Below are positions 1 through 64,000 of a stretch of DNA of 64,000 nt, piece by piece (position 1 is the first letter of the stretch; each line of letters begins with the position of its first letter). Both the position numbers and the translations under genes were made by a program. The stretch lies in the NCBI GenBank assembly GCA_000701725.1, contig JNJQ01000004.1, positions 62,001-126,000 of the forward strand, read 5' to 3'. A model generated the notes under the pieces. The model worked only from the letters and a program-made list of their open reading frames with translations, was not told the DNA's origin and ran no database searches. This stretch comes from Erysipelotrichaceae bacterium NK3D112. GTDB lineage: Bacteria > Bacillota_I > Bacilli_A > Erysipelotrichales > Erysipelotrichaceae.

Positions 1-656
1 GGAGTGAATCCCCAGAAGTTCATCGAAACAAGCGTATTCTCATCCAGAGGCTTCCATTCGCCGTCCTCCTGGAAATAAGGCTTTCCATCGCGGCGGATGA
101 TCTTGCGGATCTCGCGGATGGCAGTCAGGTTTTTGTTTTCATCCTGCTGGCAGACACCTCTGGTAACGGTGCCGTTGTCAGTCAGTGTGTTTCCGCAGAG
201 ATAGCCGACCATTGCGTAATGATCGTCGCTGACCTCTTCGCTTAAGAATTTATAGATGACACGATATGCGTCCTTGCCGTAGAAGTCGTCCGCGTTGATG
301 ATCGCGAAGGGCTGTTTGACGACTCCCTTGAGGGCCAGCAGGGCATGGGTTGTGCCCCAGGGCTTCACGCGTCCTTCGGGAAGGGTAAAGCCTTCCGGCA
401 GCACATTCATGTCCTGATAGGCAAACTCGACTTTCATATGCTTTGACACACGGTTGGTCAGAGCTTTTTTGAAAGCTTCCTCGTGTTCCTTGCGGATAAT
501 CAGGATGACTTTTTCAAAGCCAGCTTCTTTTGCGTCATATATGGAAAATTCGATGATCGGCTCACCGTGATTGCCAACACCGTCGATCTGTTTCATTCCG
601 CCATAACGGCTTCCCATGCCCGCGGCGAGAATGACCAATACCGGTTTCTTATTCAT
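1..656 (-). CDS. Sugar nucleotidyltransferase-like protein (partial, 3' end outside window)
   Basis: The reverse strand encodes a protein beginning MNKKPVLVILAAGMGSRYGG, which is the classic nucleotide-binding signature (LAAGxGxR) of the NTP_transferase fold. Further on, a conserved NADDFYG segment supplies the expected metal-binding Asp pair. Such enzymes join a nucleoside triphosphate to a sugar phosphate or phosphocholine in cell-wall or polysaccharide synthesis; the substrate cannot be read from this part. The start at 656 follows a GGGGG purine stretch. The gene leaves the window on the left and its partners are not visible. It is divergent from maf, with about 77 bases between the two starts. 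Confidence 0.8.
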   Translation of the reverse strand, partial: MNKKPVLVILAAGMGSRYGGMKQIDGVGNHGEPIIEFSIYDAKEAGFEKVILIIRKEHEEAFKKALTNRVSKHMKVEFAYQDMNVLPEGFTLPEGRVKPWGTTHALLALKGVVKQPFAIINADDFYGKDAYRVIYKFLSEEVSDDHYAMVGYLCGNTLTDNGTVTRGVCQQDENKNLTAIREIRKIIRRDGKPYFQEDGEWKPLDENTLVSMNFWGFT

Positions 657-733
657 GATATTTTTTTGTCCCCCTGTTATGGTTCCTTAAAATTATATCA
701 TCATTCATGAAGGTATCGTGTAAAATATCTCTT

Positions 734-1297
734 ATGAAAAAAATCATACTGGCTTCAAAAAGCCCCAGACGTAAGGAACTCCTGGAAAAATGCGGCATCG
801 AGTTTGAATGCATGCCGATGAATATTGACGAATCCCTGAATGAGGGAGACACCCTTGAGGAAAAGATCCGCATCCTCTCACAGCGCAAGGCATCCGCATG
901 TCTTGCCGCTTATCCCGATGCGGTGGTGATCGGCTCCGACACGATTGTGACCGTCGATGAGAAGATCCTCGGCAAACCGAAAAACAGAGAGGAAGCCAAA
1001 GAGATGCTCAGAGAACTCTCCGGCCGCACGCACCGGGTGATTACGGGTCTTTGCATCATCAGCAGCGCCCGCACATACACCGATGTGTCTGTTTCCGAAG
1101 TCACATTCGCACCGCTGTCTGAAGAGGAGATTGACGCTTATACCGAAAGCGGGGAATGCGATGACAAGGCCGGCTCCTATGCCATCCAGGGTCTTGGCGG
1201 AAAGTTCATCACCCATATCAGCGGCGATTATTACGCGATTATGGGATTGCCTTTGAACCTTGTTTACGAGGAGCTCAAGAACATCGATCTCTATTGA
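734..1297 (+). CDS. maf: Maf family nucleotide pyrophosphatase
   Basis: The protein opens MKKIILASKSPRRKELLEKC, the Maf signature, and has the later motif VVIGSDTIVTVDEKILGKP (active-site Asp) and SGRTHRVITG. Maf proteins hydrolyse non-canonical or modified nucleoside triphosphates (dTTP/UTP-type or m7GTP-type) in the cytosol and act as house-cleaning enzymes. The length of 187 residues is normal. I chose the ATG at 734, not 707, because the Maf fold starts there. A TAAAAT -10 candidate (721-726) ends seven bases upstream, so the transcript may be leaderless; no Shine-Dalgarno is visible. The pseudouridine synthase gene follows after 48 bases and is probably co-transcribed. Confidence 0.9.
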   Translation: MKKIILASKSPRRKELLEKCGIEFECMPMNIDESLNEGDTLEEKIRILSQRKASACLAAYPDAVVIGSDTIVTVDEKILGKPKNREEAKEMLRELSGRTHRVITGLCIISSARTYTDVSVSEVTFAPLSEEEIDAYTESGECDDKAGSYAIQGLGGKFITHISGDYYAIMGLPLNLVYEELKNIDLY

Positions 1298-1345
1298 AAC
1301 AGTACAGGAGCGTCAATGTGAACAGGACAAAAGGAAAACCCTGCA

Positions 1346-2245
1346 ATGCTTGAGGTCAGGGAATGGACGGTGGAGGAAGGCGTTGAAAATGAAAATGCCG
1401 CGGCTTATATCGGCCGCACGCTTTCACTGTCCGATAACCGGCTGAAAAACATTGTGAAGTATCATCTTTGCGGCATTAATCAGCGCATGATCACGGAGGA
1501 GTCCGTTGTGAACAGCGGAGATGAGATCTCCTGCACGATTCCCGACAGAAGGCCGGACCATGATATTCCTTATGCATATGATCTGGATGTGCTGTATGAG
1601 GATCATTATGTCGCCGTCATCAACAAGCCCCGTGACATGGCAGTGATTCCGGGTCCGGGCAACTGGAAAGAGAATGTTGCGATGGCGCTGCTGCACAGAT
1701 ACGGCAAGGATGCCTATTTCCGGATTGCCCACCGCATCGACAAGTGCACGAGCGGATGTCTTCTGATCACCAGAACAAGGAAGGCGACAAGACTGATGGC
1801 TTACCAGTTGCAGAATCACACATGCGCAAGGGGGTATCTCGCTATTGTCAAAGGCAATGTATATGAACCGGGAACCATTGAGCTGCCCCTGGAGCGCGAT
1901 CCGCACAATTTCCGCAGAATGGGGGTCAGGGAAGACGGACGCTATGCCCTGACCATGTATGAGCCAATGAGTCAGCTCAATGATGCCAGTGAACTGAAAA
2001 TCAGACTGAAAACGGGCAGAACCCACCAGATCCGCGTGCATCTTGCGGCAATCGGCCATCCGCTCATCGGGGATGATCTGTATGGTCAGCCCTTTGAGCC
2101 TTATGACACAAAAGGTGCGCTCCTGCATGCCCGCACCCTGGAATTCATCCATCCCTTCACCGAAGAGAAGATGGTGATCACAGCCCCGGTTCCTTCCTGC
2201 TATGAAACCGTGAAAGAGCTGCTGAAATCCGATTGTACAGACTGA
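1346..2245 (+). CDS. RluA-family 23S rRNA pseudouridine synthase
   Basis: The protein has 299 residues with an S4-like RNA-binding region at about residues 10-70 and the RluA catalytic signature HRIDKCTSG, where Asp132 is the expected nucleophile. RTHQIRVHLAAIGHPLIGDD near residue 230 is the second hallmark of the family. These enzymes convert uridine to pseudouridine in rRNA or tRNA; the exact site (RluD-like or another) cannot be told from sequence alone. An AAAAGGAAAA purine run precedes the ATG. It lies downstream of maf in the same direction and is followed by a small hairpin with a T-run. Confidence 0.88.
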   Translation: MLEVREWTVEEGVENENAAAYIGRTLSLSDNRLKNIVKYHLCGINQRMITEESVVNSGDEISCTIPDRRPDHDIPYAYDLDVLYEDHYVAVINKPRDMAVIPGPGNWKENVAMALLHRYGKDAYFRIAHRIDKCTSGCLLITRTRKATRLMAYQLQNHTCARGYLAIVKGNVYEPGTIELPLERDPHNFRRMGVREDGRYALTMYEPMSQLNDASELKIRLKTGRTHQIRVHLAAIGHPLIGDDLYGQPFEPYDTKGALLHARTLEFIHPFTEEKMVITAPVPSCYETVKELLKSDCTD

Positions 2246-2263
2246 GGCCGAAGGGCCTTTTTC
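2245..2263 (+). terminator. Short intrinsic terminator after the pseudouridine synthase gene
   Basis: AGGCC, a four-base loop and GGCCT are followed by a run of T. The stem has only five pairs, so it is a weak candidate. Confidence 0.5.
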
Positions 2264-2345
2264 TGATGCGGCGCACAGGAACATCTCTTTTTCAAAGATG
2301 GCGGATATTGTACAATGAAACAAAGAAAACCTTGCAAAGGAGACA

Positions 2346-3848
2346 ATGAATATGGGATTTTCAAAAGACTTTCTCTGGGGCGGCGCAACCGCGGCCAACC
2401 AGTATGAGGGAGGCGTCAAGGAAGGCGGAGCCGGTTTAAGCACGGCTGACGTCATGACCAACGGCTCCCACACCGTCAGAAGACAGGTCACCTGGATCAA
2501 GCCTGACGGCACAACAGGCTCCACACCTTTATGCTTCGGCAGTATGGAAAGACACCTTCCCGAAGGCGCAATTCCGGTCGAACTCGACGATCCGAAATAC
2601 TACTATCCTTCCCACATCGCTTCCGATTTCTATCATCATTACAAGGAAGATATCAAGCTGTGCGCGGAAGAGGGCTTCAAATGTCTGCGTTTCTCCATGA
2701 AGTGGAGCAGACTGTTCCCGAATGGTGACGATGAAAACGTCAATGAGGAAGGCGTGAAGTTCTACAGCGACGTGTTTGATGAATGTCTGAAATACGGCAT
2801 CGAACCGCTCGTCACACTTTCCCATTATGAGACACCGCTCGCGCTTGCCCAGAAATACAACGGGTGGGACAGCCGCTATCTGGTTGACAAATTCGTGAAG
2901 TATGCGGAAACATGCTTCGAAAGATTTGCCGGCAAGGTCAAGTATTATCTGACTTTCAATGAGATCAACTGCATTGAGCATGCGCCTTATGTCACAGCCG
3001 GTCTGATCCATGCCGATCCGCAGAACATCGCCAATGCGACCTTCCACCAGTTCCTCGCTTCTGCTCTGACTGTCAAGGCAGCCCATGAGAAACATCCGGA
3101 TGTGAAGATCGGCATGATGCTCGCATATGGCCCGACCTATGCGTACACAACCGATCCCGAGGATCAATTGCTTGCCCAGCAGCGCTCCAACAGCACATTG
3201 TTCTATGCCGATGTGCAGATGCTTGGCAGATATCCGAATTACAAGCTCGCCCAGTATGAAAGAGAAGGCATCTGTATTCCGGCAGAAGAAGGCGATATGG
3301 ACATTCTTGCCAAATACACATGCGACTTCCTCTCATTCAGCTGCTATGGCTCCCACGTCGTCACGTATCATGATGAGAATGCCGAGGCGGGAGAGGGCAA
3401 TGGCGGCACCCAGGCCCACATGGTCAGAAATCCGTACCTCAAGACAAACGCATGGGGATGGGCAACCGATCCGCAGTGCTTACGCATCACGCTGAACACA
3501 TTCTATGACAGATACCACTGCGATCTCTTCTGCGTTGAAAACGGCATCGGCTGGAATGACAAATTCGAGGACGGCACCGTTCATGACGATTACAGAATCG
3601 ACTACATGCGTGCAAATATCAAATCGATGCGCGACGCTGTTGAATACGATGGCATTCCGCTGATGGGCTATCTGTACTGGGGATGTGTTGACATGGTATC
3701 CAACGGCGAGGGCGAAATGGCCAAGCGCTATGGACAGATCTATGTCGATGCGGACAACCTCGGCAAGGGCACCTTCAAGCGCTCCTGCAAGGATTCCTAC
3801 TACTGGTATCAGAAGTGCATCGCTTCCAACGGCGAGGATCTCGACTGA
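2346..3848 (+). CDS. GH1 6-phospho-beta-glucosidase
   Basis: This is a 500-residue family GH1 enzyme. FLWGGATAANQYEGG at the N-terminus, LTFNEIN (acid/base Glu206) and FCVENGIG (nucleophile Glu398) mark the two catalytic strands. The C-terminal GEMAKRYGQIYVD segment matches the Lys/Tyr phosphate-binding loop of 6-phospho-beta-glucosidases, so the likely substrate is a phosphorylated disaccharide such as cellobiose-6-phosphate, cleaved in the cytosol. No PTS permease lies beside it, so import must be encoded elsewhere. AAAGGAG sits just before the ATG. A TACAAT box at 2311-2316 is a possible -10. A strong terminator follows. Confidence 0.9.
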   Translation: MNMGFSKDFLWGGATAANQYEGGVKEGGAGLSTADVMTNGSHTVRRQVTWIKPDGTTGSTPLCFGSMERHLPEGAIPVELDDPKYYYPSHIASDFYHHYKEDIKLCAEEGFKCLRFSMKWSRLFPNGDDENVNEEGVKFYSDVFDECLKYGIEPLVTLSHYETPLALAQKYNGWDSRYLVDKFVKYAETCFERFAGKVKYYLTFNEINCIEHAPYVTAGLIHADPQNIANATFHQFLASALTVKAAHEKHPDVKIGMMLAYGPTYAYTTDPEDQLLAQQRSNSTLFYADVQMLGRYPNYKLAQYEREGICIPAEEGDMDILAKYTCDFLSFSCYGSHVVTYHDENAEAGEGNGGTQAHMVRNPYLKTNAWGWATDPQCLRITLNTFYDRYHCDLFCVENGIGWNDKFEDGTVHDDYRIDYMRANIKSMRDAVEYDGIPLMGYLYWGCVDMVSNGEGEMAKRYGQIYVDADNLGKGTFKRSCKDSYYWYQKCIASNGEDLD

Positions 3849-3866
3849 TTGTTAATGCATGAAACC

Positions 3867-3899
3867 AAGGATATGATTCTCCGGAGTCATATCCTTTTT
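3867..3899 (+). terminator. Intrinsic terminator of the GH1 gene
   Basis: A perfect ten-base-pair stem (AAGGATATGA / TCATATCCTT) is followed by a T-run. Confidence 0.85.
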
Positions 3900-3932
3900 G
3901 AAATTTCCATTGCCGCTATTGTCACAGACGTG

Positions 3933-3972
3933 AAATCCGCTCAGAAACAAAGTTTTCAGAATCGGATTTTTT
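3933..3972 (+). terminator. Second hairpin with T-run in the mgtE leader region
   Basis: AAATCCG pairs with CGGATTT across an imperfect inner stem and is followed by TTTTTT. It may be a back-up terminator for the upstream gene. If a promoter lies upstream of it, it could instead be an attenuator for mgtE; I find no convincing promoter in 3897-3932. It does not resemble the M-box magnesium riboswitch. Confidence 0.45.
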
Positions 3973-4049
3973 GGGGTTGCGGGTTTTGTTTATTTTGGTC
4001 AAAATAGGGATGAAGTAACACATCGCTTCATAATTATAGGAGGTGAAAC

Positions 4050-5432
4050 ATGACTTATCAGAAAGAGAGTTTTGAAAATCTGATTGAGAGAATGGAAGCC
4101 TTTCTGAATGAGAAGAAGTATGTCGAAGCCAGGAAAAATATCATTGATCTGGAGCCGGTCGACATCGCTTATATCATGGAAAGTCTGCCGGAAGACACCA
4201 TCCCGGTTGTTTTCAGACTGCTTCCCAAAGAGCTGGCGGCGGAAGTTTTCGTCGAGCTTGACACCGATTCGCAGGAAAGCCTGATCAAAGGTTTCTCAAG
4301 GGCCGAGCTGAAGGAAGTCATCGATGAGCTCTACCTCGATGACGCCGTCGATATTATCGAGGAGATGCCGGCCAACGTGGTCAAGCGGATTCTGGCGACC
4401 GCCGATCCTGACACCAGAAGGGACATCAACAACATTCTCCAGTATCCGGAAGACTCCACCGGATCGATCATGACCACCGAGTATATCGATCTCAAGAGCC
4501 ACCTCACCGTCCAGGACGCCCTGAAGAAAGTCAGACGCGTCGGTCAGGATATGGAGACCATCAACGTCATGTATGTCGTTGACAAGGACAGACACCTGCT
4601 CGGCTATGTATCCATCCGCACACTGCTGCTTGCGGAAGAGGATCAGACCATGGCCGAAATCATGGACGACACGATCATCAGCGCCTCCACCCTGGACGAC
4701 CAGGAAGAGACGGCCCGCAAATTTGAAAAGTACGACTTCCTGACCATGCCGGTTGTCGACAAGGAAAACAGACTTGTCGGTATCGTCACCATCGACGACG
4801 CTCTCGACGTCCTTATGGAAGAGACCACCGAAGATATCGAAAAGATGGCCGCTATCACGCCTACTTACAAGACCTATCTCAACACCGGCATCTTTGAAAC
4901 CGTGAAATCCCGTATTCCGTGGCTGTTGCTGCTGATGGTATCCGCCACCTTCACCGGCCAGATCATCTCCTCATTCGAGGATGCCCTGGCTGCGGTCACA
5001 GTGCTCAACGCATACATCCCGATGCTGATGGACACCGGCGGAAACTGCGGCTCCCAGGCTTCGGTCACCGTCATCCGCGGTATCTCACTCAATGAAATCA
5101 CCATCAAGGATCTCTTCAAGGTCATCTGGAAAGAGATGCGCGTTGCCGTGATTGTCGGCTGCATCCTTGCGGCATGCAACTTCGTCAAGCTCATGCTTGT
5201 TGACAAGCTGCTGTTCCATAACCCGATCACCTTGACTGTCGCGCTGGTCATCTGCCTGACCCTGATATTCACTGTTTTCGCGGCGAAGCTGGTCGGCTGC
5301 GCATTGCCGATTCTGGCCAAAACCCTCGGTTTTGACCCGGCTGTCATGGCTTCCCCGTTCATCACCACAATCGTCGATGCCATCTCGCTGCTGATCTATT
5401 TCCAGTTCGCGAAATTCCTGCTCCATCTATAA
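4050..5432 (+). CDS. mgtE: Magnesium transporter MgtE
   Basis: The 460-residue protein shows the full MgtE layout: an acidic helical N-domain (about 1-130), two CBS domains (about 135-255) that sense cytosolic magnesium, a connecting helix, and five membrane helices (about 285-455). The pore signature MDTGGNCGSQAS is present. MgtE imports Mg2+ across the membrane and closes when internal Mg2+ is high. The start is set by ATAGGAGGTGAAAC directly upstream. It appears to be a single-gene transcript with a strong terminator. The preceding 150 bases contain a hairpin but no recognisable riboswitch. Confidence 0.95.
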   Translation: MTYQKESFENLIERMEAFLNEKKYVEARKNIIDLEPVDIAYIMESLPEDTIPVVFRLLPKELAAEVFVELDTDSQESLIKGFSRAELKEVIDELYLDDAVDIIEEMPANVVKRILATADPDTRRDINNILQYPEDSTGSIMTTEYIDLKSHLTVQDALKKVRRVGQDMETINVMYVVDKDRHLLGYVSIRTLLLAEEDQTMAEIMDDTIISASTLDDQEETARKFEKYDFLTMPVVDKENRLVGIVTIDDALDVLMEETTEDIEKMAAITPTYKTYLNTGIFETVKSRIPWLLLLMVSATFTGQIISSFEDALAAVTVLNAYIPMLMDTGGNCGSQASVTVIRGISLNEITIKDLFKVIWKEMRVAVIVGCILAACNFVKLMLVDKLLFHNPITLTVALVICLTLIFTVFAAKLVGCALPILAKTLGFDPAVMASPFITTIVDAISLLIYFQFAKFLLHL

Positions 5433-5460
5433 AACAGAAGAAGTATTTATAACATCCATA

Positions 5461-5486
5461 CCGCGTGTGAAAACATGCGGTTTTTT
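5461..5486 (+). terminator. Intrinsic terminator of mgtE
   Basis: An eight-base-pair stem (CCGCGTGT / ACATGCGG, one wobble) with a GAAA loop is followed by TTTTTT. Confidence 0.85.
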
Positions 5487-5554
5487 CTTTCCTGTGACTT
5501 CTTCGGAAAGATCGGTGAAAACCGGCTGCACAGACAGGGAAAGACCACAGGATA

Positions 5555-5563
5555 TGCTAGAAT
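5555..5563 (+). promoter_or_regulatory. Extended -10 promoter for the 5629 operon
   Basis: TGCTAGAAT matches the extended -10 form (TGn plus TAGAAT). No clear -35 box is seen. The first ATG is 66 bases downstream with a GGGAGG ribosome site. Confidence 0.5.
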
Positions 5564-5628
5564 GAGGTTACAATCACTCACATTACACAGACAATTCAAC
5601 AGACTCAGGATACAGGGAGGATCTTTTT

Positions 5629-6288
5629 ATGGACCGGCTGGAAGAAAAACTGCTTTCCTCCGCTTTGAAAAACCACAAGGGGGAGGACGGTGACGCATAT
5701 ATACAGGAGGCGCTTCGCCAGATGCGCATTCTTCTGGATTATATGAAGAAAAAATATCCGCATGCGGACATGGAATACAGCTATTTCGAACCGTATGTGA
5801 AAACGACCGAATACGGTGTTCTTTGCGGCAATCTCAAAGGCAGCGGCATCATTCACAAGATCATTATCCGCAGAGTTCCCAAGGCGGATATATGCAGGGA
5901 TGATGTATATGGGGAACTGATCCGTAAGGAATATGATCAGAGACTTTCCGGTCTTCTTTCCGCATTCATCGGACCGGTGAAGACATTCACGGTTTTCTTC
6001 ACCCTGACTTCTGCTGAAATGAATGAGAACAATGCGATGCAACTCGCTCTGGAACATCATCCGGCCTATGGCCGCCACATTGACGTGTTTGCCCCGGAAC
6101 CTTTTGAAGTGAATGATCTGCTCAAATTCGAACTGGCGGAAAACGGCTTCTGGGGAGCCTACACGGTCTATGTCATACAGGAAGGATGGAATGGAGGCGG
6201 GGATGTGTCAAAGCGCTATGAAAAGGCGAAAGAGCTCATGCATTTCCGCATCGATGAAAAGGATTACGGTTTCATGGAGGCATCATGA
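5629..6288 (+). CDS. Uncharacterised protein, first gene of a two-gene operon
   Basis: This soluble protein of 219 residues has no signal peptide or membrane segment, and I do not recognise its family. It is mixed alpha/beta in character, with a helical N-terminus (residues 1-40), an acidic middle and aromatic-rich strands (WGAYTVYVIQEGW near residue 175). GGGAGG eight bases before the ATG gives a confident start. Its stop overlaps the start of the next gene (ATGA), so the two are translationally coupled. That suggests it works with the lipase-like/glyoxalase fusion, but the role is unknown. Confidence 0.75.
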   Translation: MDRLEEKLLSSALKNHKGEDGDAYIQEALRQMRILLDYMKKKYPHADMEYSYFEPYVKTTEYGVLCGNLKGSGIIHKIIIRRVPKADICRDDVYGELIRKEYDQRLSGLLSAFIGPVKTFTVFFTLTSAEMNENNAMQLALEHHPAYGRHIDVFAPEPFEVNDLLKFELAENGFWGAYTVYVIQEGWNGGGDVSKRYEKAKELMHFRIDEKDYGFMEAS

Positions 6289-8123
6289 GTTTCACGGTCA
6301 TGCAGAATCTGCTGCTGAACAACCTCATGTACATGGAACCGCATGTGGGGCCTTTCGCGCGGCTTGAGGCTTTCGAAGGCAGAAGGCTGCGCAGCTGGGT
6401 CAATGCCATGGACCTCTCGGATTTCAAAGACGAGGATGAAAACGCGCCGCCGATGACCACTGCCGAGGAATACAGACAAGTGATCAATGCCGTGAAAAAC
6501 GACCGCTTTCTCATGGATATGAGAATTCTCTGTGTATATACCGATCTTTCCGAAGAGGGCGGGGCATGCAGAAGCGCGGTTTTTGCGGCGCATGGCACAA
6601 AAGACATTGCCGTTGTTTTCCAGGGCACGCCGTTAAGCGCGGGCAGCGCGCAATGGCGGGATAATTTCTACAGCGCCAATCTGAGCGATTCGCCGCATCA
6701 ATTGCGGGCGCTTGCCTGGTACCGTGAGATTTACCGCAGGTATCATTTGCATGGACGCGAGATCACCGTAACCGGACATTCCAAAGGCGGCAACAAAGCC
6801 AAATACATCACGGTTCTCGATGACACGGTGGATCATTGCGAATCTTTTGACGGGGAAGGTTTTTCCGACAAATTCCTGAAACGCTACAATGATGAAATCA
6901 TCAGAAGACACTCCGTGATTCACAATCACATCGTCAATTATGACTATGTCAGCCTGCTGATGAATGACATCGGTGAAGAAACCTATTATCACGGCGCCAA
7001 TTACGGCAGCGGCGGATTCACCGAAAACCATCTTGCCAATACGTTCATTCATTTCGATGAGAACGGAAATGCCGTTCTGAAAATCGATGAGAATGGCAGA
7101 CCGCCTGAGATGAAAGCATTCGATATCTTCTGCAATTCCTATCTGAGATCGATGAGCGATGAAAAACGCACTGCATCTTTGGAAACGATGAGCGCTTTTC
7201 TGGATACGGTGCTGGCGGTCAACCGCTCCATGAATGCGGATGATATCACCCATGTGTTTCTGAATTACGCAATGGAGGAAAGCAATTTTTCCGATATCGC
7301 TTATTTCCTGGCATATCTGATTCGCTATGAACAGTTGAGACCGGAAGTCATCGGCCTGCTGGAATCGGTGTTTATGAAATTCGATCTTGAGGGACTGGTG
7401 CAGTATGTCAGGGCGGTCGCGGATGTGCTCAACTGGCAGAAGCGGATTCTCTTTGTGTCCCTGGATTTCAATTTCATCACGGCCACCGTTGCGGCAATCG
7501 CCAGACTGATTCCGGACTGGGTGCTCAAGGAACTCGGGGAGGATCTGAGCAGAAGCGGCATCCGTCTTTCCATGGACGAGCTGCGCAAGCTGCAGGCGAT
7601 GCTGATTGAGATTGAAGGCAATCTCAGAACCATTGACATCCACGAAAACGGTGAAGACCTTCTGGCAAAACAGTCTGAGCCTGAAACAAAGCCCGAAACA
7701 CATATGCGTCTTGACGGCTTCGGCCTCTTTGTCAATGACATGGCAAAGATGATCCGTTTCTACCGCGATGTGCTGCATTTTGAAATTAAAGAAGATGAAA
7801 ACGCAAGCAATGTTTACCTCGTCAAGGACGGAACACTGTTCCTGCTTTACGGCAGAAATGATTTTGAAAAGATGACAGGTCGCCGCTATAAATATGTGAA
7901 CGGCTTCAACGGGCACTTTGAGCTGGCTCTTTACGTTGACACCTTTGAAGAGGTGGATGAGCAGTTTGAAAGGATTGTCAAAGAAGGCGGAAGGGCGGTC
8001 CTTGAACCAACCACTGAGCCATGGGGACAAAGGACATGCTTCATTGCGGATCCCGAAGGAAATCTGATCGAAATCGGCTCCTGGAACAGACCGTTTGAAA
8101 CCAAGGATGAAGGCAGATTCTGA
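6285..8123 (+). CDS. Lipase-like (Mbeg1/DUF2974) protein fused to a glyoxalase/VOC domain
   Basis: The protein has 612 residues. Residues 1 to about 300 resemble the DUF2974/Mbeg1-like alpha/beta hydrolases of Firmicutes: AVVFQGTPLSAG, then VTGHSKGGNKAKY, a GxSxG-type elbow with Ser166 as the likely nucleophile. About 150 residues of helical linker follow. Residues 474-605 form a vicinal-oxygen-chelate (glyoxalase/bleomycin-resistance) domain: FGLFVNDMAKMIRFYRDVL at its start and CFIADPEGNLIEIGSW at its end, the usual metal-site positions. No signal peptide is present, so it should act in the cytosol. The substrate is unknown. Combining these two folds in one chain is unusual. It is coupled by a four-base overlap to the unknown gene upstream. 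Confidence 0.8.
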   Translation: MSFTVMQNLLLNNLMYMEPHVGPFARLEAFEGRRLRSWVNAMDLSDFKDEDENAPPMTTAEEYRQVINAVKNDRFLMDMRILCVYTDLSEEGGACRSAVFAAHGTKDIAVVFQGTPLSAGSAQWRDNFYSANLSDSPHQLRALAWYREIYRRYHLHGREITVTGHSKGGNKAKYITVLDDTVDHCESFDGEGFSDKFLKRYNDEIIRRHSVIHNHIVNYDYVSLLMNDIGEETYYHGANYGSGGFTENHLANTFIHFDENGNAVLKIDENGRPPEMKAFDIFCNSYLRSMSDEKRTASLETMSAFLDTVLAVNRSMNADDITHVFLNYAMEESNFSDIAYFLAYLIRYEQLRPEVIGLLESVFMKFDLEGLVQYVRAVADVLNWQKRILFVSLDFNFITATVAAIARLIPDWVLKELGEDLSRSGIRLSMDELRKLQAMLIEIEGNLRTIDIHENGEDLLAKQSEPETKPETHMRLDGFGLFVNDMAKMIRFYRDVLHFEIKEDENASNVYLVKDGTLFLLYGRNDFEKMTGRRYKYVNGFNGHFELALYVDTFEEVDEQFERIVKEGGRAVLEPTTEPWGQRTCFIADPEGNLIEIGSWNRPFETKDEGRF

Positions 8124-8137
8124 ACAGCACATAAAAT

Positions 8138-8162
8138 AAAAAGTCCCGCGAAGGGACTTTTT
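8138..8162. terminator. Bidirectional terminator between the fusion gene and tRNA-Thr
   Basis: AAAAAGTCCC and GGGACTTTTT form a perfect stem. It has T-runs in both directions and serves both the upstream plus-strand gene and the convergent tRNA-Thr. Confidence 0.85.
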
Positions 8163-8165
8163 ATA

Positions 8166-8239
8166 TGGTGCCGCTTGGCAGAATTGAACTGCCCGCTCAG
8201 CATTACCATTGCTGTGTATTACCACTATACTAAAGCGGC
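8166..8239 (-). tRNA. tRNA-Thr (anticodon GGT)
   Basis: The reverse strand folds into a complete cloverleaf of 74 bases including an encoded CCA: acceptor GCCGCTT/AAGCGGC, D arm GTAT/ATAC, anticodon stem CAGCA/TGCTG with loop ATGGTAA (anticodon GGT), and T arm GGCAG/CTGCC with loop TTCAATT. It reads ACC and ACU threonine codons. Confidence 0.92.
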
Positions 8240-8249
8240 AGGCTCATAT

Positions 8250-8277
8250 ATAATACCAAATCCGCAGAATATTTCAA
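8250..8277 (-). promoter_or_regulatory. Promoter of tRNA-Thr
   Basis: On the reverse strand TTGAAA (8272-8277) is separated by 16 bases from TATTAT (8250-8255), which also carries an upstream TGG. The mature tRNA begins 11 bases after the -10 box. Confidence 0.65.
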
Positions 8278-8351
8278 TAACGCATACTCAAAAAAGACAA
8301 TCAGGTTTCCGTTTCAAAGAGTGCGCACTGTTTCAGCTTCCGCTGCGCATG

Positions 8352-8357
8352 TATAAT
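8352..8357 (+). promoter_or_regulatory. Likely -10 box for the aldehyde dehydrogenase gene
   Basis: A perfect TATAAT lies 25 bases before the chosen ATG (8382). It rules out the much longer upstream open frame as the true gene start. No good -35 box was found. Confidence 0.55.
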
Positions 8358-8381
8358 GAAGCCGTACAAAGAGGACATTTT

Positions 8382-9788
8382 ATGTGGAATAAAGATACAA
8401 TCCATGCGGCGGTTGAAGCTCAGCGTTCTTTCTTCAATGAGGGAAAAACGCTCGATGTCAGCTGGCGCATTGAACAGTTGAGACGGTTGAAAATCGCCGT
8501 GCAGACCAATGAAAAGAAACTGACCAGAGCGCTTTATGATGATCTCGGCAGAAGTGAGACAGAAGCCTATCTGACTGATGTCGGTGTGGTCATTGCTGAA
8601 ATTAATGAGACCATCAAAGGCCTGAAAAAATGGGCGAAGCCGGAAACGCATTTCTCAGGCGCGGCCTGTTTTCCCAGCCTGATCACAAAGGTCTACAAAA
8701 TGCCTTATGGCGTCTCACTGATCATTTCCCCGTTCAATTTTCCAATTCTGCTCACCCTCGGTGTGCTGATTGCTTCGATTGCCGGCGGGAATACCGCGCT
8801 GATCAAAACCAGCTCCAAGTCCATCCATTGCACGCAGGCGCTCAAAGACCTGATCGCTTCCGCTTTCCCGGCTGAATATATCACTGTGATCGATGGCGGA
8901 CATGAGATTGCCGATCTCTGTTTAGAAGAGCGCTTTGACAAGATCTTCTATACAGGCTCCCCGAAAGTCGGCGTGCATGTGATGGAAAAGGCGGCGAAAC
9001 ATCTCACTCCGGTGGCACTGGAGCTTGGCGGGGAAACCGGCAACTGGTGCGTGGTCAGAAGGGATGCGGATTTATGGGATGCGGCCAGAAAGATCGCCTT
9101 CTTCAAGCTTTGCAACAGCGGACAGATCTGTATCAACATCAATCAGATCGCCGTGGCTGAGGAGATTGCCGATCAGTTTGTCATGTGCCTCAAAGAAGAG
9201 TTCATCCGCCAGATCGGGGAAGAGCCGCTTCTCAATGAGGAATATCCGCATCTGATCAACAAGGCAGCCTATGACAAATGCGAAGCCGAAGCGAAACTCT
9301 ACGAGGACCGCATCATGTTCGGCGGAAAGGGCGATCCGCAGACACTCCGTTTTGAGCCGACGATCATCTGTCCTGTAGAACCTGATGAACCGATCGTCAT
9401 GCATGAACTGTTCAATCCGCTGCTGCCGATTGTGACTTACAGGGACAGTGAGATTGATGAGATGATGAAGCTCATCGCATCGCGTGAACACGGACTTGCC
9501 CTGTATCTTTTTACCAAGGATATCAAATGGGCAAAGAGTGTAATGAGTACCCAGCAGTATGGCGGCGGATGCGTCAATGAGGTCTGTGTCCATCTGATGG
9601 TCAAGGGTGTTCCGTTCAACGGGACGGGACATTCGGGTATGGGCACTTATCACGGTAAGTGGGGATTTGATGAATTCACCCATCCCAGCACAGTACTCTT
9701 CGGCTCCAACCGCTTCAATCTCTCATTGCGCGAACATCCATATGATGATCCGCTCAAGATGAAACTGCTGAAATTATTCGAACGTTAG
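8382..9788 (+). CDS. Aldehyde dehydrogenase, class 3 type
   Basis: The 468-residue protein belongs to the NAD(P)-dependent aldehyde dehydrogenases. SLIISPFNFPILLTLGVL is the cofactor-domain segment, LELGGETGNW holds the general-base Glu, and NSGQICININQIAV contains the nucleophilic Cys250. The size and short N-terminus resemble the class 3 (fatty/aromatic aldehyde) group. It oxidises aldehydes to acids in the cytosol; the substrate is unknown. The frame is open far upstream, but TATAAT at 8352 and GAGGA before 8382 fix the start. The esterase gene begins one base after its stop, so the two are almost certainly coupled. Confidence 0.88.
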   Translation: MWNKDTIHAAVEAQRSFFNEGKTLDVSWRIEQLRRLKIAVQTNEKKLTRALYDDLGRSETEAYLTDVGVVIAEINETIKGLKKWAKPETHFSGAACFPSLITKVYKMPYGVSLIISPFNFPILLTLGVLIASIAGGNTALIKTSSKSIHCTQALKDLIASAFPAEYITVIDGGHEIADLCLEERFDKIFYTGSPKVGVHVMEKAAKHLTPVALELGGETGNWCVVRRDADLWDAARKIAFFKLCNSGQICININQIAVAEEIADQFVMCLKEEFIRQIGEEPLLNEEYPHLINKAAYDKCEAEAKLYEDRIMFGGKGDPQTLRFEPTIICPVEPDEPIVMHELFNPLLPIVTYRDSEIDEMMKLIASREHGLALYLFTKDIKWAKSVMSTQQYGGGCVNEVCVHLMVKGVPFNGTGHSGMGTYHGKWGFDEFTHPSTVLFGSNRFNLSLREHPYDDPLKMKLLKLFER

Positions 9789-9789
9789 T

Positions 9790-10560
9790 ATGATTGAAAA
9801 AAGACAGATGTATTACTGGCCCGCCGGTTCAGAGCGCACCCTGCATATTTATCTGCCGCCGGGATATTATGATTCAGATGAGCGCTATCCGGTGATGTAT
9901 TTCTTCGATGGACACAATCTGTTTCATGATGATGAGGCAACCTACGGCAAAAGCTGGGGACTGGAATCGTTCCTGGATCAATGGTCCAAGAAAATGATCA
10001 TCGTCGGGATGGAATGCTCGCACACCGGCAATGAGAGACTTGCCGAATATTCGCCTTATGACAAACGCTGGCAGGGACATTATGTCAGCGCAAAGGGCAG
10101 AGAAACATTTGAATGGATCATCCATGACATCAAGCCGATGATCGACCATGACTACCGCACGTACGGCCATCGCGAAGCGACCGGCATCGGCGGCTCAAGC
10201 ATGGGCGGTCTGATGAGCATCTGGGGTGTGATCTGCCATAACGATGTTTTCTCCAAGGCGGCAGTTGTTTCACCGGGCATGTTCTGGAACATCGGCAGGC
10301 TGCGCAATGATCTTGGCGTGCGATGGATCTCACCCGATACAAGAATCTACATGTCATGGGGAGAGATCGAATCGGGCAAAGCCGCTCACAACGGCAATCC
10401 CGAATATGACACCAGGGAGGCCCGCAGCGTGCGCAAGTTCGAGCGGGAACTGATGTCCAAAGGCGCTTCAACCTATCTGTATTTCCAATGGGGCGGACGG
10501 CATTGTGAAGCAGACTGGGAGAAACAGGTCCCCGTGTTCATGAATTATCTCTGGTACTAG
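9790..10560 (+). CDS. Putative esterase (esterase D/PF00756 type)
   Basis: This 256-residue alpha/beta hydrolase has the family features LHIYLPPGYY at the start, GIGGSSMGGLMS (nucleophile elbow, Ser137) and WGGRHCEADWEKQVP at the end (catalytic His). No signal peptide is seen. Proteins of this group cleave acyl esters, including S-formylglutathione-like or siderophore esters. Next to an aldehyde dehydrogenase it could take part in aldehyde detoxification, but this is inference. The ATG lies one base after the upstream stop with no clear ribosome site, consistent with translational coupling. Confidence 0.82.
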   Translation: MIEKRQMYYWPAGSERTLHIYLPPGYYDSDERYPVMYFFDGHNLFHDDEATYGKSWGLESFLDQWSKKMIIVGMECSHTGNERLAEYSPYDKRWQGHYVSAKGRETFEWIIHDIKPMIDHDYRTYGHREATGIGGSSMGGLMSIWGVICHNDVFSKAAVVSPGMFWNIGRLRNDLGVRWISPDTRIYMSWGEIESGKAAHNGNPEYDTREARSVRKFERELMSKGASTYLYFQWGGRHCEADWEKQVPVFMNYLWY

Positions 10561-10565
10561 AAAAC

Positions 10566-10611
10566 AAAAAAGTCAGGAGAACTGAATAATCATCAGTATC
10601 TTCTGACTTTT
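10566..10611. terminator. Bidirectional terminator between the esterase gene and apbE
   Basis: AAAAAGTCAG...CTGACTTTT forms a long imperfect stem between convergent genes, with A and T tracts flanking both arms. Confidence 0.75.
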
Positions 10612-10618
10612 CATATGT

Positions 10619-11746
10619 TTATTGGGCGAAGGTGATGCGTCCCTCAATGCCTTCGCTGTATACGCACCAGTATCCGCCGGACAGTTTTCCTTCCTGATCC
10701 TGTGTCTTGTCCGGATCCATGATCCAGATTGCTTCGGCAGGATCGCCTGTTTTTTTCCTGTATGCCTCAAGCACTTTCTTTCCATCCTCAATGCTTAAAG
10801 TGAAGAGGGTGGTGGAAAGACAGTCAGCTGCCGATGAGTCGGGTGTGACGATGGAGACACTGTGATAATAATCAGCAGGTTTCAGTGTTGCGGGATCGAT
10901 GATGTGGTGATAAATCTTTCCGTCCTCGCCCTTGAAGAATCTTTCATAATCGCCGCTGGTCACAAATGAACCGGTTCCGTCCATTTCAACCGTGCAGTAG
11001 ATGCCCGATCCGTCCGCCGGATTGGCGATGCCGATGATCCATGGTGTGCCGTCTGCTTTCGGTCTGACGGTGCGGATGTTTCTGCCGGCATTGACGGTGG
11101 CGTAGGCGACATCGGTCTCATCCATATATTCGCCGATCCGCTCTGCCGCAAAGCCCTTGGCGATGCCGCCGACATCCAGGGACACATTTGGATCGGTGAT
11201 GAACACGGTGCTGTTTTCCTCATCGATCTCAACATACTGCCATCCGCAGTGCTGTGCGGCTTTCTGAAGTTCCTCATCCGTTGGCAGGGGAGCGTTTTTT
11301 CCTTCGGAGTTCAGGACAATGCCCGCGTCACGGTATTCATGCCATACCCTTAGCACGGAGCCGATCGTGATATCAAAGGCGCCGTCCGAGATTTCCGCGA
11401 ATTCCTTCGCCTCCTTGAGCATGTCAATGATCTGCTGATCCACTTTGACCGGCTGTTTTCCGGCATTGTCATTGACCGTTTTAAGATTGTTCACACCATC
11501 ATAATCGTTGTAGATATCGAAGAGATCATTGAACTGTCTGAACATGTCTTCCGTATCACGGAAACACGCCTCCATCCCATCGCGGTCAGTGCCGAATTCG
11601 GTGAGCTGGTAAACCGTGTCGAAGCCGGCATCCACGGAAAGGTTGGTGTATTTGATGAGCTCGGTTTCAGGCGCAGGTTTTTCATCCGCGCATGCACATG
11701 TGAAAGCGGCTGCGAGCAGCGCCGCTGCGATTGATTTTTTACTCAT
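10619..11746 (-). CDS. apbE: FAD:protein FMN transferase (ApbE), exported
   Basis: The 375-residue protein starts MSKKSIAAALLAAAFTCAC, a signal peptide with a lipobox-like Cys, so it should be anchored outside the membrane. VNLDVGGIAKGFAAERI-type sequence (here SLDVGGIAKGFAAERI) is the ApbE signature, and HIIDPATLKP is a second conserved block. ApbE transfers FMN from FAD onto Thr/Ser in S/T-G-A-S/T motifs of proteins such as RnfG and RnfD. It lies divergent from the rnf operon, 122 bases away, which fits its role of loading flavin onto that complex. An extended -10 box (TGGTATACT) ends seven bases before the ATG, so the mRNA looks leaderless. Confidence 0.93.
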   Translation of the reverse strand: MSKKSIAAALLAAAFTCACADEKPAPETELIKYTNLSVDAGFDTVYQLTEFGTDRDGMEACFRDTEDMFRQFNDLFDIYNDYDGVNNLKTVNDNAGKQPVKVDQQIIDMLKEAKEFAEISDGAFDITIGSVLRVWHEYRDAGIVLNSEGKNAPLPTDEELQKAAQHCGWQYVEIDEENSTVFITDPNVSLDVGGIAKGFAAERIGEYMDETDVAYATVNAGRNIRTVRPKADGTPWIIGIANPADGSGIYCTVEMDGTGSFVTSGDYERFFKGEDGKIYHHIIDPATLKPADYYHSVSIVTPDSSAADCLSTTLFTLSIEDGKKVLEAYRKKTGDPAEAIWIMDPDKTQDQEGKLSGGYWCVYSEGIEGRITFAQ

Positions 11747-11753
11747 AGACAGG

Positions 11754-11762
11754 AGTATACCA
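11754..11762 (-). promoter_or_regulatory. Extended -10 promoter of apbE (leaderless type)
   Basis: On the reverse strand TGGTATACT is followed by seven bases and then the ATG. The expected transcription start coincides with the start codon. Confidence 0.55.
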
Positions 11763-11819
11763 TAAAAACAGCAAGTTCAAATACTCACAAGTGATAAGCA
11801 TGTCATAAGGTGTAATCGA

Positions 11820-11828
11820 TGATATAAT
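11820..11828 (+). promoter_or_regulatory. Extended -10 promoter of the rnf operon
   Basis: TGATATAAT precedes rnfC by 40 bases, with AGAAAGGG as ribosome site in between. No strong -35 box is apparent. Confidence 0.55.
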
Positions 11829-11868
11829 AAACCATGTTAATTAAGGGAACAGAAAGGGTTATCACATT

Positions 11869-13191
11869 ATGTCAATTCTCACAGGACCGATGAATCATCG
11901 CCTGGACGGACATAAGGATCTGACCAAACACAAGGATGTATTGAAAACAATAGATCCCGACCAGGTCTGGATTCCTCTTGTCAACGGCAATGCCCCCTGC
12001 AAGGCATGTGTCTCCGTCGGTGATGAAGTAAAAGTCGGCACAAAAATCGCGGAGAGAAATGATCATTTTTATCTTCCGCTCTTTTCGCCTGTATCCGGCA
12101 CGGTGACAGGCATCGAAAAGTTTATGACATCCGGACTCGGACAGGCGGAGCACCTGTGCATCCAGAACGATCATAAACACGAAAAAGTCCGTGCATTCGC
12201 ACCGTTTGATGCGGAAAAGGCAAGCTGGGAGGAACTGCTTGATTTTGTCAAAAACGCAGGTATGCTCGGCCTTGGCGGCGCCGGTTTCCCGACCTACGTC
12301 AAGTACCTCAAACCCGAAAATGTTGACCTGTTCATCGTCAACGCGGTTGAATGCGAACCGTATCTGACCGCGGACTACAAGAATATCGAGGAGAATCTCG
12401 ACCTTCTGAAAACAGGCACACTCGCGCTGTTCAAGCTCTCCAAAGCCGCGAAGGGATGCGTGGCCATCAAGGAGGACAAGAAGGAACAGATTGAAGATCT
12501 GAAAAAGACATTTGCCGGAACACCGATTGAAATCAGAACCGTTCCGGATCTGTATCCGATGGGCTGGGAAAGAACACTCGTTTACCAGCTGACAAAGAAG
12601 AGATATGACAAGCTGCCGATCGAGGCCGGCTGCATTCTCAACAACGCTTCAACCGCCATCGCGCTTGGCAACGCGATTGACAACGGCATGCCGATCACCC
12701 ACAAGTATGTGACCGTATCCGGCGATGCCCTCAACAATCCGCAGAACGTCTATGTTCCGGTCGGCACCCGCGCCAGCACAATCATCGATGCGGTGGGCGG
12801 CTACAAAGATGGAACAGACAATGTTCTTCTGATTGCCGGCGGCCCGATGATGGGTAAGACAATCCCCAATGACAAGTTTGTCATCATGCCGCAGAACAAC
12901 GGTCTGACCGTGCTGATCAACAAGCCCAAGGAAGAGGTCAAGTGCCTGCGCTGCGGACGCTGCACAGAGACATGCCCGTCCGGACTGCAGCCGGTCCGTA
13001 TCGCCATGAGCTCGGCGATCTTCGACGAAGCTGAAATCATGAAACTTTCCGTCATGGACTGCATCGAGTGCGGTATGTGCACATGGATCTGTCCTTCCAA
13101 GATTGACGTCACCGAAAATGTCAGAAGGGCGAAGAACTTCATCAGAGCCAGACAGACAATCAGAGCAAAAGAGAAGGAGGCAAAGAAATAA
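11869..13191 (+). CDS. rnfC: Rnf electron transport complex subunit RnfC
   Basis: The 440-residue protein carries the RnfC features in order: an N-terminal barrel-sandwich region (residues 30-90), the NADH/FMN-binding segment GMLGLGGAGFPTYVKY, VNAVECEPYLTADY, a SLBB-like region, and two [4Fe-4S] motifs, CLRCGRCTETCPSGLQP and CIECGMCTWICPSKIDV. RnfC is the cytoplasmic NADH-reacting subunit. In known Rnf complexes electrons pass between ferredoxin and NAD+ while ions are pumped. It is the first gene of the rnf operon. Its stop shares one base with the rnfD start (TAATG). Confidence 0.95.
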   Translation: MSILTGPMNHRLDGHKDLTKHKDVLKTIDPDQVWIPLVNGNAPCKACVSVGDEVKVGTKIAERNDHFYLPLFSPVSGTVTGIEKFMTSGLGQAEHLCIQNDHKHEKVRAFAPFDAEKASWEELLDFVKNAGMLGLGGAGFPTYVKYLKPENVDLFIVNAVECEPYLTADYKNIEENLDLLKTGTLALFKLSKAAKGCVAIKEDKKEQIEDLKKTFAGTPIEIRTVPDLYPMGWERTLVYQLTKKRYDKLPIEAGCILNNASTAIALGNAIDNGMPITHKYVTVSGDALNNPQNVYVPVGTRASTIIDAVGGYKDGTDNVLLIAGGPMMGKTIPNDKFVIMPQNNGLTVLINKPKEEVKCLRCGRCTETCPSGLQPVRIAMSSAIFDEAEIMKLSVMDCIECGMCTWICPSKIDVTENVRRAKNFIRARQTIRAKEKEAKK

Positions 13192-14663
13192 TGAAATTCA
13201 CATTCAAGCCTTCGCCGAACTACCGCAACACCCAGTCCACAGTCGGGATCATGCTCGATCTCTCCATGTGCTTATGGGCAGTGGTTCTCTTCTCGGCTGT
13301 CTACTATGGCATCGCCTATGGACCTGCTTACGGCTTCAGAGTCATCATGATGACTCTGGTCTCCCATGTCGCCGCAATCGGCACGGAGGCGGTCTACTTC
13401 AAACTGCGCGGCTATGACGTCAAAAAGGAACTGAAGCATTCCTTCAGCTGGGTCACAGCCCTGATTCTCACCCTGATCACAAGACTGGATGTCTCCTATT
13501 ACGCACTGTTTGTCGGCACCGTGATGGCAATCATCATCGGCAAGCTCGTATTCGGCGGCTTCGGTCAGAATATCTTCAACCCGGCAGCCTTCGGCGAAGC
13601 GCTGATCATGAACAGCTTCGCAGGCTCCAAGGCGGCAGCCGTTACCGCGGATGTCTTCTCTGGCGCCACCCCGATGGCAGCGATGAATTCCAATAACTGG
13701 ATCCTCTCATCCAGCGCGATGGGCAATCTCATCAAAGGCTACGGCGGCTGGGGCGGACTGCTTCTGGGTTCCTATCCGAGCGTCATCGGCGGTAGCTGCG
13801 CAGTCCTGATTCTCTTATGCGGCGCCTATCTCTTATGGAGAAAGGACATTGACTGGCATCTGTCCGTCACTTACCTGATCACCGTCTTCTGCATTTCACT
13901 GGTTGTCGGTCTGATCAAAGGCGCAGGCATCAACTACGCAATCTTCAATGTCATCTCCGGCGGTGTTCTCTTCGGCACAGTCTTCATGATGACAGACCCG
14001 GTCACCACCCCGATCACGATTCCCGGACGTATGGTATTCGCGGTCGGATGCGCGGCCCTCACACTGATTCTGAGATGGAAGAGCAATCTGCCTGACGGCG
14101 TGCTGTTCTCCATCCTGCTGATGAATATGCTGACACCGGCTATCGACAAACTGGTCGACGGCAACCAGATCAAGAACCAGGTTCTGATCAGACGCAAGGT
14201 TGTCTACACATCCATCGTTATCATTCTCGCAGCCTTCTGCGTCGGTATGACACTCGACAAGGTCGCCGCTGACACAACTCCGGCAGACACACCTGCCGAT
14301 GTGAGCGGAGAACCCGCAGGCATGGCTCTGGAAGACTTCTCAGCCAATGAGGCGGCATGCCGCGTCTGGAGCAATACCGATGAGGCAGCCTATGTCTATC
14401 ATTGCAGCGCCAAGGGCTTTGAAGGCACCAACAAGGCAACCATCACTGTTGACGCCACCAAGGGAACCATCACATCCATCGAAGTGACTGAATTCAATGA
14501 CACAACGGGTGTCGGCGACACAGCCACAACCGCGGATGAGCTTGGCCGCTATGCAGGCGCAACGATCAACTCAACGATTGACGCGACCGCCGGCGCCAGC
14601 ATGACCAGCGGATCGCTCAGAGCCATGGCAGCCAAAGCGCTGAACATGGCCGCGGGAAAGTAA
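13191..14663 (+). CDS. rnfD: RnfD with an extra membrane helix and a C-terminal FMN-binding module
   Basis: The 490-residue protein is far longer than usual RnfD (about 320-350). Residues 1-330 are the normal membrane subunit, with the canonical flavinylation site SGATP (Thr160). An additional helix (about 337-359) follows an arginine/lysine-rich cytosolic loop, so by the positive-inside rule the rest lies outside the cell. Residues 381-490 form a module like the FMN_bind repeats of RnfG next door. It ends in DATAGASMTSGSLRAM, where Ser470 is the candidate flavin-linked residue. The last residues, LNMAAGK, are the same as the end of RnfG. GGAGG precedes the start. The extension may add an external flavin to the complex. 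Confidence 0.9.
   Translation: MKFTFKPSPNYRNTQSTVGIMLDLSMCLWAVVLFSAVYYGIAYGPAYGFRVIMMTLVSHVAAIGTEAVYFKLRGYDVKKELKHSFSWVTALILTLITRLDVSYYALFVGTVMAIIIGKLVFGGFGQNIFNPAAFGEALIMNSFAGSKAAAVTADVFSGATPMAAMNSNNWILSSSAMGNLIKGYGGWGGLLLGSYPSVIGGSCAVLILLCGAYLLWRKDIDWHLSVTYLITVFCISLVVGLIKGAGINYAIFNVISGGVLFGTVFMMTDPVTTPITIPGRMVFAVGCAALTLILRWKSNLPDGVLFSILLMNMLTPAIDKLVDGNQIKNQVLIRRKVVYTSIVIILAAFCVGMTLDKVAADTTPADTPADVSGEPAGMALEDFSANEAACRVWSNTDEAAYVYHCSAKGFEGTNKATITVDATKGTITSIEVTEFNDTTGVGDTATTADELGRYAGATINSTIDATAGASMTSGSLRAMAAKALNMAAGK
14331..14660 (+). repeat. FMN-binding module copy in rnfD (copy 1 of 3)
   Basis: About 110 codons, from EDFSANEAACRVW to LNMAAGK, are homologous to two copies in rnfG. DNA identity to the last rnfG copy is visibly high, including an identical stretch of more than 20 bases over the IEVTEF codons. 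Confidence 0.85.
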
Positions 14664-14676
14664 GGAGGGCAGGAAG

Positions 14677-15987
14677 ATGAAGAAACTGAATCAGGATTCC
14701 GCTCTTTACAAGGCAGGACTGCTCGGCATTCTTTGTGCCGTGTGCGGACTTCTTCTCTCTGTTGCCAACGCGATCACTGCTCCGGTTATCGCTGAGAACG
14801 CTCTGGCAACCATCAAGGCAAGCCTGGAGGAAATCTATCCCGGCGCAACCTTCAATGACGTTACTGAAAAATATATCGCCCAGGACGAGACAGGTCTCAT
14901 CGACGGCATCTATGAGGCGGAAGGCAAGGGATATATCTTCACACTTCATGGTGTCGGTTATAACTCCAACGGCTTCACGTTCATGGTCGGCTTCGACAAT
15001 GACGGCGCGATCTCCGGATATACCGCTCTTGAACAGCAGGAAACTTCCGGCATCGGTGCCCGCGCATTCGAGCAGGAATACAGCGATCAGATCAAGTCTC
15101 TGACATCCTCCGATCCGATTCCGCTGCTGTCCGGCGCAACCCTGACATCCACCGCGGTTCAGAAGGGTATCGACGCAGCCAAGGCGATCTTCAACGATCT
15201 GCAGGGAATCTCCTATGATCCCAATGCCCAGGCAGCCACACCTGAACCCGCAAAGGCCCAGCCGCTTGCCAATGAGGATTACTCCGCCACTGGTGTAACG
15301 GTCGAGGAAGTCTCCAACGACGGCAAGACAGCCGTTTACCACTGCACAGCCAAGGGCTTTGAAGGAACCAATGAAGCTGACGTCACCGTTGATCTTGAAA
15401 GCGGCACAATCGTTTCGATCGCGGTCACAGCATTCAATGACACACCGGGTGTCGGCGACACCGCAACAACTGACGCTGAGCTTGCACGTTACAGCGGCAA
15501 GGGCCTGAACGACATGATTGACTCCACAACCGGCGCCAGCATGACCTCACGTTCCTTACGCGCAATGGCAGCCAACGCATTAAGCCTGGCAACCGGAACA
15601 GAACTGACTCCGGGCGCAGGTGATGCGGCAGCCAGCGGAAGCGGCATCGGCAGCGAGGACTTCTCGGACAGAGAAGCAGGCTGCATTGTCTATACAAACC
15701 TTGATGAAACAGCGTTTGTTTACGACTGCAAAGCGACCGGCTATCAGGGTGTCAACAAGGCTTATGTCACAGTTGATACAACAACCGGAACAGTCAAATC
15801 CATCGAAGTGACTGAATTCAACGACACTCCGGGTGTCGGCGACACAGCCACCACAGCGCAAGAGCTTGCCCGCTATGAAGGCGCGACACTGGAAAGCAGC
15901 GTTGACGCAACCGCCGGCGCAAGCATGACCAGCGCATCCATCCGGGCAATGGCAGCTGCCGCTCTGAACATGGCAGCGGGCAAATAA
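14677..15987 (+). CDS. rnfG: RnfG with three tandem FMN-binding domains
   Basis: The 436-residue protein is about twice the usual RnfG length (near 200). It has an N-terminal membrane anchor (12-34). The canonical FMN_bind domain ends in LLSGATLTSTAVQKGI (Thr155 is the expected flavin site). Two further modules follow, ending in DSTTGASMTSRSLRAM (Ser288) and DATAGASMTSASIRAM (Ser416), joined by Ala/Pro/Gly-rich linkers. Everything after the anchor should be extracytoplasmic. Normal RnfG carries one covalent FMN; this one could carry three. The modules share AKGFEGTN, FNDTPGVGDTATT and ELARY. AAGGAGGG precedes the ATG. Whether the Ser sites are flavinylated needs direct measurement. Confidence 0.93.
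   Translation: MKKLNQDSALYKAGLLGILCAVCGLLLSVANAITAPVIAENALATIKASLEEIYPGATFNDVTEKYIAQDETGLIDGIYEAEGKGYIFTLHGVGYNSNGFTFMVGFDNDGAISGYTALEQQETSGIGARAFEQEYSDQIKSLTSSDPIPLLSGATLTSTAVQKGIDAAKAIFNDLQGISYDPNAQAATPEPAKAQPLANEDYSATGVTVEEVSNDGKTAVYHCTAKGFEGTNEADVTVDLESGTIVSIAVTAFNDTPGVGDTATTDAELARYSGKGLNDMIDSTTGASMTSRSLRAMAANALSLATGTELTPGAGDAAASGSGIGSEDFSDREAGCIVYTNLDETAFVYDCKATGYQGVNKAYVTVDTTTGTVKSIEVTEFNDTPGVGDTATTAQELARYEGATLESSVDATAGASMTSASIRAMAAAALNMAAGK
15274..15594 (+). repeat. FMN-binding module copy in rnfG (copy 2 of 3)
   Basis: It encodes EDYSATGVTVEEV to RAMAANALSLATG. This middle copy is more diverged but keeps the TTGAS flavinylation-like motif. Confidence 0.8.
15655..15984 (+). repeat. 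FMN-binding module copy in rnfG (copy 3 of 3)
   Basis: It encodes EDFSDREAGCIVY to LNMAAGK. It is the closest relative of the module at the end of rnfD, in both protein and DNA sequence. Confidence 0.85.
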
Positions 15988-15999
15988 CAGGAGGACCTT

Positions 16000-16659
16000 A
16001 TGAGCGAAAAGAAAGCAAAGAAACAGAGTCTGTTCACCAGACTGCTGGTTGAAAACCCGGTCTTTGGTCTGTACCTGGGCATCTGCTCGGCACTGGCCAT
16101 CACGACCAATATCAACAATGCCATCGGTATGGGCATTGCGGTCACCATCGTATTGACATTATCGAATATTCTCGTTTCCTCAATCAGGAACCTGACACCG
16201 GCTGACATTCACATTCCGGTATACATTGTTATCATCGCAACTCTGGTCACAATCGTCGGAATGATCATCCAGGCCTACACACCTTCCCTGTATTCCGCAC
16301 TTGGCGCCTTCATTGACCTGATCGTCGTCAACTGCATCATCCTGGGAAGAGCGGAAGCCTTCGCTTCCATGAACCCGATCGGACCTTCGATTCTCGACGG
16401 TCTGACCATGGGATGCTCATACACAATGAGTATTCTGACAATGTCCTTCTTCAGACAGATCCTGGGAACTGGCGTCCTCTCACTCTCCAATCCGTTCACA
16501 AACGCGGAGGTCTTCTCGATCAGACTGATTCCGGAGGGATTCGAGCTGCCGTTCTTCAAGGAACAGTTCGGCGCGTTTATCACATTCGCATGTCTTGCGG
16601 CTGCGGTTTCCGCCTTCAAGGCCAATGTTGAGAAAAAGGAGAAGAGTGCTGAATTATGA
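16000..16659 (+). CDS. rnfE: Rnf complex subunit RnfE
   Basis: The 219-residue protein has six predicted membrane helices and matches the RnfE/NqrD family: NPVFGLYLGICSALAITTNI at the start, VNCIILGRAEAFASMNPIGPS with its conserved Cys in a helix, and PEGFELPFFKEQFGAFI near the end. RnfE and RnfA form a symmetric pair that holds an iron-sulfur centre between them in the membrane. ACAGGAGG precedes the start. Its stop overlaps the rnfA start (ATGA). Confidence 0.94.
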   Translation: MSEKKAKKQSLFTRLLVENPVFGLYLGICSALAITTNINNAIGMGIAVTIVLTLSNILVSSIRNLTPADIHIPVYIVIIATLVTIVGMIIQAYTPSLYSALGAFIDLIVVNCIILGRAEAFASMNPIGPSILDGLTMGCSYTMSILTMSFFRQILGTGVLSLSNPFTNAEVFSIRLIPEGFELPFFKEQFGAFITFACLAAAVSAFKANVEKKEKSAEL

Positions 16660-17228
16660 ACCTGTTTACATTGTTCATCAGCGCAATGCTGATCAATAAC
16701 ATCATCCTTTCCAAGTTCATCGGCATGTGCCCGTTCATGGGTGTCTCCACATCCATGAATTCCGCTGTCGGTATGGGACTCGCGGTTATCTTCGTCGTAT
16801 TCTGCGCATCGGTGCTCTCCTATGGACTGTATTACGCGGTTCTGGCTCCGCTGCATCTGGAATACATGAAGCTGATCTGCTTCATTCTGGTCATCGCCGC
16901 ATTCGTTCAGTTTGTTGAACTGTTCATCAAGAAGAACAGCCCGGCACTGTACAAGTCACTGGGTATCTATCTTCCTCTGATCACAACCAACTGCGCGGTT
17001 CTCTATGTTGCTCTTGACAACATCACACAGGAATACACACTGCTTGAGACAATCGTGAACTCGATCGGTGTTCCTGCCGGATTCATGCTGATGCTCTGCA
17101 TCTTCTCCACCATCCGTGAACGTCTCAGAGGAAACGATGTTCCGGAGGCATTCCAGGGCAATCCGATCGCCTTCATCATCGCTGCCATCATGGCGCTGGC
17201 GTTCTCGTCACTGGCGGGTCTGGTTTAA
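16656..17228 (+). CDS. rnfA: Rnf complex subunit RnfA
   Basis: The 190-residue integral membrane protein has six helices: ISAMLINNIILSKFIGMCPF with its conserved Cys at the start, LPLITTNCAVLYVAL in the middle, and a C-terminal helix FIIAAIMALAFSSLAGL. It is the partner of RnfE in the membrane core. Translation is coupled to rnfE through a four-base overlap. A small Cys-rich gene follows after three bases, in the place where rnfB would normally come directly. Confidence 0.95.
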   Translation: MNLFTLFISAMLINNIILSKFIGMCPFMGVSTSMNSAVGMGLAVIFVVFCASVLSYGLYYAVLAPLHLEYMKLICFILVIAAFVQFVELFIKKNSPALYKSLGIYLPLITTNCAVLYVALDNITQEYTLLETIVNSIGVPAGFMLMLCIFSTIRERLRGNDVPEAFQGNPIAFIIAAIMALAFSSLAGLV

Positions 17229-17231
17229 GCC

Positions 17232-17429
17232 ATGAGTACAGTCATCGCAATTCTGATCACGCTCACGCTGGTCGGCCTCAACGCGTTTCTCTACATCCGC
17301 AACAAGCAGACACCTGTTCCAGAAGGATGCGAGAATCTCAAACCCGACTGCGCCGCATGCGGGATCGGTGATTGTGCTCTGCGCAGCAAATTTTTGGAAA
17401 TGAAAGAGGAAGAAAATGGAGATCATTAA
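17232..17429 (+). CDS. Small Cys-rich single-span membrane protein inside the rnf operon
   Basis: The 65-residue protein has one membrane helix (residues 3-22), a short basic segment, and a cysteine cluster Cys33, Cys40, Cys43 and Cys48 (CX6CX2CX4C). The CX2CGX3C part resembles the iron-sulfur motif of RnfB encoded next (CGGCGNPGC). It sits three bases after rnfA and overlaps rnfB by 14 bases, so it is translated with the complex. I do not recognise a family; the layout also recalls short FeoB-associated Cys-rich proteins. It may bind an iron-sulfur cluster or metal as an extra electron-carrying subunit, which is inference. Confidence 0.75.
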   Translation: MSTVIAILITLTLVGLNAFLYIRNKQTPVPEGCENLKPDCAACGIGDCALRSKFLEMKEEENGDH

Positions 17430-17697
17430 AGCGGTATTGCTGATGCTTGTTCTCGGCGGCGTCATCGGTGTTCTTCTCGGCATTGCAAGCGTCAAGCTCT
17501 ATGTTGAGGAAGACCACAGAGTCGAGGATGTTCTTGCCATGCTGCCGGGTTACAACTGCGGCGGCTGCGGAAATCCCGGCTGTGCGGGTATGGCTGCCAA
17601 GCTCGTGGAAGGGGAGAGCACCATCGACAAGTGCAAACCCTGCAAAGCGGACGCCAAGGAAGCCATCGTTGCCTATCTCAGGGAACACGCAGCTTAA
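17416..17697 (+). CDS. rnfB: Minimal RnfB lacking the ferredoxin-type domains
   Basis: The 93-residue protein has the RnfB N-terminal helix (residues 5-25), then VLAMLPGYNCGGCGNPGCAG, the RnfB/NqrF-like Fe-S domain, with Cys48, Cys51, Cys56, Cys73 and Cys76. Usual RnfB proteins continue with two or more [4Fe-4S] ferredoxin domains (total about 190-300 residues); here a stop codon follows at once, then a terminator. No ferredoxin-like sequence is found in other frames downstream, so this is not a recent frameshift. GAGGAAG within the preceding gene is the ribosome site. The complex may receive electrons by a different route. Confidence 0.85.
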   Translation: MEIIKAVLLMLVLGGVIGVLLGIASVKLYVEEDHRVEDVLAMLPGYNCGGCGNPGCAGMAAKLVEGESTIDKCKPCKADAKEAIVAYLREHAA

Positions 17698-17728
17698 TCA
17701 TTTATATAAAGACGGTCACACATCCATC

Positions 17729-17752
17729 AAACGGACATGGGCCGTTTTTTTT
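17729..17752 (+). terminator. Terminator of the rnf operon
   Basis: AACGG and CCGTT with a seven-base loop are followed by a run of eight T. Confidence 0.75.
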
Positions 17753-17863
17753 CGTTTCAATTTGTATGCCCGTTTTGCACGGATTGTGGGATAATTGAAA
17801 AAGTCTGCTTTTTATTCAGACTGTTCATTCTGTTCAGATCATGGACAGATTCAGAGGTGTTTT

Positions 17864-19198
17864 ATGAATCGAGAAAGATTATCAAGCCGTCTTGGCTTTA
17901 TCATGCTTTCAGCCGGATGCGCGATCGGCTGCGGCAATGTATGGAAATTTCCGTGGATGTGCGGACAATACGGAGGCGGCAGTTTTGTCCTGCTGTATAT
18001 CGCGTTTCTGATCGTGCTCGGTCTGCCCGTGCTGGTCATGGAGTTCTCCGTGGGCAGAGCTTCCCAGAGCTCGCCCGTACAGATGTTCCAGAAACTTCAG
18101 AAGAAGGGAACCAAATGGGGACTCTGGGGTTATGTGTGTCTGCTTGGCAATGTCGCACTGATGGCGTTCTATGCGGTCGTGTGCGGATGGATGATGTATT
18201 ACTTCTGGAAATTCCTGAGCGGCAGCACCGATTCCCTCGGTTTTATGCCGATGATCACCAATCCGGCCGTCAATGTGAGCTTCCTTTTGCTCACGGTCGT
18301 CTTTGCCTTTGCAGTACTGAGCTTCAATCTGCAGAACGGTCTTGAGCGAATTACGAAAGTGATGATGATCTCGCTGCTTGTATTGATGGGCGTTCTCGCT
18401 CTTCACAGCCTGAGCCTGCCCGGGGCAAGGGAAGGTCTTCGCTTCTATATGGTTCCCGACTTCTCCAAAATCAACGGAAAGGTTGCGGCCGCGGCGATGA
18501 ACCAGGCCTTCTTCACACTGTCCCTCGGCATGGGATCAATGGCCATCTTCGGATCCTATATCGACAAGCAGCGTTCTCTGACCGGTGAGGCCCTGCATGT
18601 TATTGTGCTTGACACATTGGTCGCATTGATTGCGGGCCTGATCATTTTCCCGGCATGTTTCAGCTATGGCATTGAAGTGGGCAACGGACCTTCGCTTCTG
18701 TTTGACACCATGGCCATCGTCTTCACCCATATGGCAGCAGGAAGACTCTGGGGAGCACTCTTCTTCCTCTTCATGGTTTTCGCGGCGATGAGCACCGTGC
18801 TCGGCGTGTGTGAAAACATCCTGGCAATGGTCAGGGAACTGAGTGGCTGGAGCCGTCCGAAGGGCAGTATTGTCTGTGCTGCGGGCGTGTTCCTGAGTGC
18901 GCTTACCACGGCCCTGGGTTACAGCGTTCTGCATTTTGAACCGTTTGCGCCGGGATCCGCATGGCTTGATTTCTGGGACTTCCTGGTTTCGACAAACATC
19001 CTTCCCATCGGTTCGCTCATCCTCTGTCTCTTCTGCTGCAATGAGTCCGGCTGGGGCTGGGACAATTTCCTGAAAGAGGCAAATGAGGGCACCGGCATCA
19101 AAATCAGTCCGCGCATGAAACCGCTGTTCCGGTTTGTGGTTCCCGCCATTATCCTCTTTGTATACATCTATGGACTTGCCGTATTCAAATGGCATTGA
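17864..19198 (+). CDS. Sodium-dependent transporter, NSS/SNF family
   Basis: The 444-residue protein begins with SRLGFIMLSAGCAIGCGNVWKF-like sequence, the first-helix signature of the neurotransmitter:sodium symporters, followed by GGGSFVLLYI and PVLVMEFSVG. About eleven membrane helices are visible. Family members import amino acids or related amines with Na+, and this prokaryotic type resembles the LeuT/MhsT group. I started it at the ATG at 17864, after AGAGGTG, not at upstream in-frame codons that lie over a TGGGATAAT promoter box. It is a single-gene unit with its own terminator. If the adjacent Rnf complex pumps Na+, it could support this uptake. Confidence 0.9.
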   Translation: MNRERLSSRLGFIMLSAGCAIGCGNVWKFPWMCGQYGGGSFVLLYIAFLIVLGLPVLVMEFSVGRASQSSPVQMFQKLQKKGTKWGLWGYVCLLGNVALMAFYAVVCGWMMYYFWKFLSGSTDSLGFMPMITNPAVNVSFLLLTVVFAFAVLSFNLQNGLERITKVMMISLLVLMGVLALHSLSLPGAREGLRFYMVPDFSKINGKVAAAAMNQAFFTLSLGMGSMAIFGSYIDKQRSLTGEALHVIVLDTLVALIAGLIIFPACFSYGIEVGNGPSLLFDTMAIVFTHMAAGRLWGALFFLFMVFAAMSTVLGVCENILAMVRELSGWSRPKGSIVCAAGVFLSALTTALGYSVLHFEPFAPGSAWLDFWDFLVSTNILPIGSLILCLFCCNESGWGWDNFLKEANEGTGIKISPRMKPLFRFVVPAIILFVYIYGLAVFKWH

Positions 19199-19206
19199 GA
19201 AGCTTC

Positions 19207-19236
19207 GCACTGATCTTTCACGGTCAGTGCTTTTTT
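19207..19236 (+). terminator. Terminator of the NSS transporter gene
   Basis: GCACTGATC pairs with GGTCAGTGC (one wobble) and is followed by TTTTTT. Confidence 0.85.
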
Positions 19237-19334
19237 CATCCCCGGTCATCTGTTTTTCTGCATGGAAATGCAGTGAATCACTGACAAATTGATGTGTTGA
19301 AGGCGCCGGAATGTTTTACAATAGACATATAGAA

Positions 19335-19348
19335 ATGAATCAATTCAT
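19335..19348. promoter_or_regulatory. Palindrome in the glgB leader (possible operator)
   Basis: ATGAATCAATTCAT is a perfect inverted repeat located 13 bases after a TACAAT -10 candidate (19317-19322) and 41 bases before the glgB start. It may be a repressor site. Confidence 0.3.
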
Positions 19349-19389
19349 TCGATAATCATAAATCAGCAGATGATTTGACAGGAGGTTGT

Positions 19390-21444
19390 ATGGCTGATAA
19401 AGAAAAGGCTGTGAAAGAAACCGCCGCAAAGAAGGCTACGGCGAAGAAAGCAGCCGCTAAGACAGCGGAAAAGAAAGCCGCGGTGAAAAAGACCGCAGTG
19501 AAGAAGACGGTCCGCAACAAGGCTGAGAAGAAACAGGAACAGCCGCTTGATCCGGTATTCCTGACCGGTTTTGACCGCTATCTCATCAACGCGGGAAGAG
19601 ACTATAAGGTTTACAAGAAGATGGGTGCGCACCATGCCGTTCACGAAGGCAGAAACGGCATGCATTTTGCCGTGTGGGCGCCTCATGCAAAAGCGGTTTC
19701 GATCGTCTGTGACAGAAACGGCTGGAATCCTTCCGCCAACTATATGCTGCCGCTGGAAAACAGCGGAGTCTATGAAGGCTTCATGCCCGACATGGGATAT
19801 GGCGAACTCTATAAATTCGCGATCGAGACAAAGAGCGGGAACATCCTCTACAAAGCGGATCCCTATGCATTCTCGGCTGAATTCCGTCCCGGCACCGCAT
19901 CCAAGACAGCGGATATCGACGGCTATTACTGGAACGATGAAAAGTGGATGAGCGAAAGGGCGAAGAAGAGAACCTTCTCCGAACCCATGGCCATCTATGA
20001 ATGCCATCTGGGCTCCTGGTTCAAGAATGACAACACCGATTACAAGGACGGCTTCCTGAACTATACCCAGTACGCAAAGGAACTGGTCGACTATTGCGGA
20101 TACATGGGATACACCCATGTGGAACTGATGGGCATTGCCGAATATCCGTTCGACGGCTCATGGGGCTATCAGGTGACCGGCTACTACGCACCGACCAGCC
20201 GCTATGGCGAACCGAAGGAATTCATGTATCTGGTTGACTATCTGCACCAGCACAACATCGGCGTCATCCTCGACTGGGTTCCCGCCCATTTCCCCAAAGA
20301 CGCCCATGGTCTTGCGGACTTCGACGGCGAACCGCTGTATGAATATGCCGATCCGAGAATGGGCGAGCATCCCGACTGGGGCACCAAGTGCTTCGACTAT
20401 TCCAAACCTGAAGTGCTCAACTTCATGATCGGCAACGCCCTGTACTGGTATGACGAATATCATATCGACGGACTGCGTGTTGACGCGGTTGCCTCCATGC
20501 TGTATCTGGACTACGGCCGCAAGGAAGGCCAGTGGGTTCCGAACAAATACGGCGGAAACGGAAACCTCGATGCGATTGAGTTCTTCAAGCATCTCAACTC
20601 CGTCATCCGCGGCCGCAAGGACGGCACCATCATCATCGCCGAAGAATCCACCGCATGGCCGAAAGTTACCGAAAAACCTGAGAATGACGGTCTTGGCTTC
20701 ACCTATAAATGGAACATGGGCTGGATGCATGACTTCCTGGATTACATGAAGCTCGATCCGTTCTTCCGCAAGGACAACCACAACAAGATGACCTTCGGCA
20801 TGAGCTATGCGACCAGTGAGAAATACATTCTCGTGCTTTCCCATGATGAGGTTGTGCATCTGAAGTGTTCGATGATCAACAAGATGCCAGGCTTCGAGGT
20901 CGACAAGTTCGCCAACCTCAAGTGCGGATACCTCTTCATGTTCGGCCACGCCGGCAAGAAACTGCTGTTCATGGGCCAGGATTTCGCCCAGTACCATGAA
21001 TGGGATGAAAAGGTTCAGCTGGACTGGTGGTTATGCGATGAGCCGCTCAACAGGAGCGTTCAGAACTTCATGAGAGATCTGCTCCACATGTACACGAAGT
21101 ATCCGGCAATGTACAAACTGGATGATTCCTGGGAAGGCTTCAAGTGGATCAATGCGGATGACGCCGCACGCTCCATCTTCTCCTTCATCAGAAGAGACGG
21201 CACCGGCAAGAACAGCCTGCTGTTCGTGGTCAACTTCACACCGATGGAAAGAAGCGACTACATGGTCGGCGCACCCAAGAAGGGCAGATACACCCTGATC
21301 TTTGACCAGGATGGCGCTGTCACAAAGGAATCGGGCAAGAAGACCGCATACACCGCCAAGGCGGGCGAATGCGACGGACAGCCCAACCGCATTGAATACA
21401 AACTGGCGCCTTATGGCTGCGCAGTGTTCAAATTCAACGAGTAA
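19390..21444 (+). CDS. glgB: 1,4-alpha-glucan branching enzyme with a Lys/Ala-rich N-terminal tail
   Basis: Glycogen branching enzyme of family GH13. After a tail of about 50 residues rich in Lys, Ala and Thr comes the CBM48 domain (HFAVWAPHAKAVSIVCD, about 85-170). The catalytic barrel has YTHVELMGIAEYPFDGSWGY, GLRVDAVASMLYLDY (nucleophile Asp), IIIAEESTAWP (acid Glu) and VLSHDEVVH. It cuts alpha-1,4 chains and makes alpha-1,6 branches. The 684-residue length is normal apart from the tail. The start at 19390 follows AGGAGGTTGT. No glgA, glgC or glgP lies nearby, so the gene is solitary here. The tail resembles those of two other proteins in this window. Confidence 0.93.
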   Translation: MADKEKAVKETAAKKATAKKAAAKTAEKKAAVKKTAVKKTVRNKAEKKQEQPLDPVFLTGFDRYLINAGRDYKVYKKMGAHHAVHEGRNGMHFAVWAPHAKAVSIVCDRNGWNPSANYMLPLENSGVYEGFMPDMGYGELYKFAIETKSGNILYKADPYAFSAEFRPGTASKTADIDGYYWNDEKWMSERAKKRTFSEPMAIYECHLGSWFKNDNTDYKDGFLNYTQYAKELVDYCGYMGYTHVELMGIAEYPFDGSWGYQVTGYYAPTSRYGEPKEFMYLVDYLHQHNIGVILDWVPAHFPKDAHGLADFDGEPLYEYADPRMGEHPDWGTKCFDYSKPEVLNFMIGNALYWYDEYHIDGLRVDAVASMLYLDYGRKEGQWVPNKYGGNGNLDAIEFFKHLNSVIRGRKDGTIIIAEESTAWPKVTEKPENDGLGFTYKWNMGWMHDFLDYMKLDPFFRKDNHNKMTFGMSYATSEKYILVLSHDEVVHLKCSMINKMPGFEVDKFANLKCGYLFMFGHAGKKLLFMGQDFAQYHEWDEKVQLDWWLCDEPLNRSVQNFMRDLLHMYTKYPAMYKLDDSWEGFKWINADDAARSIFSFIRRDGTGKNSLLFVVNFTPMERSDYMVGAPKKGRYTLIFDQDGAVTKESGKKTAYTAKAGECDGQPNRIEYKLAPYGCAVFKFNE

Positions 21445-21458
21445 AACATATTCATATG

Positions 21459-21490
21459 GAGAGGTTCCGGCATGCTGGAGCCTCTTTTTT
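21459..21490 (+). terminator. Terminator of glgB
   Basis: GAGGTTCC and GGAGCCTC pair (one wobble) around a GGCATGCT loop and are followed by TTTTTT. Confidence 0.75.
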
Positions 21491-21550
21491 CTGATCATCG
21501 TGGTCTGAAAACTTCCGCTGGTGTAAAATAAAAACAGGAGTAAGTGAAGT

Positions 21551-23008
21551 ATGGATGATGAGAAGAGCGTGGCACTGCTGAAAGAATACAGGGAATGGTG
21601 TCTTTCCCACCGCAGCAGCGAGTACGAGATCAGCTTCTACAAGGATAAATATGAGCACATTTCCGTCTCGACGGATTATGCCGAAGGGACAGTGGCCTTT
21701 TATCCGCTTGAAAACTTCAATATCGTCGAAATGAGCGTCGTCAACAAGATCACCACTGACGCGGTTTTCTACCTGCATTTTGAACTCAAGGATATGAATC
21801 ATGCCAAGGGACTGTTTGAGGAGATGGTTTCGGTTGTCCTGAAACAGAAGACCTCCACGGTCACCAAAGTGCTGTTATGCTGCTCAAGCGGCATCACAAC
21901 CCATTACTTCCTTGAAAAACTCAAAAGCGCAAGCAACCTGCTGAATCTGGATTTTGAATTCAGCGCGGTCTCCTATAACAACCTTTATGTCAAAGGCTAT
22001 GACAATGATGTGATTCTGCTCGCGCCGCAGATCGGTTTTGATTATGACAAGGTGAAGGAAATCCTCTCAAACAAGATTGTCCGTGTCATTCCGACATCAA
22101 TCTTCGGCTCCTATGATGTCAGCGGCTTCCTGCGTTTTGTCAGAAGCACGATTGATGAGAATGAAAGACAGATCAAGGAGAAGATGCTGCCGGCTGAGCG
22201 GATGGAATTCAAGCACACCCCGCGCATGCTGATCATCTCGATCATCGTTGAATATGCCGCGATCCGCTTTGTCTACAGAATTTACGATGCCGGCACGGTC
22301 ACCCACCAGGATGAGGTCATCAAGAGCAAATTTGAAATCCTCGACCTTGAGGATATGCTCGACTTCGAGTTTGCCCGTTTCCCGGGCATCGAGATGGTGT
22401 GCATCAATTCACCGGGCGTCTTTGTCAACGGTCATATGACCTTCCGTTCCGCGGGCATCTTCGATGTCGATGTGGCAACCCGCTTCCGCGAGAAGTACGG
22501 CATCCGCATCCTGTTTGTCAATGACGCAAACGCGATGGCCCTTGGCTATTACGGTTTACAGAAGAAGACCAGAAATCTCAGCTTCTACTTCCATCCCCAT
22601 GCGGCCAGAACCGCCGGTGTGGGCAATGTGATCAACGGCAGTCTTTACACCGGACAGTGCAATCTTGCCGGTGAGATGCAGTACATCCACCGCATCACCC
22701 TTTACAGCGCGGATCCCGACGAACTGCTGAAAACACCGGAGGGAACCCTTGAGATCGTGGCAAAATATCTGATCTCGCTGACCGCGACCTTTGATCCGGA
22801 AGTGATCGTCATTTACTGCGATATGGTATATGATCTGGCGATGCTCAGGGAAGAGATTGCCAAAGTGGTGCAGGAGGAATACATTCCCAAACTCATCAAA
22901 GTCGATGATGTGATCGAATATATGTTTGTCGGCGGTATGATGCTGTGCGTGCAGGAGCTTTCCAGACAGCGCATGAAGCATGTCAAAGCCGATATCCTGA
23001 ATGTTTAA
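21551..23008 (+). CDS. EIIB-like domain fused to a ROK-family (sugar kinase-like) domain
   Basis: The 485-residue protein has an N-terminal region of unknown type (1-95), then KVLLCCSSGITTHYFLEKL, which matches the phosphorylated-Cys loop of lactose/cellobiose-type PTS EIIB domains. The C-terminal half resembles ROK proteins: INSPGVFVNGH, ILFVNDANAMALGYYG and GVGNVINGSLYTGQCNLAGE. The usual ROK zinc motif (CXCGXXGC) is absent, and no DxGGT phosphate-binding loop is clear. It could be a sensor that couples sugar phosphorylation to regulation rather than an active kinase; this is inference. ACAGGAG precedes the ATG, and a strong terminator follows. Confidence 0.65.
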   Translation: MDDEKSVALLKEYREWCLSHRSSEYEISFYKDKYEHISVSTDYAEGTVAFYPLENFNIVEMSVVNKITTDAVFYLHFELKDMNHAKGLFEEMVSVVLKQKTSTVTKVLLCCSSGITTHYFLEKLKSASNLLNLDFEFSAVSYNNLYVKGYDNDVILLAPQIGFDYDKVKEILSNKIVRVIPTSIFGSYDVSGFLRFVRSTIDENERQIKEKMLPAERMEFKHTPRMLIISIIVEYAAIRFVYRIYDAGTVTHQDEVIKSKFEILDLEDMLDFEFARFPGIEMVCINSPGVFVNGHMTFRSAGIFDVDVATRFREKYGIRILFVNDANAMALGYYGLQKKTRNLSFYFHPHAARTAGVGNVINGSLYTGQCNLAGEMQYIHRITLYSADPDELLKTPEGTLEIVAKYLISLTATFDPEVIVIYCDMVYDLAMLREEIAKVVQEEYIPKLIKVDDVIEYMFVGGMMLCVQELSRQRMKHVKADILNV

Positions 23009-23020
23009 ACTGTCTGAATG

Positions 23021-23054
23021 ACCGGATGTCATATGGTTTCATCCGGTTTTTTTT
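23021..23054 (+). terminator. Terminator after the EIIB-ROK gene
   Basis: ACCGGATG pairs with CATCCGGT and is followed by eight T. Confidence 0.88.
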
Positions 23055-23078
23055 CATCTGTAAAAGGGGGAGAATCAT

Positions 23079-24113
23079 ATGCAGAAACAAATCATTGAAA
23101 AGGGAGCGCTGCTCAATCACGAAGGGGAACTCATTGAAGCCGGCTATGCCACATCACTGATCAGGGAATACAGAAGGAAAGACATCAAAGCCAATCCCAT
23201 GCGCATCAAGGAATGGGACTATTATCTGATCAGCGACGGCAGACGTGCACTGGCCCTGACCATTTCGGACAACTCCTATATGGGGCTTGAGAGTGTGTCA
23301 TGGATCGATCTGGAAAAGCCTGAAGAGACCACAAAAAGCGAGATCATCCTGATGCCCATGGGCAAGCTGAATCTGCCTTCCTCATCCGTCAGCGGCAATG
23401 TCAGCTTCCATAACAAAAACCTGAACATGATCTTCGGCAACAACGGCCAGAAGCGCCATCTGCGGGTCAACTACAAAGACTTCAAAGACGGAAAGACACT
23501 TACCGCGGATCTGATTCTGGATGATGTGCCGGAAGATTCCATGGTCATCGCCACCCCGTATAAAGAAGATCCCAAAGCCTTCTATTACAATCAGAAGATC
23601 AATTGTCTAAGAGCGCAGGGCTATGTGTCCATCGGAAATGACGGCTACCGCTTTGAAGGCGACAGCGCCTTTGGCGTGCTGGATTGGGGCAGGGGCGTCT
23701 GGACCTATTCCAACACATGGTACTGGTCAAGCGCTTCCGGTATGCAGAACGGAAAACGCTTCGGATTCAATCTCGGCTACGGGTTCGGCGACACATCAAA
23801 TGCCAGCGAGAATATGGTGTTTGTGGATGGTAAAGCGCACAAGCTTTCCCAGGTGACATTCAACATTCCTTTCAAAGAGGACGGCAGCGAGGACTTCATG
23901 AAGCCATGGACCTTCACCTCTGATGACGGCAGGCTGAATCTTGACTTTGAACCCGTCATTGACAGAGCGGCCCTGATTGATCTCAAACTGATCCGCTCCG
24001 ATCAGCACCAGGTGTTCGGCAGGTTCAGCGGTACGGTAATTCTCGATGACGGCAGTCCCTTTGAAATCAAAAACCTTCCCGGTTTTGCCGAGAAGGTCGC
24101 CAACAAATGGTAA
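23079..24113 (+). CDS. DUF2804 family protein
   Basis: The 344-residue protein matches the DUF2804 pattern: short N-terminal GALLNHEGELIEAGYA, RIKEWDYYLISD, a beta-rich middle, and the hallmark GVLDWGRGVWTYSNTWYWSS followed by GFNLGYGFGDTSNASEN. The family is predicted to be a beta-sandwich and has no settled function. No signal peptide is present. GGGGGAG gives the start. It is monocistronic, between two strong terminators, and convergent with the CPBP gene. Confidence 0.82.
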   Translation: MQKQIIEKGALLNHEGELIEAGYATSLIREYRRKDIKANPMRIKEWDYYLISDGRRALALTISDNSYMGLESVSWIDLEKPEETTKSEIILMPMGKLNLPSSSVSGNVSFHNKNLNMIFGNNGQKRHLRVNYKDFKDGKTLTADLILDDVPEDSMVIATPYKEDPKAFYYNQKINCLRAQGYVSIGNDGYRFEGDSAFGVLDWGRGVWTYSNTWYWSSASGMQNGKRFGFNLGYGFGDTSNASENMVFVDGKAHKLSQVTFNIPFKEDGSEDFMKPWTFTSDDGRLNLDFEPVIDRAALIDLKLIRSDQHQVFGRFSGTVILDDGSPFEIKNLPGFAEKVANKW

Positions 24114-24115
24114 AC

Positions 24116-24141
24116 AAAAAGCGGTTTGCAAACCGCTTTTT
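24116..24141. terminator. Bidirectional terminator between DUF2804 and CPBP genes
   Basis: AAAAAGCGGTTT and AAACCGCTTTTT form a perfect 12-pair stem with a two-base centre. Confidence 0.9.
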
Positions 24142-25073
24142 CATACGATGAAGAAGGAGAGCACACATCCGGCAATGAAGAGAATCATGCTCAGGATGAT
24201 GGTGAAGCTGCTTAACAGTGTCTTCCATAATTTGGCATTGAGGGCGCCGCTTGATGAGATGTGGAAGTTGAGTTTGCTGCCGATCAGACTGGCTGCCCCG
24301 ATGATATAGACCAGCGCGGTCAGAATCGTCGGAATGATCACGAACCGGTCGGGAATCACCGCGATCAGCCATGCGAAGAAGGCGGTCGCGATATGAATCC
24401 GGCGGGCGGGAATGATGGAATGGTAGCGGTATGTGACAAGCGCCAGAAACCATCCGGAGAAGAATGCCGGAATGGCATCGGTCAGACTTGGTGATGCAAG
24501 CGCATAAAGGAAAGCGGAAGCGATCACACCGAAGTAGCGGTTGTAATGACCGAGCTGTCTCTGGATGACACCGCGGAACACATATTCATCGCAAAGCGGT
24601 TTGATCAGCACAAACAGCAGGAAGTAAACCGCGTTTTTGATGATGTTCAGAGGTGTGGTGAAATAACCGACAAAGGCATAGGCACCCGAAGCGGGATGCA
24701 GCAGGAAGCGGAAGAAGGTGGCGACGGCAGTCGAGAGATAGGTGATGCCGATGCACAGACAGATCAGGGTGATCCATCGTTTTGCGCTGATCTTCGGCTT
24801 TCTCAGATAGTCTTTGATATCCAGATCGAGCACCTTTGATGAAATCCGGAACAGTCCGAATCCCGCAATCAGCAGCGTCACGATAAAAAATACCATAATC
24901 ACGAGATCCGGATCAAAACCGAGAAGAGCCTGCGGATAGTAGCTCTTCAGGAATCCGATCCCGTACCATAGCATCTGATTGATAAAGATATATATCACAA
25001 GTGAGCTTCCGAAGCGGTTCACCTGTTTCTTCGCGTCTTTTGTGGTGATGACCTGCGGTCTGTATTTCGTCAT
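24141..25073 (-). CDS. CPBP (CAAX/Abi-type) intramembrane protease-like protein
   Basis: The 310-residue membrane protein has about eight helices. KPLCDEYVFRGVIQRQLG corresponds to motif 1 of the CPBP family (usually EExxxR; here DExxxR). The next helix (ASAFLYALASPS) lacks the His normally found in motif 2, while a His in HIATAFFAW may serve motif 3. The protein may therefore be inactive or atypical. CPBP proteins include prenyl proteases and bacteriocin-immunity proteins. ATGAGG lies before the ATG. It is a single gene behind the NAD(P)HX repair gene. Confidence 0.75.
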   Translation of the reverse strand: MTKYRPQVITTKDAKKQVNRFGSSLVIYIFINQMLWYGIGFLKSYYPQALLGFDPDLVIMVFFIVTLLIAGFGLFRISSKVLDLDIKDYLRKPKISAKRWITLICLCIGITYLSTAVATFFRFLLHPASGAYAFVGYFTTPLNIIKNAVYFLLFVLIKPLCDEYVFRGVIQRQLGHYNRYFGVIASAFLYALASPSLTDAIPAFFSGWFLALVTYRYHSIIPARRIHIATAFFAWLIAVIPDRFVIIPTILTALVYIIGAASLIGSKLNFHISSSGALNAKLWKTLLSSFTIILSMILFIAGCVLSFFIV

Positions 25074-25107
25074 ACAAGCCTCATTTTTTTGAAACTACAA
25101 AAATTGT

Positions 25108-25143
25108 AAAACAAAAACATATGTTCGTGAACCGAACATATGT
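25108..25143 (-). terminator. Terminator of the nnrE/nnrD gene (reverse strand)
   Basis: ACATATGTTCG and CGAACATATGT form a perfect 11-pair stem; on the reverse strand it is followed by TTTTTGTTTT. I favour a terminator over an operator because of the T-run and its place just after the stop. Confidence 0.7.
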
Positions 25144-25170
25144 GTAAATTCTCTGAAAACTTAACAAATG

Positions 25171-26637
25171 TCAATATCCGTGCTTTTTGAGCAGCCTGTT
25201 CATAATCGCCGGGAAGCTTTCCAGATCAAACGTCTCTGCCGCATATTCCTCTCTGCCAAGATCCGCAAGATATCCATGTAGCCAGACCGCCATCGTGACC
25301 GCTTTGTATACATCCTTGACAATCGTGCACATGCCCGCGATCATGCCGCATAAGACATCTCCGCTGCCGGCCTGGGCAAGCGCCTCATTGCCGCTCTGGT
25401 TGATATAGATATCCCCGGCTGGCGAAACAACGATGGTATTGGGACCTTTGAGAACGAGAATGACATTGTTCTCTTTCGCAAAGCAGGAAGCGTATTCCAT
25501 GCGGTGGCGTTCAACCGTTTCAGCCGGGTGATTGATCAAAGCGGCAAATTCGCCGATGTGGGGTGTCATGATGACCGGGCATTTCACAAACCGCAGCAGA
25601 TATGTATTGTGCACAAACATGCGCAGTGCTTCCGCATCCAGCACGACCGGTCCTCTGCTGTTCTGCAGGATCAGGTCCATGCATTCCTTCTTGCGCTCCA
25701 TATAAACAGCGCCGGAACCGAAGGCCGCAGCCGAAGCACGCGTCAGGGTATCCGCCACGACATCCTGGGCGGTATTGTATCCGAACGGATGATATACCGC
25801 GGTGGTATGTTTCAAAGCCGCGATGGTGTAGATGCTTTCGGGAAGGGCTGTTTCGATGTAAGGCGCACCGACGGTTTTCGCACCGGTGATATTGAGCATC
25901 ACCGCGCCGGCCATGCCATAGCAGCCTCCGCAGATCATCGTGTGTCCGTATGTTCCCTTATATGCATCCTCGGGTCGTCTGGGATAATTCTCAAAGAAAA
26001 CCTCCTCGTTCATTTCGTGATACGGAGAAACAATTTCATGGGGCAGGGAAAGATCCAGCAGCTGCACATTCCTGAACAGATGATGATCCTTTCTCAGCAT
26101 ATGGAACGGCTTGTAACAATCCAGCGCAAAGGTGACATCGCTCCTGATGGCATCCCGGTCATAATAACCGGTATCCGCCTCGGCGCCGGAATTGATGTCA
26201 ACCGAGTAAATGCGGGCACTTGAGCTGTTGACAAGCCGGAAGATTTTTCTGACTTCGCCAATGAGATTTCCATGGTAGCCGAATCCGTAAACCGCGTCCA
26301 CGATCACATCCGCGTTCGCGATTTCTTCTTCGATATTCTTATAAGCGGCTTTCATGCGGCGGGGCACTTTCCGCCATGCCGCCTTCGCCGCATCTGTTTT
26401 CGGCGAACCGCATACCGGTACAATCCGGCACTGGTATTCATCTTTCAAAAGGCGCGCAATCACCGATCCGTCTCCGCCGTTGTTGCCGCTGCCGATCAAA
26501 ATCAAAATGTTCTCATCACGCGAAATGACCGCCTTCAATGCTTCGCTTAAAGCAGTTCCGGCATGCTCCATCAGATCGGAAACAGGTATGCCTGAATCTG
26601 TCTCGATCTGTCTCATGCCATCCGTGTTTATGATCAT
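25171..26637 (-). CDS. nnr: Bifunctional NAD(P)HX epimerase/dehydratase
   Basis: The 488-residue protein joins two domains. Residues 1 to about 210 are the YjeF_N epimerase (ILILIGSGNNGGDGSVIARL). Residues 225-485 are the ADP-dependent dehydratase of the ribokinase fold (YGHTMICGGCYGMAGAVML, VVLDAEALRM, NEALAQAGSGDVLCGMIAG). Together they repair hydrated NADH and NADPH. The fused form is usual in bacteria. AGAGGA before the ATG and TATAAT upstream (26661-26666 on this strand) mark the start. It is transcribed alone. Confidence 0.94.
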   Translation of the reverse strand: MIINTDGMRQIETDSGIPVSDLMEHAGTALSEALKAVISRDENILILIGSGNNGGDGSVIARLLKDEYQCRIVPVCGSPKTDAAKAAWRKVPRRMKAAYKNIEEEIANADVIVDAVYGFGYHGNLIGEVRKIFRLVNSSSARIYSVDINSGAEADTGYYDRDAIRSDVTFALDCYKPFHMLRKDHHLFRNVQLLDLSLPHEIVSPYHEMNEEVFFENYPRRPEDAYKGTYGHTMICGGCYGMAGAVMLNITGAKTVGAPYIETALPESIYTIAALKHTTAVYHPFGYNTAQDVVADTLTRASAAAFGSGAVYMERKKECMDLILQNSRGPVVLDAEALRMFVHNTYLLRFVKCPVIMTPHIGEFAALINHPAETVERHRMEYASCFAKENNVILVLKGPNTIVVSPAGDIYINQSGNEALAQAGSGDVLCGMIAGMCTIVKDVYKAVTMAVWLHGYLADLGREEYAAETFDLESFPAIMNRLLKKHGY

Positions 26638-26785
26638 TTTGCGTCCTCTTTCTAGAATTTATTATACTTTATCACGCATGTAAGCCCTTTAAAAGCCTTT
26701 AAAACCGCAAAAATACTGGATTAATTCTTTTTTGTGATATACTTAATTACGGCTTTATTGATGATATTTATGGGAGGTATATGTC

Positions 26786-27355
26786 ATGCCAGCAAAGAAA
26801 ACTGTTAAAGCTACAGACGCAGCAGAGACAGAAGTAAAGACTGTCAAAAAAGCTGCGAAGAAGACTACTGCTAAGAAAACAGCTGAAGATACAGCTGAAA
26901 CCACAACCGTAAAGAAGGCAGCTGCGAAGAAGACAGCAACTGTCAAGAAGACTGCAGCCAAGAAGGCTGAAGCTCCTGCAGCTGAGGAGAAGGCTCCTGC
27001 AAAGAAGACTGTCAAGAAGACAGCAACCAAAAAGACAGCCAAGAAGGCTGAGGAAAAGGTTGAAGTTGTCAAGAGAACTGTCAAGGACTACGAAGACATC
27101 ATCAACTGGAAGAAGGGCGAAGCTCATGCAATGGATTGGCTCTACATTGAGATCAATGCAGGCGACCTTCTGACTGAGGTTGAAGCAGGCGTCGACAACC
27201 TGGCTACAACATGCAACGCGATTCTCAACTGCATGCTCGAAGGCGACGGCTTCATCGTTGAACCGGCAGAAGAAAACAAGGTTTCCGATACTCTGACTGT
27301 CCGCTACTACTGCGACAACCTGAGCGAAACCCGCAAGAAGTATTTCGATCGCTAA
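26786..27355 (+). CDS. Histone H1-like Lys/Ala/Thr-rich protein with a conserved-looking C-terminal domain
   Basis: The 189-residue protein has two parts. Residues 1-95 are a low-complexity tail of Lys, Ala and Thr with repeated AKKT/VKKT units, like eukaryotic H1 tails and bacterial Hc1/AlgP-type proteins, so nonspecific DNA or RNA binding is likely. Residues 100-189 form a compact domain with WLYIEINAGDLL, a TTCNAILNCMLEGDGFI segment with two Cys, and LTVRYYCDNLSETRKKYF. I cannot name that domain. Promoter box TGATATACT and GGGAGGT give the start. A strong terminator follows. The protein may be a small nucleoid-associated factor. Confidence 0.8.
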   Translation: MPAKKTVKATDAAETEVKTVKKAAKKTTAKKTAEDTAETTTVKKAAAKKTATVKKTAAKKAEAPAAEEKAPAKKTVKKTATKKTAKKAEEKVEVVKRTVKDYEDIINWKKGEAHAMDWLYIEINAGDLLTEVEAGVDNLATTCNAILNCMLEGDGFIVEPAEENKVSDTLTVRYYCDNLSETRKKYFDR

Positions 27356-27374
27356 GATCCATACGTCTGAAAAT

Positions 27375-27397
27375 GAACCGCTTCGGCGGTTCTTTTT
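27375..27397 (+). terminator. Terminator after the H1-like gene
   Basis: GAACCGC, TTCG loop and GCGGTTC are followed by TTTTT. The T-run overlaps the stop of the convergent membrane-protein gene. Confidence 0.88.
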
Positions 27398-27935
27398 ATT
27401 TCTTCAATGCAATTAATGTCAGCAATACCGAACATCCCGCTCCGTAAAGCACTTCCGAAACACCCAGGACTTCTCCGGCTCCCAGACTGATCAGAAAGGC
27501 GGTTGCCGCAATGCAGAGATAGATGTTCCGCTCATTGACATAAGAAGAACAGTAACGGTAAAACATCAGATTCATATACACAAAGGCCGCATAGGAAAGA
27601 AAGATGTGCACGCTCTGTAAAAACGGACTGTCAGTCTGCCATGTGATGAAGAGGGCGAGGATGATCAGAACGGACATGATCACAATCTGCACCAAACGCC
27701 TCTTTTGATTCTCAGCATGGTCTGAAATGCGCCAGAGCGTGTAATCCAGCCACATCAGCATGAAGAGACAGCCCAGATGCGCAAACGGGAAGAATGCTTT
27801 CTCACTGAGCAGACCGGACAGATTGCGCTCCGAAAAGCCCGTCCATAAAAAGGCGCAGAACAATAGCAGCGGAATCAGCACGCATCCGATGAGGAAGGTG
27901 ATTGTCTTTTGATGTTGATGAAGAAATCTTCGCAT
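27396..27935 (-). CDS. Uncharacterised membrane protein
   Basis: The 179-residue protein has about five or six hydrophobic helices, starting with TFLIGCVLIPLLLFCAFLW. It has no motif I recognise. Its ATG has no Shine-Dalgarno, but TGTTATAAT (extended -10, 27942-27950 on this strand) ends six bases upstream, so the transcript probably starts at the ATG. It is divergent from aroC by 79 bases and convergent with the H1-like gene. Confidence 0.7.
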   Translation of the reverse strand: MRRFLHQHQKTITFLIGCVLIPLLLFCAFLWTGFSERNLSGLLSEKAFFPFAHLGCLFMLMWLDYTLWRISDHAENQKRRLVQIVIMSVLIILALFITWQTDSPFLQSVHIFLSYAAFVYMNLMFYRYCSSYVNERNIYLCIAATAFLISLGAGEVLGVSEVLYGAGCSVLLTLIALKK

Positions 27936-28014
27936 ACTAGAATTATAACAATCCCGCGTGTCACATGAAATCAGACACTACCGCAAACATCAGATCACAG
28001 GAGGAAATCCACAT

Positions 28015-29121
28015 ATGAAAAACACATTCGGAAATCATATCACGCTGACCCTGTTCGGCGAATCACACGGAAAAGCGGTAGGGGCAGTTCTCGACGGTCT
28101 GCCTGCAGGCGTGAAGCTGGATGAGGCATTGATGGAACAGATGATGAAAAAGCGCAGCGCACGCGGCGATATTTCATCGTCAAGACACGAAAAGGATATT
28201 CCGCAAATCATCAGCGGAATCAAAAACGGCTATACCTGCGGAACACCGGTTGCCTTTCTGATTGCCAATGAGAATGTGCACAGTGCTGATTATGCGGACA
28301 TACAGATGAAGCCGAGACCTTCCCACGCGGATTATGCGGCTTATATGAAATACGGTGACTATGGCGATTATGAGGGTGCGGGACATTTCTCCGGCAGACT
28401 CACTGCGCCATTATGCGCGGCAGGCGCTTTATGCATGGCACTGTTACAGGAAAAAGGCATTCACATCGGCACCCATATCGCTTCCCTGCATGGCATTGAA
28501 GACCGTCCGTTTGATGAATCATGCCTTGACGCTGATATTGAATTATTGAATACAAAACTGTTTCCGGTCCTGGATGACAATGCACAGACAGCCATGCAAG
28601 CCGCTATCCGTGAAGCCAGAGATAATCAGGATTCCCTTGGCGGCATTCTTGATACAGCCGTGATTGGTCTGAAAGCGGGCATCGGGGAACCGTGGTTTGA
28701 TTCCGTTGAGTCCATGATCGCGCATGCGATGTTTTCCATTCCCGCACTCAAGGGCATTGAATTCGGCAGCGGATTTGATTTTGCAAAGATGAAGGGCAGT
28801 GAGGCCAATGATCCCTTTGCGTATGAAAACACAAAGGTGATTACCCTGAGCAATCATAACGGCGGACTCAACGGCGGATTAAGCAACGGCATGCCGCTGC
28901 GTTTCAGAACAGTCATCAAACCGACACCTTCCATCGCAAAAAGACAGAAAACCGTTGATCTGAAAGAACAGGTGAACACGGAAATTGAAATCCATGGCAG
29001 ACATGATCCGGCCATCATCCACAGGGCTGCGGCTGTTGTGGACGCTTTGACCGCCTTTGTGCTGTGTGATTTTTTGATCGGAAGATACGGTGAAACAGTC
29101 ATGACGGAGGATCATGCATGA
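28015..29121 (+). CDS. aroC: Chorismate synthase
   Basis: The 368-residue enzyme makes chorismate from EPSP with reduced FMN, the last step of the shikimate pathway. LFGESHGKAVGAVLDGLPAG at the start, KPRPSHADYAAYMKYGDYGD and RHDPAIIHRAAAVVDAL near the end are the family signatures, including the two active-site His positions. I chose the ATG at 28015 because ACAGGAGGA precedes it; in-frame codons upstream are unlikely. The next gene overlaps the stop by four bases and encodes further shikimate enzymes, so the pair forms an aromatic amino acid operon. Confidence 0.95.
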   Translation: MKNTFGNHITLTLFGESHGKAVGAVLDGLPAGVKLDEALMEQMMKKRSARGDISSSRHEKDIPQIISGIKNGYTCGTPVAFLIANENVHSADYADIQMKPRPSHADYAAYMKYGDYGDYEGAGHFSGRLTAPLCAAGALCMALLQEKGIHIGTHIASLHGIEDRPFDESCLDADIELLNTKLFPVLDDNAQTAMQAAIREARDNQDSLGGILDTAVIGLKAGIGEPWFDSVESMIAHAMFSIPALKGIEFGSGFDFAKMKGSEANDPFAYENTKVITLSNHNGGLNGGLSNGMPLRFRTVIKPTPSIAKRQKTVDLKEQVNTEIEIHGRHDPAIIHRAAAVVDALTAFVLCDFLIGRYGETVMTEDHA

Positions 29122-31688
29122 AATACGGTCTGATCTCATCAGAACCCGTGAAAAGCTTTCTGTATGAAATCCATCAGCTTTTCTTCAAGGAGGAACCGCA
29201 ACGGATTCTTCTGAGTCAGGATCAGCTTGAACGGTTTCTCTCAGAACAGACATCCGGCTGCTTTTATGTGTCCGGCTCTTTTCAGCGTGAGATCATGAAA
29301 TACCTGGATGAAGCCGATGAAAGCGCAGAAAGATGCGGATGTGCGGATACCGTTTTATGCATGAACGGACAGGTGAAGGGATACAATCTTTTATTCCGTA
29401 TCTTCCCGGATATCCTCAATGAATACGGTGACGCAATCCGTTCCGGTAAAGCCGCAATCCTTGGAAGTGGTGAAACATCTTCAGCCATCCGTGCGGCTTT
29501 GACGGATATGAATGCGCAATATGATATCGTTACGGATTCTCCTTCAACAGATGATGAGATTTCTGACACGCAGCTGAAGGAATCCGCCGCTGTTTATACA
29601 TGCATTATCAATACAACAAAGACCGGAGAAGATCCGGATACGGCAAAGATGCCGGCGGATCCGTCTTTGTTTACAAATCTGAAAACCGTGATCGATCTGG
29701 TTGAGAACCCGCTGCGGACAGCAATGATTCTGGAAGCACACAGAAAAGGCATCCGGACACTGAGCGGTGCTGAAATTCTCTTCCGTTATGTGCGCGCATC
29801 ATATGAACTGTTTACCGGCGAAAAGACGGATGATGAAACATATGAAATGTATCAGGATGCGTTTTACCGCAGACACCGCAATGTCGTGCTGATTGGCATG
29901 CCCACCTGCGGCAAATCAACCTTCGCCTCCATTCTTTCCGGCATCACCGGCAGACAGAATATCGAAATGGACGCGCAGGCGGAAAAGATTCTCGGCACTT
30001 CCATTTCCGAATGCTTTGCGACAAAGGGCGAGGCATATTTCCGCGCGGTTGAAACAGAGACCGCACAGCGTCTTTATGAAGGAACCGGCAGGATCATCTC
30101 CTGCGGAGGAGGGGTGATCAAGACACCCGAAACGATGCGCTGGCTCTGTCATAACGGTTTTGTCATCTGGCTGAGCCGTGATCTTTCCCGTCTTTTCCCG
30201 ACCGGCGACAGACCGCTTTCACGTGACCGGGATCATCTGATCCGGCTGTATGAGGAACGTAAGGATCTGTATCAGCTGTATGCGGACTGCATCATTGACA
30301 ACAACGGACCGTTTGAAAAAACCGCCCGTTCGCTTCTGCATGCAATCCATGAGAGAAACACCGAATATGAGCGCAGGAACTTCCATGATGTCACGGTGAA
30401 AAAGGGCATCCGCAGATTTTCCGCATTGCGCATTCCTTCCAGCAAATCACTCTCGCACCGCGCTCTGATCGCTTCGGCGCTGGCGGATGGCGTCTCTTCG
30501 ATTCGCCATTGCGGCAGATCGGATGATCTTTCCGCCACCCAGGACGCACTGCGTGTGCTTGGCGCACATTTTGAGCGGGAAGGAAATACGGTAACTGTCA
30601 CGCATGACACAGCCAGAGAGAACACTCCGCGGATCATTGACTGCAGGGAATCGGCGACCACGCTCCGCTTTCTGATTCCGCTGTTCGCGCTTTCGGAAAC
30701 AGAAACAGTATTCAAAGGACAGGGCAGACTGCTGAAGCGTCCGCTGGATGTTTATGAACAGATCTTTGCGAAGCTGAATCTGCTGTTTGAAAATGACAGG
30801 GAAACCCTGAGGATCAAAGGACCGCTCAAGCCGGGGATCTTTGAAACAGACGGAAACATCTCCTCCCAGTTTGTCAGCGGGCTTCTGTTCGCGCTGCCTT
30901 TGCTGGAAGGGGACAGTGAGATTCATGTCAAGCCGCCTGTGGTTTCATCCTCCTATATCCGACTGACCCTGGATATTCTCAGACAGGCAGGCATTGAAAT
31001 CATTGAGAAAGGCAATGTATTCCTGATTCGCGGCAATCAGAAATATCAAAGCTGCACGTATGATATTCCCGGCGATGATTCCCAGGCAGGGGTGGCGGCG
31101 TGTCTGGCGCTGCTGAACCGTTCGCCTGTGCATGTGCTCAATATGGACCATGATTCCCATCAAGGCGATCATGCGGTGGTAGAGATCATGCGCCGCTTTG
31201 GTGCGGAAGTGACAGAGATGGAGGAAGGTTTCCTGTTTTCCCCGGCAAAGCTCAAAGGCACAGAGATCGACCTTTCTGACACGCCTGATCTTGGCCCGGT
31301 GCTCTTTGCGCTTGCGGCAGCAATTGATGACACAACCGTTTTCAGAAATGCAGGGAGATTACGCCATAAGGAAAGCGACAGAATCGCGGCCATGCAGGAA
31401 GAGCTCGGAAAGCTCGGGGTGAAACTGGAAAGCGAAGACGATACCGTGATCATCCATGGACAGAAACAGCTTGAAGGAGGTATCACTCTGGACGGACACC
31501 GCGATCACCGCATTGTCATGGCGCTTGCCGTGCTTTGCGCCGCCTGCGAAAAACCGCTGCGGATCATTGGCGCGGATGCGGTGCACAAATCCTGGCCGGG
31601 CTTCTTCCGCGATCTGGTCATTGCCGGCATGAAAGTGGCTTTTGACGGCTCTGTGCAGAGTGCGCAATTCAATGTGATGAACAAATGA
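29118..31688 (+). CDS. Three-domain shikimate protein: degenerate AroE-like, shikimate kinase, EPSP synthase
   Basis: The 856-residue protein holds three pathway domains. Residues 1-245 are shikimate-dehydrogenase-like and keep a nucleotide loop (AILGSGETSSAIRAAL). Aligned with E. coli AroE, however, catalytic Lys65 becomes Gln56, Asn86 becomes Asp77 and Asp102 becomes Leu92, so this domain is probably inactive. Residues 253-415 are shikimate kinase (VVLIGMPTCGKST, ISCGGGVIKTPE). Residues 420-850 are EPSP synthase (RIPSSKSLSHRALIASALAD, ESATTLRFLIPLF, GRLRHKESDRIAAM, DHRIVMALAV). It overlaps aroC by four bases. Such a fusion recalls the fungal AROM protein. An active AroE must be encoded elsewhere if the pathway runs. 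Confidence 0.9.
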   Translation: MKYGLISSEPVKSFLYEIHQLFFKEEPQRILLSQDQLERFLSEQTSGCFYVSGSFQREIMKYLDEADESAERCGCADTVLCMNGQVKGYNLLFRIFPDILNEYGDAIRSGKAAILGSGETSSAIRAALTDMNAQYDIVTDSPSTDDEISDTQLKESAAVYTCIINTTKTGEDPDTAKMPADPSLFTNLKTVIDLVENPLRTAMILEAHRKGIRTLSGAEILFRYVRASYELFTGEKTDDETYEMYQDAFYRRHRNVVLIGMPTCGKSTFASILSGITGRQNIEMDAQAEKILGTSISECFATKGEAYFRAVETETAQRLYEGTGRIISCGGGVIKTPETMRWLCHNGFVIWLSRDLSRLFPTGDRPLSRDRDHLIRLYEERKDLYQLYADCIIDNNGPFEKTARSLLHAIHERNTEYERRNFHDVTVKKGIRRFSALRIPSSKSLSHRALIASALADGVSSIRHCGRSDDLSATQDALRVLGAHFEREGNTVTVTHDTARENTPRIIDCRESATTLRFLIPLFALSETETVFKGQGRLLKRPLDVYEQIFAKLNLLFENDRETLRIKGPLKPGIFETDGNISSQFVSGLLFALPLLEGDSEIHVKPPVVSSSYIRLTLDILRQAGIEIIEKGNVFLIRGNQKYQSCTYDIPGDDSQAGVAACLALLNRSPVHVLNMDHDSHQGDHAVVEIMRRFGAEVTEMEEGFLFSPAKLKGTEIDLSDTPDLGPVLFALAAAIDDTTVFRNAGRLRHKESDRIAAMQEELGKLGVKLESEDDTVIIHGQKQLEGGITLDGHRDHRIVMALAVLCAACEKPLRIIGADAVHKSWPGFFRDLVIAGMKVAFDGSVQSAQFNVMNK

Positions 31689-31714
31689 TACGGTGCGAAA
31701 GGGCACCGTATTTT
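31688..31714 (+). terminator. Terminator of the aro operon
   Basis: ATACGGTGC pairs with GCACCGTAT and is followed by TTTT. Confidence 0.75.
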
Positions 31715-31748
31715 GTTATACTGTTAAGGCAAAGCGAGGAATCTTCGA

Positions 31749-32831
31749 ATGATCAAAATCGTTATCACAGGCGGACCGTGCGCCGGTAAAACAACGGGAA
31801 TGACCTGGATCCACAACCATCTCAACAGAATGGGCTATACCGTTCTGTTTGTGCCGGAAACAGCCACCGAGCTGATTTCGGGCGGCGTTGCGCCATGGAC
31901 ATGCGGCACCAACCTGGATTATCAGAAATGCCAGCTGAGACTGCAGAAGGAAAAAGAGGAGATCTTTGAAATGGCCGCAAAGACCATGAACAAGGACAAG
32001 CTCATCATTGTGTGCGACCGCGGTTTCATGGACAACAAGGCTTATATGAGCGATGAGGAGTTTGCAGAGGCGTCCGCATATATCGGCATGGATCCCATCG
32101 AGTTAAGGGACAGCTATGACGCCGTGTTCCATCTGGTCACAGCCGCCAAAGGAGCTGAAGAGCATTATACAAAAGCCAACAACGCGGCCAGATATGAAAC
32201 CATCGAAGAGGCGTGCGCGCTCGATGACAGACTGATCGCGGCCTGGACGGGCCACCGTCATCTGCGCATCATTGACAACTCCACCGATTTTGAGGAGAAG
32301 CTGAAGAAACTGATCAATGAGATCATCCTGTTCCTTGGCGAACCGGATCCGGTTGAGCTGGAACGCAAATACCTGATCGAATATCCGGATCTCAAAGAAC
32401 TCGAGGCCAATCCGTTATGCCGCAAGGTTGAGATCGAGCAGACTTATCTCCTGGCTCCGGAAGGTGAGGAGTACCGTGTGCGCAGAAGAGGCGAGAACGG
32501 TCATTACACTTATTTTGAAACCGTCAAATCGGTTGAAAACGGCGTCAAGCGCATCCAGATTGAACGCAGGCTGGACAAGGAGGATTATCTGGATCTGATG
32601 AAAGAGGCGGATCCCGCCAGACACACCATCAAAAAGACCAGATACTTCCTGGCTTATGAAAAGCAGTATTTTGAGATTGATATCTATCCGTTCTGGGATC
32701 ATCAGGCGATCGTTGAAATCGAGCTTTCCGATGAAAACCAGGAAGTGATCTTCCCGCCGCAGATCAAAGTGATCCGCGAAGTCACGGATGAGGCGGAATA
32801 CAGAAATTCCTATCTCGCTTTGAATCAGTGA
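31749..32831 (+). CDS. AAA-type ATPase fused to a CYTH (triphosphate tunnel) domain
   Basis: The 360-residue protein starts IKIVITGGPCAGKTTG, a Walker A loop of the AAA_28/thymidylate-kinase-like P-loop group, with IIVCDRGFMDNKAY as its Walker B region. From residue 199 it has the CYTH domain: VELERKYLI (ExExK), EYRVRRRG, FETVKS, IQIERRL and AIVEIELSDE, all metal and phosphate ligands of the tunnel. CYTH enzymes hydrolyse triphosphates (thiamine triphosphate, inorganic triphosphate) or make cAMP. The first domain may phosphorylate or sense the same compound. GCGAGGA precedes the ATG, and TGTTATACT gives an extended -10 box. The substrate is unknown. Confidence 0.8.
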   Translation: MIKIVITGGPCAGKTTGMTWIHNHLNRMGYTVLFVPETATELISGGVAPWTCGTNLDYQKCQLRLQKEKEEIFEMAAKTMNKDKLIIVCDRGFMDNKAYMSDEEFAEASAYIGMDPIELRDSYDAVFHLVTAAKGAEEHYTKANNAARYETIEEACALDDRLIAAWTGHRHLRIIDNSTDFEEKLKKLINEIILFLGEPDPVELERKYLIEYPDLKELEANPLCRKVEIEQTYLLAPEGEEYRVRRRGENGHYTYFETVKSVENGVKRIQIERRLDKEDYLDLMKEADPARHTIKKTRYFLAYEKQYFEIDIYPFWDHQAIVEIELSDENQEVIFPPQIKVIREVTDEAEYRNSYLALNQ

Positions 32832-32847
32832 GGAAACCATGGCATTG

Positions 32848-32856
32848 TGCTATAAT
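32848..32856 (+). promoter_or_regulatory. Extended -10 box before the NusG_II-like gene
   Basis: TGCTATAAT ends 11 bases before the ATG at 32868. No ribosome site lies between, suggesting a very short leader or leaderless mRNA. Confidence 0.55.
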
Positions 32857-32867
32857 AAATGCCGCTT

Positions 32868-33296
32868 ATGAAAAAGAAAGAATGGATTGCGGTACTTGTC
32901 ATCGCCCTGATATCAGCGCTTGCGCTGCTTCTGATGAAAGTGCTGCCGAAAAACGCACAGAACACATTCAATCCGGACGGATCGATGAATAAACCAACCG
33001 AGGAAGCCAAAGGCTCCTGGATCGCGGTGGTCAACCGCAACCGGGTGATCCTCTACTTCGATTCGGGCGTGGACGGTGAGTATACCGTCGAAGGCAATGT
33101 CAGTGAAATGGTGATTGAGGTGGCGGACGGTTCATGGCATGTCAAGGATGTGGCCTGCTATGACTACACCTGCAAAAACATGGGCTGGGTCAGTGAGGAC
33201 AGCATCCTGCCGATCATCTGTCTGCCCAATGACATTGTCATCATCGATGCCGCAACCGCGGACAACATGATTTCTGAGGGTACCAATGGGAATTGA
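32868..33296 (+). CDS. NusG domain II-like membrane-anchored protein
   Basis: The 142-residue protein has an N-terminal membrane helix (about 6-23), then a domain matching the NusG_II (PF07009) type: VEGNVSEMVIEVADGSWHV, VACYDYTCKNMGWV with two Cys, and ILPIICLPNDIVII. The domain should lie outside the membrane. Such proteins often stand beside Gx transporters in Firmicutes, as here, but their role is unsettled. I prefer the ATG at 32868 over 32859, because the latter sits three bases from the TATAAT box. The next gene overlaps its end by 11 bases. Confidence 0.78.
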   Translation: MKKKEWIAVLVIALISALALLLMKVLPKNAQNTFNPDGSMNKPTEEAKGSWIAVVNRNRVILYFDSGVDGEYTVEGNVSEMVIEVADGSWHVKDVACYDYTCKNMGWVSEDSILPIICLPNDIVIIDAATADNMISEGTNGN

Positions 33297-33789
33297 GAAA
33301 ACAAAACGCTTTGTATATCTGGCACTGTTCAGCGCCATGGCAATTGTTTTAAGCATGATCGAGTCGATTTATATCGGTCCGATCTTTTTCATGGTCCGCA
33401 TCGGCCTTGCCAATATTGTCGCCCTTGTCACCGTTAAGATTCTCGGCGTAAAGGAAATGATCATCGTCAACACGATGCGTGTGGTCATCTCAACATTGAT
33501 GCGCGGCATGATCTTCTCCAGCACCTTCTGGATTTCACTTGGCGGTGTGGTTCTTTCCAGCATTGTTCTGATCATCCTGGAAAAGATGAAGTCATCGCTC
33601 ATGTTCACATCCGTGCTGATGTCCATCGCCCATTCCGTCGGCCAGGTCATCGTCGTCTGTTTCTTCTACATGCAGGCGGGTGTGGCTGCCATACTGCCGT
33701 ATCTTCTGCTTGGCTCCATTCCGATGGGCTTTCTGACCGGTATGACCGCACAGCTTGTGCTCGCAAGAATCAAACCGCTTAAAGCGTAG
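33286..33789 (+). CDS. Gx transporter family membrane protein (heptaprenyl diphosphate synthase component I-like)
   Basis: The 167-residue protein has five or six membrane helices and begins KTKRFVYLALFSAMAIVLSM, followed by FFMVRIGLANIVALVTVKILG and TLMRGMIFSSTFWISLGGVV. This matches the Gx/Hpre_diP_synt_I family, distant relatives of S components of ECF transporters. It probably moves a small vitamin or precursor. Its gene overlaps the NusG_II-like gene, so they are co-translated, and an HD hydrolase gene follows after 11 bases. Confidence 0.8.
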   Translation: MGIEKTKRFVYLALFSAMAIVLSMIESIYIGPIFFMVRIGLANIVALVTVKILGVKEMIIVNTMRVVISTLMRGMIFSSTFWISLGGVVLSSIVLIILEKMKSSLMFTSVLMSIAHSVGQVIVVCFFYMQAGVAAILPYLLLGSIPMGFLTGMTAQLVLARIKPLKA

Positions 33790-33800
33790 AAGGAAACCGT

Positions 33801-34403
33801 ATGGACCGCGAAAGACTGGCAAAACAGATTGATTTCATCCTTGAGGTTGACAAGGAAAAAAACATTCAGAGACAGACGCATTTAAGCAATCACGGCAGAA
33901 GGGAAAACGATGCCGAACATGCCTGGCATATGGCACTGAACGCTTATCTGCTGAAAGAATACGCGAATGAGGACATCGATATCGCCAAAGTCATGATCAT
34001 GTGCCTGATCCATGATGTCGTGGAAATCGATGCCGGAGACACCTATGCCTATGATGCGGAAGGACTGAAAACACAGAAGGAAAGGGAAGACAAGGCGAAG
34101 GAGAGAATCTTCGGTCTTCTTCCGGAAGATCAGAAGGAAATGATGATTTCCCTGTTTGATGAATTTGAAGCCTTTGAAACACCCGAGTCATGCTTTGCCC
34201 ACGCGATGGACAACTTCCAGCCGTTTCTGCTCAATGATTCCAATGACGGCGGCGACTGGATGGAGCACGGGGTTTCCATTTCACAGGTGCTGGGCAGACA
34301 GACCCAAAGCGCCAAAGGTTCTAAAGAGCTCTCTGATTATGTGCTGGAAAAGCTTGAGGAACATGTGGCCAAAGGCCATATCAAAGAAGACCGCAAAAAA
34401 TAA
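33801..34403 (+). CDS. HD-domain hydrolase (YfbR/HDDC2-like)
   Basis: The 200-residue protein carries the HD metal-site pattern: ENDAEHAWHMAL and MCLIHDVVEIDAGDT, then AMDNFQPFLLND. It resembles the HD_3/HDDC2 and YfbR group, which remove phosphate from deoxynucleoside monophosphates. It acts in the cytosol and may trim nucleotide pools. It follows the Gx gene closely in the same direction. A weak AAGGAAA ribosome site precedes the ATG. Its end faces the convergent rarA gene. Confidence 0.83.
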   Translation: MDRERLAKQIDFILEVDKEKNIQRQTHLSNHGRRENDAEHAWHMALNAYLLKEYANEDIDIAKVMIMCLIHDVVEIDAGDTYAYDAEGLKTQKEREDKAKERIFGLLPEDQKEMMISLFDEFEAFETPESCFAHAMDNFQPFLLNDSNDGGDWMEHGVSISQVLGRQTQSAKGSKELSDYVLEKLEEHVAKGHIKEDRKK

Positions 34404-34426
34404 AAAAGGTGCATTTCCATACACCT
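34401..34426 (-). terminator. Terminator of rarA (reverse strand)
   Basis: On the reverse strand AGGTG pairs with CACCT around a ten-base loop and is followed by TTTTTT, overlapping the end of the HD gene. Confidence 0.6.
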
Positions 34427-34440
34427 CTTGCACGGCAGGA

Positions 34441-35796
34441 TCACTGATTCTGCTGTTTTTTCATTTTCGCTTCCCGCTCACGCTGCGCTTTCTTCCAGGC
34501 TTCGATCGCGTCCTTGTGTTCCTTGACACGCTTCTCCACGCCCTGGTCGCTGGGAATGTAATAATGCTTGTCTTTCAGGCTGTCCGGCAGACACTGCATG
34601 GCAGTGATATGGCCTTCATAATCATGCGCATACATGTAGTTCTTTCCGTATCCGAGCTCTTCCATGAGCTTTGTCGGCGCGTTTCTGATCTGTAAGGGGA
34701 CCGGCTCATCAATCATGTTGCGAGCGTCCTCCGCCGCACTCATATAGGCCACTTCAAGGGAATTGGACTTAGGGGCAAGGGCACAGAAGACAACCGCGTG
34801 GGTCAGATGCACCGAACATTCCGGCATGCCGATGAACTGGCAGGCCTGGAAGGCGGCTGTGCAGATTTCAAGGGCTCTCGAATCCGCCATGCCGACATCC
34901 TCCGACGCAAAGCGCAATACGCGTCTTGCGATATAAAGAGGATCTTCCCCGGCTTCCAGCATTCTCGCCAGCCAATAGACCGCCGCATCCGCATCGGAGT
35001 TGCGCATCGATTTATGCAGGGCGGAGATCAGGTTGTAATGTTCTTCGCCTTTTTTGTCATAGAGCAGGGCTTTGCCCTGGATGCACTGGTCAATCACCTC
35101 ACGCGTGACCACCGAATGGACCGCATCGCCCTGGCCGTTCATGACCGCCAGTTCCAGCGTGTTGAGCGCGGTTCTCGCATCGCCATTGGCATAGTTGGCA
35201 ATCAGGCTGAGCAGATCATCATCGATTGTCACATCCCAGCTGCCGAACCCTCTTGGCTCATTCAGTGCGCGTTTGAGCAGTTCGATGATATCTTCGGTAT
35301 CCAGCGGATTGAGCGTGAAGACCTTGCAGCGGGATAAAAGAGCGTTGTTGATCTCAAAGGAAGGATTTTCCGTCGTGGCGCCGATCAGAATGATCGAACC
35401 TCTTTCAACATAGGGCAGGAAGGCATCCTGCTGTGCCTTGTTGAAGCGGTGAATCTCATCGACAAAGACGATCGTCTTTTCACCCATTGAGCGGGCGGCC
35501 TCCGCCTTGTTCATGACATCGCGGATCTCCCTGATTCCGCTGGTGACTGCGGAGAAAACAATGAAGTGGCTTCTGGTGCTGCTGGCAATGATCCGTGCCA
35601 GCGTGGTCTTGCCGACCCCGGGCGGGCCCCAGAAAATCATCGACTGCACCTCATCGCGGTCGATCATTCTTCTTAATATTCTGTCAGGCGCAAGCAGATG
35701 TTTCTGACCTGCATATTCCTCGAGTGTCTGCGGACGCATTCTGTCCGCAAGAGGACCTGTCAAAGCTCTGTCATCAAAAAGAGATCCCTGTTCCAT
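34441..35796 (-). CDS. rarA: Replication-associated recombination protein RarA (MgsA)
   Basis: The 451-residue AAA+ ATPase is related to clamp-loader subunits. It has RPQTLEEYAGQKHLL, Walker A IFWGPPGVGKTTLA, Walker B VFVDEIHRFNKAQQ, sensor 1 LIGATTENPSFE and the C-terminal tetramerisation domain (SEDVGMADSRALE, GMPECSVHL). It acts at stalled replication forks. AAAGGTGA precedes the ATG, and TGTTAAAAT is its likely extended -10 box. It is divergent from the MATE gene, 79 bases apart. Confidence 0.95.
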   Translation of the reverse strand: MEQGSLFDDRALTGPLADRMRPQTLEEYAGQKHLLAPDRILRRMIDRDEVQSMIFWGPPGVGKTTLARIIASSTRSHFIVFSAVTSGIREIRDVMNKAEAARSMGEKTIVFVDEIHRFNKAQQDAFLPYVERGSIILIGATTENPSFEINNALLSRCKVFTLNPLDTEDIIELLKRALNEPRGFGSWDVTIDDDLLSLIANYANGDARTALNTLELAVMNGQGDAVHSVVTREVIDQCIQGKALLYDKKGEEHYNLISALHKSMRNSDADAAVYWLARMLEAGEDPLYIARRVLRFASEDVGMADSRALEICTAAFQACQFIGMPECSVHLTHAVVFCALAPKSNSLEVAYMSAAEDARNMIDEPVPLQIRNAPTKLMEELGYGKNYMYAHDYEGHITAMQCLPDSLKDKHYYIPSDQGVEKRVKEHKDAIEAWKKAQREREAKMKKQQNQ

Positions 35797-35859
35797 ACGT
35801 TCACCTTTGCCTACCTATTTTAACACTGAATCAGTATCGATTTCATCCTTCTGAACATG

Positions 35860-35868
35860 TGGTACAAT
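35860..35868 (+). promoter_or_regulatory. Extended -10 box of the MATE-MFS operon (leaderless type)
   Basis: TGGTACAAT ends seven bases before the ATG at 35876, and no ribosome site is present. Confidence 0.5.
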
Positions 35869-35875
35869 CATTTCC

Positions 35876-37243
35876 ATGAGTGCGAACGTGCGCCGGATGA
35901 CGGAAGGTTCTCCGGCAAAACTGATCTTCTTCTTTTCGCTGCCGCTGATGATGGGCAACATGTTTCAGCAGATCTATATCATTACCGATACACTGATTAT
36001 CAGCCGCACCCTCGGGGTGAGCGCTTTGGCCGCTCTTGGCTCCACCGACTGGTTTTCCTATATGATGATTTCCGTCATCCAGGCGGCTGCCCAGGGCTTT
36101 GCGATTCTGATTGCCCAGACCTTCGGGGCAGGAGATGAAAAACAGCTGAAGCGGGTATATGCAAGAGCCACGGTGCTTTCCGTGATCATGACGGTTTTCA
36201 TGACCGCCGCTTCACTCGCGATGATCCGTCCGGTCATGCTGTTTCAGAATACACCGCTTACGGTCAGACCGTTGGCGGAGGAATATCTTGGCGTATTGTT
36301 TGCGGGCATACCGGCAATGATGCTGCTGAATTACTGCTCAAGTGTGCTCAGAGCGCTCGGTGACTCCAGAACACCGCTTGTTTCCATGGTGATCTCGGCA
36401 CTTCTGAATGTCGGTCTTGACTGGCTCATGGTGGTTCAGCTTCATACCGGCGTGTGGGGAGCGGCGGCCGCAACCGTGGCGGGACAATTGCTGGCAGGAC
36501 TGTATTGTCTTTATGTGATGCGCTCTCTGGATGCCATCCGCACGCAGAAAGAAGATTACAGAAGAGACAGAAAACTGGATGTTGAACTGCTGAAATTAAG
36601 CTGGCCGATGATGATCCAGAATCTTGTCATCTCCAGCGGCGGCATTGTTGTGCAATCCCGCGTCAATACCTTTGCGCTTGCCAATATCGCCGGCTATACG
36701 GCCGCTTCCAAACTGTATGGGGCACTGGAGCTGGCGGCGCTTGCCTACGGCTTTGCGATGGTGACCTATATCGGCCAGAACTATGGCGCGAAGAAATATG
36801 AACGTATCTTCTCGGGAATTCACGCTTCGCTTGCGATCGGCATAGCCTCCGGGGCAGTGATCGGCGCAGTTATTTATCTTGGCGGCCATCATATCATCGG
36901 GTTCTTTCTCAATGAGGAAGGACAGACTGCCATTGACGCGCTTGTGATCGGTGTGGAGTTCCTCAATCTTATGGCTTTGACACTTCCGATCCTGTATGTG
37001 CTGCACATTGTGCGCTCCGTTCTGCAGGGCTTTGGCGACACGGTTGTGCCGATGATTTCCGGCGCGGCGGAGTGTATTGCCAGAGTCGCAATGGCGGTGC
37101 TTGTCTCACGCTTCATCGGCTGGCCGGCCATGATCTGGGCGGAGATTGCCGCCTGGCTTGCCGCGGATGCGGTATTGTTCGGTGTGCTTTTCAGACGGCT
37201 GCGCGAACTGAAGGCTATAATGAGTAAGGGAGTACAGCTATGA
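35876..37243 (+). CDS. MATE family efflux transporter
   Basis: The 455-residue protein has twelve membrane helices in two halves, as in the MATE family: GSPAKLIFFFSLPLMMGNMF at the start, QGFAILIAQTFGAGDEKQLK in the first half and FAMVTYIGQNYGAKKYERIF in the second. MATE pumps export drugs or metabolites with Na+ or H+. The gene has no Shine-Dalgarno, and its -10 box lies seven bases from the ATG. It overlaps the next transporter gene by four bases (ATGA), so the two are made together. Confidence 0.92.
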   Translation: MSANVRRMTEGSPAKLIFFFSLPLMMGNMFQQIYIITDTLIISRTLGVSALAALGSTDWFSYMMISVIQAAAQGFAILIAQTFGAGDEKQLKRVYARATVLSVIMTVFMTAASLAMIRPVMLFQNTPLTVRPLAEEYLGVLFAGIPAMMLLNYCSSVLRALGDSRTPLVSMVISALLNVGLDWLMVVQLHTGVWGAAAATVAGQLLAGLYCLYVMRSLDAIRTQKEDYRRDRKLDVELLKLSWPMMIQNLVISSGGIVVQSRVNTFALANIAGYTAASKLYGALELAALAYGFAMVTYIGQNYGAKKYERIFSGIHASLAIGIASGAVIGAVIYLGGHHIIGFFLNEEGQTAIDALVIGVEFLNLMALTLPILYVLHIVRSVLQGFGDTVVPMISGAAECIARVAMAVLVSRFIGWPAMIWAEIAAWLAADAVLFGVLFRRLRELKAIMSKGVQL

Positions 37244-38487
37244 GTACGGATAACAGGGGTCTTTGGACCCGTGATTTCACCATCATCACAATCGGCAGCG
37301 TGATCTCCATGTTCGGCAACGCGATGAGCGGTTTTGCGCTGTCACTTCTGGTTCTGGACTATACCGGCAGCACACTGCTTTACGGTATTTATATCGTGCT
37401 GTTCACACTGCCCCAGATCATCATGCCGGTGCTCTTCGGTCCTTATCTTGACCGCTTTTCAAGGAAAAAGACGATCTATACGCTGGATTTCATCAGCACT
37501 GCTGTTTATGGCCTTGCGGCATTTCTGCTTGCAAAAGGAGGATTTTCCTTCCCGTTCCTTGCGGCAGGGGTGTTCATCGTCGGCTCCATCAACAGCATCT
37601 ATATGACCGCGTTCCAAAGCTTCTATCCGCTGCTGATCACAAAGGGCTATTACCAGAAAGCCTATTCGATCTCCTCGGTGCTTGAGACACTGTCCGCAGT
37701 GATGATTCCGGTGTCCGCGTATCTCTATAACCTGGTCGGCATTGCGCCATTGCTGGCTGCCAATGCGTTCTGTTTCTTCATTGCCGCATGCATGGAAACA
37801 CAGATCAGGGCCAATGAGGATTATATTGAGCAGCGGAAAGGGGAGAGAGACAGCGAAGATGCGAAAAAGCAGTTCTTCACGGATATCCGCAAGGGCATAG
37901 AATACATTTCCAATGACCGCGGTCTGCGCTCCATCGCCGCCTATTTCACCGTATCCGCGCTGTTTGGCGGATGCACGAGTGTATTAATGCTGCCGTATTT
38001 CAAAAGCACATGGGCAAACGGCGAATACATCTACATGATTGTCTTCGGTATGGCAACGTTTGGAAGGGCAATGGCCGGTATGCTGCATTACCGGTTCATC
38101 ATTCCAAGCCATTTCAAATACACAATCGCCCTGGTTGTATACATCTCGACATCACTGATTGAAGGCACACTGCTGTTTCTGCCGGTGATTGTCATGGCGG
38201 TGCTGATGCTGATGAGCGGCATGATGGGCGTCACCAGCTATACGATCCGCATCTCTGCCACACAGACATATGTGCCCGACGGCATGAAGGGCAGATTCAA
38301 CGGCGCGTTCAATATGCTGAACACGGTCGGCATGTTATGCGGAGAGATCTCCGCAGGAGCTCTCGGTGATGTGATTTCACCGAAATATGTCATTCTCGCT
38401 TTCGGTCTCATCAACGCACTTGCCGCGCTAATACTGATCGGCAGAAACAGACAGAGCGTCTCAGCGATTTACAATACCCAGCAGTAG
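37240..38487 (+). CDS. Major facilitator superfamily transporter
   Basis: The 415-residue protein has about twelve helices and the MFS loop 2-3 pattern (FGPYLDRFSRKKTIYTLDF). GLRSIAAYFTVSALFGGCTS and the C-terminal half (KGRFNGAFNMLNTVGMLCGE) resemble the MFS_3/enterobactin-exporter-like group common in Firmicutes. The substrate is unknown. Its start overlaps the MATE stop. The operon ends at a clear terminator that begins over its stop codon. Confidence 0.88.
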   Translation: MSTDNRGLWTRDFTIITIGSVISMFGNAMSGFALSLLVLDYTGSTLLYGIYIVLFTLPQIIMPVLFGPYLDRFSRKKTIYTLDFISTAVYGLAAFLLAKGGFSFPFLAAGVFIVGSINSIYMTAFQSFYPLLITKGYYQKAYSISSVLETLSAVMIPVSAYLYNLVGIAPLLAANAFCFFIAACMETQIRANEDYIEQRKGERDSEDAKKQFFTDIRKGIEYISNDRGLRSIAAYFTVSALFGGCTSVLMLPYFKSTWANGEYIYMIVFGMATFGRAMAGMLHYRFIIPSHFKYTIALVVYISTSLIEGTLLFLPVIVMAVLMLMSGMMGVTSYTIRISATQTYVPDGMKGRFNGAFNMLNTVGMLCGEISAGALGDVISPKYVILAFGLINALAALILIGRNRQSVSAIYNTQQ

Positions 38488-38508
38488 TCACATTGACTGC
38501 TGTTTTTT
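38479..38508 (+). terminator. Terminator of the MATE-MFS operon
   Basis: CAGCAGT and ACTGCTG pair and are followed by TTTTTT; the left arm overlaps the stop codon. Confidence 0.85.
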
Positions 38509-38524
38509 CTTAATTATCCGGACA

Positions 38525-38552
38525 ACAAAAAACCATCCGTTTCCGGATGGTT
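38525..38552 (-). terminator. Terminator of the tRNA-Glu/tRNA-Trp unit
   Basis: On the reverse strand AACCATCCG, a GAAA loop and CGGATGGTT are followed by a T-run. Confidence 0.85.
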
Positions 38553-38557
38553 TCAGG

Positions 38558-38628
38558 CAGGGGTAGAGAGAATCGAACTCCCATCAGCGGTTTTGGAGAC
38601 CGATGTACTACCATTGTACGATACCCCT
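38558..38628 (-). tRNA. tRNA-Trp (anticodon CCA)
   Basis: A cloverleaf of 71 bases: acceptor AGGGGTA/TACCCCT, D arm GTAC/GTAC, anticodon loop CTCCAAA (anticodon CCA), T arm GGGAG/CTCTC with loop TTCGATT, and discriminator G. The terminal CCA is not encoded. It is the second gene of a two-tRNA unit. Confidence 0.93.
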
Positions 38629-38641
38629 GTAAGCAAAAAAG

Positions 38642-38715
38642 TGACGCGTACGGGATTCGAACCCGTGAATGCCGCCGTGAAAGGGCGGTGTGTTAAGCCG
38701 CTTCACCAACGCGCC
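38642..38715 (-). tRNA. tRNA-Glu (anticodon TTC)
   Basis: A cloverleaf of 74 bases: acceptor GGCGCGT/ACGCGTC, anticodon stem CCGCC/GGCGG with loop CTTTCAC (anticodon TTC), T arm ACGGG/CCCGT with loop TTCGAAT, and discriminator A. CCA is not encoded. It lies 13 bases upstream of tRNA-Trp. Confidence 0.93.
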
Positions 38716-38727
38716 AGGTGCCTACTT

Positions 38728-38755
38728 ATAATACCATGATTTCAAATCAATGCAA
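38728..38755 (-). promoter_or_regulatory. Promoter of the tRNA-Glu/tRNA-Trp unit
   Basis: On the reverse strand TTGCAT and TATTAT are 16 bases apart. TGG directly before the -10 box gives the extended form. Confidence 0.65.
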
Positions 38756-38842
38756 CTGTTTTTTTGAAAGATTTTTTTCGGGTTTTTTCAAGCCTTTCTG
38801 GTGTGCTGAAATGGTGTCTTAACAGAAGAAAACGGCCGGTAT

Positions 38843-38867
38843 TCTGAAGATATCACCAATCTTCAGA
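38843..38867. promoter_or_regulatory. Palindrome upstream of the YdcF-like gene
   Basis: TCTGAAGAT and ATCTTCAGA form a perfect nine-pair inverted repeat with a seven-base centre. It lies 44 bases upstream of a TGGTATCAT box (38908-38916). No T-run follows it, so an operator is likelier than a terminator. Confidence 0.35.
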
Positions 38868-38933
38868 AATGCTTCACAATGGGAGCGTTTCATTTCATGG
38901 GTGTTAATGGTATCATTAAGCGCGGTGCATACA

Positions 38934-39542
38934 ATGAAAAAGATAAAGAAGGCATTGAAAGTGATCGGTCTGATGATCGCGGCGCTGGCTGCGTTTTTTC
39001 TGCTGATCATGGCAGATATATGGATGTACGGCAATGTTGATGAAAAGCAGGATGCGGATGTGATCATCGTGCTTGGCGCGGCCGCCTATGAAAGCGGCGT
39101 CACCCCGGTTTTTGCCGAGAGGATCAACCATGCGGCAGACCTGCTGAAGCAGGGGTATGCCGATCAGATCATACTGACCGGCGGCGTGGCCGAAGGAAAC
39201 AGCGTGTCCGATGCCTGGATTGCGTCACAGTATGCGATGGAGATCGGCATTTCAGAGGATGATCTGATTCTTGAGGAAGAGTCCGCCTACACCCATGAAA
39301 ATATGAAATATTCCAAGGAGATCATGGACGCAAACGGATTTGAGACTGCCATTATCGTCAGTGATCCGCTGCATATGAAGCGGGCCATGGTCATGGCTAA
39401 GGATAACGGGATCAGGGCATACAGTTCACCGACTCCGTCCACGAGATATATCTCCCTTGAAACCAAGCTGCCTTTCCTGTTCAGGGAAACCTGGGTGCTG
39501 ATCGGCTATGAGCTGATGAAAATCGCCCAAATAGAGCCGTAA
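38934..39542 (+). CDS. YdcF/SanA-like membrane protein (DUF218)
   Basis: The 202-residue protein has an N-terminal membrane helix (about 8-28) and a DUF218 domain: DADVIIVLGAAAYESG, YADQIILTGGVAEGNSVSDA, LILEEESAYTHENMKYSKEI and IIVSDPLHMKRAMVMAKDNG. This pattern is that of the YdcF/ElyC/SanA family, linked to envelope synthesis. The domain lies outside the membrane. I start it at 38934 rather than 38901, because the TGGTATCAT promoter box lies in between. It has no clear ribosome site. Confidence 0.83.
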   Translation: MKKIKKALKVIGLMIAALAAFFLLIMADIWMYGNVDEKQDADVIIVLGAAAYESGVTPVFAERINHAADLLKQGYADQIILTGGVAEGNSVSDAWIASQYAMEIGISEDDLILEEESAYTHENMKYSKEIMDANGFETAIIVSDPLHMKRAMVMAKDNGIRAYSSPTPSTRYISLETKLPFLFRETWVLIGYELMKIAQIEP

Positions 39543-39583
39543 GTGCGGCTATGGTATAATAACGGTGCTGAAAGGAATGATCT

Positions 39584-41860
39584 ATGTTGAAACAGCCCGT
39601 CAGAACAAGTGTTTCTGATTTTATAAAAACAACCATGGGATCACAGTTTGTCATCCCTGTATACCAGAGAACATATACGTGGAATCCTCAGAAGGAGACC
39701 GCGCGTTTTATGAATGATCTGGAAGACCTGATTGAAAACAGAACGGCCAATCACTTCCTCGGTATCATCATTTATCTGGATTCCAAGATTTCCGCAATGT
39801 TCAGACAGCTGCAGATCGTGGACGGACAGCAGAGACTGACCACCACCTTTATCTTTCTGCTTGCCTTGAAGAGAGTGGCGGAAGAAAGAAAGGATAAGTT
39901 CACAGCCGGCATGATTGATGACTATTTCCTCTACAACCGCCATGCGTCCAAAGAGGGAAGCCTGCGTCTGAAACCGGCCGTATCCACGGATGATGTTTAT
40001 GCCAGACTGGTATACGGAAGCGACCGTGATCTCAACCGTAAGGAAAAGGAATCCGGTGTCTACCGCAATTATGATTACATCATCAGACGGATCCGTGAGA
40101 TGTCAAAAAGACATAAGCTTCTGGATATTCTGGATTCCCTGACAAGACTGGACATTCTCGAATTCCCGCTTTCGGAAACAGACAATGCCCAGCAGATTTT
40201 CGAATCAATCAACTCGACCGGCGCGCCATTGACTTCGGCGGATCTGATCCGCAACTACGTGCTGATGAACCATACCGATGAGGTGCAGGAGCGTCTTTAT
40301 GAGATGTACTGGCAGCCGCTTGAGGAATACTATCCCGAATCACGCAGACTTGAGGAATTCTTCCGATTCTATCTGGCCGTCAAGACCTATGAGCTGCTTA
40401 ACCGCAGAGATGTCTATGAAGGCTTCAAGTCATACTGGAACAGCCGTCCTGAAGACACTGAGACAAAGCTGAGGGAAATCAACCGCTACTGCCGCTACTA
40501 CCATGACATCTATGAAGGCACATGCGAAAACGAGGAAGTGGAAAAGGCGCTGATCGATTTCAGAAGAAGCGATTCCGTCATGCCCGCACCGTTCCTGATG
40601 GAAATGATGCATCTGTTTGATGAGAAGAAGATCAATGAAAAAACCATGGTGGCCGAGATCCGCCTGATTGACTCCTATCTCATGAGAAGAGCACTTTGCG
40701 GCAATGACTCCTCGGCGCTTTCCCGTTATTTCCCGACACTGTTGAGAACTGTACTGAACAGTTACGGAAAAAACAGAAAGCAGGATATTCTTTCTTTGAC
40801 CAAGGTCAACCTGCTTACCTACAACCGCGGCAAATCACTTGCCATGCCCACCGATGAGCAGCTGCGCACCCAGATGAGGGAGCTCAACGCATATTCACTC
40901 ATGTGCATCCGTCCGGTGCTCGAAAGAATTGAAATGTATGGCGCAAGCGCGGCGGTGGACACATCGGATCTCAACATTGAGCACATCATGCCCCAGAATC
41001 CGAACAAATGGTGGGTGAAGAATTCCGGCACAAAGGATGAGGACGAATATTCCTTCTATGCCAACCTGATCGGCAATCTGACCTTATGCGCCCGCTATGA
41101 CAACTCCAGAATGGGCAATGAGGATTTCAGTTTCAAAAAGAGCATTCTCTCCAAAACACTTCATATCCGGATGAATACGGAAATCCTGAAGAAGAAAAAA
41201 TGGACCAAAGAGGATATTCTCAAACGCTGCGATGAGCTGACCGAACAGATCATCCGCATCTATCCGTACAACGGCGCCAATGCGATACATGAGAAGGAAC
41301 ATCTCAACATCGAGCAGGACCGTTCCATCCTTTCCCTGAATGCTCCGACCGTCACGGCCAGGGCAATCCGTCTGGACAGCGGCATGATTGAAGTTCTTCC
41401 AGGCTCCATCATGAAGTCATACGGACCCAAGGAAATGAAGAAGATGCGCAAGATGTATCTCGACCTTGATGAAAGAGGCTACTTCCATTCCCTTGAAAAC
41501 GGCCGTGTCCAGTTCAACCAGGCATACCGTTTTGAGGATCTCAATACCGCTGCCCAGTTCCTCATGCACAGAGGCGGCGAGAATGAGAATGCATGGAAAC
41601 AGGAGGGCAGTGCGGAAGAATCCGAAAATGCTGCCGTGAGCGAAACACCCGCGGAAACAAAACCGGAAGAAAAGGCACCCGCAAAGAAAAAGCCTGCCCG
41701 TAAAACCGCTGCGAAAAAGAAGAGCGCCAAACCGGCAAAGAAGAAAACACTCAGTGCGCCGGCTGAAGCCGTTTCAAAACAGCCGCAGGTGAAAAAGACT
41801 GAAAAAAGAGTATTCCGCTCCAAAAACAAAAAACCGGCACAGACCGAAGGGAATGACTAA
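39584..41860 (+). CDS. DUF262/DUF1524 (GmrSD-like) protein with DUF4357-like region and Lys/Ala tail
   Basis: The 758-residue protein has an N-terminal DUF262 domain (VIPVYQRTYTW, QIVDGQQRLTTTFIFLLAL) of ParB-like fold, a DUF1524 HNH-type nuclease domain (DLNIEHIMPQNPNKWW, NLIGNLTLCARYDNSRMGN), and a DUF4357-like region (about 600-680, FEDLNTAAQFLMHRGG). These domains make up GmrSD-type IV restriction enzymes against modified phage DNA, so a defence role is likely. The final 75 residues are a Lys/Ala/Pro tail like histone H1. No methylase or second subunit is adjacent. The gene overlaps convergent mutY by four bases. AAAGGA and TGGTATAAT set the start. Confidence 0.85.
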   Translation: MLKQPVRTSVSDFIKTTMGSQFVIPVYQRTYTWNPQKETARFMNDLEDLIENRTANHFLGIIIYLDSKISAMFRQLQIVDGQQRLTTTFIFLLALKRVAEERKDKFTAGMIDDYFLYNRHASKEGSLRLKPAVSTDDVYARLVYGSDRDLNRKEKESGVYRNYDYIIRRIREMSKRHKLLDILDSLTRLDILEFPLSETDNAQQIFESINSTGAPLTSADLIRNYVLMNHTDEVQERLYEMYWQPLEEYYPESRRLEEFFRFYLAVKTYELLNRRDVYEGFKSYWNSRPEDTETKLREINRYCRYYHDIYEGTCENEEVEKALIDFRRSDSVMPAPFLMEMMHLFDEKKINEKTMVAEIRLIDSYLMRRALCGNDSSALSRYFPTLLRTVLNSYGKNRKQDILSLTKVNLLTYNRGKSLAMPTDEQLRTQMRELNAYSLMCIRPVLERIEMYGASAAVDTSDLNIEHIMPQNPNKWWVKNSGTKDEDEYSFYANLIGNLTLCARYDNSRMGNEDFSFKKSILSKTLHIRMNTEILKKKKWTKEDILKRCDELTEQIIRIYPYNGANAIHEKEHLNIEQDRSILSLNAPTVTARAIRLDSGMIEVLPGSIMKSYGPKEMKKMRKMYLDLDERGYFHSLENGRVQFNQAYRFEDLNTAAQFLMHRGGENENAWKQEGSAEESENAAVSETPAETKPEEKAPAKKKPARKTAAKKKSAKPAKKKTLSAPAEAVSKQPQVKKTEKRVFRSKNKKPAQTEGND

Positions 41861-42927
41861 TCCCTGAGACTGTACCAGTCAATGTAAGCTTTGAATGCCG
41901 AAGGAACTGCCAGCGATGCCAGTTCCTTTTTCGTTACCAGGAACATGGAATCCTTTGCAAAATCAGAAGCGTCCTCAACCATGATTTCATAGGCTTTCAT
42001 ATGCCATTCCTTATGGGTGAAGATATGCTTTGAATCGGGAAGGTGGCTGATATGCAAAGGGGAAAGACCGAGCTTTCTGACTTCACTCAGCGCTTCACGC
42101 TCATTGAGCTTCCGGTCAATTCCATAGAATTCATAAAGAGATGCAAGCAGACCGGTATCCGGCCGTTTGTTCATCAGAAAGCGCTGACCGTCGCGGATGA
42201 CGAGAATGGTCCTCTGTTCAATTCTGCGCTCTTTGAGTTTTGAGCGGTACGGGATTTCACCGGTGAGATTCTCACTGTGCGCAATACAGGAATCTTTCAG
42301 CGGGCACATCCCGCACGCAGGCTCACCGTTAGGCACACAGATCACTTCGCCAAGCTCCATGAGTGCCTGATTGAAAACGGAAGGGCAGACAATACCTTTT
42401 GCCAGAACGGTTCTGACAATCTCCTCAATCGCCTTTTTTGTTTCGGGATTTCTGATATCCTCTCTGACTGCAAGAACACGGCTGAGCACCCGCATGACAT
42501 TGCCGTCCACTGCCGGCAGGGCAAGATCAAAGCAGATCGAACCGATGGCGCCGGCTGTATAAGGTCCGATTCCGGGCAGCTTTTTCAGCTTTGCCTCATC
42601 GGCGGGAAAGCTTCCGTCATATTCATTCATCAATACCGCAGCGCATTTTTTGAGGTTTCTTGCCCGGCTGTAATAGCCAAGACCTTCCCATAAACGCATC
42701 AGTCTGTCATCATCGCATGAAGCCACATCCGCGATCGAAGGCAGCTCATTCTGAAACCGCGCATAATAGCGCTTGACCGCCTCGATGCGGGTCTGCTGCA
42801 GCATGATCTCACTCAGCCACACATCATAAGGATTTCCTGTATCACGCCATGGCAGTGATCTTTTGTTTTTCTCATACCATGCACACAGCTGATCTGCCTG
42901 TGCATCACTGATCTTCTTCGTATTCAT
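41857..42927 (-). CDS. mutY: A/G-specific adenine DNA glycosylase MutY
   Basis: The 356-residue protein removes adenine opposite 8-oxoguanine. It has LPWRDTGNPYDVWLSEIMLQ (minor-groove and catalytic Glu region), LPGIGPYTAGAI (helix-hairpin-helix), VDGNVMRVLSR (catalytic Asp), the iron-sulfur cysteines in ICVPNGEPACGMCPLKDSC, and a C-terminal NUDIX-like domain (PDSKHIFTHKEWHM). An extended -10 box (TGATATAAT) lies so near that the second Met (42927) fits better than the first (42933); the mRNA would then be nearly leaderless. Its end overlaps the convergent DUF262 gene by four bases, without a terminator between them. Confidence 0.94.
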   Translation of the reverse strand: MNTKKISDAQADQLCAWYEKNKRSLPWRDTGNPYDVWLSEIMLQQTRIEAVKRYYARFQNELPSIADVASCDDDRLMRLWEGLGYYSRARNLKKCAAVLMNEYDGSFPADEAKLKKLPGIGPYTAGAIGSICFDLALPAVDGNVMRVLSRVLAVREDIRNPETKKAIEEIVRTVLAKGIVCPSVFNQALMELGEVICVPNGEPACGMCPLKDSCIAHSENLTGEIPYRSKLKERRIEQRTILVIRDGQRFLMNKRPDTGLLASLYEFYGIDRKLNEREALSEVRKLGLSPLHISHLPDSKHIFTHKEWHMKAYEIMVEDASDFAKDSMFLVTKKELASLAVPSAFKAYIDWYSLRD

Positions 42928-42985
42928 TTCCATGCGATTATATCACGGGACACAGCCTCTTCATCTGTGTTTTATTCCTGTGAAG

Positions 42986-42994
42986 TGTTATAAT
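42986..42994 (+). promoter_or_regulatory. Extended -10 promoter of tRNA-Gly
   Basis: TGTTATAAT lies 11 bases before the mature tRNA. Confidence 0.65.
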
Positions 42995-43005
42995 AACTAA
43001 GCGAT

Positions 43006-43076
43006 GCGGCGCTAATTCAGTGGCAGAATGTCAGCTTCCCAAGCTGAATATGCGGGTTCGATTCCCGTGCGCCGCT
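43006..43076 (+). tRNA. tRNA-Gly (anticodon CCC)
   Basis: A cloverleaf of 71 bases: acceptor GCGGCGC/GCGCCGC, anticodon stem TCAGC/GCTGA with loop TTCCCAA (anticodon CCC), T arm CGGG/CCCG with loop TTCGATT, discriminator T. CCA is not encoded. Eight or more T follow at once and probably serve as termination signal. It reads GGG codons. Confidence 0.92.
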
Positions 43077-43117
43077 CCTTTTTTTTCGGAAAGTATCATC
43101 ACAATCATTGAACACTG

Positions 43118-43178
43118 AAAAACCAGCCATAACAGCTGACCTGACGGATTGAATATCAGGTTCCGGTATGGCTGGTTT
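43118..43178 (-). terminator. Terminator of the reductase remnant (reverse strand)
   Basis: Two long arms, AAACCAGCCATA and TATGGCTGGTTT, enclose an inner stem (CCTGA/TCAGG). On the reverse strand it is followed by further T. Confidence 0.65.
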
Positions 43179-43191
43179 ATGATCTGAATGC

Positions 43192-43545
43192 TTAACGGAT
43201 GAAATTGGTGAAAACGGATTTTTCGTAAACCGGCTGCTCAAGACCGCTTTCGAGCGCCTTCTGTTTTGCATGAATGAGGAATGCCATATTGGCTGCGAGT
43301 GTGCGCATTGTCTGCATTCCTTCTTCATCCTGTCTGACCTGCTCGGCATTTGAGCCGTGCACCTGGTTCCAGTATTGTGAGGCAACCACATGCATATTCT
43401 CCATCAGGAAATACTGGTTCAGCCGTTCAAAGGCGGCAGTGGATCCGCCTCTGCGGCAGGAGACAATCGATGCACCGAATTTGCCGGCTAACCTTGCTTT
43501 CGGAACACTGTAGAACAGTCTGTCCATGAAGGATGTCAGGCAGCT
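43192..43545 (-). pseudogene. NAD(P)H-dependent FMN reductase, C-terminal remnant
   Basis: The reading frame gives SCLTSFMDRLFYSVPKARLA, then IVSCRRGGSTAAFERLNQYF, MHVVASQYWNQVHGSNAEQV and QTMRTLAANMAFLIH. These are the second half of flavodoxin-like NADPH-dependent FMN reductases of about 200 residues. The N-terminal half with the flavin-binding loop is missing, and a stop (TGA) occurs in frame just upstream. About 115 residues could still be made from the ATG at 43527, but they would lack the cofactor site. The remnant lies directly beyond tRNA-Gly, a frequent site for insertion and loss of DNA. Confidence 0.7.
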
Positions 43546-43670
43546 TCTTGATTGTTTTCAGCCCATGAGGTTAAAGCTGCGGGAATATACTGTCAGTCAT
43601 TGATCTGATGGCGAAAAAATCGGCCAAAACAGAGCAAAATACACTTTGAGAATTTTTTAACTTGTTGTAA

Positions 43671-43676
43671 TATAAT
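43671..43676 (+). promoter_or_regulatory. -10 box of the GntR regulator gene
   Basis: TATAAT lies seven bases before the operator palindrome at 43683, so the transcription start falls at the operator. Confidence 0.5.
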
Positions 43677-43682
43677 GCAGGT

Positions 43683-43700
43683 ATACCAGTATACTGGTAT
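43683..43700. promoter_or_regulatory. Operator palindrome at the GntR gene (autoregulation)
   Basis: ATACCAGTATACTGGTAT is a perfect 18-base palindrome just downstream of the -10 box. It matches the site at 44431-44448 at all but two symmetric positions. The pair is the likely binding site of the regulator encoded at 43717. Confidence 0.75.
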
Positions 43701-43716
43701 GCGGAAGGAGGCGCCT

Positions 43717-44382
43717 ATGACAACATATCAGCCGCTTGCCGAAAAGGCCTACGATTATATCAGGGAACTGATCACGTCCGGGCAGCTGAACGCGGACGAG
43801 TTCTATTCCGAAACAAGATTTGCCAAAGAAATCGGCGTCTCGAGAACACCGATGCGGGATGCTCTGATGCGGCTCAGCCAGGACAGATATATTGATATTG
43901 TGCCTTCCAAAGGCTTCCGCCTTCACAGGATGAGTGAAGAGGATATCGTGAACACATTCCAGGTCAGAACGGCGATCGAAGGCTTCTGCGCTCTGTCTCT
44001 TTACCGCAGACGCGGCACGGCCGAAGGGAAGGAGATCCTTTCAAAACTGGAGGAAAGCATCAAAAACATGAAGCAGGCAATCGATGATGACATGCCCCAC
44101 AGCGTGATCCTGAAATATGATCTGGGTTTCCACAGGGAAATCGTGAACTTCTCAAAGAACCGGGACATGATCGAGATGATCGCCTCATACAGTCATATGC
44201 TGTCGGATATCGCCGCCAGGAGTTTTGAAAAAGAGGGCAGGCCGCTGGAAGCCTGGCAGGAACATAAAAGCATTTACGACAAAATCACATCAGATAAGGC
44301 GGCGGATGAAAGTGAAATCTACTTCGCTGTCATGCATCATATGGAATCATCCAGGGATATCTGCATCCGGATGCTCGGCTGA
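43717..44382 (+). CDS. GntR/FadR-type transcriptional regulator of the sugar-acid operon
   Basis: The 221-residue protein has an N-terminal winged helix (residues 5-70; FAKEIGVSRTPMRDALMRLS is the recognition region) and a C-terminal FCD effector domain (about 80-215) with the usual metal-binding pattern, including Asp/His in KYDLGFHREIV and His in AVMHHMES. Regulators of this kind bind sugar acids or other organic acids. AAGGAGG before 43717 gives the start. Matching palindromes lie at its own promoter and at the permease promoter, so it probably represses both until a sugar acid is present. A terminator separates it from the permease gene. Confidence 0.9.
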   Translation: MTTYQPLAEKAYDYIRELITSGQLNADEFYSETRFAKEIGVSRTPMRDALMRLSQDRYIDIVPSKGFRLHRMSEEDIVNTFQVRTAIEGFCALSLYRRRGTAEGKEILSKLEESIKNMKQAIDDDMPHSVILKYDLGFHREIVNFSKNRDMIEMIASYSHMLSDIAARSFEKEGRPLEAWQEHKSIYDKITSDKAADESEIYFAVMHHMESSRDICIRMLG

Positions 44383-44384
44383 AC

Positions 44385-44411
44385 AAAAGGCAAAAAAGTT
44401 GCCTTTTTTTA
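44385..44411 (+). terminator. Terminator of the GntR gene
   Basis: AAAAGGCAA pairs with TTGCCTTTT, followed by more T. Confidence 0.8.
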
Positions 44412-44421
44412 TTGTTTCCCC

Positions 44422-44451
44422 TTGACTTGTATACCGGTATACCGGTATACT
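44422..44451 (+). promoter_or_regulatory. Promoter and operator of the sugar-acid operon
   Basis: TTGACT (44422-44427) and TATACT (44446-44451) are 18 bases apart. The palindrome ATACCGGTATACCGGTAT (44431-44448) fills the spacer and overlaps the -10 box, so a bound regulator would block RNA polymerase. Confidence 0.8.
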
Positions 44452-44497
44452 GAAATTGAAATTAAGGTGCGCAGCACCAGATAACAGGGAGGTTATC

Positions 44498-45859
44498 ATG
44501 AGCAGTACATTTACAATCATCGTCTTCCTGGCAGCCATCGCATACCTGATGATTGCCATCGCCAAACTCAAAATCCATCCTTTCTTCGCTATGATCTCCG
44601 CGTGCGTCGCTGTCGGTCTTCTCATGAGACTGCAGCCGACCCAGATCGTTTCCAGCATTACCGGCGGCTTCGGCGGTATCCTGGGAAGTCTCGGCATCGT
44701 GTTCGGCCTCGGCGCTCTGCTTGGTGAAATGCTTTCGGAATCCGGCGCGACTGAAGTTCTGGCTGACTCAGTTTTGAAGATTGCCGGCAAGAAACATTCC
44801 TCACTGGCTATGAACATCATCGGTTTCATTATTTCCATTCCTGTTTATATGGGAACCGCCTATATCATTCTGGATCCGATGAACAAGTCCCTTGCCTATA
44901 AGACAAAGAAGAACGTCATCGTCTATGCCACTGCTTTATCGATCGGTCTGCTGGTTACACACTGCCTGGTCATCCCGACACCGGGTCCTCTGGCTGTCGC
45001 TTCCACACTGGGCCTGAATGTCGGCTGGTTTATTCTTTACGCATTGATCGTTTCCGTTCCCGCTTCGCTGCTCGGCGGCTGGGTATGGGGCGAATTCCTC
45101 GGCAAAAAGTATCCGTATGAAGTACCGTGGGGCTTTGATCCGGAACAGGCTGAAAAGAATGAAGCCGCTTCCGATGAAAACAGACCCAGCGCAGGTCTGG
45201 CTCTTGCCATGATTTTCCTGCCGATCGCGATCATCATGCTCGGCACAATTCTCGGACTCAGCGGCGCTGAAACAACACTCGGCATGATCGGCAACGCCCT
45301 CACCGCGAGCTCCGGCACACTCTCGCTGCTCATTTCTGTTCTTGTATCCATGGTCTGCCTGAAGAAGTATCTCAAGACTCCGTTCGGCAAGATGATCCCC
45401 AAGGTCTTCAATGAACAGGGCAATATTCTCTTCATCCTCGGCGCCGGCGGTTCCTTCGGTGCCATCGTCACGGCCACAGGCATCGGCGACGTCCTGGTTG
45501 CGACACTTTCCAGCATGAACATCTCCGTCGTTGTTCTCGCATTTGTTCTCTGCATCCTGTTAAGAGCCGCTCTTGGTTCCTCCACAGTCGCACTGCTGAC
45601 AACAGCCACCATCCTCGGCCCGGTTGCCCAGGAAATGGGCGCTAACATGATCCTGCTCGGTCTTGCGATCTGCTGCGGCGCCATCGGTCTCTCACTGCCG
45701 ACAGACGGCGGCTTCTGGGAAGTCAAGGAACTTGATAATTTTGATTACAACAAGACAACCATGATCATGACAGTCGGCACCACAATCGCTTCCATCGTCG
45801 GCTTCCTTGCCGTGCTGCTTCTGCAGCTTGGCGCCGGCGCTCTGCCTGGCCTGCATTGA
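44498..45859 (+). CDS. GntP-family sugar acid permease
   Basis: The 453-residue protein has about twelve to fourteen helices and the GntP family features: IVFGLGALLGEMLSESGATE, LVIPTPGPLAVASTLGL, ILGAGGSFGAIVTATGIGDV and LRAALGSSTVALLTTATIL. GntP proteins import gluconate and related acids with H+. GGGAGG before 44498 gives the start. It is the first gene of a five-gene operon whose enzymes point to a four-carbon or related sugar acid as substrate. Confidence 0.9.
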   Translation: MSSTFTIIVFLAAIAYLMIAIAKLKIHPFFAMISACVAVGLLMRLQPTQIVSSITGGFGGILGSLGIVFGLGALLGEMLSESGATEVLADSVLKIAGKKHSSLAMNIIGFIISIPVYMGTAYIILDPMNKSLAYKTKKNVIVYATALSIGLLVTHCLVIPTPGPLAVASTLGLNVGWFILYALIVSVPASLLGGWVWGEFLGKKYPYEVPWGFDPEQAEKNEAASDENRPSAGLALAMIFLPIAIIMLGTILGLSGAETTLGMIGNALTASSGTLSLLISVLVSMVCLKKYLKTPFGKMIPKVFNEQGNILFILGAGGSFGAIVTATGIGDVLVATLSSMNISVVVLAFVLCILLRAALGSSTVALLTTATILGPVAQEMGANMILLGLAICCGAIGLSLPTDGGFWEVKELDNFDYNKTTMIMTVGTTIASIVGFLAVLLLQLGAGALPGLH

Positions 45860-45877
45860 TCAGAGACTGGTGACTGT

Positions 45878-46699
45878 ATGAATTACACGGTAAATAACAT
45901 TCAGATCCGCTGGGTCAATGACGCCTGCTATGAACTGAAGCTTCCAAATGGGAAGGGGATCCTGGTCGATCCGTTTGTCAATCACAGCACCAATAGACAG
46001 CTTGCCAATGAGGATATTGAAGGGGCGCACTACATGCTGGTGTCCCACACCCATTTCGATCACACGATGGATATCGGCGAACTGTCTGAAAAGTTCGATT
46101 CCGAAATCTTCGTCGGCAGGGAATCCGCCCTGTGTCTGGCGGAAACCTTCGATATTCCCTCATACAGAATCACGCCGGTTTATCCGAACGAAACATATTA
46201 TACGGATGACTTCAGGCTCGACACATTCTGGGCAAAGCACATCAAACTCGGCACCTTCGACAAACCTTCCGCAATCAAAGAGGGCGCCCCGTTCAAAGCA
46301 GCCGGTGTTCCCGAGGATCAGCTGCCGCTGAACCTGCACGGGTCCTATGAGTATTCCAATTTCATCATCACATTGAAAAACGGCTTCCGGATCATGGTCT
46401 GGGGCGGAGGCGTTACCACTGACGCTCTGGAAAGGGTGAAGAAATACGATGTGGATGCGGCTATTGTCCAGTTCCCGAGAAATACCCCGGATCAGATTGT
46501 CCGCATGTGCAATGCCATCCATCCCCAGCTGGTCTTCCCTCATCATCATGAAGTGTTCGAAGAAATCATGAATATGGATATGAATGACGCGATCAGACAG
46601 GTTCAGGAAGGTGTCGCTGAAACAAATCCGTATACCACAATCGTCAATCCGGTCAAAGGAAAGTGGTATCAGATTTCAACCAGTGCAGTTCTTCTTTAA
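45878..46699 (+). CDS. Metallo-beta-lactamase-fold hydrolase (UlaG-like)
   Basis: The 273-residue protein has HYMLVSHTHFDHTMDIGELS, the HxHxDH zinc signature, after the opening strand GILVDPFVNHS. Later His residues lie in FPHHHEVFEEI. The small one-domain form recalls UlaG, an L-ascorbate-6-phosphate lactonase, so a lactone or ester of a sugar acid may be the substrate, as inferred from its place behind the permease. Its ribosome site is weak, and it begins 18 bases after the permease stop. Confidence 0.75.
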   Translation: MNYTVNNIQIRWVNDACYELKLPNGKGILVDPFVNHSTNRQLANEDIEGAHYMLVSHTHFDHTMDIGELSEKFDSEIFVGRESALCLAETFDIPSYRITPVYPNETYYTDDFRLDTFWAKHIKLGTFDKPSAIKEGAPFKAAGVPEDQLPLNLHGSYEYSNFIITLKNGFRIMVWGGGVTTDALERVKKYDVDAAIVQFPRNTPDQIVRMCNAIHPQLVFPHHHEVFEEIMNMDMNDAIRQVQEGVAETNPYTTIVNPVKGKWYQISTSAVLL

Positions 46700-46708
46700 G
46701 GAGGAAAT

Positions 46709-47623
46709 ATGAGATTTATCGATCAGAAACGCATTCCGGTTCCCGCGGACACAGAAGGAATCGAAAGAAAGTATCTTGATCTGCAGTACGCCGAAGGCAG
46801 CGAGCGCAGAAAGCTCGACATCTATCTGCCTGATGAAGGCGACGGACCGTTCCCGGTTCTTGTGGATATCCATGGCGGCGGCTGGTACTTCGGATACAAG
46901 TCGGAGCACAAGCTTAATCCGGCCCTGCATATGAGAAACCATGGCTATGCCATCGTTTCGGTTGGCTATTCCTTAAGCTGGATGGAAAAACTGCCGGTCC
47001 AGGTTTACGAGGTCAAGGCTGCGATCCGCTTCCTGCGTAAGCACGCTGAAGAGTATAAGCTTGATCCCGACAGATTCGCCATCTGGGGCGAAAGCAGCGG
47101 CTCCCATTACGCTTCCCTTGTCGCAACAAGCGCGGCGGCCGGCCAACTGGAAGATCTTCCGTTCGGCATTCAGGATGAAAAAGATACCGTGGATGCCTGC
47201 ATCGGCTGGTTCACACCGACCAACCTCGGCAATATCGCCGATCAGCTCTATGCCTGCGGCCAGACTAATCCGAGATCAGACAATGAGGCGCCCGACAGCC
47301 CGCCGGCAATCGTCATGGGACATGTGCCTAATGACAACCCCGAGAGAGTGAAGATGATGGACCCGAACACATACGTCTGCGCAGAGTGTCCGCCGTTTAT
47401 CCTCTATCATGGCGACAATGACAATGTCGTGCCGTATATGAGCTCACTGGTTCTTGCCTATAACCTGATCCGGGCGATCGGCGAAGACAAAGTCTTCTTC
47501 CATCTTGTCAGGGAAGCCGGACATCATATGAAATTCTTTGACAATGAGAAGACCTATGGCGAAATCCTGGAATTCCTGGATAAATTCGTCAAAAATAAAA
47601 AACAGATAAAGCAGGAGATTTAA
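46709..47623 (+). CDS. Alpha/beta hydrolase (esterase/lipase-like)
   Basis: The 304-residue protein has LVDIHGGGWYFG (oxyanion hole), AIWGESSGSHYASLV (nucleophile in GxSxG), YHGDNDNVVPY (catalytic Asp) and REAGHHMKFF (catalytic His), the layout of the BD-FAE/hormone-sensitive-lipase-like group. No signal peptide is present. It may release a sugar acid from an acyl or aryl ester taken up by the permease, which is inferred from its operon. AAGGAGG sits right before the ATG. Confidence 0.85.
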   Translation: MRFIDQKRIPVPADTEGIERKYLDLQYAEGSERRKLDIYLPDEGDGPFPVLVDIHGGGWYFGYKSEHKLNPALHMRNHGYAIVSVGYSLSWMEKLPVQVYEVKAAIRFLRKHAEEYKLDPDRFAIWGESSGSHYASLVATSAAAGQLEDLPFGIQDEKDTVDACIGWFTPTNLGNIADQLYACGQTNPRSDNEAPDSPPAIVMGHVPNDNPERVKMMDPNTYVCAECPPFILYHGDNDNVVPYMSSLVLAYNLIRAIGEDKVFFHLVREAGHHMKFFDNEKTYGEILEFLDKFVKNKKQIKQEI

Positions 47624-47627
47624 CATT

Positions 47628-48524
47628 ATGGAAAAAGTTGGATTTATCGGACTTGGCATCATGGGAAGACCCATGGCGCATAACCTTGTTAAAGCAGGCG
47701 TTGACCTGATGGTCTGCGACCTGAATCAGGACGCGGTCAATGAGCTCGTGGCAGCCGGCGCGAAAGCGGGCTCCTACAGTGAAATCGGTGCAGCCTGTGA
47801 TGTGATTATGACAATTCTTCCCAATGGACCGATTGTCCAGTCAGTTCTTTTCGGTGAAAACGGCGTCGCTTCAGCGATCCGTGAAGGCAGCCTGGTCTGC
47901 GATCTGTCCAGTGTCACCCAGACTGAAAGCAGGACATGTTATGAAAAACTGAAGGAAAAGGGCGTCGGCTTTGTGGATGCGCCTGTTTCCGGCGGTGAGC
48001 CCGGCGCGATTGCAGGAACACTGGCGATCATGTGCGGCGGCGATGAGGCCGACTATAACAGAATGGTTCCTTATTTCGAAATTCTCGGCAGCAGTTCGCT
48101 GCTGATCGGTCCCAGCGGTTCCGGGTCCATTACAAAGCTTGCCAACCAGGTTATCGTCAACCTGAATATCTGCGCGGTCTCTGAAGCGCTTGTCTTAGCG
48201 ACAAAAGCGGGAGCGGATCCGATGAAGGTTTACAAGGCAATCCGCGGCGGACTTGCGGGTTCGGCAGTCCTGGACGCCAAAGCACCGCTCATGTGCGCGA
48301 GAAACTTTGTCCCGGGCGGAAAAATCTCCATCAACCACAAAGACATCAAGAACGTTCTGGCGACTGCCCATGCCCTGGATGTTCCGGTTCCTTTCACAGC
48401 CCAGCTGTTTGAAGTCCAGCAGGCACTCAAAGCCCATGGCCACTTCAACGACGATCATGGCGGATATGTGCAGTACTTTGAAGCGCTTGCCGGCGTCGAA
48501 GTCAAAAGCGACATCAAGGAGTAA
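47628..48524 (+). CDS. 3-hydroxyisobutyrate dehydrogenase-family enzyme (LtnD/OtnD- or GarR-like)
   Basis: The 298-residue protein starts KVGFIGLGIMGRPMAHNL, an NAD(P)-binding loop. It has FVDAPVSGGEPGAIAGTLAI for substrate binding and SGSITKLANQVIVNLN with the catalytic Lys. Members oxidise or reduce beta-hydroxy acids. Next to a DUF1537 kinase, the best fit is the dehydrogenase that turns L-threonate, D-erythronate or a related tetronate into its 2-oxo form; tartronate semialdehyde reductase is an alternative. GCAGGAG gives the start, and the kinase gene follows after three bases. Confidence 0.85.
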   Translation: MEKVGFIGLGIMGRPMAHNLVKAGVDLMVCDLNQDAVNELVAAGAKAGSYSEIGAACDVIMTILPNGPIVQSVLFGENGVASAIREGSLVCDLSSVTQTESRTCYEKLKEKGVGFVDAPVSGGEPGAIAGTLAIMCGGDEADYNRMVPYFEILGSSSLLIGPSGSGSITKLANQVIVNLNICAVSEALVLATKAGADPMKVYKAIRGGLAGSAVLDAKAPLMCARNFVPGGKISINHKDIKNVLATAHALDVPVPFTAQLFEVQQALKAHGHFNDDHGGYVQYFEALAGVEVKSDIKE

Positions 48525-48527
48525 CCC

Positions 48528-49952
48528 ATGAGCCTTTCAGCAGAGATTCTCAATACATTCCCGGCAGTGGATGAAAAAGAACTGGACACTCTTCTGGCAG
48601 AGGAAATCAGACAGAATGATCAGAAGATCGTTGTTCTGGATGACGATCCCACCGGTGTGCAGACCGTTCATGACATCTCGGTTTACACTGACTGGTCCCT
48701 TGACAGCATCCGCCAGGGATTCAAAGAAGAAAACAAAGTCTTCTATATTCTTACCAACAGCCGCGGCATGACTGTCGCTGAGACAACGAAGGCTCATACC
48801 GACATTGCAAAGCGGATCGCAGCGGTTTCAAAGGAGACCGGCATTGACTACATGATCATGAGCCGTTCCGACTCGACACTGCGCGGTCACTATCCGCTTG
48901 AGCCGCAGCTGCTCAGAGACGGTATGGAAGCCGATGGCCATAAGATCGACGGCGAGGTCATGTGTCCTTTCTTCAAGGAAGGCGGCCGCTTCACCATCGG
49001 CAATATCCATTATGTAAAGCAGGGCGATGAACTGGTTCCTGCGGCGGAAACAGAATTCGCCAAAGACCGTACCTTCGGCTACAGCCATTCCGCACTGCCT
49101 GAATACATCGAAGAAAAAACAAAAGGCGCCTACAAAGCTGAGAGTGTCACATGTATCAGTCTTGAAGACCTGAGAAGTCAGAACTATGAAAAGATCACTG
49201 CCCAGCTGGCGGCTGTCAGTGACTTCAACAAGATTGTTGTCAACGCTGTCGATTACTGTGATATCAAAGTTTTCTCCATCGCTCTTTACAGGGCAATGAA
49301 GCAGGGAAAGCACTACATGTTCAGAACCGCGGCCGGTCTTGTCAAAGTCATGGGAGGCATTTCTGACCAGCCTCTTCTGACAAGAAATGACATGGTCACT
49401 CTGAACAGCAGCTATGGCGGCGTGGTCGTCGTCGGTTCCCATACAGCCAAAACAACAGCCCAGCTCAATGAACTGCTCAAGCTCGACTGTGTTGTCCCTG
49501 TTGAATTCAATTCCAACCTTGTGCTTGAGGGTGATGAAGCCTTCTGGAATGAAGTCGACCGCTGTGTCAAAGCGGAGGAGGAAATCATCCGCAGCGGCAA
49601 AACCGCAGTCTGCTTCACCTGCCGTAAACTCCTGACAGTGGAAAACGACACGAAGGAATCCGCACTGATCAGATCAGTCAGAATTTCAGACGGCGTTCAG
49701 AGCCTGGTCGGCAGGCTGTCCATTACACCGGCGTTCGTCATTGCCAAGGGCGGTATCACATCTTCCGATGTTGGCACCAAGGCACTGGCAGTCAGACGTG
49801 CCAATGTCCTGGGACAGATCCAGCCCGGCATTCCGGTCTGGCAGACAGGTGAAGAATCCCGCTTCCCGAAAACACCTTATGTCATCTTCCCGGGCAATAC
49901 CGGCGATGAGACAACATTGAGAAAATCAGTCGAAATCTTAATGGCTGAGTAA
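48528..49952 (+). CDS. Four-carbon acid sugar kinase (DUF1537 family, OtnK/DtnK-like)
   Basis: The 474-residue protein has the DUF1537 N-terminal signature VVLDDDPTGVQTVHDI and RSDSTLRGHYPLEPQLLRDG, with the nucleotide-binding C-terminal part containing FVIAKGGITSSDVGTKAL and FPGNTGDE. Enzymes of this family phosphorylate 2-oxo-tetronates or tetronates after the action of a dehydrogenase. In known pathways a class II aldolase-like decarboxylase (OtnC) and an isomerase (OtnI) follow; neither is found here, so they lie elsewhere or the route differs. GGAGTAACCC precedes the ATG. It is the last gene of the operon. Confidence 0.9.
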   Translation: MSLSAEILNTFPAVDEKELDTLLAEEIRQNDQKIVVLDDDPTGVQTVHDISVYTDWSLDSIRQGFKEENKVFYILTNSRGMTVAETTKAHTDIAKRIAAVSKETGIDYMIMSRSDSTLRGHYPLEPQLLRDGMEADGHKIDGEVMCPFFKEGGRFTIGNIHYVKQGDELVPAAETEFAKDRTFGYSHSALPEYIEEKTKGAYKAESVTCISLEDLRSQNYEKITAQLAAVSDFNKIVVNAVDYCDIKVFSIALYRAMKQGKHYMFRTAAGLVKVMGGISDQPLLTRNDMVTLNSSYGGVVVVGSHTAKTTAQLNELLKLDCVVPVEFNSNLVLEGDEAFWNEVDRCVKAEEEIIRSGKTAVCFTCRKLLTVENDTKESALIRSVRISDGVQSLVGRLSITPAFVIAKGGITSSDVGTKALAVRRANVLGQIQPGIPVWQTGEESRFPKTPYVIFPGNTGDETTLRKSVEILMAE

Positions 49953-49975
49953 TCTCTGAAATAATCTCCTCATTC

Positions 49976-50011
49976 AAAAGACAGGTTCAAGAAATTGAGC
50001 CTGTCTTTTAA
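49976..50011 (+). terminator. Terminator of the sugar-acid operon
   Basis: AAAGACAGG and CCTGTCTTT pair within a longer stem and are followed by T/A-rich sequence. Confidence 0.8.
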
Positions 50012-50129
50012 ATGGGCTTTTGTTCAGCCACCCAGGATCTCTGTGTAGAAATGAATCATTTCGTCCATCCTGTCCGTAAACAGGGCAATGTGCATGATAC
50101 TTTCAAACAGGATAGTTGTTTTTTTCTCC

Positions 50130-50458
50130 TCTGGCTCAGTATAGCATGATCCTGCACCCTTTTATCTCATACAGAGGCGGTGCGCCGGCTTATGAAAGAT
50201 GTCTGCAGATTCTCAAAAAGAAAAAAAAGTCCGAGTGTTTTACTGAGCGCGGACAAAGATACAGCCATGTCGAAGGCCTGCGATATCTGGATTCACATCC
50301 CGGACAGGGAGAATTCCGGCGACAACATCGGCACATTTTATTCCCAGGTCTGTTTTGATTACATTCTGAATCTGATCTCCTGCCTGATCTATGCTGCAAC
50401 CTATACCAAAAACCATAATCACAAAATTGAAATCGACCGTCAGACCAGCGGAAAGTAA
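50130..50458 (+). pseudogene. MurR/RpiR-type regulator remnant (SIS domain, frameshifted)
   Basis: Two frames overlap here. One reads LHPFISYRGGAPAYER, the other continues RLMKDVCRFSKRKK, then SPSVLLSADKDTAMSKACDI and IGTFYSQVCFDYILNLISCL. Joined by a frameshift near 50200 they look like the second half of the SIS domain of RpiR-type sugar-phosphate regulators. The helix-turn-helix part is missing. The resemblance is moderate and rests on pattern only. The rest of the interval 49953-50504 holds a terminator on each side and nothing else I can support. Confidence 0.45.
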
Positions 50459-50460
50459 AT

Positions 50461-50488
50461 AAGGCTCCGGAATTCACTCCGGAGCCTT
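50461..50488. terminator. Terminator between the RpiR remnant and pepF
   Basis: AAGGCTCCGGA and TCCGGAGCCTT form a perfect 11-pair stem. The T-run is weak on both sides; it probably ends pepF transcription. Confidence 0.7.
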
Positions 50489-50504
50489 GGCCGTATCAAG
50501 AGGA

Positions 50505-52259
50505 TTATTTGCAGAGTTCGATGAATTCATCAATCTCATCGGCGAGAATCTGCAGAGAGCTTCTCCAGAAATTGATGTCGGTCAGATCGATTCCGGCAAC
50601 GGCGGCAGCGCCTTCAACGGTGGTTGTGCCGGTTGCCTTGAGCATCTTCTTATAAAGCGGAACGAAGGAAGGTCCTTCCTTGAGATACTTCGCATAGAGG
50701 CCTCTTGCGAACAGGCCGCCGAATGCGTAGGGGAAGTTGTAGAAGCTTAAATGTCCGCTGTAATAATGACCCTTGCATGCCCACATGTAAGGATGCAGGC
50801 AGTTATGATCAAGACCGTCTCCATAGGCCTTCTTCTGCGCTTCGATCATGAGTTCGCACAGCTGATCGGCGAACATGAATCCTTTCTCACGGTTTTCAAA
50901 TACCGCTGTTTCAAAGAGATATCTGGAATAGATGTCGCAGATGATCTGGTTGGCATCCATCAGCTGGCTTTCAATCAATGCACGCTTTGCGATCGGATCC
51001 TTTTCCGCTTTGATGGCGGCGTTCATCGCAACCACCTCATTGAATGTGGAAGCTGTTTCCGCCACCGGCATCGAGACATCCAGATTCAGGATGGAATTGT
51101 CTCTGAGGCACCAGTTGTGGAAGGCATGGCCAAGCTCATGAGCCAAGGTGACCACATCGCCAAGAGCGCCATCGAAGTTTGTGAGAATTCTGCTTTCCTT
51201 GATGGTAGGCATTTCCGCACAGAAGGCGCCGCCGACTTTGCCGGCATGAGGATAGAAGTCAATCCAGGCCTCGTCGAAGGCTCTTGCGATCATGTCCGTC
51301 TCTTCCTGATCAAATGTGGAGAACAGTTCAACCAGATAATCGCGGGCCTGTTCGGTGGTGAATACGGTGTCATTGCCTTCAAGCGGTGCGAACATCTCAT
51401 AGAAGGGCAGACCGTTCTCATAGCCGAGCAGTTTTGCCTTGGCTTTCATATATTCCCAGAATTTCGGCAGATACTCATTCATCGCACCGATCAGCGCGTC
51501 GAGTGTCTCCTTCTTCATATGGGCATTTTTCAGTGTTTCATCCAGCGGGGATTCATAGCCTCTTAACTGACAGTGGCTGATGACTTCCATCTTGATGGAA
51601 TTGAGTGAGAAGGCAATGCCGTCCTTGATCCGCTCATATGCCTTGATCTCTGCCTCATATGCGCTCTTTCTGACGGCGGGATCAGGATCATAAGCCTTGT
51701 TTCTGATATCGGAAAGGTTGGTAACTGTGCCGTTGTATTCAACCGGAACGGTGGAGGTCAGATAGCTCTGCAGATCGCTCCATGCGCCGGAACCGCTGAT
51801 CTCATAGAGGCTGATCACCTTTTCCACTTCCGGGGAAAGAGTATGTTCTGCGGCTTCTTTGATATTGGTCAGATAGAATTCATGCTCCTTGAGCAGAGGA
51901 TCGGAATCGATCACACTTGCGAGATCATCCAGCGCTGCAATGTACTGCACCAGAGCTGTACGCGGAGCGGCAGTGGCGGAGAGCTTGCGGGAGAGTCTTC
52001 CCTGAACGGCAGCGGCCTTGACATCGCTTGTGTTGACCGCCTGGCTCAATGAGGCAAATGAGAAAAGGGTATGTGCTTTGGCTTCAAGCTTCTGGGTGGT
52101 TTCAATCGCCTTCTTCAGAACATCCTTCGGTTCTCCCTCAAGATTTTCACTTAACGCTTTGAAATCCTCAATCAGCTGATCCAGATCCGCCTCATCCTGC
52201 GCGAATTTCGGATCATCATATCCTTTGTAAAGTTTTTCGAGTGACCATTCTTTATTCAT
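50505..52259 (-). CDS. pepF: Oligoendopeptidase F
   Basis: The 584-residue M3-family metallopeptidase has the zinc motif LAHELGHAFHNW and a third ligand Glu in ETASTFNEVVAM. It cuts short peptides in the cytosol during peptide use and recycling. The frame is open further upstream, but TATAAT of an extended -10 box (TGGTATAAT) lies over those codons, so the Met at 52259 (MNKEWSLEKLYKG) is the start, with AGAAGGGA upstream. It is a single-gene unit. Confidence 0.94.
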   Translation of the reverse strand: MNKEWSLEKLYKGYDDPKFAQDEADLDQLIEDFKALSENLEGEPKDVLKKAIETTQKLEAKAHTLFSFASLSQAVNTSDVKAAAVQGRLSRKLSATAAPRTALVQYIAALDDLASVIDSDPLLKEHEFYLTNIKEAAEHTLSPEVEKVISLYEISGSGAWSDLQSYLTSTVPVEYNGTVTNLSDIRNKAYDPDPAVRKSAYEAEIKAYERIKDGIAFSLNSIKMEVISHCQLRGYESPLDETLKNAHMKKETLDALIGAMNEYLPKFWEYMKAKAKLLGYENGLPFYEMFAPLEGNDTVFTTEQARDYLVELFSTFDQEETDMIARAFDEAWIDFYPHAGKVGGAFCAEMPTIKESRILTNFDGALGDVVTLAHELGHAFHNWCLRDNSILNLDVSMPVAETASTFNEVVAMNAAIKAEKDPIAKRALIESQLMDANQIICDIYSRYLFETAVFENREKGFMFADQLCELMIEAQKKAYGDGLDHNCLHPYMWACKGHYYSGHLSFYNFPYAFGGLFARGLYAKYLKEGPSFVPLYKKMLKATGTTTVEGAAAVAGIDLTDINFWRSSLQILADEIDEFIELCK

Positions 52260-52470
52260 AATTGTCGTATTTATCCCTTCTATGGGCATCATTATACCAC
52301 TGTGATCCGTCTGACACAGTCTTCAGCATCCCTGACATAACGCGGATTGCACATCCGTACAATCGTGGGAGGAAATCAGACGGTTTTGTGCAATAATATA
52401 AGCGACAGTCATCTGTGATACAGACAATGCAGTCCTGTACCGCAGATGAATCAGAAAAGGAGAAATACAT

Positions 52471-53148
52471 ATGAAATACGAAATCAGTAAACAGCCTTTT
52501 ACCATCCTCAAACTTGAAATGAATGCAGGTGAAAGCATCAAGTGCCAGAGCGGCGCCATGGCATGGATGAGCCCGGGCATCGAAATGGAAACCAAGACAG
52601 GCGGTCTTGGCGGCATGTTCAAGAAGATGATCGTCGGCGAATCCCTCGCTCTCAATCATTACCACGCAAACAATGCCGGTGAACTTGTCATGGCAAAACA
52701 CTGCCCCGGCGATATTCTCGCCTTCAACATCGGCGAAAAGCCGATCATTGCCCAGAAGAGCTCCTTCTTAGCGGCGACAGAAAACGTGAACATGGAAATC
52801 TACCTGCAGGAAAAGGCAGGCGTCGGCTTCTTTGGCGGTGAGGGCTTCTTAATGCAGAAGTATACCGGCAGCGGCTATGCATGGCTGGAAATTGACGGTG
52901 CGGTGGATGTCAGGGAACTGGCAGCCGGCGAACAGCTGATCATTGACTCCGGTTATGTGGCGGCGATGGATGTCACATGTTCCATGAGCATCCAGAGAAT
53001 CAAAGGCTTCTCCAATGTCATTCTTGGCGGCGAAGGTCTCTTCAACACCGTTGTCACCGGTCCGGGCAAAGTCTGGCTGCAGACCATGCCGATCAATGCG
53101 CTGGCAATGAATCTCTACGCATACATGCCGCATCCCTCAAGCAACTGA
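52471..53148 (+). CDS. TIGR00266/AIM24 family protein
   Basis: The 225-residue protein has the family pattern MKYEISKQPFTILKLEMNAGESIKCQSGAM-like start (residues 1-30), then a repeated beta-strand layout with GDILAFNIGEKPIIAQKSSF, GFLMQKYTGSGYAWLEIDG and GGEGLFNTVVTGPGKVWLQT near the end. The fold is a double beta-roll related to tryptophan RNA-binding attenuation-type proteins. Its molecular role is not settled. It is cytosolic and transcribed alone. AAAAGGAG precedes the ATG. Confidence 0.88.
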   Translation: MKYEISKQPFTILKLEMNAGESIKCQSGAMAWMSPGIEMETKTGGLGGMFKKMIVGESLALNHYHANNAGELVMAKHCPGDILAFNIGEKPIIAQKSSFLAATENVNMEIYLQEKAGVGFFGGEGFLMQKYTGSGYAWLEIDGAVDVRELAAGEQLIIDSGYVAAMDVTCSMSIQRIKGFSNVILGGEGLFNTVVTGPGKVWLQTMPINALAMNLYAYMPHPSSN

Positions 53149-53155
53149 CTGACGC

Positions 53156-53184
53156 AGACCGTCCGTGAATAACGGGCGGTTTTC
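53156..53184 (+). terminator. Terminator after the TIGR00266 gene
   Basis: CCGTCCG and CGGGCGG (one wobble) form the stem, followed by TTTTC. Confidence 0.65.
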
Positions 53185-53254
53185 ATTTGCCTTTGTGTCA
53201 ACAGCGGCAGGAAATACGCATGTTAGAATGAAGGTATTAAAGGAGGGAAAATTC

Positions 53255-54253
53255 ATGAATCTTCCCGTACAGACACAATCTGAAATTGCAAAGCTATATA
53301 AAAACAGACATCATGTTGAGCTCACCATCGGCATTCTGAAAAACGGTGAGAAGGAAATCGTTCATTACGGTCCGGATCAGGAAATTGTTGAAGGCGGGGC
53401 GCTCATCTATCCGGTCGGCTCCATCTGCAAGCCTTTCACAACCTCATTGATGGCAAAGTATATTTCGGAAGGAAAGCTGAATCTGGACGGTCATATCAAT
53501 GATTACATCAGGGATCTTCCCGAAAGATATTACCCGACACTCAGAAGACTCGCCACCCATACTTCCGGCTACAAGATGCAGCCCTATACACTGCTGAGCA
53601 GTCTGCCGTTCTTCATCAATCAGAACAAAGAGGGCGGCCTCTTCCATACCAATCCCTTCCGCGGATATCCGGATGAGGAGGGCATGATGAAGATCATCCG
53701 CGAAACCCGTCTGAAAGATCAGTCCTATCCGTTCTCCTATTCCAATATCGGCATGAGCATTCTCGGCTATATCGTCGGTCAGGTAAACGGCACCGGCTTC
53801 TGGGATTCCTTAACGGATTATATTGAAAATGATCTGGGTCTGAAAAATACATTCTTGGGAAATGTTGAAATGAAAGGCTATGACAAAAAGGATCAGCCAT
53901 GTGATTGCTGGCAATGGGAGAAAGAGGATGTCATCGCTCCGGCCGGCGCGCTCAACGCCACCATGGAGGATTTATTGCGCTTCGCAGAGATCAACCTCGA
54001 CGGATCAAGACCGTATCTTCGCATGTGCCATGATATCCACGGACCGTGCGAGAAGAATGCCAACAGCGGTCTTGCCTGGAGACTGGAAAAGGATATCCCC
54101 GTCTCATGGCATACCGGCTCGGCAGGGGCGTTCTCATGCTGGCTGGGACTGAACCGCAAAACAGGCACCGCGGTGGCGGTCGGCATCAACTGCGGCCTGG
54201 TCAATGTGGAGGAGATCGGCTTCTCGCTGATCCGCAATGAAGAGGAATTATAA
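53255..54253 (+). CDS. Serine hydrolase, class C beta-lactamase family
   Basis: The 332-residue protein has the penicillin-binding/class C beta-lactamase signature: SICK (Ser56-Lys59), FSYSNIGM (YxN motif) and WHTGSAGAF (HTG motif). No signal peptide is seen, which favours a cytosolic esterase or peptidase over a true beta-lactamase. I chose the start at 53255 after AAAGGAGGG, because the frame upstream crosses the TGTTAGAAT promoter box (53221-53229). A strong terminator follows. Confidence 0.87.
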   Translation: MNLPVQTQSEIAKLYKNRHHVELTIGILKNGEKEIVHYGPDQEIVEGGALIYPVGSICKPFTTSLMAKYISEGKLNLDGHINDYIRDLPERYYPTLRRLATHTSGYKMQPYTLLSSLPFFINQNKEGGLFHTNPFRGYPDEEGMMKIIRETRLKDQSYPFSYSNIGMSILGYIVGQVNGTGFWDSLTDYIENDLGLKNTFLGNVEMKGYDKKDQPCDCWQWEKEDVIAPAGALNATMEDLLRFAEINLDGSRPYLRMCHDIHGPCEKNANSGLAWRLEKDIPVSWHTGSAGAFSCWLGLNRKTGTAVAVGINCGLVNVEEIGFSLIRNEEEL

Positions 54254-54266
54254 TTCGAAAGACGCA

Positions 54267-54300
54267 AAAACAGCGGTCCGTGCGGGCCGCTGTTTCTTTT
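54267..54300 (+). terminator. Terminator after the serine hydrolase gene
   Basis: ACAGCGGTCC and GGGCCGCTGT pair (one wobble), followed by TTCTTTT. Confidence 0.8.
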
Positions 54301-54318
54301 GTGATGTCAGGTCTGAAT

Positions 54319-55350
54319 TCAGTTCAGCCAGTTCTTTTCGGTGATCTCGCATTCATAGCCGTGAATTCTGATTTTATCACCGATATGAAGCTTGTCCTTC
54401 TTTGCCAGGATGTAGCCGTTGTTCACGTCCTTGACATAGGAGTAGACCATCTTGGAAACCCGTCCGACTTCCTCCTCCTCGCCATCGATGTAAACCGGCT
54501 CGCCCGGTCCGCCGTACTGTTTCGCGCGGATATAGAAGTTTTCTTCCGGATCGGTGACGATGAAGCCGACCATCTCACGTTTGGGACCTTCTTCTTTAAT
54601 CTTGAGAAGGGCATCCTTGCCGATGAATTCCTTGTCCCAGTTGATGTTCTTTTCCAGACCGACCTCAAATGGATTGGTATGGGCAAGATCTCTCATGTAA
54701 TAGAAGCCCGCCTCAGTCGGGAGTGTCCATGCGAAGACCTGGAATTCAGTGACTTCCAGTCCGCCGGCAGCCTTGACCGCCTCATCGATCAGATCCTGAA
54801 CGGCATCCGCATCGTCAGCTGCGCAATAGACCTCATAGCCAAGCTTTTCACCCGTGAAGCCGCCGCGGTTGATGATGACATCAAGATCCTTCATCTTCGC
54901 TTCTCTGTTGGCGAAGAACTTCAGATCATCAACACCGCCCTCAATCAGGCTGTTCATGACATCCTTGCTTAACGGGCCCTGGATGGAGAACATGTGCCAG
55001 TCTTCGGTGATTTCGCTGCAGTCAACATCGAAATCATCGCTGTGATAATAGAACCAGTCATCCGCCTTTGTCGCATAGAGGGTGGATACCCAGTATCTTT
55101 CCTCATCCATGCGCATGACAACAACGTCATCGATGATTTCGCCCTGCTCATTGAGCATGACGGTATAACGGTCGCGTCCGACTTTCAGGGTGTCGATTTT
55201 GTTGGGGAAGATCCAGTCGAGGAATTTCTGCGCGTCCGGTCCGCTGACTTCCATCAGCTGGTGGGTAAACAGGTAGTATCCGACTTTTTCACGGACAGCC
55301 ATATGTTCACGGCGTTTCCAGTCGTCATTTTTGAATATGTTCTTAAACAT
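54319..55350 (-). CDS. GcvT-like folate-binding aminomethyl/methyltransferase
   Basis: The 343-residue protein has the GcvT layout: LMEVSGPDAQKFLDWIF, GEIIDDVVVMRMDEERYWVS, HMFSIQGPLSKDVMNSLI, TGEKLGYEVYCAADDADAV and EFIGKDALLKIKEEG, with a C-terminal barrel (VGRVSKMVYSYVKDVNNGYI). Such enzymes move a one-carbon group to tetrahydrofolate, in glycine cleavage or in demethylation of substrates such as DMSP or methylated amines. No gcvH or gcvP lies near, so a substrate demethylase is more likely than glycine cleavage. AAGGAGA precedes the start. It is the last gene of an SDR operon. Confidence 0.82.
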   Translation of the reverse strand: MFKNIFKNDDWKRREHMAVREKVGYYLFTHQLMEVSGPDAQKFLDWIFPNKIDTLKVGRDRYTVMLNEQGEIIDDVVVMRMDEERYWVSTLYATKADDWFYYHSDDFDVDCSEITEDWHMFSIQGPLSKDVMNSLIEGGVDDLKFFANREAKMKDLDVIINRGGFTGEKLGYEVYCAADDADAVQDLIDEAVKAAGGLEVTEFQVFAWTLPTEAGFYYMRDLAHTNPFEVGLEKNINWDKEFIGKDALLKIKEEGPKREMVGFIVTDPEENFYIRAKQYGGPGEPVYIDGEEEEVGRVSKMVYSYVKDVNNGYILAKKDKLHIGDKIRIHGYECEITEKNWLN

Positions 55351-55365
55351 GAGTGCCTGTTCTCC

Positions 55366-56592
55366 TTACATGAATTTATCGATCTTCTTCGCAATTTTGA
55401 TCCGCATCTTGCCGGCAGGGGAATCCTCTTCCCATACGCTCCATTCAGCACTGACAAGAGTCTTGACCATGCCGTGCCACATATACAGATGCGCTTCGCA
55501 CAATGACTGGGTTGCGCCGATGGCAAGTCCGCCTCTGTCGATGACATAGATGACCTCATTCTCATTGAAGGCCTCAATCTCGTATTTGCAGAGGATGGAC
55601 TGCAGCAGCATCTCTATCACTCCGCCCATCACTCTTCCGTCATGGATACTGTCAGGCACGCCTAGCCACTCACGGCATGCGCGGATCGCATAGCGCTCGC
55701 CATACATCGCCTTGCCGGCTGCCTCAAGCACGCACTTCTTGATCCATTCCGCCTGCTGCTCAGTGGTATAGCCGAGTTTCACCGCATTGGCGATGGCCGG
55801 CAGAAGGTAGAGGGAAGCGGCAGTGGACAGGTTGACCATCTGGTTGGAGGAGTCTGTCTCATTGTTGGTGCCGTTGACGAAATGATAATCGCATTCCTCG
55901 CGGAACATCATGCTTTCCTCAACGCACTCCTCTTCCGCTGTGAACTTCTTGTAATCATCGGAAACCGCCGGTCCGAAGGATTCCCATAAAGCATGAGGAG
56001 CAGCCGGGTATTTTTCACGGCTTTCGGCGATGATGCGGCAGTGCCTGTCTCCGCATCCCTTTGCCTCAACCATGAGATAGTCAAGCTTCTTTCCTTTTCT
56101 GTGTCTGGACTCGGTGGCGTCAGCCTGGCCCTGAAGACTCATTGTGGTCGCACGGCACAGTTCGCTGCCGCAGATGTCCCAGTCGCACACATCGAGTTCC
56201 TTTTCACATCTGTATGTGCCGAAGTCCTGGCATCGTCCGCACATCAGCAGGGCATCATCGCCCTTGTCGCCGATCAGAGCGCCGGGATAGGATCCGCACA
56301 TGAACGGATGGATGCCGAAACCGTCGTCATTGGGATAATTCAGTCCGGTGTAATAAAGACGGCCGTACGCTTCCTTGCACATTTCATCGGCACGGGTCGC
56401 ATAATCAGGAATGATGATTCTGTATGCCTGCGCAACCGCCGCGGAAAGCACCGCTTCAAATCGGGATGCGTAGTGCAGGGCTTCCTGGTAGCTCATCAGT
56501 CTGTTCCAGGGGGACTGTACGGCATTGAACTGTCTGAATCCGGCGCCGTTGCCGGAATCGGCAGGAATTCTTTCAGCTATTTTCTTTGTCAT
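55366..56592 (-). CDS. Uncharacterised Cys-rich protein in a GcvT/SDR operon
   Basis: The 408-residue protein is soluble and rich in Cys, with LLMCGRCQDFGTYRCEKELD, VCDWDICGSELCRATTMSLQ and VEAKGCGDRHCRIIAESREK in the first half. Spacing of these Cys suggests a metal or iron-sulfur site. The second half has ECDYHFVNGTNNE and a conserved-looking ending, AGKMRIKIAKKIDKF. I do not recognise the family. It lies five bases after the SDR stop and 15 bases before the GcvT-like gene, so all three are made together and may act on one methylated substrate. Confidence 0.75.
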   Translation of the reverse strand: MTKKIAERIPADSGNGAGFRQFNAVQSPWNRLMSYQEALHYASRFEAVLSAAVAQAYRIIIPDYATRADEMCKEAYGRLYYTGLNYPNDDGFGIHPFMCGSYPGALIGDKGDDALLMCGRCQDFGTYRCEKELDVCDWDICGSELCRATTMSLQGQADATESRHRKGKKLDYLMVEAKGCGDRHCRIIAESREKYPAAPHALWESFGPAVSDDYKKFTAEEECVEESMMFREECDYHFVNGTNNETDSSNQMVNLSTAASLYLLPAIANAVKLGYTTEQQAEWIKKCVLEAAGKAMYGERYAIRACREWLGVPDSIHDGRVMGGVIEMLLQSILCKYEIEAFNENEVIYVIDRGGLAIGATQSLCEAHLYMWHGMVKTLVSAEWSVWEEDSPAGKMRIKIAKKIDKFM

Positions 56593-56597
56593 TTTAC

Positions 56598-57506
56598 TTA
56601 ATCCTCCTCAGGCGGGTACGCGTCAATCTGCGGCTGGAACTTCACGATATTATGGGTGGCGCCGCCGTCAACCATGATGACTTCGCCCGTGATTCCGTCC
56701 GCCGCCGGTGTGCACATGGTATAGGCCATGATGCCGATCTGGTCGACTTCCATCTGACCGTCTGTCTGCCAGACCATCAGCTCATCATAGAATTCATCCT
56801 GCTGCTCATCGGTTAAGCTTTCGCTGGCCAGATTGCCGGCTGAGCCCGGTGTGACCATGCCGCCGGGGGCAATGGAGTTGACCATGATGCCGTAGCGCTT
56901 AAGCTCCTTGGCGGTTTCAACGGTCAGGCCCATGATCGCCGCTTTGCTGGATGCGTAGTGGGGATAGCCGCCGAAGACCGGATAGGGCATCACCGGACAG
57001 TTGGATGAGATCAATACGATCTTTCCGCCATTGCCTGCGTCCTTCATGACGCGGCTGACATATTTGACGCCATAGAAGGCGCCGAAGACATTCACGGAGA
57101 ATACTTTCTGAAGATCTTCTTTGGGCAGATCGTAGATCTTCGCATAGTTCCATGTGGCCGCGCAGTTCACATAGATATCAACGCTTCCGAATGTTTCAAC
57201 GGTATAGCTGACCAGCGCTTCAACTTCCTCTTCCTTTGTGACATCGGTTTTGCAGAAGCGGACGGTGTCTTTGAAGCCCTCTGCTTCCAGAAGCTCCAAT
57301 GCGACATCCCGCTCCAGTTCGGAGTAAGAGGCCATCACCACATTGGCGCCGCCCTGAAGCAGACGCAGTGTGATGTCAAATCCAAGACCGCTCGATCCGC
57401 CGGTCACGATGGCTGTTTTGCCCCTGACGGAGAACATGTCCGCAAAGGGACGGGCTTTGGCGATATATCCTTCAAGCATGGATCTGTCACCGGGTGTAAA
57501 AGGCAT
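56598..57506 (-). CDS. Short-chain dehydrogenase/reductase
   Basis: The 302-residue protein has TAIVTGGSSGLGFDITLRLL (NAD(P) loop), VDIYVNCAATWN (NNAG-like), ISSNCP (catalytic Ser) and YPHYASSKAAIMGLT (Tyr and Lys), followed by VNSIAPGGMVTPG. It oxidises or reduces a hydroxy/keto group. An N-terminal extension of about 30 residues precedes the fold. I set the start at 57506 after GAGGAGGAAAAATC; the open frame upstream lies in the regulatory region. It is the first gene of the three-gene operon opposite the PucR regulator. Confidence 0.88.
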   Translation of the reverse strand: MPFTPGDRSMLEGYIAKARPFADMFSVRGKTAIVTGGSSGLGFDITLRLLQGGANVVMASYSELERDVALELLEAEGFKDTVRFCKTDVTKEEEVEALVSYTVETFGSVDIYVNCAATWNYAKIYDLPKEDLQKVFSVNVFGAFYGVKYVSRVMKDAGNGGKIVLISSNCPVMPYPVFGGYPHYASSKAAIMGLTVETAKELKRYGIMVNSIAPGGMVTPGSAGNLASESLTDEQQDEFYDELMVWQTDGQMEVDQIGIMAYTMCTPAADGITGEVIMVDGGATHNIVKFQPQIDAYPPEED

Positions 57507-57805
57507 AATGATTTTTCCTCCTCGATTATGAAATGGTATTCCCGGGATTGAATACATCTTTATTCTAAAAATGATGCAGGTCTGTTCCAATACGGATAAC
57601 AAAGGGAAATCTTCATGGATTACAAACAAAATGACGGAGCCCTGAATCGTGTTTGAATCAAAAGTTTAATCCCGAAAAGCCTTTTGCAATCAAGGATTAT
57701 CAAAACACACCGCATAATGATCGCGGAAAAAGGGATATGACACCTACAAAATGATGTGTGTCAGATGCTGTTACGGGATATAATGAAGAAAAGAAGGTGA
57801 TGTTT
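57507..57805. promoter_or_regulatory. Divergent control region between the SDR operon and the PucR gene
   Basis: About 300 bases without a gene. It contains TATAAT (57779-57784) for the PucR gene, an inverted repeat TGACAC...GTGTCA (within 57740-57766), and recurring CAAAATGA/AAAATGATG words that could be binding sites. Its length and divergent layout suit a regulator that controls the opposite operon. Confidence 0.5.
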
Positions 57806-59341
57806 ATGAAGCTTTCCGCCGACATACTTCATAACGAACTGGCAAAACAATACCGGATCACACGCAGCGGGCCGAGTGACAGCGGCCTCAGTCTTTTGCG
57901 TCCCGAATTCTATATGGAAGGGGATGATACCTTTTTAAAGGACCATCTCTATCTGGCCACGGCCGAGCATCTTCCCCGCCGTCCGAAAATCCAGCGCGGT
58001 GCGGTGCTTGTATGTATCGGGGATTCTCTCAACCTGCGATATTACGAGGAACGGCTGTGTCTTCTGATCATTCACAACAAGGCCGATTTCTTCAAGGCCT
58101 ACCAGCAGATCCAGAGCATTTTCAGCCGCTATGACGAGTGGGAAAGAAACCTGTACAGACATCTGCTTTCCGACAACAGTATCCAGGATATGATCCGTGA
58201 AAGCGCGGTGCTTTTCGGCAAGCCGATCATTCTGATTGATTCCTCCTTCCGCTATGCGGCAAGCAGCGCAACAGCCAGACATGATGACGCATGGACGCCT
58301 ACCGCAGGCGGCGCACTCCATACGGATTCGCTTTCCTCCTTCCTCAAAGACAGCGATCTGATGACTGAAAAACATGGCGCATTGCGGATTGATCTGAACA
58401 ATACCCGCACCCTCTGCGTCAATCTGTTTGACCGGCAGAATCAATATGAGGGCTGCTTATGCATCCCGATGGGGGAGGATGAATTCGAACCGGGCATCGA
58501 GCGGTTGGCTGAATTCCTGGCGGCCATGCTGGAAAAGGCGATTGAGAGGAATCCGTCCGTGCTCAATGACGAAAATCCATCCGTCAAAACGGTGATGCGC
58601 ACCCTGATTGATGAACAGCCGATCACCCAGGCCCAGCGGCTGATCCTCAACAGCACAAACCACAGCACCGCATATTACTGCGCAGTGCTTCAGTACGGAA
58701 ACCGGAAGAACCGGATTCCGGCCGGCTATATCTGTGATTCCTTTGAGGAACTGTTTGAGGAGTCATATGCCATCCGCCATGATGATGCGATTGTATGCTT
58801 TGTGAAAGCGGATCAGAAGAACGGCAGGGATATTTCCGAATTCATGAAAAAAGGCGGCATCCGCCTGAAGGAATTCTGTGAATCGATGAATCTGAATGCC
58901 GGTGTTTCCGATGTGTTCAATGATCTGTTTGATATCCGCATCCATTTTCATCAGGCAGAGAATGCGCTGGAAAACGGCAAGCTGATCGATCCGGATAAGG
59001 TGATCTGCACATTTGAGGAATATGCCCTGTATGAGCTGGTGCTCAATTCGCTTGGCGAGCTGCCTTCCGAGGCATATTTTCCCAGCGGACTAAGCCGCAT
59101 CATCAGCCATGATGATGCCTCCGGTGTCTCATATCTGGAAACACTCAAAGTCTTCCTGGAGGAAAGCATGTCCTATACCAGCGCCGCAAGAAGACTGTAT
59201 ATCCACCGCTCCACTCTGATTGACCGCATCGCGAGGATTGAAAAGGAGATGAACATCAGTCTGAAAAATCCCGCCCAGCGGCTGCGCATCGAGATCGTGC
59301 TCAAAGCGATCGAAATCGAAAATGCATTAAGGAACAGATGA
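57806..59341 (+). CDS. PucR/CdaR-type transcriptional regulator
   Basis: The 511-residue protein ends in a PucR-type helix-turn-helix: YLETLKVFLEESMSYTSAAR, RLYIHRSTLIDRIARIEKEM and NPAQRLRIEIVLKAIE. The middle (about 270-400) resembles the GGDEF-like domain of CdaR/PucR proteins, and the first 130 residues resemble a PucR N-terminal sensor. These regulators respond to purines, sugar acids or other small substrates. Placed opposite the SDR/GcvT operon, it probably switches that operon on. AGAAGG at proper spacing favours the second Met (57806). Confidence 0.88.
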   Translation: MKLSADILHNELAKQYRITRSGPSDSGLSLLRPEFYMEGDDTFLKDHLYLATAEHLPRRPKIQRGAVLVCIGDSLNLRYYEERLCLLIIHNKADFFKAYQQIQSIFSRYDEWERNLYRHLLSDNSIQDMIRESAVLFGKPIILIDSSFRYAASSATARHDDAWTPTAGGALHTDSLSSFLKDSDLMTEKHGALRIDLNNTRTLCVNLFDRQNQYEGCLCIPMGEDEFEPGIERLAEFLAAMLEKAIERNPSVLNDENPSVKTVMRTLIDEQPITQAQRLILNSTNHSTAYYCAVLQYGNRKNRIPAGYICDSFEELFEESYAIRHDDAIVCFVKADQKNGRDISEFMKKGGIRLKEFCESMNLNAGVSDVFNDLFDIRIHFHQAENALENGKLIDPDKVICTFEEYALYELVLNSLGELPSEAYFPSGLSRIISHDDASGVSYLETLKVFLEESMSYTSAARRLYIHRSTLIDRIARIEKEMNISLKNPAQRLRIEIVLKAIEIENALRNR

Positions 59342-59367
59342 AAAAAATGCCCGCAGGCATTTTTTTA
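59341..59367. terminator. Bidirectional terminator after the PucR gene
   Basis: AAAAAAATGCC and GGCATTTTTTT form a stem with a CGCA loop; it serves both the PucR gene and the small convergent gene. Confidence 0.88.
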
Positions 59368-59375
59368 AATGATTC

Positions 59376-59594
59376 TTATTTGGAGCATTCTTTGAGATCT
59401 CTGTCAATCTCTTCCGCAAACTTGGCAGCTTCCGCACTTTCCGGATAGCTGAGCAGCTTTCTGTATGTGAGTGCTCCGACGAGCTTCATACGCGGATCCT
59501 TTGTGGAGCCCGGAATGTACTTTTCAAGAACGGCTCTTCCTTCTTCGGAACGCAGAATGTCTCTGACCTTTGAATCAAGTGATAATTTTCCCAT
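59376..59594 (-). CDS. Small helical protein with a VLEKYIPG-type motif
   Basis: The 72-residue protein contains KVRDILRSEEGRAVLEKYIP and a following LTYRKLLSYPES. This small helical motif (LLxxPxxRAVLEKYLPG) is often seen at the ends of glycosidases and oxidoreductases in Firmicutes and gut bacteria; here it stands alone. AAGGAGG lies inside the longest frame, so the second Met is the real start. Function is unknown. It lies between the PucR and CoA-transferase genes and may belong to the same metabolic cluster. Confidence 0.7.
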   Translation of the reverse strand: MGKLSLDSKVRDILRSEEGRAVLEKYIPGSTKDPRMKLVGALTYRKLLSYPESAEAAKFAEEIDRDLKECSK

Positions 59595-59739
59595 AATTTC
59601 CTCCTTCAATTGATTATGTGTGAAATTCTTTCCCGGGATTTCATCTATATCTTAGAAGGATTGCGGATAGGGAAGTATCCGCAGAAGTGCTGTTTTTTTT
59701 ATCTTTTATCCGTCATTTTGAAGGCATTTTCAGTCTCAC

Positions 59740-61080
59740 TCAGATGATATTGACAGGCTTGCGCCAGATCTTCTGCTTTTCCGCCTCCCTGATCAGTTCT
59801 TCCCTGAAATCAGGATGGGCAACCGACACCAGCATTTCCGCCCGTTCCCAGGTGGCCCGTCCGGCCAGGTTCACAGCGCCGTATTCGGTGACCACGAAGT
59901 GATCCTGCGAGCGCGGTATGGTGACGATGTCGCCGCTGAAATATGGCAGGATACGCGAATGGCGTTTTCCGGATTTATCAGTGAAGGTGGAGGTCATGCA
60001 GGCAAAGGCCTTGCCGCCGCGGGACATCGCCGCCCCGGTCAGATAATCCAGCTGTCCGCCGGTGCCGCTGATATGGCGCAAACCTGCGCTTTCCGCACCG
60101 ATCTGGCCGTAGAGATCGATGGCGATGCAGTTGTTGATGGCGATCATGTTCTCCTGTAATGCGATCACTTCCGCCGCGTTGACAAATTCAAGCGGTTCGG
60201 CAATTACGCCCGGATTCTCATTGACCCACTCATACAGTTCATGCGAACCGAACACCATGCCGGTGACACCTTTGTGGGGCTGATAGGTTTTCTTTCGGTT
60301 GGTCAGCTTGCCGGCTTTAAACAGTTCATAGTATGCGTCTCCGCATAACTCCGTATGCATGCCGAGATCTTTGAGATCCGATTTTGCCAGCATGGAACCG
60401 ACCACGTTTGGCAAAGCTCCGATGCCCAGCTGCAGCGTTGCCCCATCCGGTATATAAGGAAGGATATGCTCTGCGATGCGGATGTGTTCCTCTTCGGCCT
60501 TGGGAATCGGAAATTCAGGCAGGGGATCATGTTTTCCCTCAACGATGCAGTCGACATCCGAAATATGGATGCTCTCATCAAAACCGCCGTAGATCTTGGG
60601 CAGATGCTCATTGATCTCAACAATGACATATTCCGCCTTGTCGAGAATTCCCTTGGCAATGCCCGAGGCGCATGACAGATTGAAATAGCCGTGTCTGTCC
60701 ATCGGCGTGACAGAGATCATCGCCACATTCACGGTCAGGAAGTGGCGGTAATAGGGAACCACATTGCGGAAGATCATCGGAATGTAATTGCATAAGCCCC
60801 GGTCGCACAGTTTTCTCTCATAGGCTGAACAGTGCCAGCTGTTGTAATGGAAATGTTCTCTGGAAGGATCGCACTCGGCAGCGTGCACCGGACCGAAGGC
60901 GAGATTGCCGCGGATTTTGACATCAAGCAGCTCATCCCTTCTTTTGGCAAGCGCTTCATCCAGAAGGGTGGGGAAGCATACATTGGTCGCATAATCCACC
61001 CAGTCGCCGCTTTTCACAATCCTGACCGCCTCATCCGCGGTTTTCAGCTTGCGCTGATATTCATCATAAAAACTGCTCAT
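59740..61080 (-). CDS. Acetyl-CoA hydrolase/transferase family CoA-transferase (4-hydroxybutyrate/butyryl type)
   Basis: The 446-residue protein has the family features NLAFGPVHAAECDPSREHFHYNS-like segment (residues 58-80), VAMISVTPMDRHGYFNL, LQLGIGALPNVVGSML, GMHTELCGD (the region with the active-site Glu) and ISGTGGQLDYLTGAAMSRGG. It moves CoA between acetate and another acid such as butyrate or 4-hydroxybutyrate. Its ribosome site is AAAGGAG. It is divergent from the TetR gene. In an anaerobe it could serve fermentation or activate an acid made by the nearby SDR cluster. Confidence 0.9.
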   Translation of the reverse strand: MSSFYDEYQRKLKTADEAVRIVKSGDWVDYATNVCFPTLLDEALAKRRDELLDVKIRGNLAFGPVHAAECDPSREHFHYNSWHCSAYERKLCDRGLCNYIPMIFRNVVPYYRHFLTVNVAMISVTPMDRHGYFNLSCASGIAKGILDKAEYVIVEINEHLPKIYGGFDESIHISDVDCIVEGKHDPLPEFPIPKAEEEHIRIAEHILPYIPDGATLQLGIGALPNVVGSMLAKSDLKDLGMHTELCGDAYYELFKAGKLTNRKKTYQPHKGVTGMVFGSHELYEWVNENPGVIAEPLEFVNAAEVIALQENMIAINNCIAIDLYGQIGAESAGLRHISGTGGQLDYLTGAAMSRGGKAFACMTSTFTDKSGKRHSRILPYFSGDIVTIPRSQDHFVVTEYGAVNLAGRATWERAEMLVSVAHPDFREELIREAEKQKIWRKPVNII

Positions 61081-61226
61081 GGAAAGCTCCTTTTCATATG
61101 TGATTGTCTGCTGAATATCTGTTGACTGATTTTATCGTAACATGTTTTTCGCATGAAAAAAGCACACCGCTTTAGATTGCACTGATATAAAAGAAAAGGC
61201 ACAGGATCATGCGTCCGTTAAAAAAA

Positions 61227-61255
61227 TTGACAGAAATCCGAATGTGTGCGATAAA
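61227..61255 (+). promoter_or_regulatory. Promoter of the TetR operon
   Basis: TTGACA (61227-61232) and GATAAA (61250-61255) are 17 bases apart, and the -10 box is preceded by TGC. Confidence 0.65.
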
Positions 61256-61265
61256 GTGGACAGAT

Positions 61266-61278
61266 TGACACAGTGTCA
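61266..61278. promoter_or_regulatory. Operator palindrome of the TetR regulator
   Basis: TGACACAGTGTCA is a perfect palindrome around a central A, just downstream of the likely transcription start. Autoregulation is probable. Confidence 0.6.
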
Positions 61279-61295
61279 TATAAAAGGAAGTTTTT

Positions 61296-61904
61296 ATGAG
61301 CAACAATGATCTGCGCTATATCAAAACCGAGGAACTGATCCGGAATGCCTTTTTCGCGTGCTGTTCGGAAAGAACCATTGAGGAAATTCACATCAAGGAC
61401 ATCTGCGCGAAGGCGAGAATTTCGCGCAATGCTTTCTACGGCCACTATGAGAACAAATACCAGCTGCTGGAGGCAGTCTATAAGGATGTTGAAAAAAACA
61501 TGCTGGAGGACCTGACTCCGGAAATCATCTCTTCTTTATCCAGGGATGCGACCTATACCGTTCATGAATGGTGCATCCGCAGTGTGAACAGAGAGCGCGA
61601 TCTGCTGAAGATCCTGGCGAAAAGCTCACAGCCGCGTTTCCGCGAAATGATTCATTCCGTTTTCATTGACGGCACGCTGCGTGCGGTATTCACCAACACC
61701 GAACTCATTGATCAGGATCCTTCTTTAAGGATGTCGAAAATGTATATCGCAGACGGTCTGGTCAGTATCATTCTGGCATGGCTGAATGAACCGGAACCGA
61801 TCGGCGAGCAGGAGCTGATTGACTTCCTGTATGATATTTCACATGCGGCTGCCGCCTATTTTTACAGGCAGCTTGACAGCCATCCGCAGATTTCAAGACG
61901 GTGA
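61296..61904 (+). CDS. TetR family transcriptional regulator
   Basis: The 202-residue protein has the TetR helix-turn-helix at residues 10-55 (EEIHIKDICAKARISRNAFY then GHYENKYQLLEAVYKD). The rest is the helical ligand domain, of the TetR_C type common in Firmicutes. AAAAGGAAG precedes the ATG. A palindrome lies just after its promoter. The DUF3237 gene follows in the same direction and is probably part of its operon; the CoA-transferase gene on the other side may also be a target. Confidence 0.9.
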   Translation: MSNNDLRYIKTEELIRNAFFACCSERTIEEIHIKDICAKARISRNAFYGHYENKYQLLEAVYKDVEKNMLEDLTPEIISSLSRDATYTVHEWCIRSVNRERDLLKILAKSSQPRFREMIHSVFIDGTLRAVFTNTELIDQDPSLRMSKMYIADGLVSIILAWLNEPEPIGEQELIDFLYDISHAAAAYFYRQLDSHPQISRR

Positions 61905-61954
61905 GTCTCAAAACGGTGCACCGGCATCATCCTGAAAAAGAAAAGAGGTATCAC

Positions 61955-62797
61955 ATGACGTCACTGATCATGACATTTCATATCACAATCGACCGCAATG
62001 CGGTTTCAGAAGTGCGAACGGCAGGGGGAATGGCAAAGATCATTCCGTTTGCCGGTTTTGTCGATTCAGAACATTTCAAAGGAAAGGTCCTGCCCGGCGC
62101 TGCCGATGTGCAGACAACCGATGCGGCCGGCATCCGCCATATGTGCGCAAAGTATATGTTTGAAGGAACCGACGCGGAAGGCAGAAAGTGCCGCCTGTTT
62201 GTGGAGAACAACGGTTACTTTGAACCGGGCTCAAGACCGAAGCCGTTTCATGCATGCCCGGCATTCATGAGCGATTCCCCGTATCTTTCGGATCTGCTTT
62301 CAAGACCCGTATACCGCGCCGAGGGCCATTCCACCGAAGCGGGTGTAGACATCATGATCTTTGATGTCACAAAGGAAAGCCATGAAGAGGCAAAAGAGGA
62401 AACAGCACCTGTCGATCCTTATATTGAGGAGCTCAAAAGCAGGCAGATTCCGGAAATCTATACGGATGAGGCAAAGCGCATCTTTGCGCATGAGCACATC
62501 ATTAAGATGATCTATTTTTCAGAACATGAATCAAAGACCTATGTTCTGGAAAATCCGGATGAGGAAACCGTTGCGGCAATCCTTTGCACGCTTTGGGGGA
62601 CCATGCAGATGGCATTTATGATCAATGATAAAAACGAGCTGGCAGCCGCCGCGTGGATTGCCGGCAGAATCCGCAACATTGAAAATGAGGCGCTTACTGT
62701 ATTCGCTGAAATATTCAAGGAGACAGGCGGCGACAGATATTTTGACAGACCCGTCAACCGCTATCAAAGATGGCGCATCAATGAGATAAAGGGATAA
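61955..62797 (+). CDS. DUF3237-like protein with a C-terminal extension
   Basis: The 280-residue protein starts with a DUF3237-like domain (about 1-135): KIIPFAGFVDSEHFKGKVLP, GAADVQTTDAAGIRHMCAKY and CRLFVENNGYFEPG. DUF3237 proteins are small beta barrels of unknown function, often beside aromatic or steroid catabolic genes. The last 125 residues (from about 155) are helical and not recognised. I chose the ATG at 61955 after AAGAGG, not the GTG overlapping the TetR stop. The truncated aldo-keto reductase follows after three bases. Confidence 0.7.
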   Translation: MTSLIMTFHITIDRNAVSEVRTAGGMAKIIPFAGFVDSEHFKGKVLPGAADVQTTDAAGIRHMCAKYMFEGTDAEGRKCRLFVENNGYFEPGSRPKPFHACPAFMSDSPYLSDLLSRPVYRAEGHSTEAGVDIMIFDVTKESHEEAKEETAPVDPYIEELKSRQIPEIYTDEAKRIFAHEHIIKMIYFSEHESKTYVLENPDEETVAAILCTLWGTMQMAFMINDKNELAAAAWIAGRIRNIENEALTVFAEIFKETGGDRYFDRPVNRYQRWRINEIKG

Positions 62798-62800
62798 GTT

Positions 62801-62992
62801 ATGGCAGACAAAAAACTCGGCTTCGGCCTGATGAGACTTCCGCGCAAGGGAATGTCAATCGACATTGAGCAGACTTCGGAAATGGTAGATCTGTTTCTGG
62901 ATGCCGGCTTCACCTATTTCGATAAGGCCTATGTCTATCAGGACAGTGCGAAAGCGTGTGTCCCCAGCATCTTGGGATTGTTTCATTACTGA
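62801..62992 (+). pseudogene. Aldo-keto reductase, N-terminal fragment
   Basis: The 63-residue frame begins KKLGFGLMRLPRKGMSIDIE and continues EMVDLFLDAGFTYFDKAYVY, the first strand and helix of an aldo/keto reductase (usually about 280-330 residues, FDTAYVY being typical). After YQDSAKA the match stops and a short unrelated end follows. The catalytic Lys and His are missing, so this is a decayed gene. The cut coincides with a hairpin at 62977-62998. Confidence 0.75.
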
Positions 62993-62998
62993 AACAAT
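62977..62998. repeat. Inverted repeat at the aldo-keto reductase break point
   Basis: ATTGTTTCA and TGAAACAAT form a perfect nine-pair stem with a four-base loop. It has no T-run. It may be a weak terminator or the mark of a deletion. Confidence 0.4.
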
Positions 62999-63110
62999 GT
63001 GCCAAAGAGCTTGTCTGATGAATTGAGCATGGTTATAGAAAATCATATTCATTACAGGTAAAATAAAAACATAAATCAGCTCAGAAGAGCTGGCCTGAAA
63101 GGAGTCAAGA

Positions 63111-64000
63111 ATGACTGACACAACAAAATATGTGCCTTATGAAGAACGCACAGGAAATGAATCCATTGTTTATTTCACAAGAGACCTGTCTCCCGAAGGA
63201 ATCAAAAAGGCTTATGAAAAGGTGAGTGCCAATATCACCGGCAAGGTTGCCATCAAGCTGCACACCGGCGAAAAGAACGGACCGAACATCGTTCCTTCCG
63301 CGTGGGTGAAGAAAGTCATGGAGACAACCGACTCCCTCAAAGACGCCACCATCGTTGAAACCAACACATTCTATGTCGGCGACCGCTATACAACCGAGCA
63401 GCATCTTGAAACCCTCAAGGTCAACGGCTGGGACTTCTGTCCGGTGGACATCATGGATGCCGAAGGCACCGTCGATCTTCCCGTCAGGGGCGGCAAGTGG
63501 TTTGACCATATGACCCATGGAAAGACTATGGTTGATTATGATTCCATGTTCGTTCTGACCCATTTCAAGGGCCATACAATGGGTGGCTTTGGCGGCTCCA
63601 ACAAGAACATCGGCATCGGCTGCGCGGACGGACGCATCGGCAAGGCAATGATCCATGCCAAAAACGGCAATGACTGGGGTGTTGTCGAGGATGAGCTCAT
63701 GGAAAAGATCAGTGAATCCACCAAGGCAACCATCGACTTCTTCGGCAAGAACATCACCTATGTCAATGTCATGAGAAACATGTCTGTTTCCTGTGACTGC
63801 GAAGGTCTTGCGGCTCAGCCGGTCGTCACCCCGAACGTGGGCATCCTGGCTTCCACCGACATCTGCGCGATCGACTCCGCATGCGTGGATCTGATCTATG
63901 CGATGTGCGAGAAGGATCACAAGGATCTGGTTGAAAGAATCGAAACCAGACACGGCCACAGACAGCTCTCCTATATGTATGAGCTGGGCATGGGCAACCG
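63111..64000 (+). CDS. DUF362 domain protein (partial, runs past the window)
   Basis: The frame starts MTDTTKYVPYEERTGNESIV after AAAGGAG and stays open to the window edge (about 296 residues). GKVAIKLHTGEKNGPNIVPS, VLTHFKGHTMGGFGGSNKNI and NVMRNMSVSCDCEGLAAQPV are typical of DUF362, which is usually joined to a ferredoxin domain or followed by Cys motifs. Such proteins are thought to be iron-sulfur enzymes of anaerobes. Its end and any later Cys cluster lie outside the window. A TAAAAT box near 63059 may be its -10. Confidence 0.85.
   Translation, partial: MTDTTKYVPYEERTGNESIVYFTRDLSPEGIKKAYEKVSANITGKVAIKLHTGEKNGPNIVPSAWVKKVMETTDSLKDATIVETNTFYVGDRYTTEQHLETLKVNGWDFCPVDIMDAEGTVDLPVRGGKWFDHMTHGKTMVDYDSMFVLTHFKGHTMGGFGGSNKNIGIGCADGRIGKAMIHAKNGNDWGVVEDELMEKISESTKATIDFFGKNITYVNVMRNMSVSCDCEGLAAQPVVTPNVGILASTDICAIDSACVDLIYAMCEKDHKDLVERIETRHGHRQLSYMYELGMGN

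Follow-up and report, generated by a model that had tools for sequence, protein, structure and literature searches.

A derived Rnf complex of Erysipelotrichales with a shortened RnfB and added flavin-binding modules, possibly remodelled for electron export

Erysipelotrichales possess a derived Rnf complex, conserved across the order, in which RnfB is shortened and both RnfD and RnfG can carry additional FMN_bind modules. On balance, we favor the view that this complex has been remodelled from a closed loop linking ferredoxin, the membrane and NAD into an electron exporter. The unit analyzed here lies in a window of 64,000 nucleotides, by which we mean the whole stretch of DNA examined. In the proposed mechanism, electrons from NADH would enter through RnfC and pass to the flavins of RnfD. 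From there, they would reach extracytosolic acceptors by way of covalent FMN groups, borne by RnfG and by the modules at the C-termini of RnfD and RnfG, which would hang outside the membrane as flexible beads. In the source genome, the likely acceptors would include lipoproteins that combine FMN_bind and fumarate-reductase-like FAD domains. From the other side, the shortened RnfB, together with intact RnfA and RnfE, may still admit electrons from soluble ferredoxin. Flavin attachment, the direction of electron flow and the acceptors are predicted, and ion pumping may or may not continue.

The source genome (Erysipelotrichaceae; 3.15 Mb in 95 contigs, 96% complete) has assembly RUG10685 as its closest named relative, with 95% identity in RnfD. 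The genes rnfC, rnfD, rnfG, rnfE, rnfA and rnfB are all present in one unit, in this order, on the plus strand (11869-17697). The divergent apbE (10619-11746, minus strand) encodes a 375-aa FAD:protein FMN transferase with a lipoprotein-like N-terminus (PF02424, E 4.4e-70); it adjoins the unit, as the first-pass annotation had noted, and is the single ApbE match in the whole genome. The NADH-side subunit RnfC (11869-13191, plus strand; TIGR01945, 355 bits against a cut-off of 246) has an intact FMN/NADH motif, GLGGAGFPT, and two intact [4Fe-4S] motifs, all of which are kept across loci. RnfE (16000-16659, plus strand; PF02508) and RnfA (16656-17228, plus strand; TIGR01943, 239 bits against a cut-off of 229) each contain both of their [2Fe-2S] cysteines, that is, all four required for the intramembrane cluster. 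The short rnfB (17416-17697, plus strand; PF04060 only) encodes a membrane helix and one [4Fe-4S] domain. RnfC and RnfA score above their NCBIfam cut-offs, and RnfD (188.5 versus 207), RnfG (91.9 versus 102) and RnfB (60.6 versus 68.7) fall slightly below theirs. A sigma-70 promoter-like site upstream of rnfC (11800-11828, plus strand; 10/12, with an extended -10) and a terminator-like hairpin downstream of rnfB (17729-17747, plus strand) are pattern matches only. The Pfam content rules out an NqrF-type system: NqrF (Fer2 plus FAD plus NAD domains) is absent as an electron input from the unit (10619-17697), and RnfD, which contains PF03116 and PF04205 only, is not fused to an NqrF-like NAD-binding domain (PF00175). 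Directly downstream of the unit (17795-19198), the window encodes a membrane protein that, by eye only, resembles a transporter of the sodium:neurotransmitter symporter type.

The open reading frames of rnfD (13191-14663, plus strand; 490 aa) and rnfG (14677-15987, plus strand; 436 aa) were found where the first-pass annotation had placed them, and the domain architecture that it had described for both was borne out by Pfam searches and structure models. In RnfD, the NQR2_RnfD_RnfE domain (residues 5-326, E 1.9e-70) is followed by an extra, eleventh membrane helix (residues 327-352 in the model, 14169-14246, plus strand; hydropathy peak at 337-355, after RRK) and by a C-terminal FMN_bind module (about residues 385-490, 14343-14660, plus strand), matched by PF04205 over residues 409-485 (E 9.5e-8, 33 bits against a cut-off of 22). 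RnfG contains three FMN_bind modules (about residues 75-176, 208-306 and 335-433; three PF04205 stretches, E 1.9e-32) and, with more than one such domain, resembles in architecture the RnfG proteins described as multi-flavinylated. The cores of RnfD and NqrB have both ends in the cytoplasm. Because of this, and because the new helix follows the positively charged RRK stretch, the RnfD module should lie outside the membrane, where ApbE works, in agreement with the initial prediction. The AlphaFold models (mean pLDDT of 75 for RnfD and 82 for RnfG) show the expected folds. In Foldseek searches, the RnfD model matches RnfD of Acetobacterium woodii, Azotobacter vinelandii and Clostridium tetanomorphum and, lower in the ranking, domain 1 of CbFMN4 (8p2b; 89 columns, TM 0.77 by target length, E 0.24, probability 1.00), a match that fits the C-terminal module. 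The RnfG model matches solved RnfG structures, and a profile built from RnfG relatives hits 8p2b across module 3 (E 2.9e-13). Covalent FMN in domain 1 of CbFMN4 has been proven crystallographically (PMC10339131).

The acceptor residues proposed for these two proteins were all located. The two canonical FMN acceptors are RnfD Thr160 (codon 13668-13670, plus strand; DVFSGAT), which is Thr in 34/34 relatives, and RnfG Thr155 (15139-15141, plus strand; SGAT), which is Thr in 16/16. The predicted acceptors of the additional modules are RnfD Ser470 (14598-14600, plus strand; DATAGAS), with Ser or Thr in 34/34 relatives, and, in modules 2 and 3 of RnfG, Ser288 (15538-15540, plus strand; DSTTGAS) and Ser416 (15922-15924, plus strand; DATAGAS), both with Ser or Thr in 16/16. 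These counts come from alignments of 34 fused RnfD and of 16 RnfG proteins, and in RnfG the count is the same for each of the two extra modules. In the models, Ser470, Ser288 and Ser416 are each the first residue of the last helix, the position that the acceptor likewise occupies in flavinylated crystal structures (PMC10339131). The ApbE consensus is Dxx[ST]GA[ST]; of the two possible acceptor residues, threonine is as a rule the more efficient and serine the less (PMC12052999). Among the extra modules, only the Ser288 motif matches the consensus in full. Thus, the five flavin sites are credible as a class, with Ser470 and Ser416 the weaker two in the source genome, since DATAGAS lacks the Ser or Thr at position 4; a close relative (L019) has TGAS at both positions. 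The wire of five flavins suggested at first is a hypothesis. A further candidate, RnfD Thr458 (AGAT), was rejected, its column not being conserved.

The second departure from a typical Rnf concerns RnfB. At 93 aa, it lacks the C-terminal ferredoxin-docking domain, a defining feature of Rnf; in structurally characterized RnfB proteins, this domain holds two to seven [4Fe-4S] clusters and receives the electrons of ferredoxin (PMC12174285). A frameshift or assembly error is ruled out, as the same short form was found in 66 of the 66 loci read. These comprise the window and its related loci, some of them from isolates of Holdemania, Anaerorhabdus and Lactimicrobium. No second, longer RnfB was found elsewhere in the genome, an absence to be read against its 96% completeness, and its two other PF04060 proteins are hydrogenase-like. 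When each rnfD was paired with the rnfB nearby in a survey of 148 Erysipelotrichales genomes, two kinds of Rnf emerged: RnfD proteins shorter than 340 aa pair with an RnfB of 260-298 aa (12 loci), and those of at least 340 aa pair with a short RnfB (92 loci). Four apparent exceptions dissolved on inspection: three are cut at contig ends, and in the fourth (G083) RnfB is in fact short. In a tree of RnfC and the RnfD core (46 loci), all loci with extended RnfD form one clade (bootstrap 100), separate from the canonical Rnf of Erysipelotrichales and of Youngiibacter. Short RnfB and extended RnfD thus became associated mainly in a single event. The pairing counts are accordingly not independent of one another, and the association does not provide independent evidence that the two traits are functionally linked. 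Module number varies widely within this clade. Named loci have zero to three extra modules in RnfD and one to five modules in total in RnfG, and some members are without any extra module. At least one RnfD module was found in 61/80 loci, a sample drawn with the fused protein as the query. In the module-free RnfD proteins inspected, the helix-11 extension is still present.

Some members of the clade have gone further. A clostridial lineage (its own bootstrap 100) is nested within the extended-RnfD clade, its exact place inside the clade being poorly resolved. In Youngiibacter fragilis (L095, 7653-12654) and three other genomes (L139, L140 and L141), the unit consists of rnfC, rnfD, rnfG, rnfE and rnfA, without rnfB, and all four intramembrane [2Fe-2S] cysteines of RnfA and RnfE are replaced. 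The NADH/FMN and [4Fe-4S] motifs of RnfC are kept in these loci, as are the FMN modules of RnfD and RnfG. Youngiibacter also possesses a canonical rnf operon, with an RnfB of 281 aa. A class-wide search from Youngiibacter (E 1e-60) yielded nothing further; an order-wide search added three genomes to the two already known. A further genome (G153) contains a unit in the order apbE-rnfC-D-G-E-A (L154, 825-6461), without rnfB and without the RnfA and RnfE cysteines, which branches apart from the clostridial lineage and is apparently an independent loss of the ferredoxin arm. The same genome harbors an rnfC-rnfD pair followed by a 610-aa FMN_bind plus FAD_binding_2 protein in place of rnfG (L153, 2498-6587, minus strand), possibly a minimal chain from NADH to an extracytosolic reductase. 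All these arrangements would make sense if RnfC and RnfD alone can pass NADH electrons to extracytosolic flavins. Separately, another locus (L152, 1876-5852, minus strand) contains NqrB/C/D/E-like genes beside an NqrF-like protein (Fer2, FAD_binding_6, NAD_binding_1); neither RnfC nor NqrA was found within that stretch.

The truncated RnfB and the relatives without the whole ferredoxin arm strengthen the outward-electron reading put forward at first, in which the direction of flow is itself inferred. They also bear on the chief alternative, that the complex is an ordinary ferredoxin:NAD+ ion pump in which free ferredoxin docks on the [4Fe-4S] domain of RnfB and the extra flavins form a side branch or an electron buffer. 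We regard this as rather unlikely, even though the unit retains the full set of six subunits, the window's clade preserves the cysteines of RnfA and RnfE, the [4Fe-4S] motif of RnfB and the motifs of RnfC, and module-free RnfD exists in the clade. Against it, the docking domain is missing clade-wide, the nested lineage without a ferredoxin arm keeps its flavin modules, and extra modules with conserved acceptor sites would be useless in a closed loop. The export reading has points against it as well. The complexes of the window's own clade, which still have the RnfA and RnfE cysteines and the [4Fe-4S] domain of RnfB, can probably still accept electrons from ferredoxin; some members of the clade have no extra module, and the motifs at Ser470 and Ser416 are weakened. 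How the clade might have been converted from ferredoxin:NAD+ ion pumps into NADH-driven exporters can be outlined in steps, a scenario for which we see about as much in favor as against. RnfB would have shed its docking domain as RnfD acquired a helix leading outward and modules with covalent FMN; repeated shuffling between rnfD and rnfG would have followed; and, finally, the clostridial lineage would have lost RnfB and the membrane [2Fe-2S] cluster, leaving the path from NADH through RnfC and RnfD with its FMN arms.

As candidate acceptors, the source genome encodes, at scattered places, four lipoprotein-like FMN_bind plus FAD_binding_2 proteins (L105, 5494-7383, plus strand; L106, 2904-4679, minus strand; L107, 5265-7793, plus strand; L108, 4088-5992, minus strand), one of them with two FMN_bind domains, and also a small FMN_bind protein. 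The lipoproteins are plausible electron acceptors. Close relatives of these proteins were not found in the genomes of family f2 that contain the same Rnf, which rules them out as universal partners; they are thus not the general acceptors. Among the canonical-Rnf genomes checked, 7/8 have a single FMN_bind domain, in RnfG, and one (G095) has more, elsewhere. The presence of reductase-like FAD partners in the source genome also counts against the reverse reading, electron import, in which extracytosolic donors would reduce the FMN modules and the electrons would run through RnfD and RnfC to NAD+. The NADH couple lies at about -320 mV. In a related multi-flavin protein, covalent FMN lies at -184 mV (PMC10339131), above that couple, which means that electrons could run inward to NAD+ only at an energetic cost. 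The sequence does not fix the direction, and known Rnf complexes can run the path between RnfC and RnfD either way (PMC12052999), but we consider import improbable.

The modules have been copied between the two genes. Both proteins of the window end in the peptide LNMAAGK, as had been observed at the outset. The accompanying claim that the last modules are nearly identical in DNA does not stand: identity is 72% over the whole module, 73% over 233 nt, 81% over the last 86 nt and 88% over the best 89 nt. Exchange between the genes is supported, conversely, by the relatives, where rnfD and rnfG modules share 99.7% of DNA positions over 369 nt reaching the stop codons in L024, 96.6% over 407 nt in L045, 95.2% in L086 and 90.8% in L027. 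Orthologous modules of sister species differ, although the rnfD and rnfG modules within some genomes are almost identical. For example, the RnfD and RnfG modules of L024, L045 and L086 are 97-100% identical in protein sequence within each genome, and the RnfD modules of these loci share 63-76% with those of their nearest relatives by RnfD core. In these three loci, the pattern is that of fresh gene conversion or of copying up to the stop codon, and recurrent copying between rnfD and rnfG is clear in the relatives. The recent copying proposed for the source genome itself is not supported, since the window's RnfD module shares 91% DNA identity with that of the nearest relative and 72% with module 3 of its own RnfG; by this measure, the window's copies are older than those of L024, L045, L086 and L027. 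A further reading, that the extra modules arose by duplication, matter little for function and for the most part carry no flavin, is very improbable. In its favor, their number varies widely (zero to three in RnfD, one to five in RnfG), they are copied between genes and the motif is weakened in the last modules of the window itself. Against it, the acceptor Ser or Thr is kept in every aligned module despite divergence of the proteins to about 35-40% identity, and a flavinylated crystal structure shows the same fold with the acceptor in the same place.

The first-pass annotation could not place the combination. It is a clade-wide architecture, and one part of it is already in the literature: in 2021, Meheust et al. 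described RNF clusters whose RnfG is multi-flavinylated and put forward the idea of a second path for electrons (PMC8238504). In the open literature searched, FMN modules on RnfD, a clade-wide short RnfB and an Rnf without a ferredoxin arm did not turn up, and outward electron flow via Rnf appears there as a proposal. If the export reading is true, it would explain how gut anaerobes could respire external acceptors without cytochromes, and the complex would represent a naturally occurring relay of FMN groups, variable in length and joined to the source of its electrons.

Compared with canonical Rnf (C. tetanomorphum, 7zc6; A. woodii, 9eri; A. vinelandii, 8ahx), the window has homologous RnfC, RnfD, RnfG, RnfE and RnfA and the N-terminal half of RnfB, and shares the FMN acceptors T160 and T155 and the RnfA and RnfE [2Fe-2S] cysteines; it differs in that RnfB lacks the C-terminal docking domain, RnfD has gained the eleventh helix and an FMN_bind module, and RnfG has three modules rather than one. 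The multi-flavinylated RnfG proteins of 2021 likewise have more than one FMN_bind domain, lie in an rnf cluster and have had a second path to extracytosolic acceptors proposed for them; some bear multi-heme domains, and the passages on them mention no RnfD modules, short RnfB or loss of the ferredoxin arm (PMC8238504). NQR/RNF-like systems likewise form a one-way route in which NAD(P)H electrons cross an RnfD-like protein and arrive at an extracytosolic FMN_bind domain, but they consist of a fusion of RnfD with an NAD-binding domain of the NqrF type and lack all other subunits (PMC8238504, PMC11334425), whereas the window has RnfC as its NADH subunit and keeps all Rnf subunits. SaFMN3 and CbFMN4 (PMC10339131; PDB 8p2b) share the repeated FMN_bind domains on flexible linkers and include the solved structure closest to the extra modules, but they are free secreted proteins, and the repeats of the window are fused to Rnf subunits. 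Evolution has set out a comparison series, several members of which occur in cultured bacteria: canonical Rnf, Rnf in which the ferredoxin arm is cut short and the flavins are more numerous, and Rnf with no ferredoxin arm.
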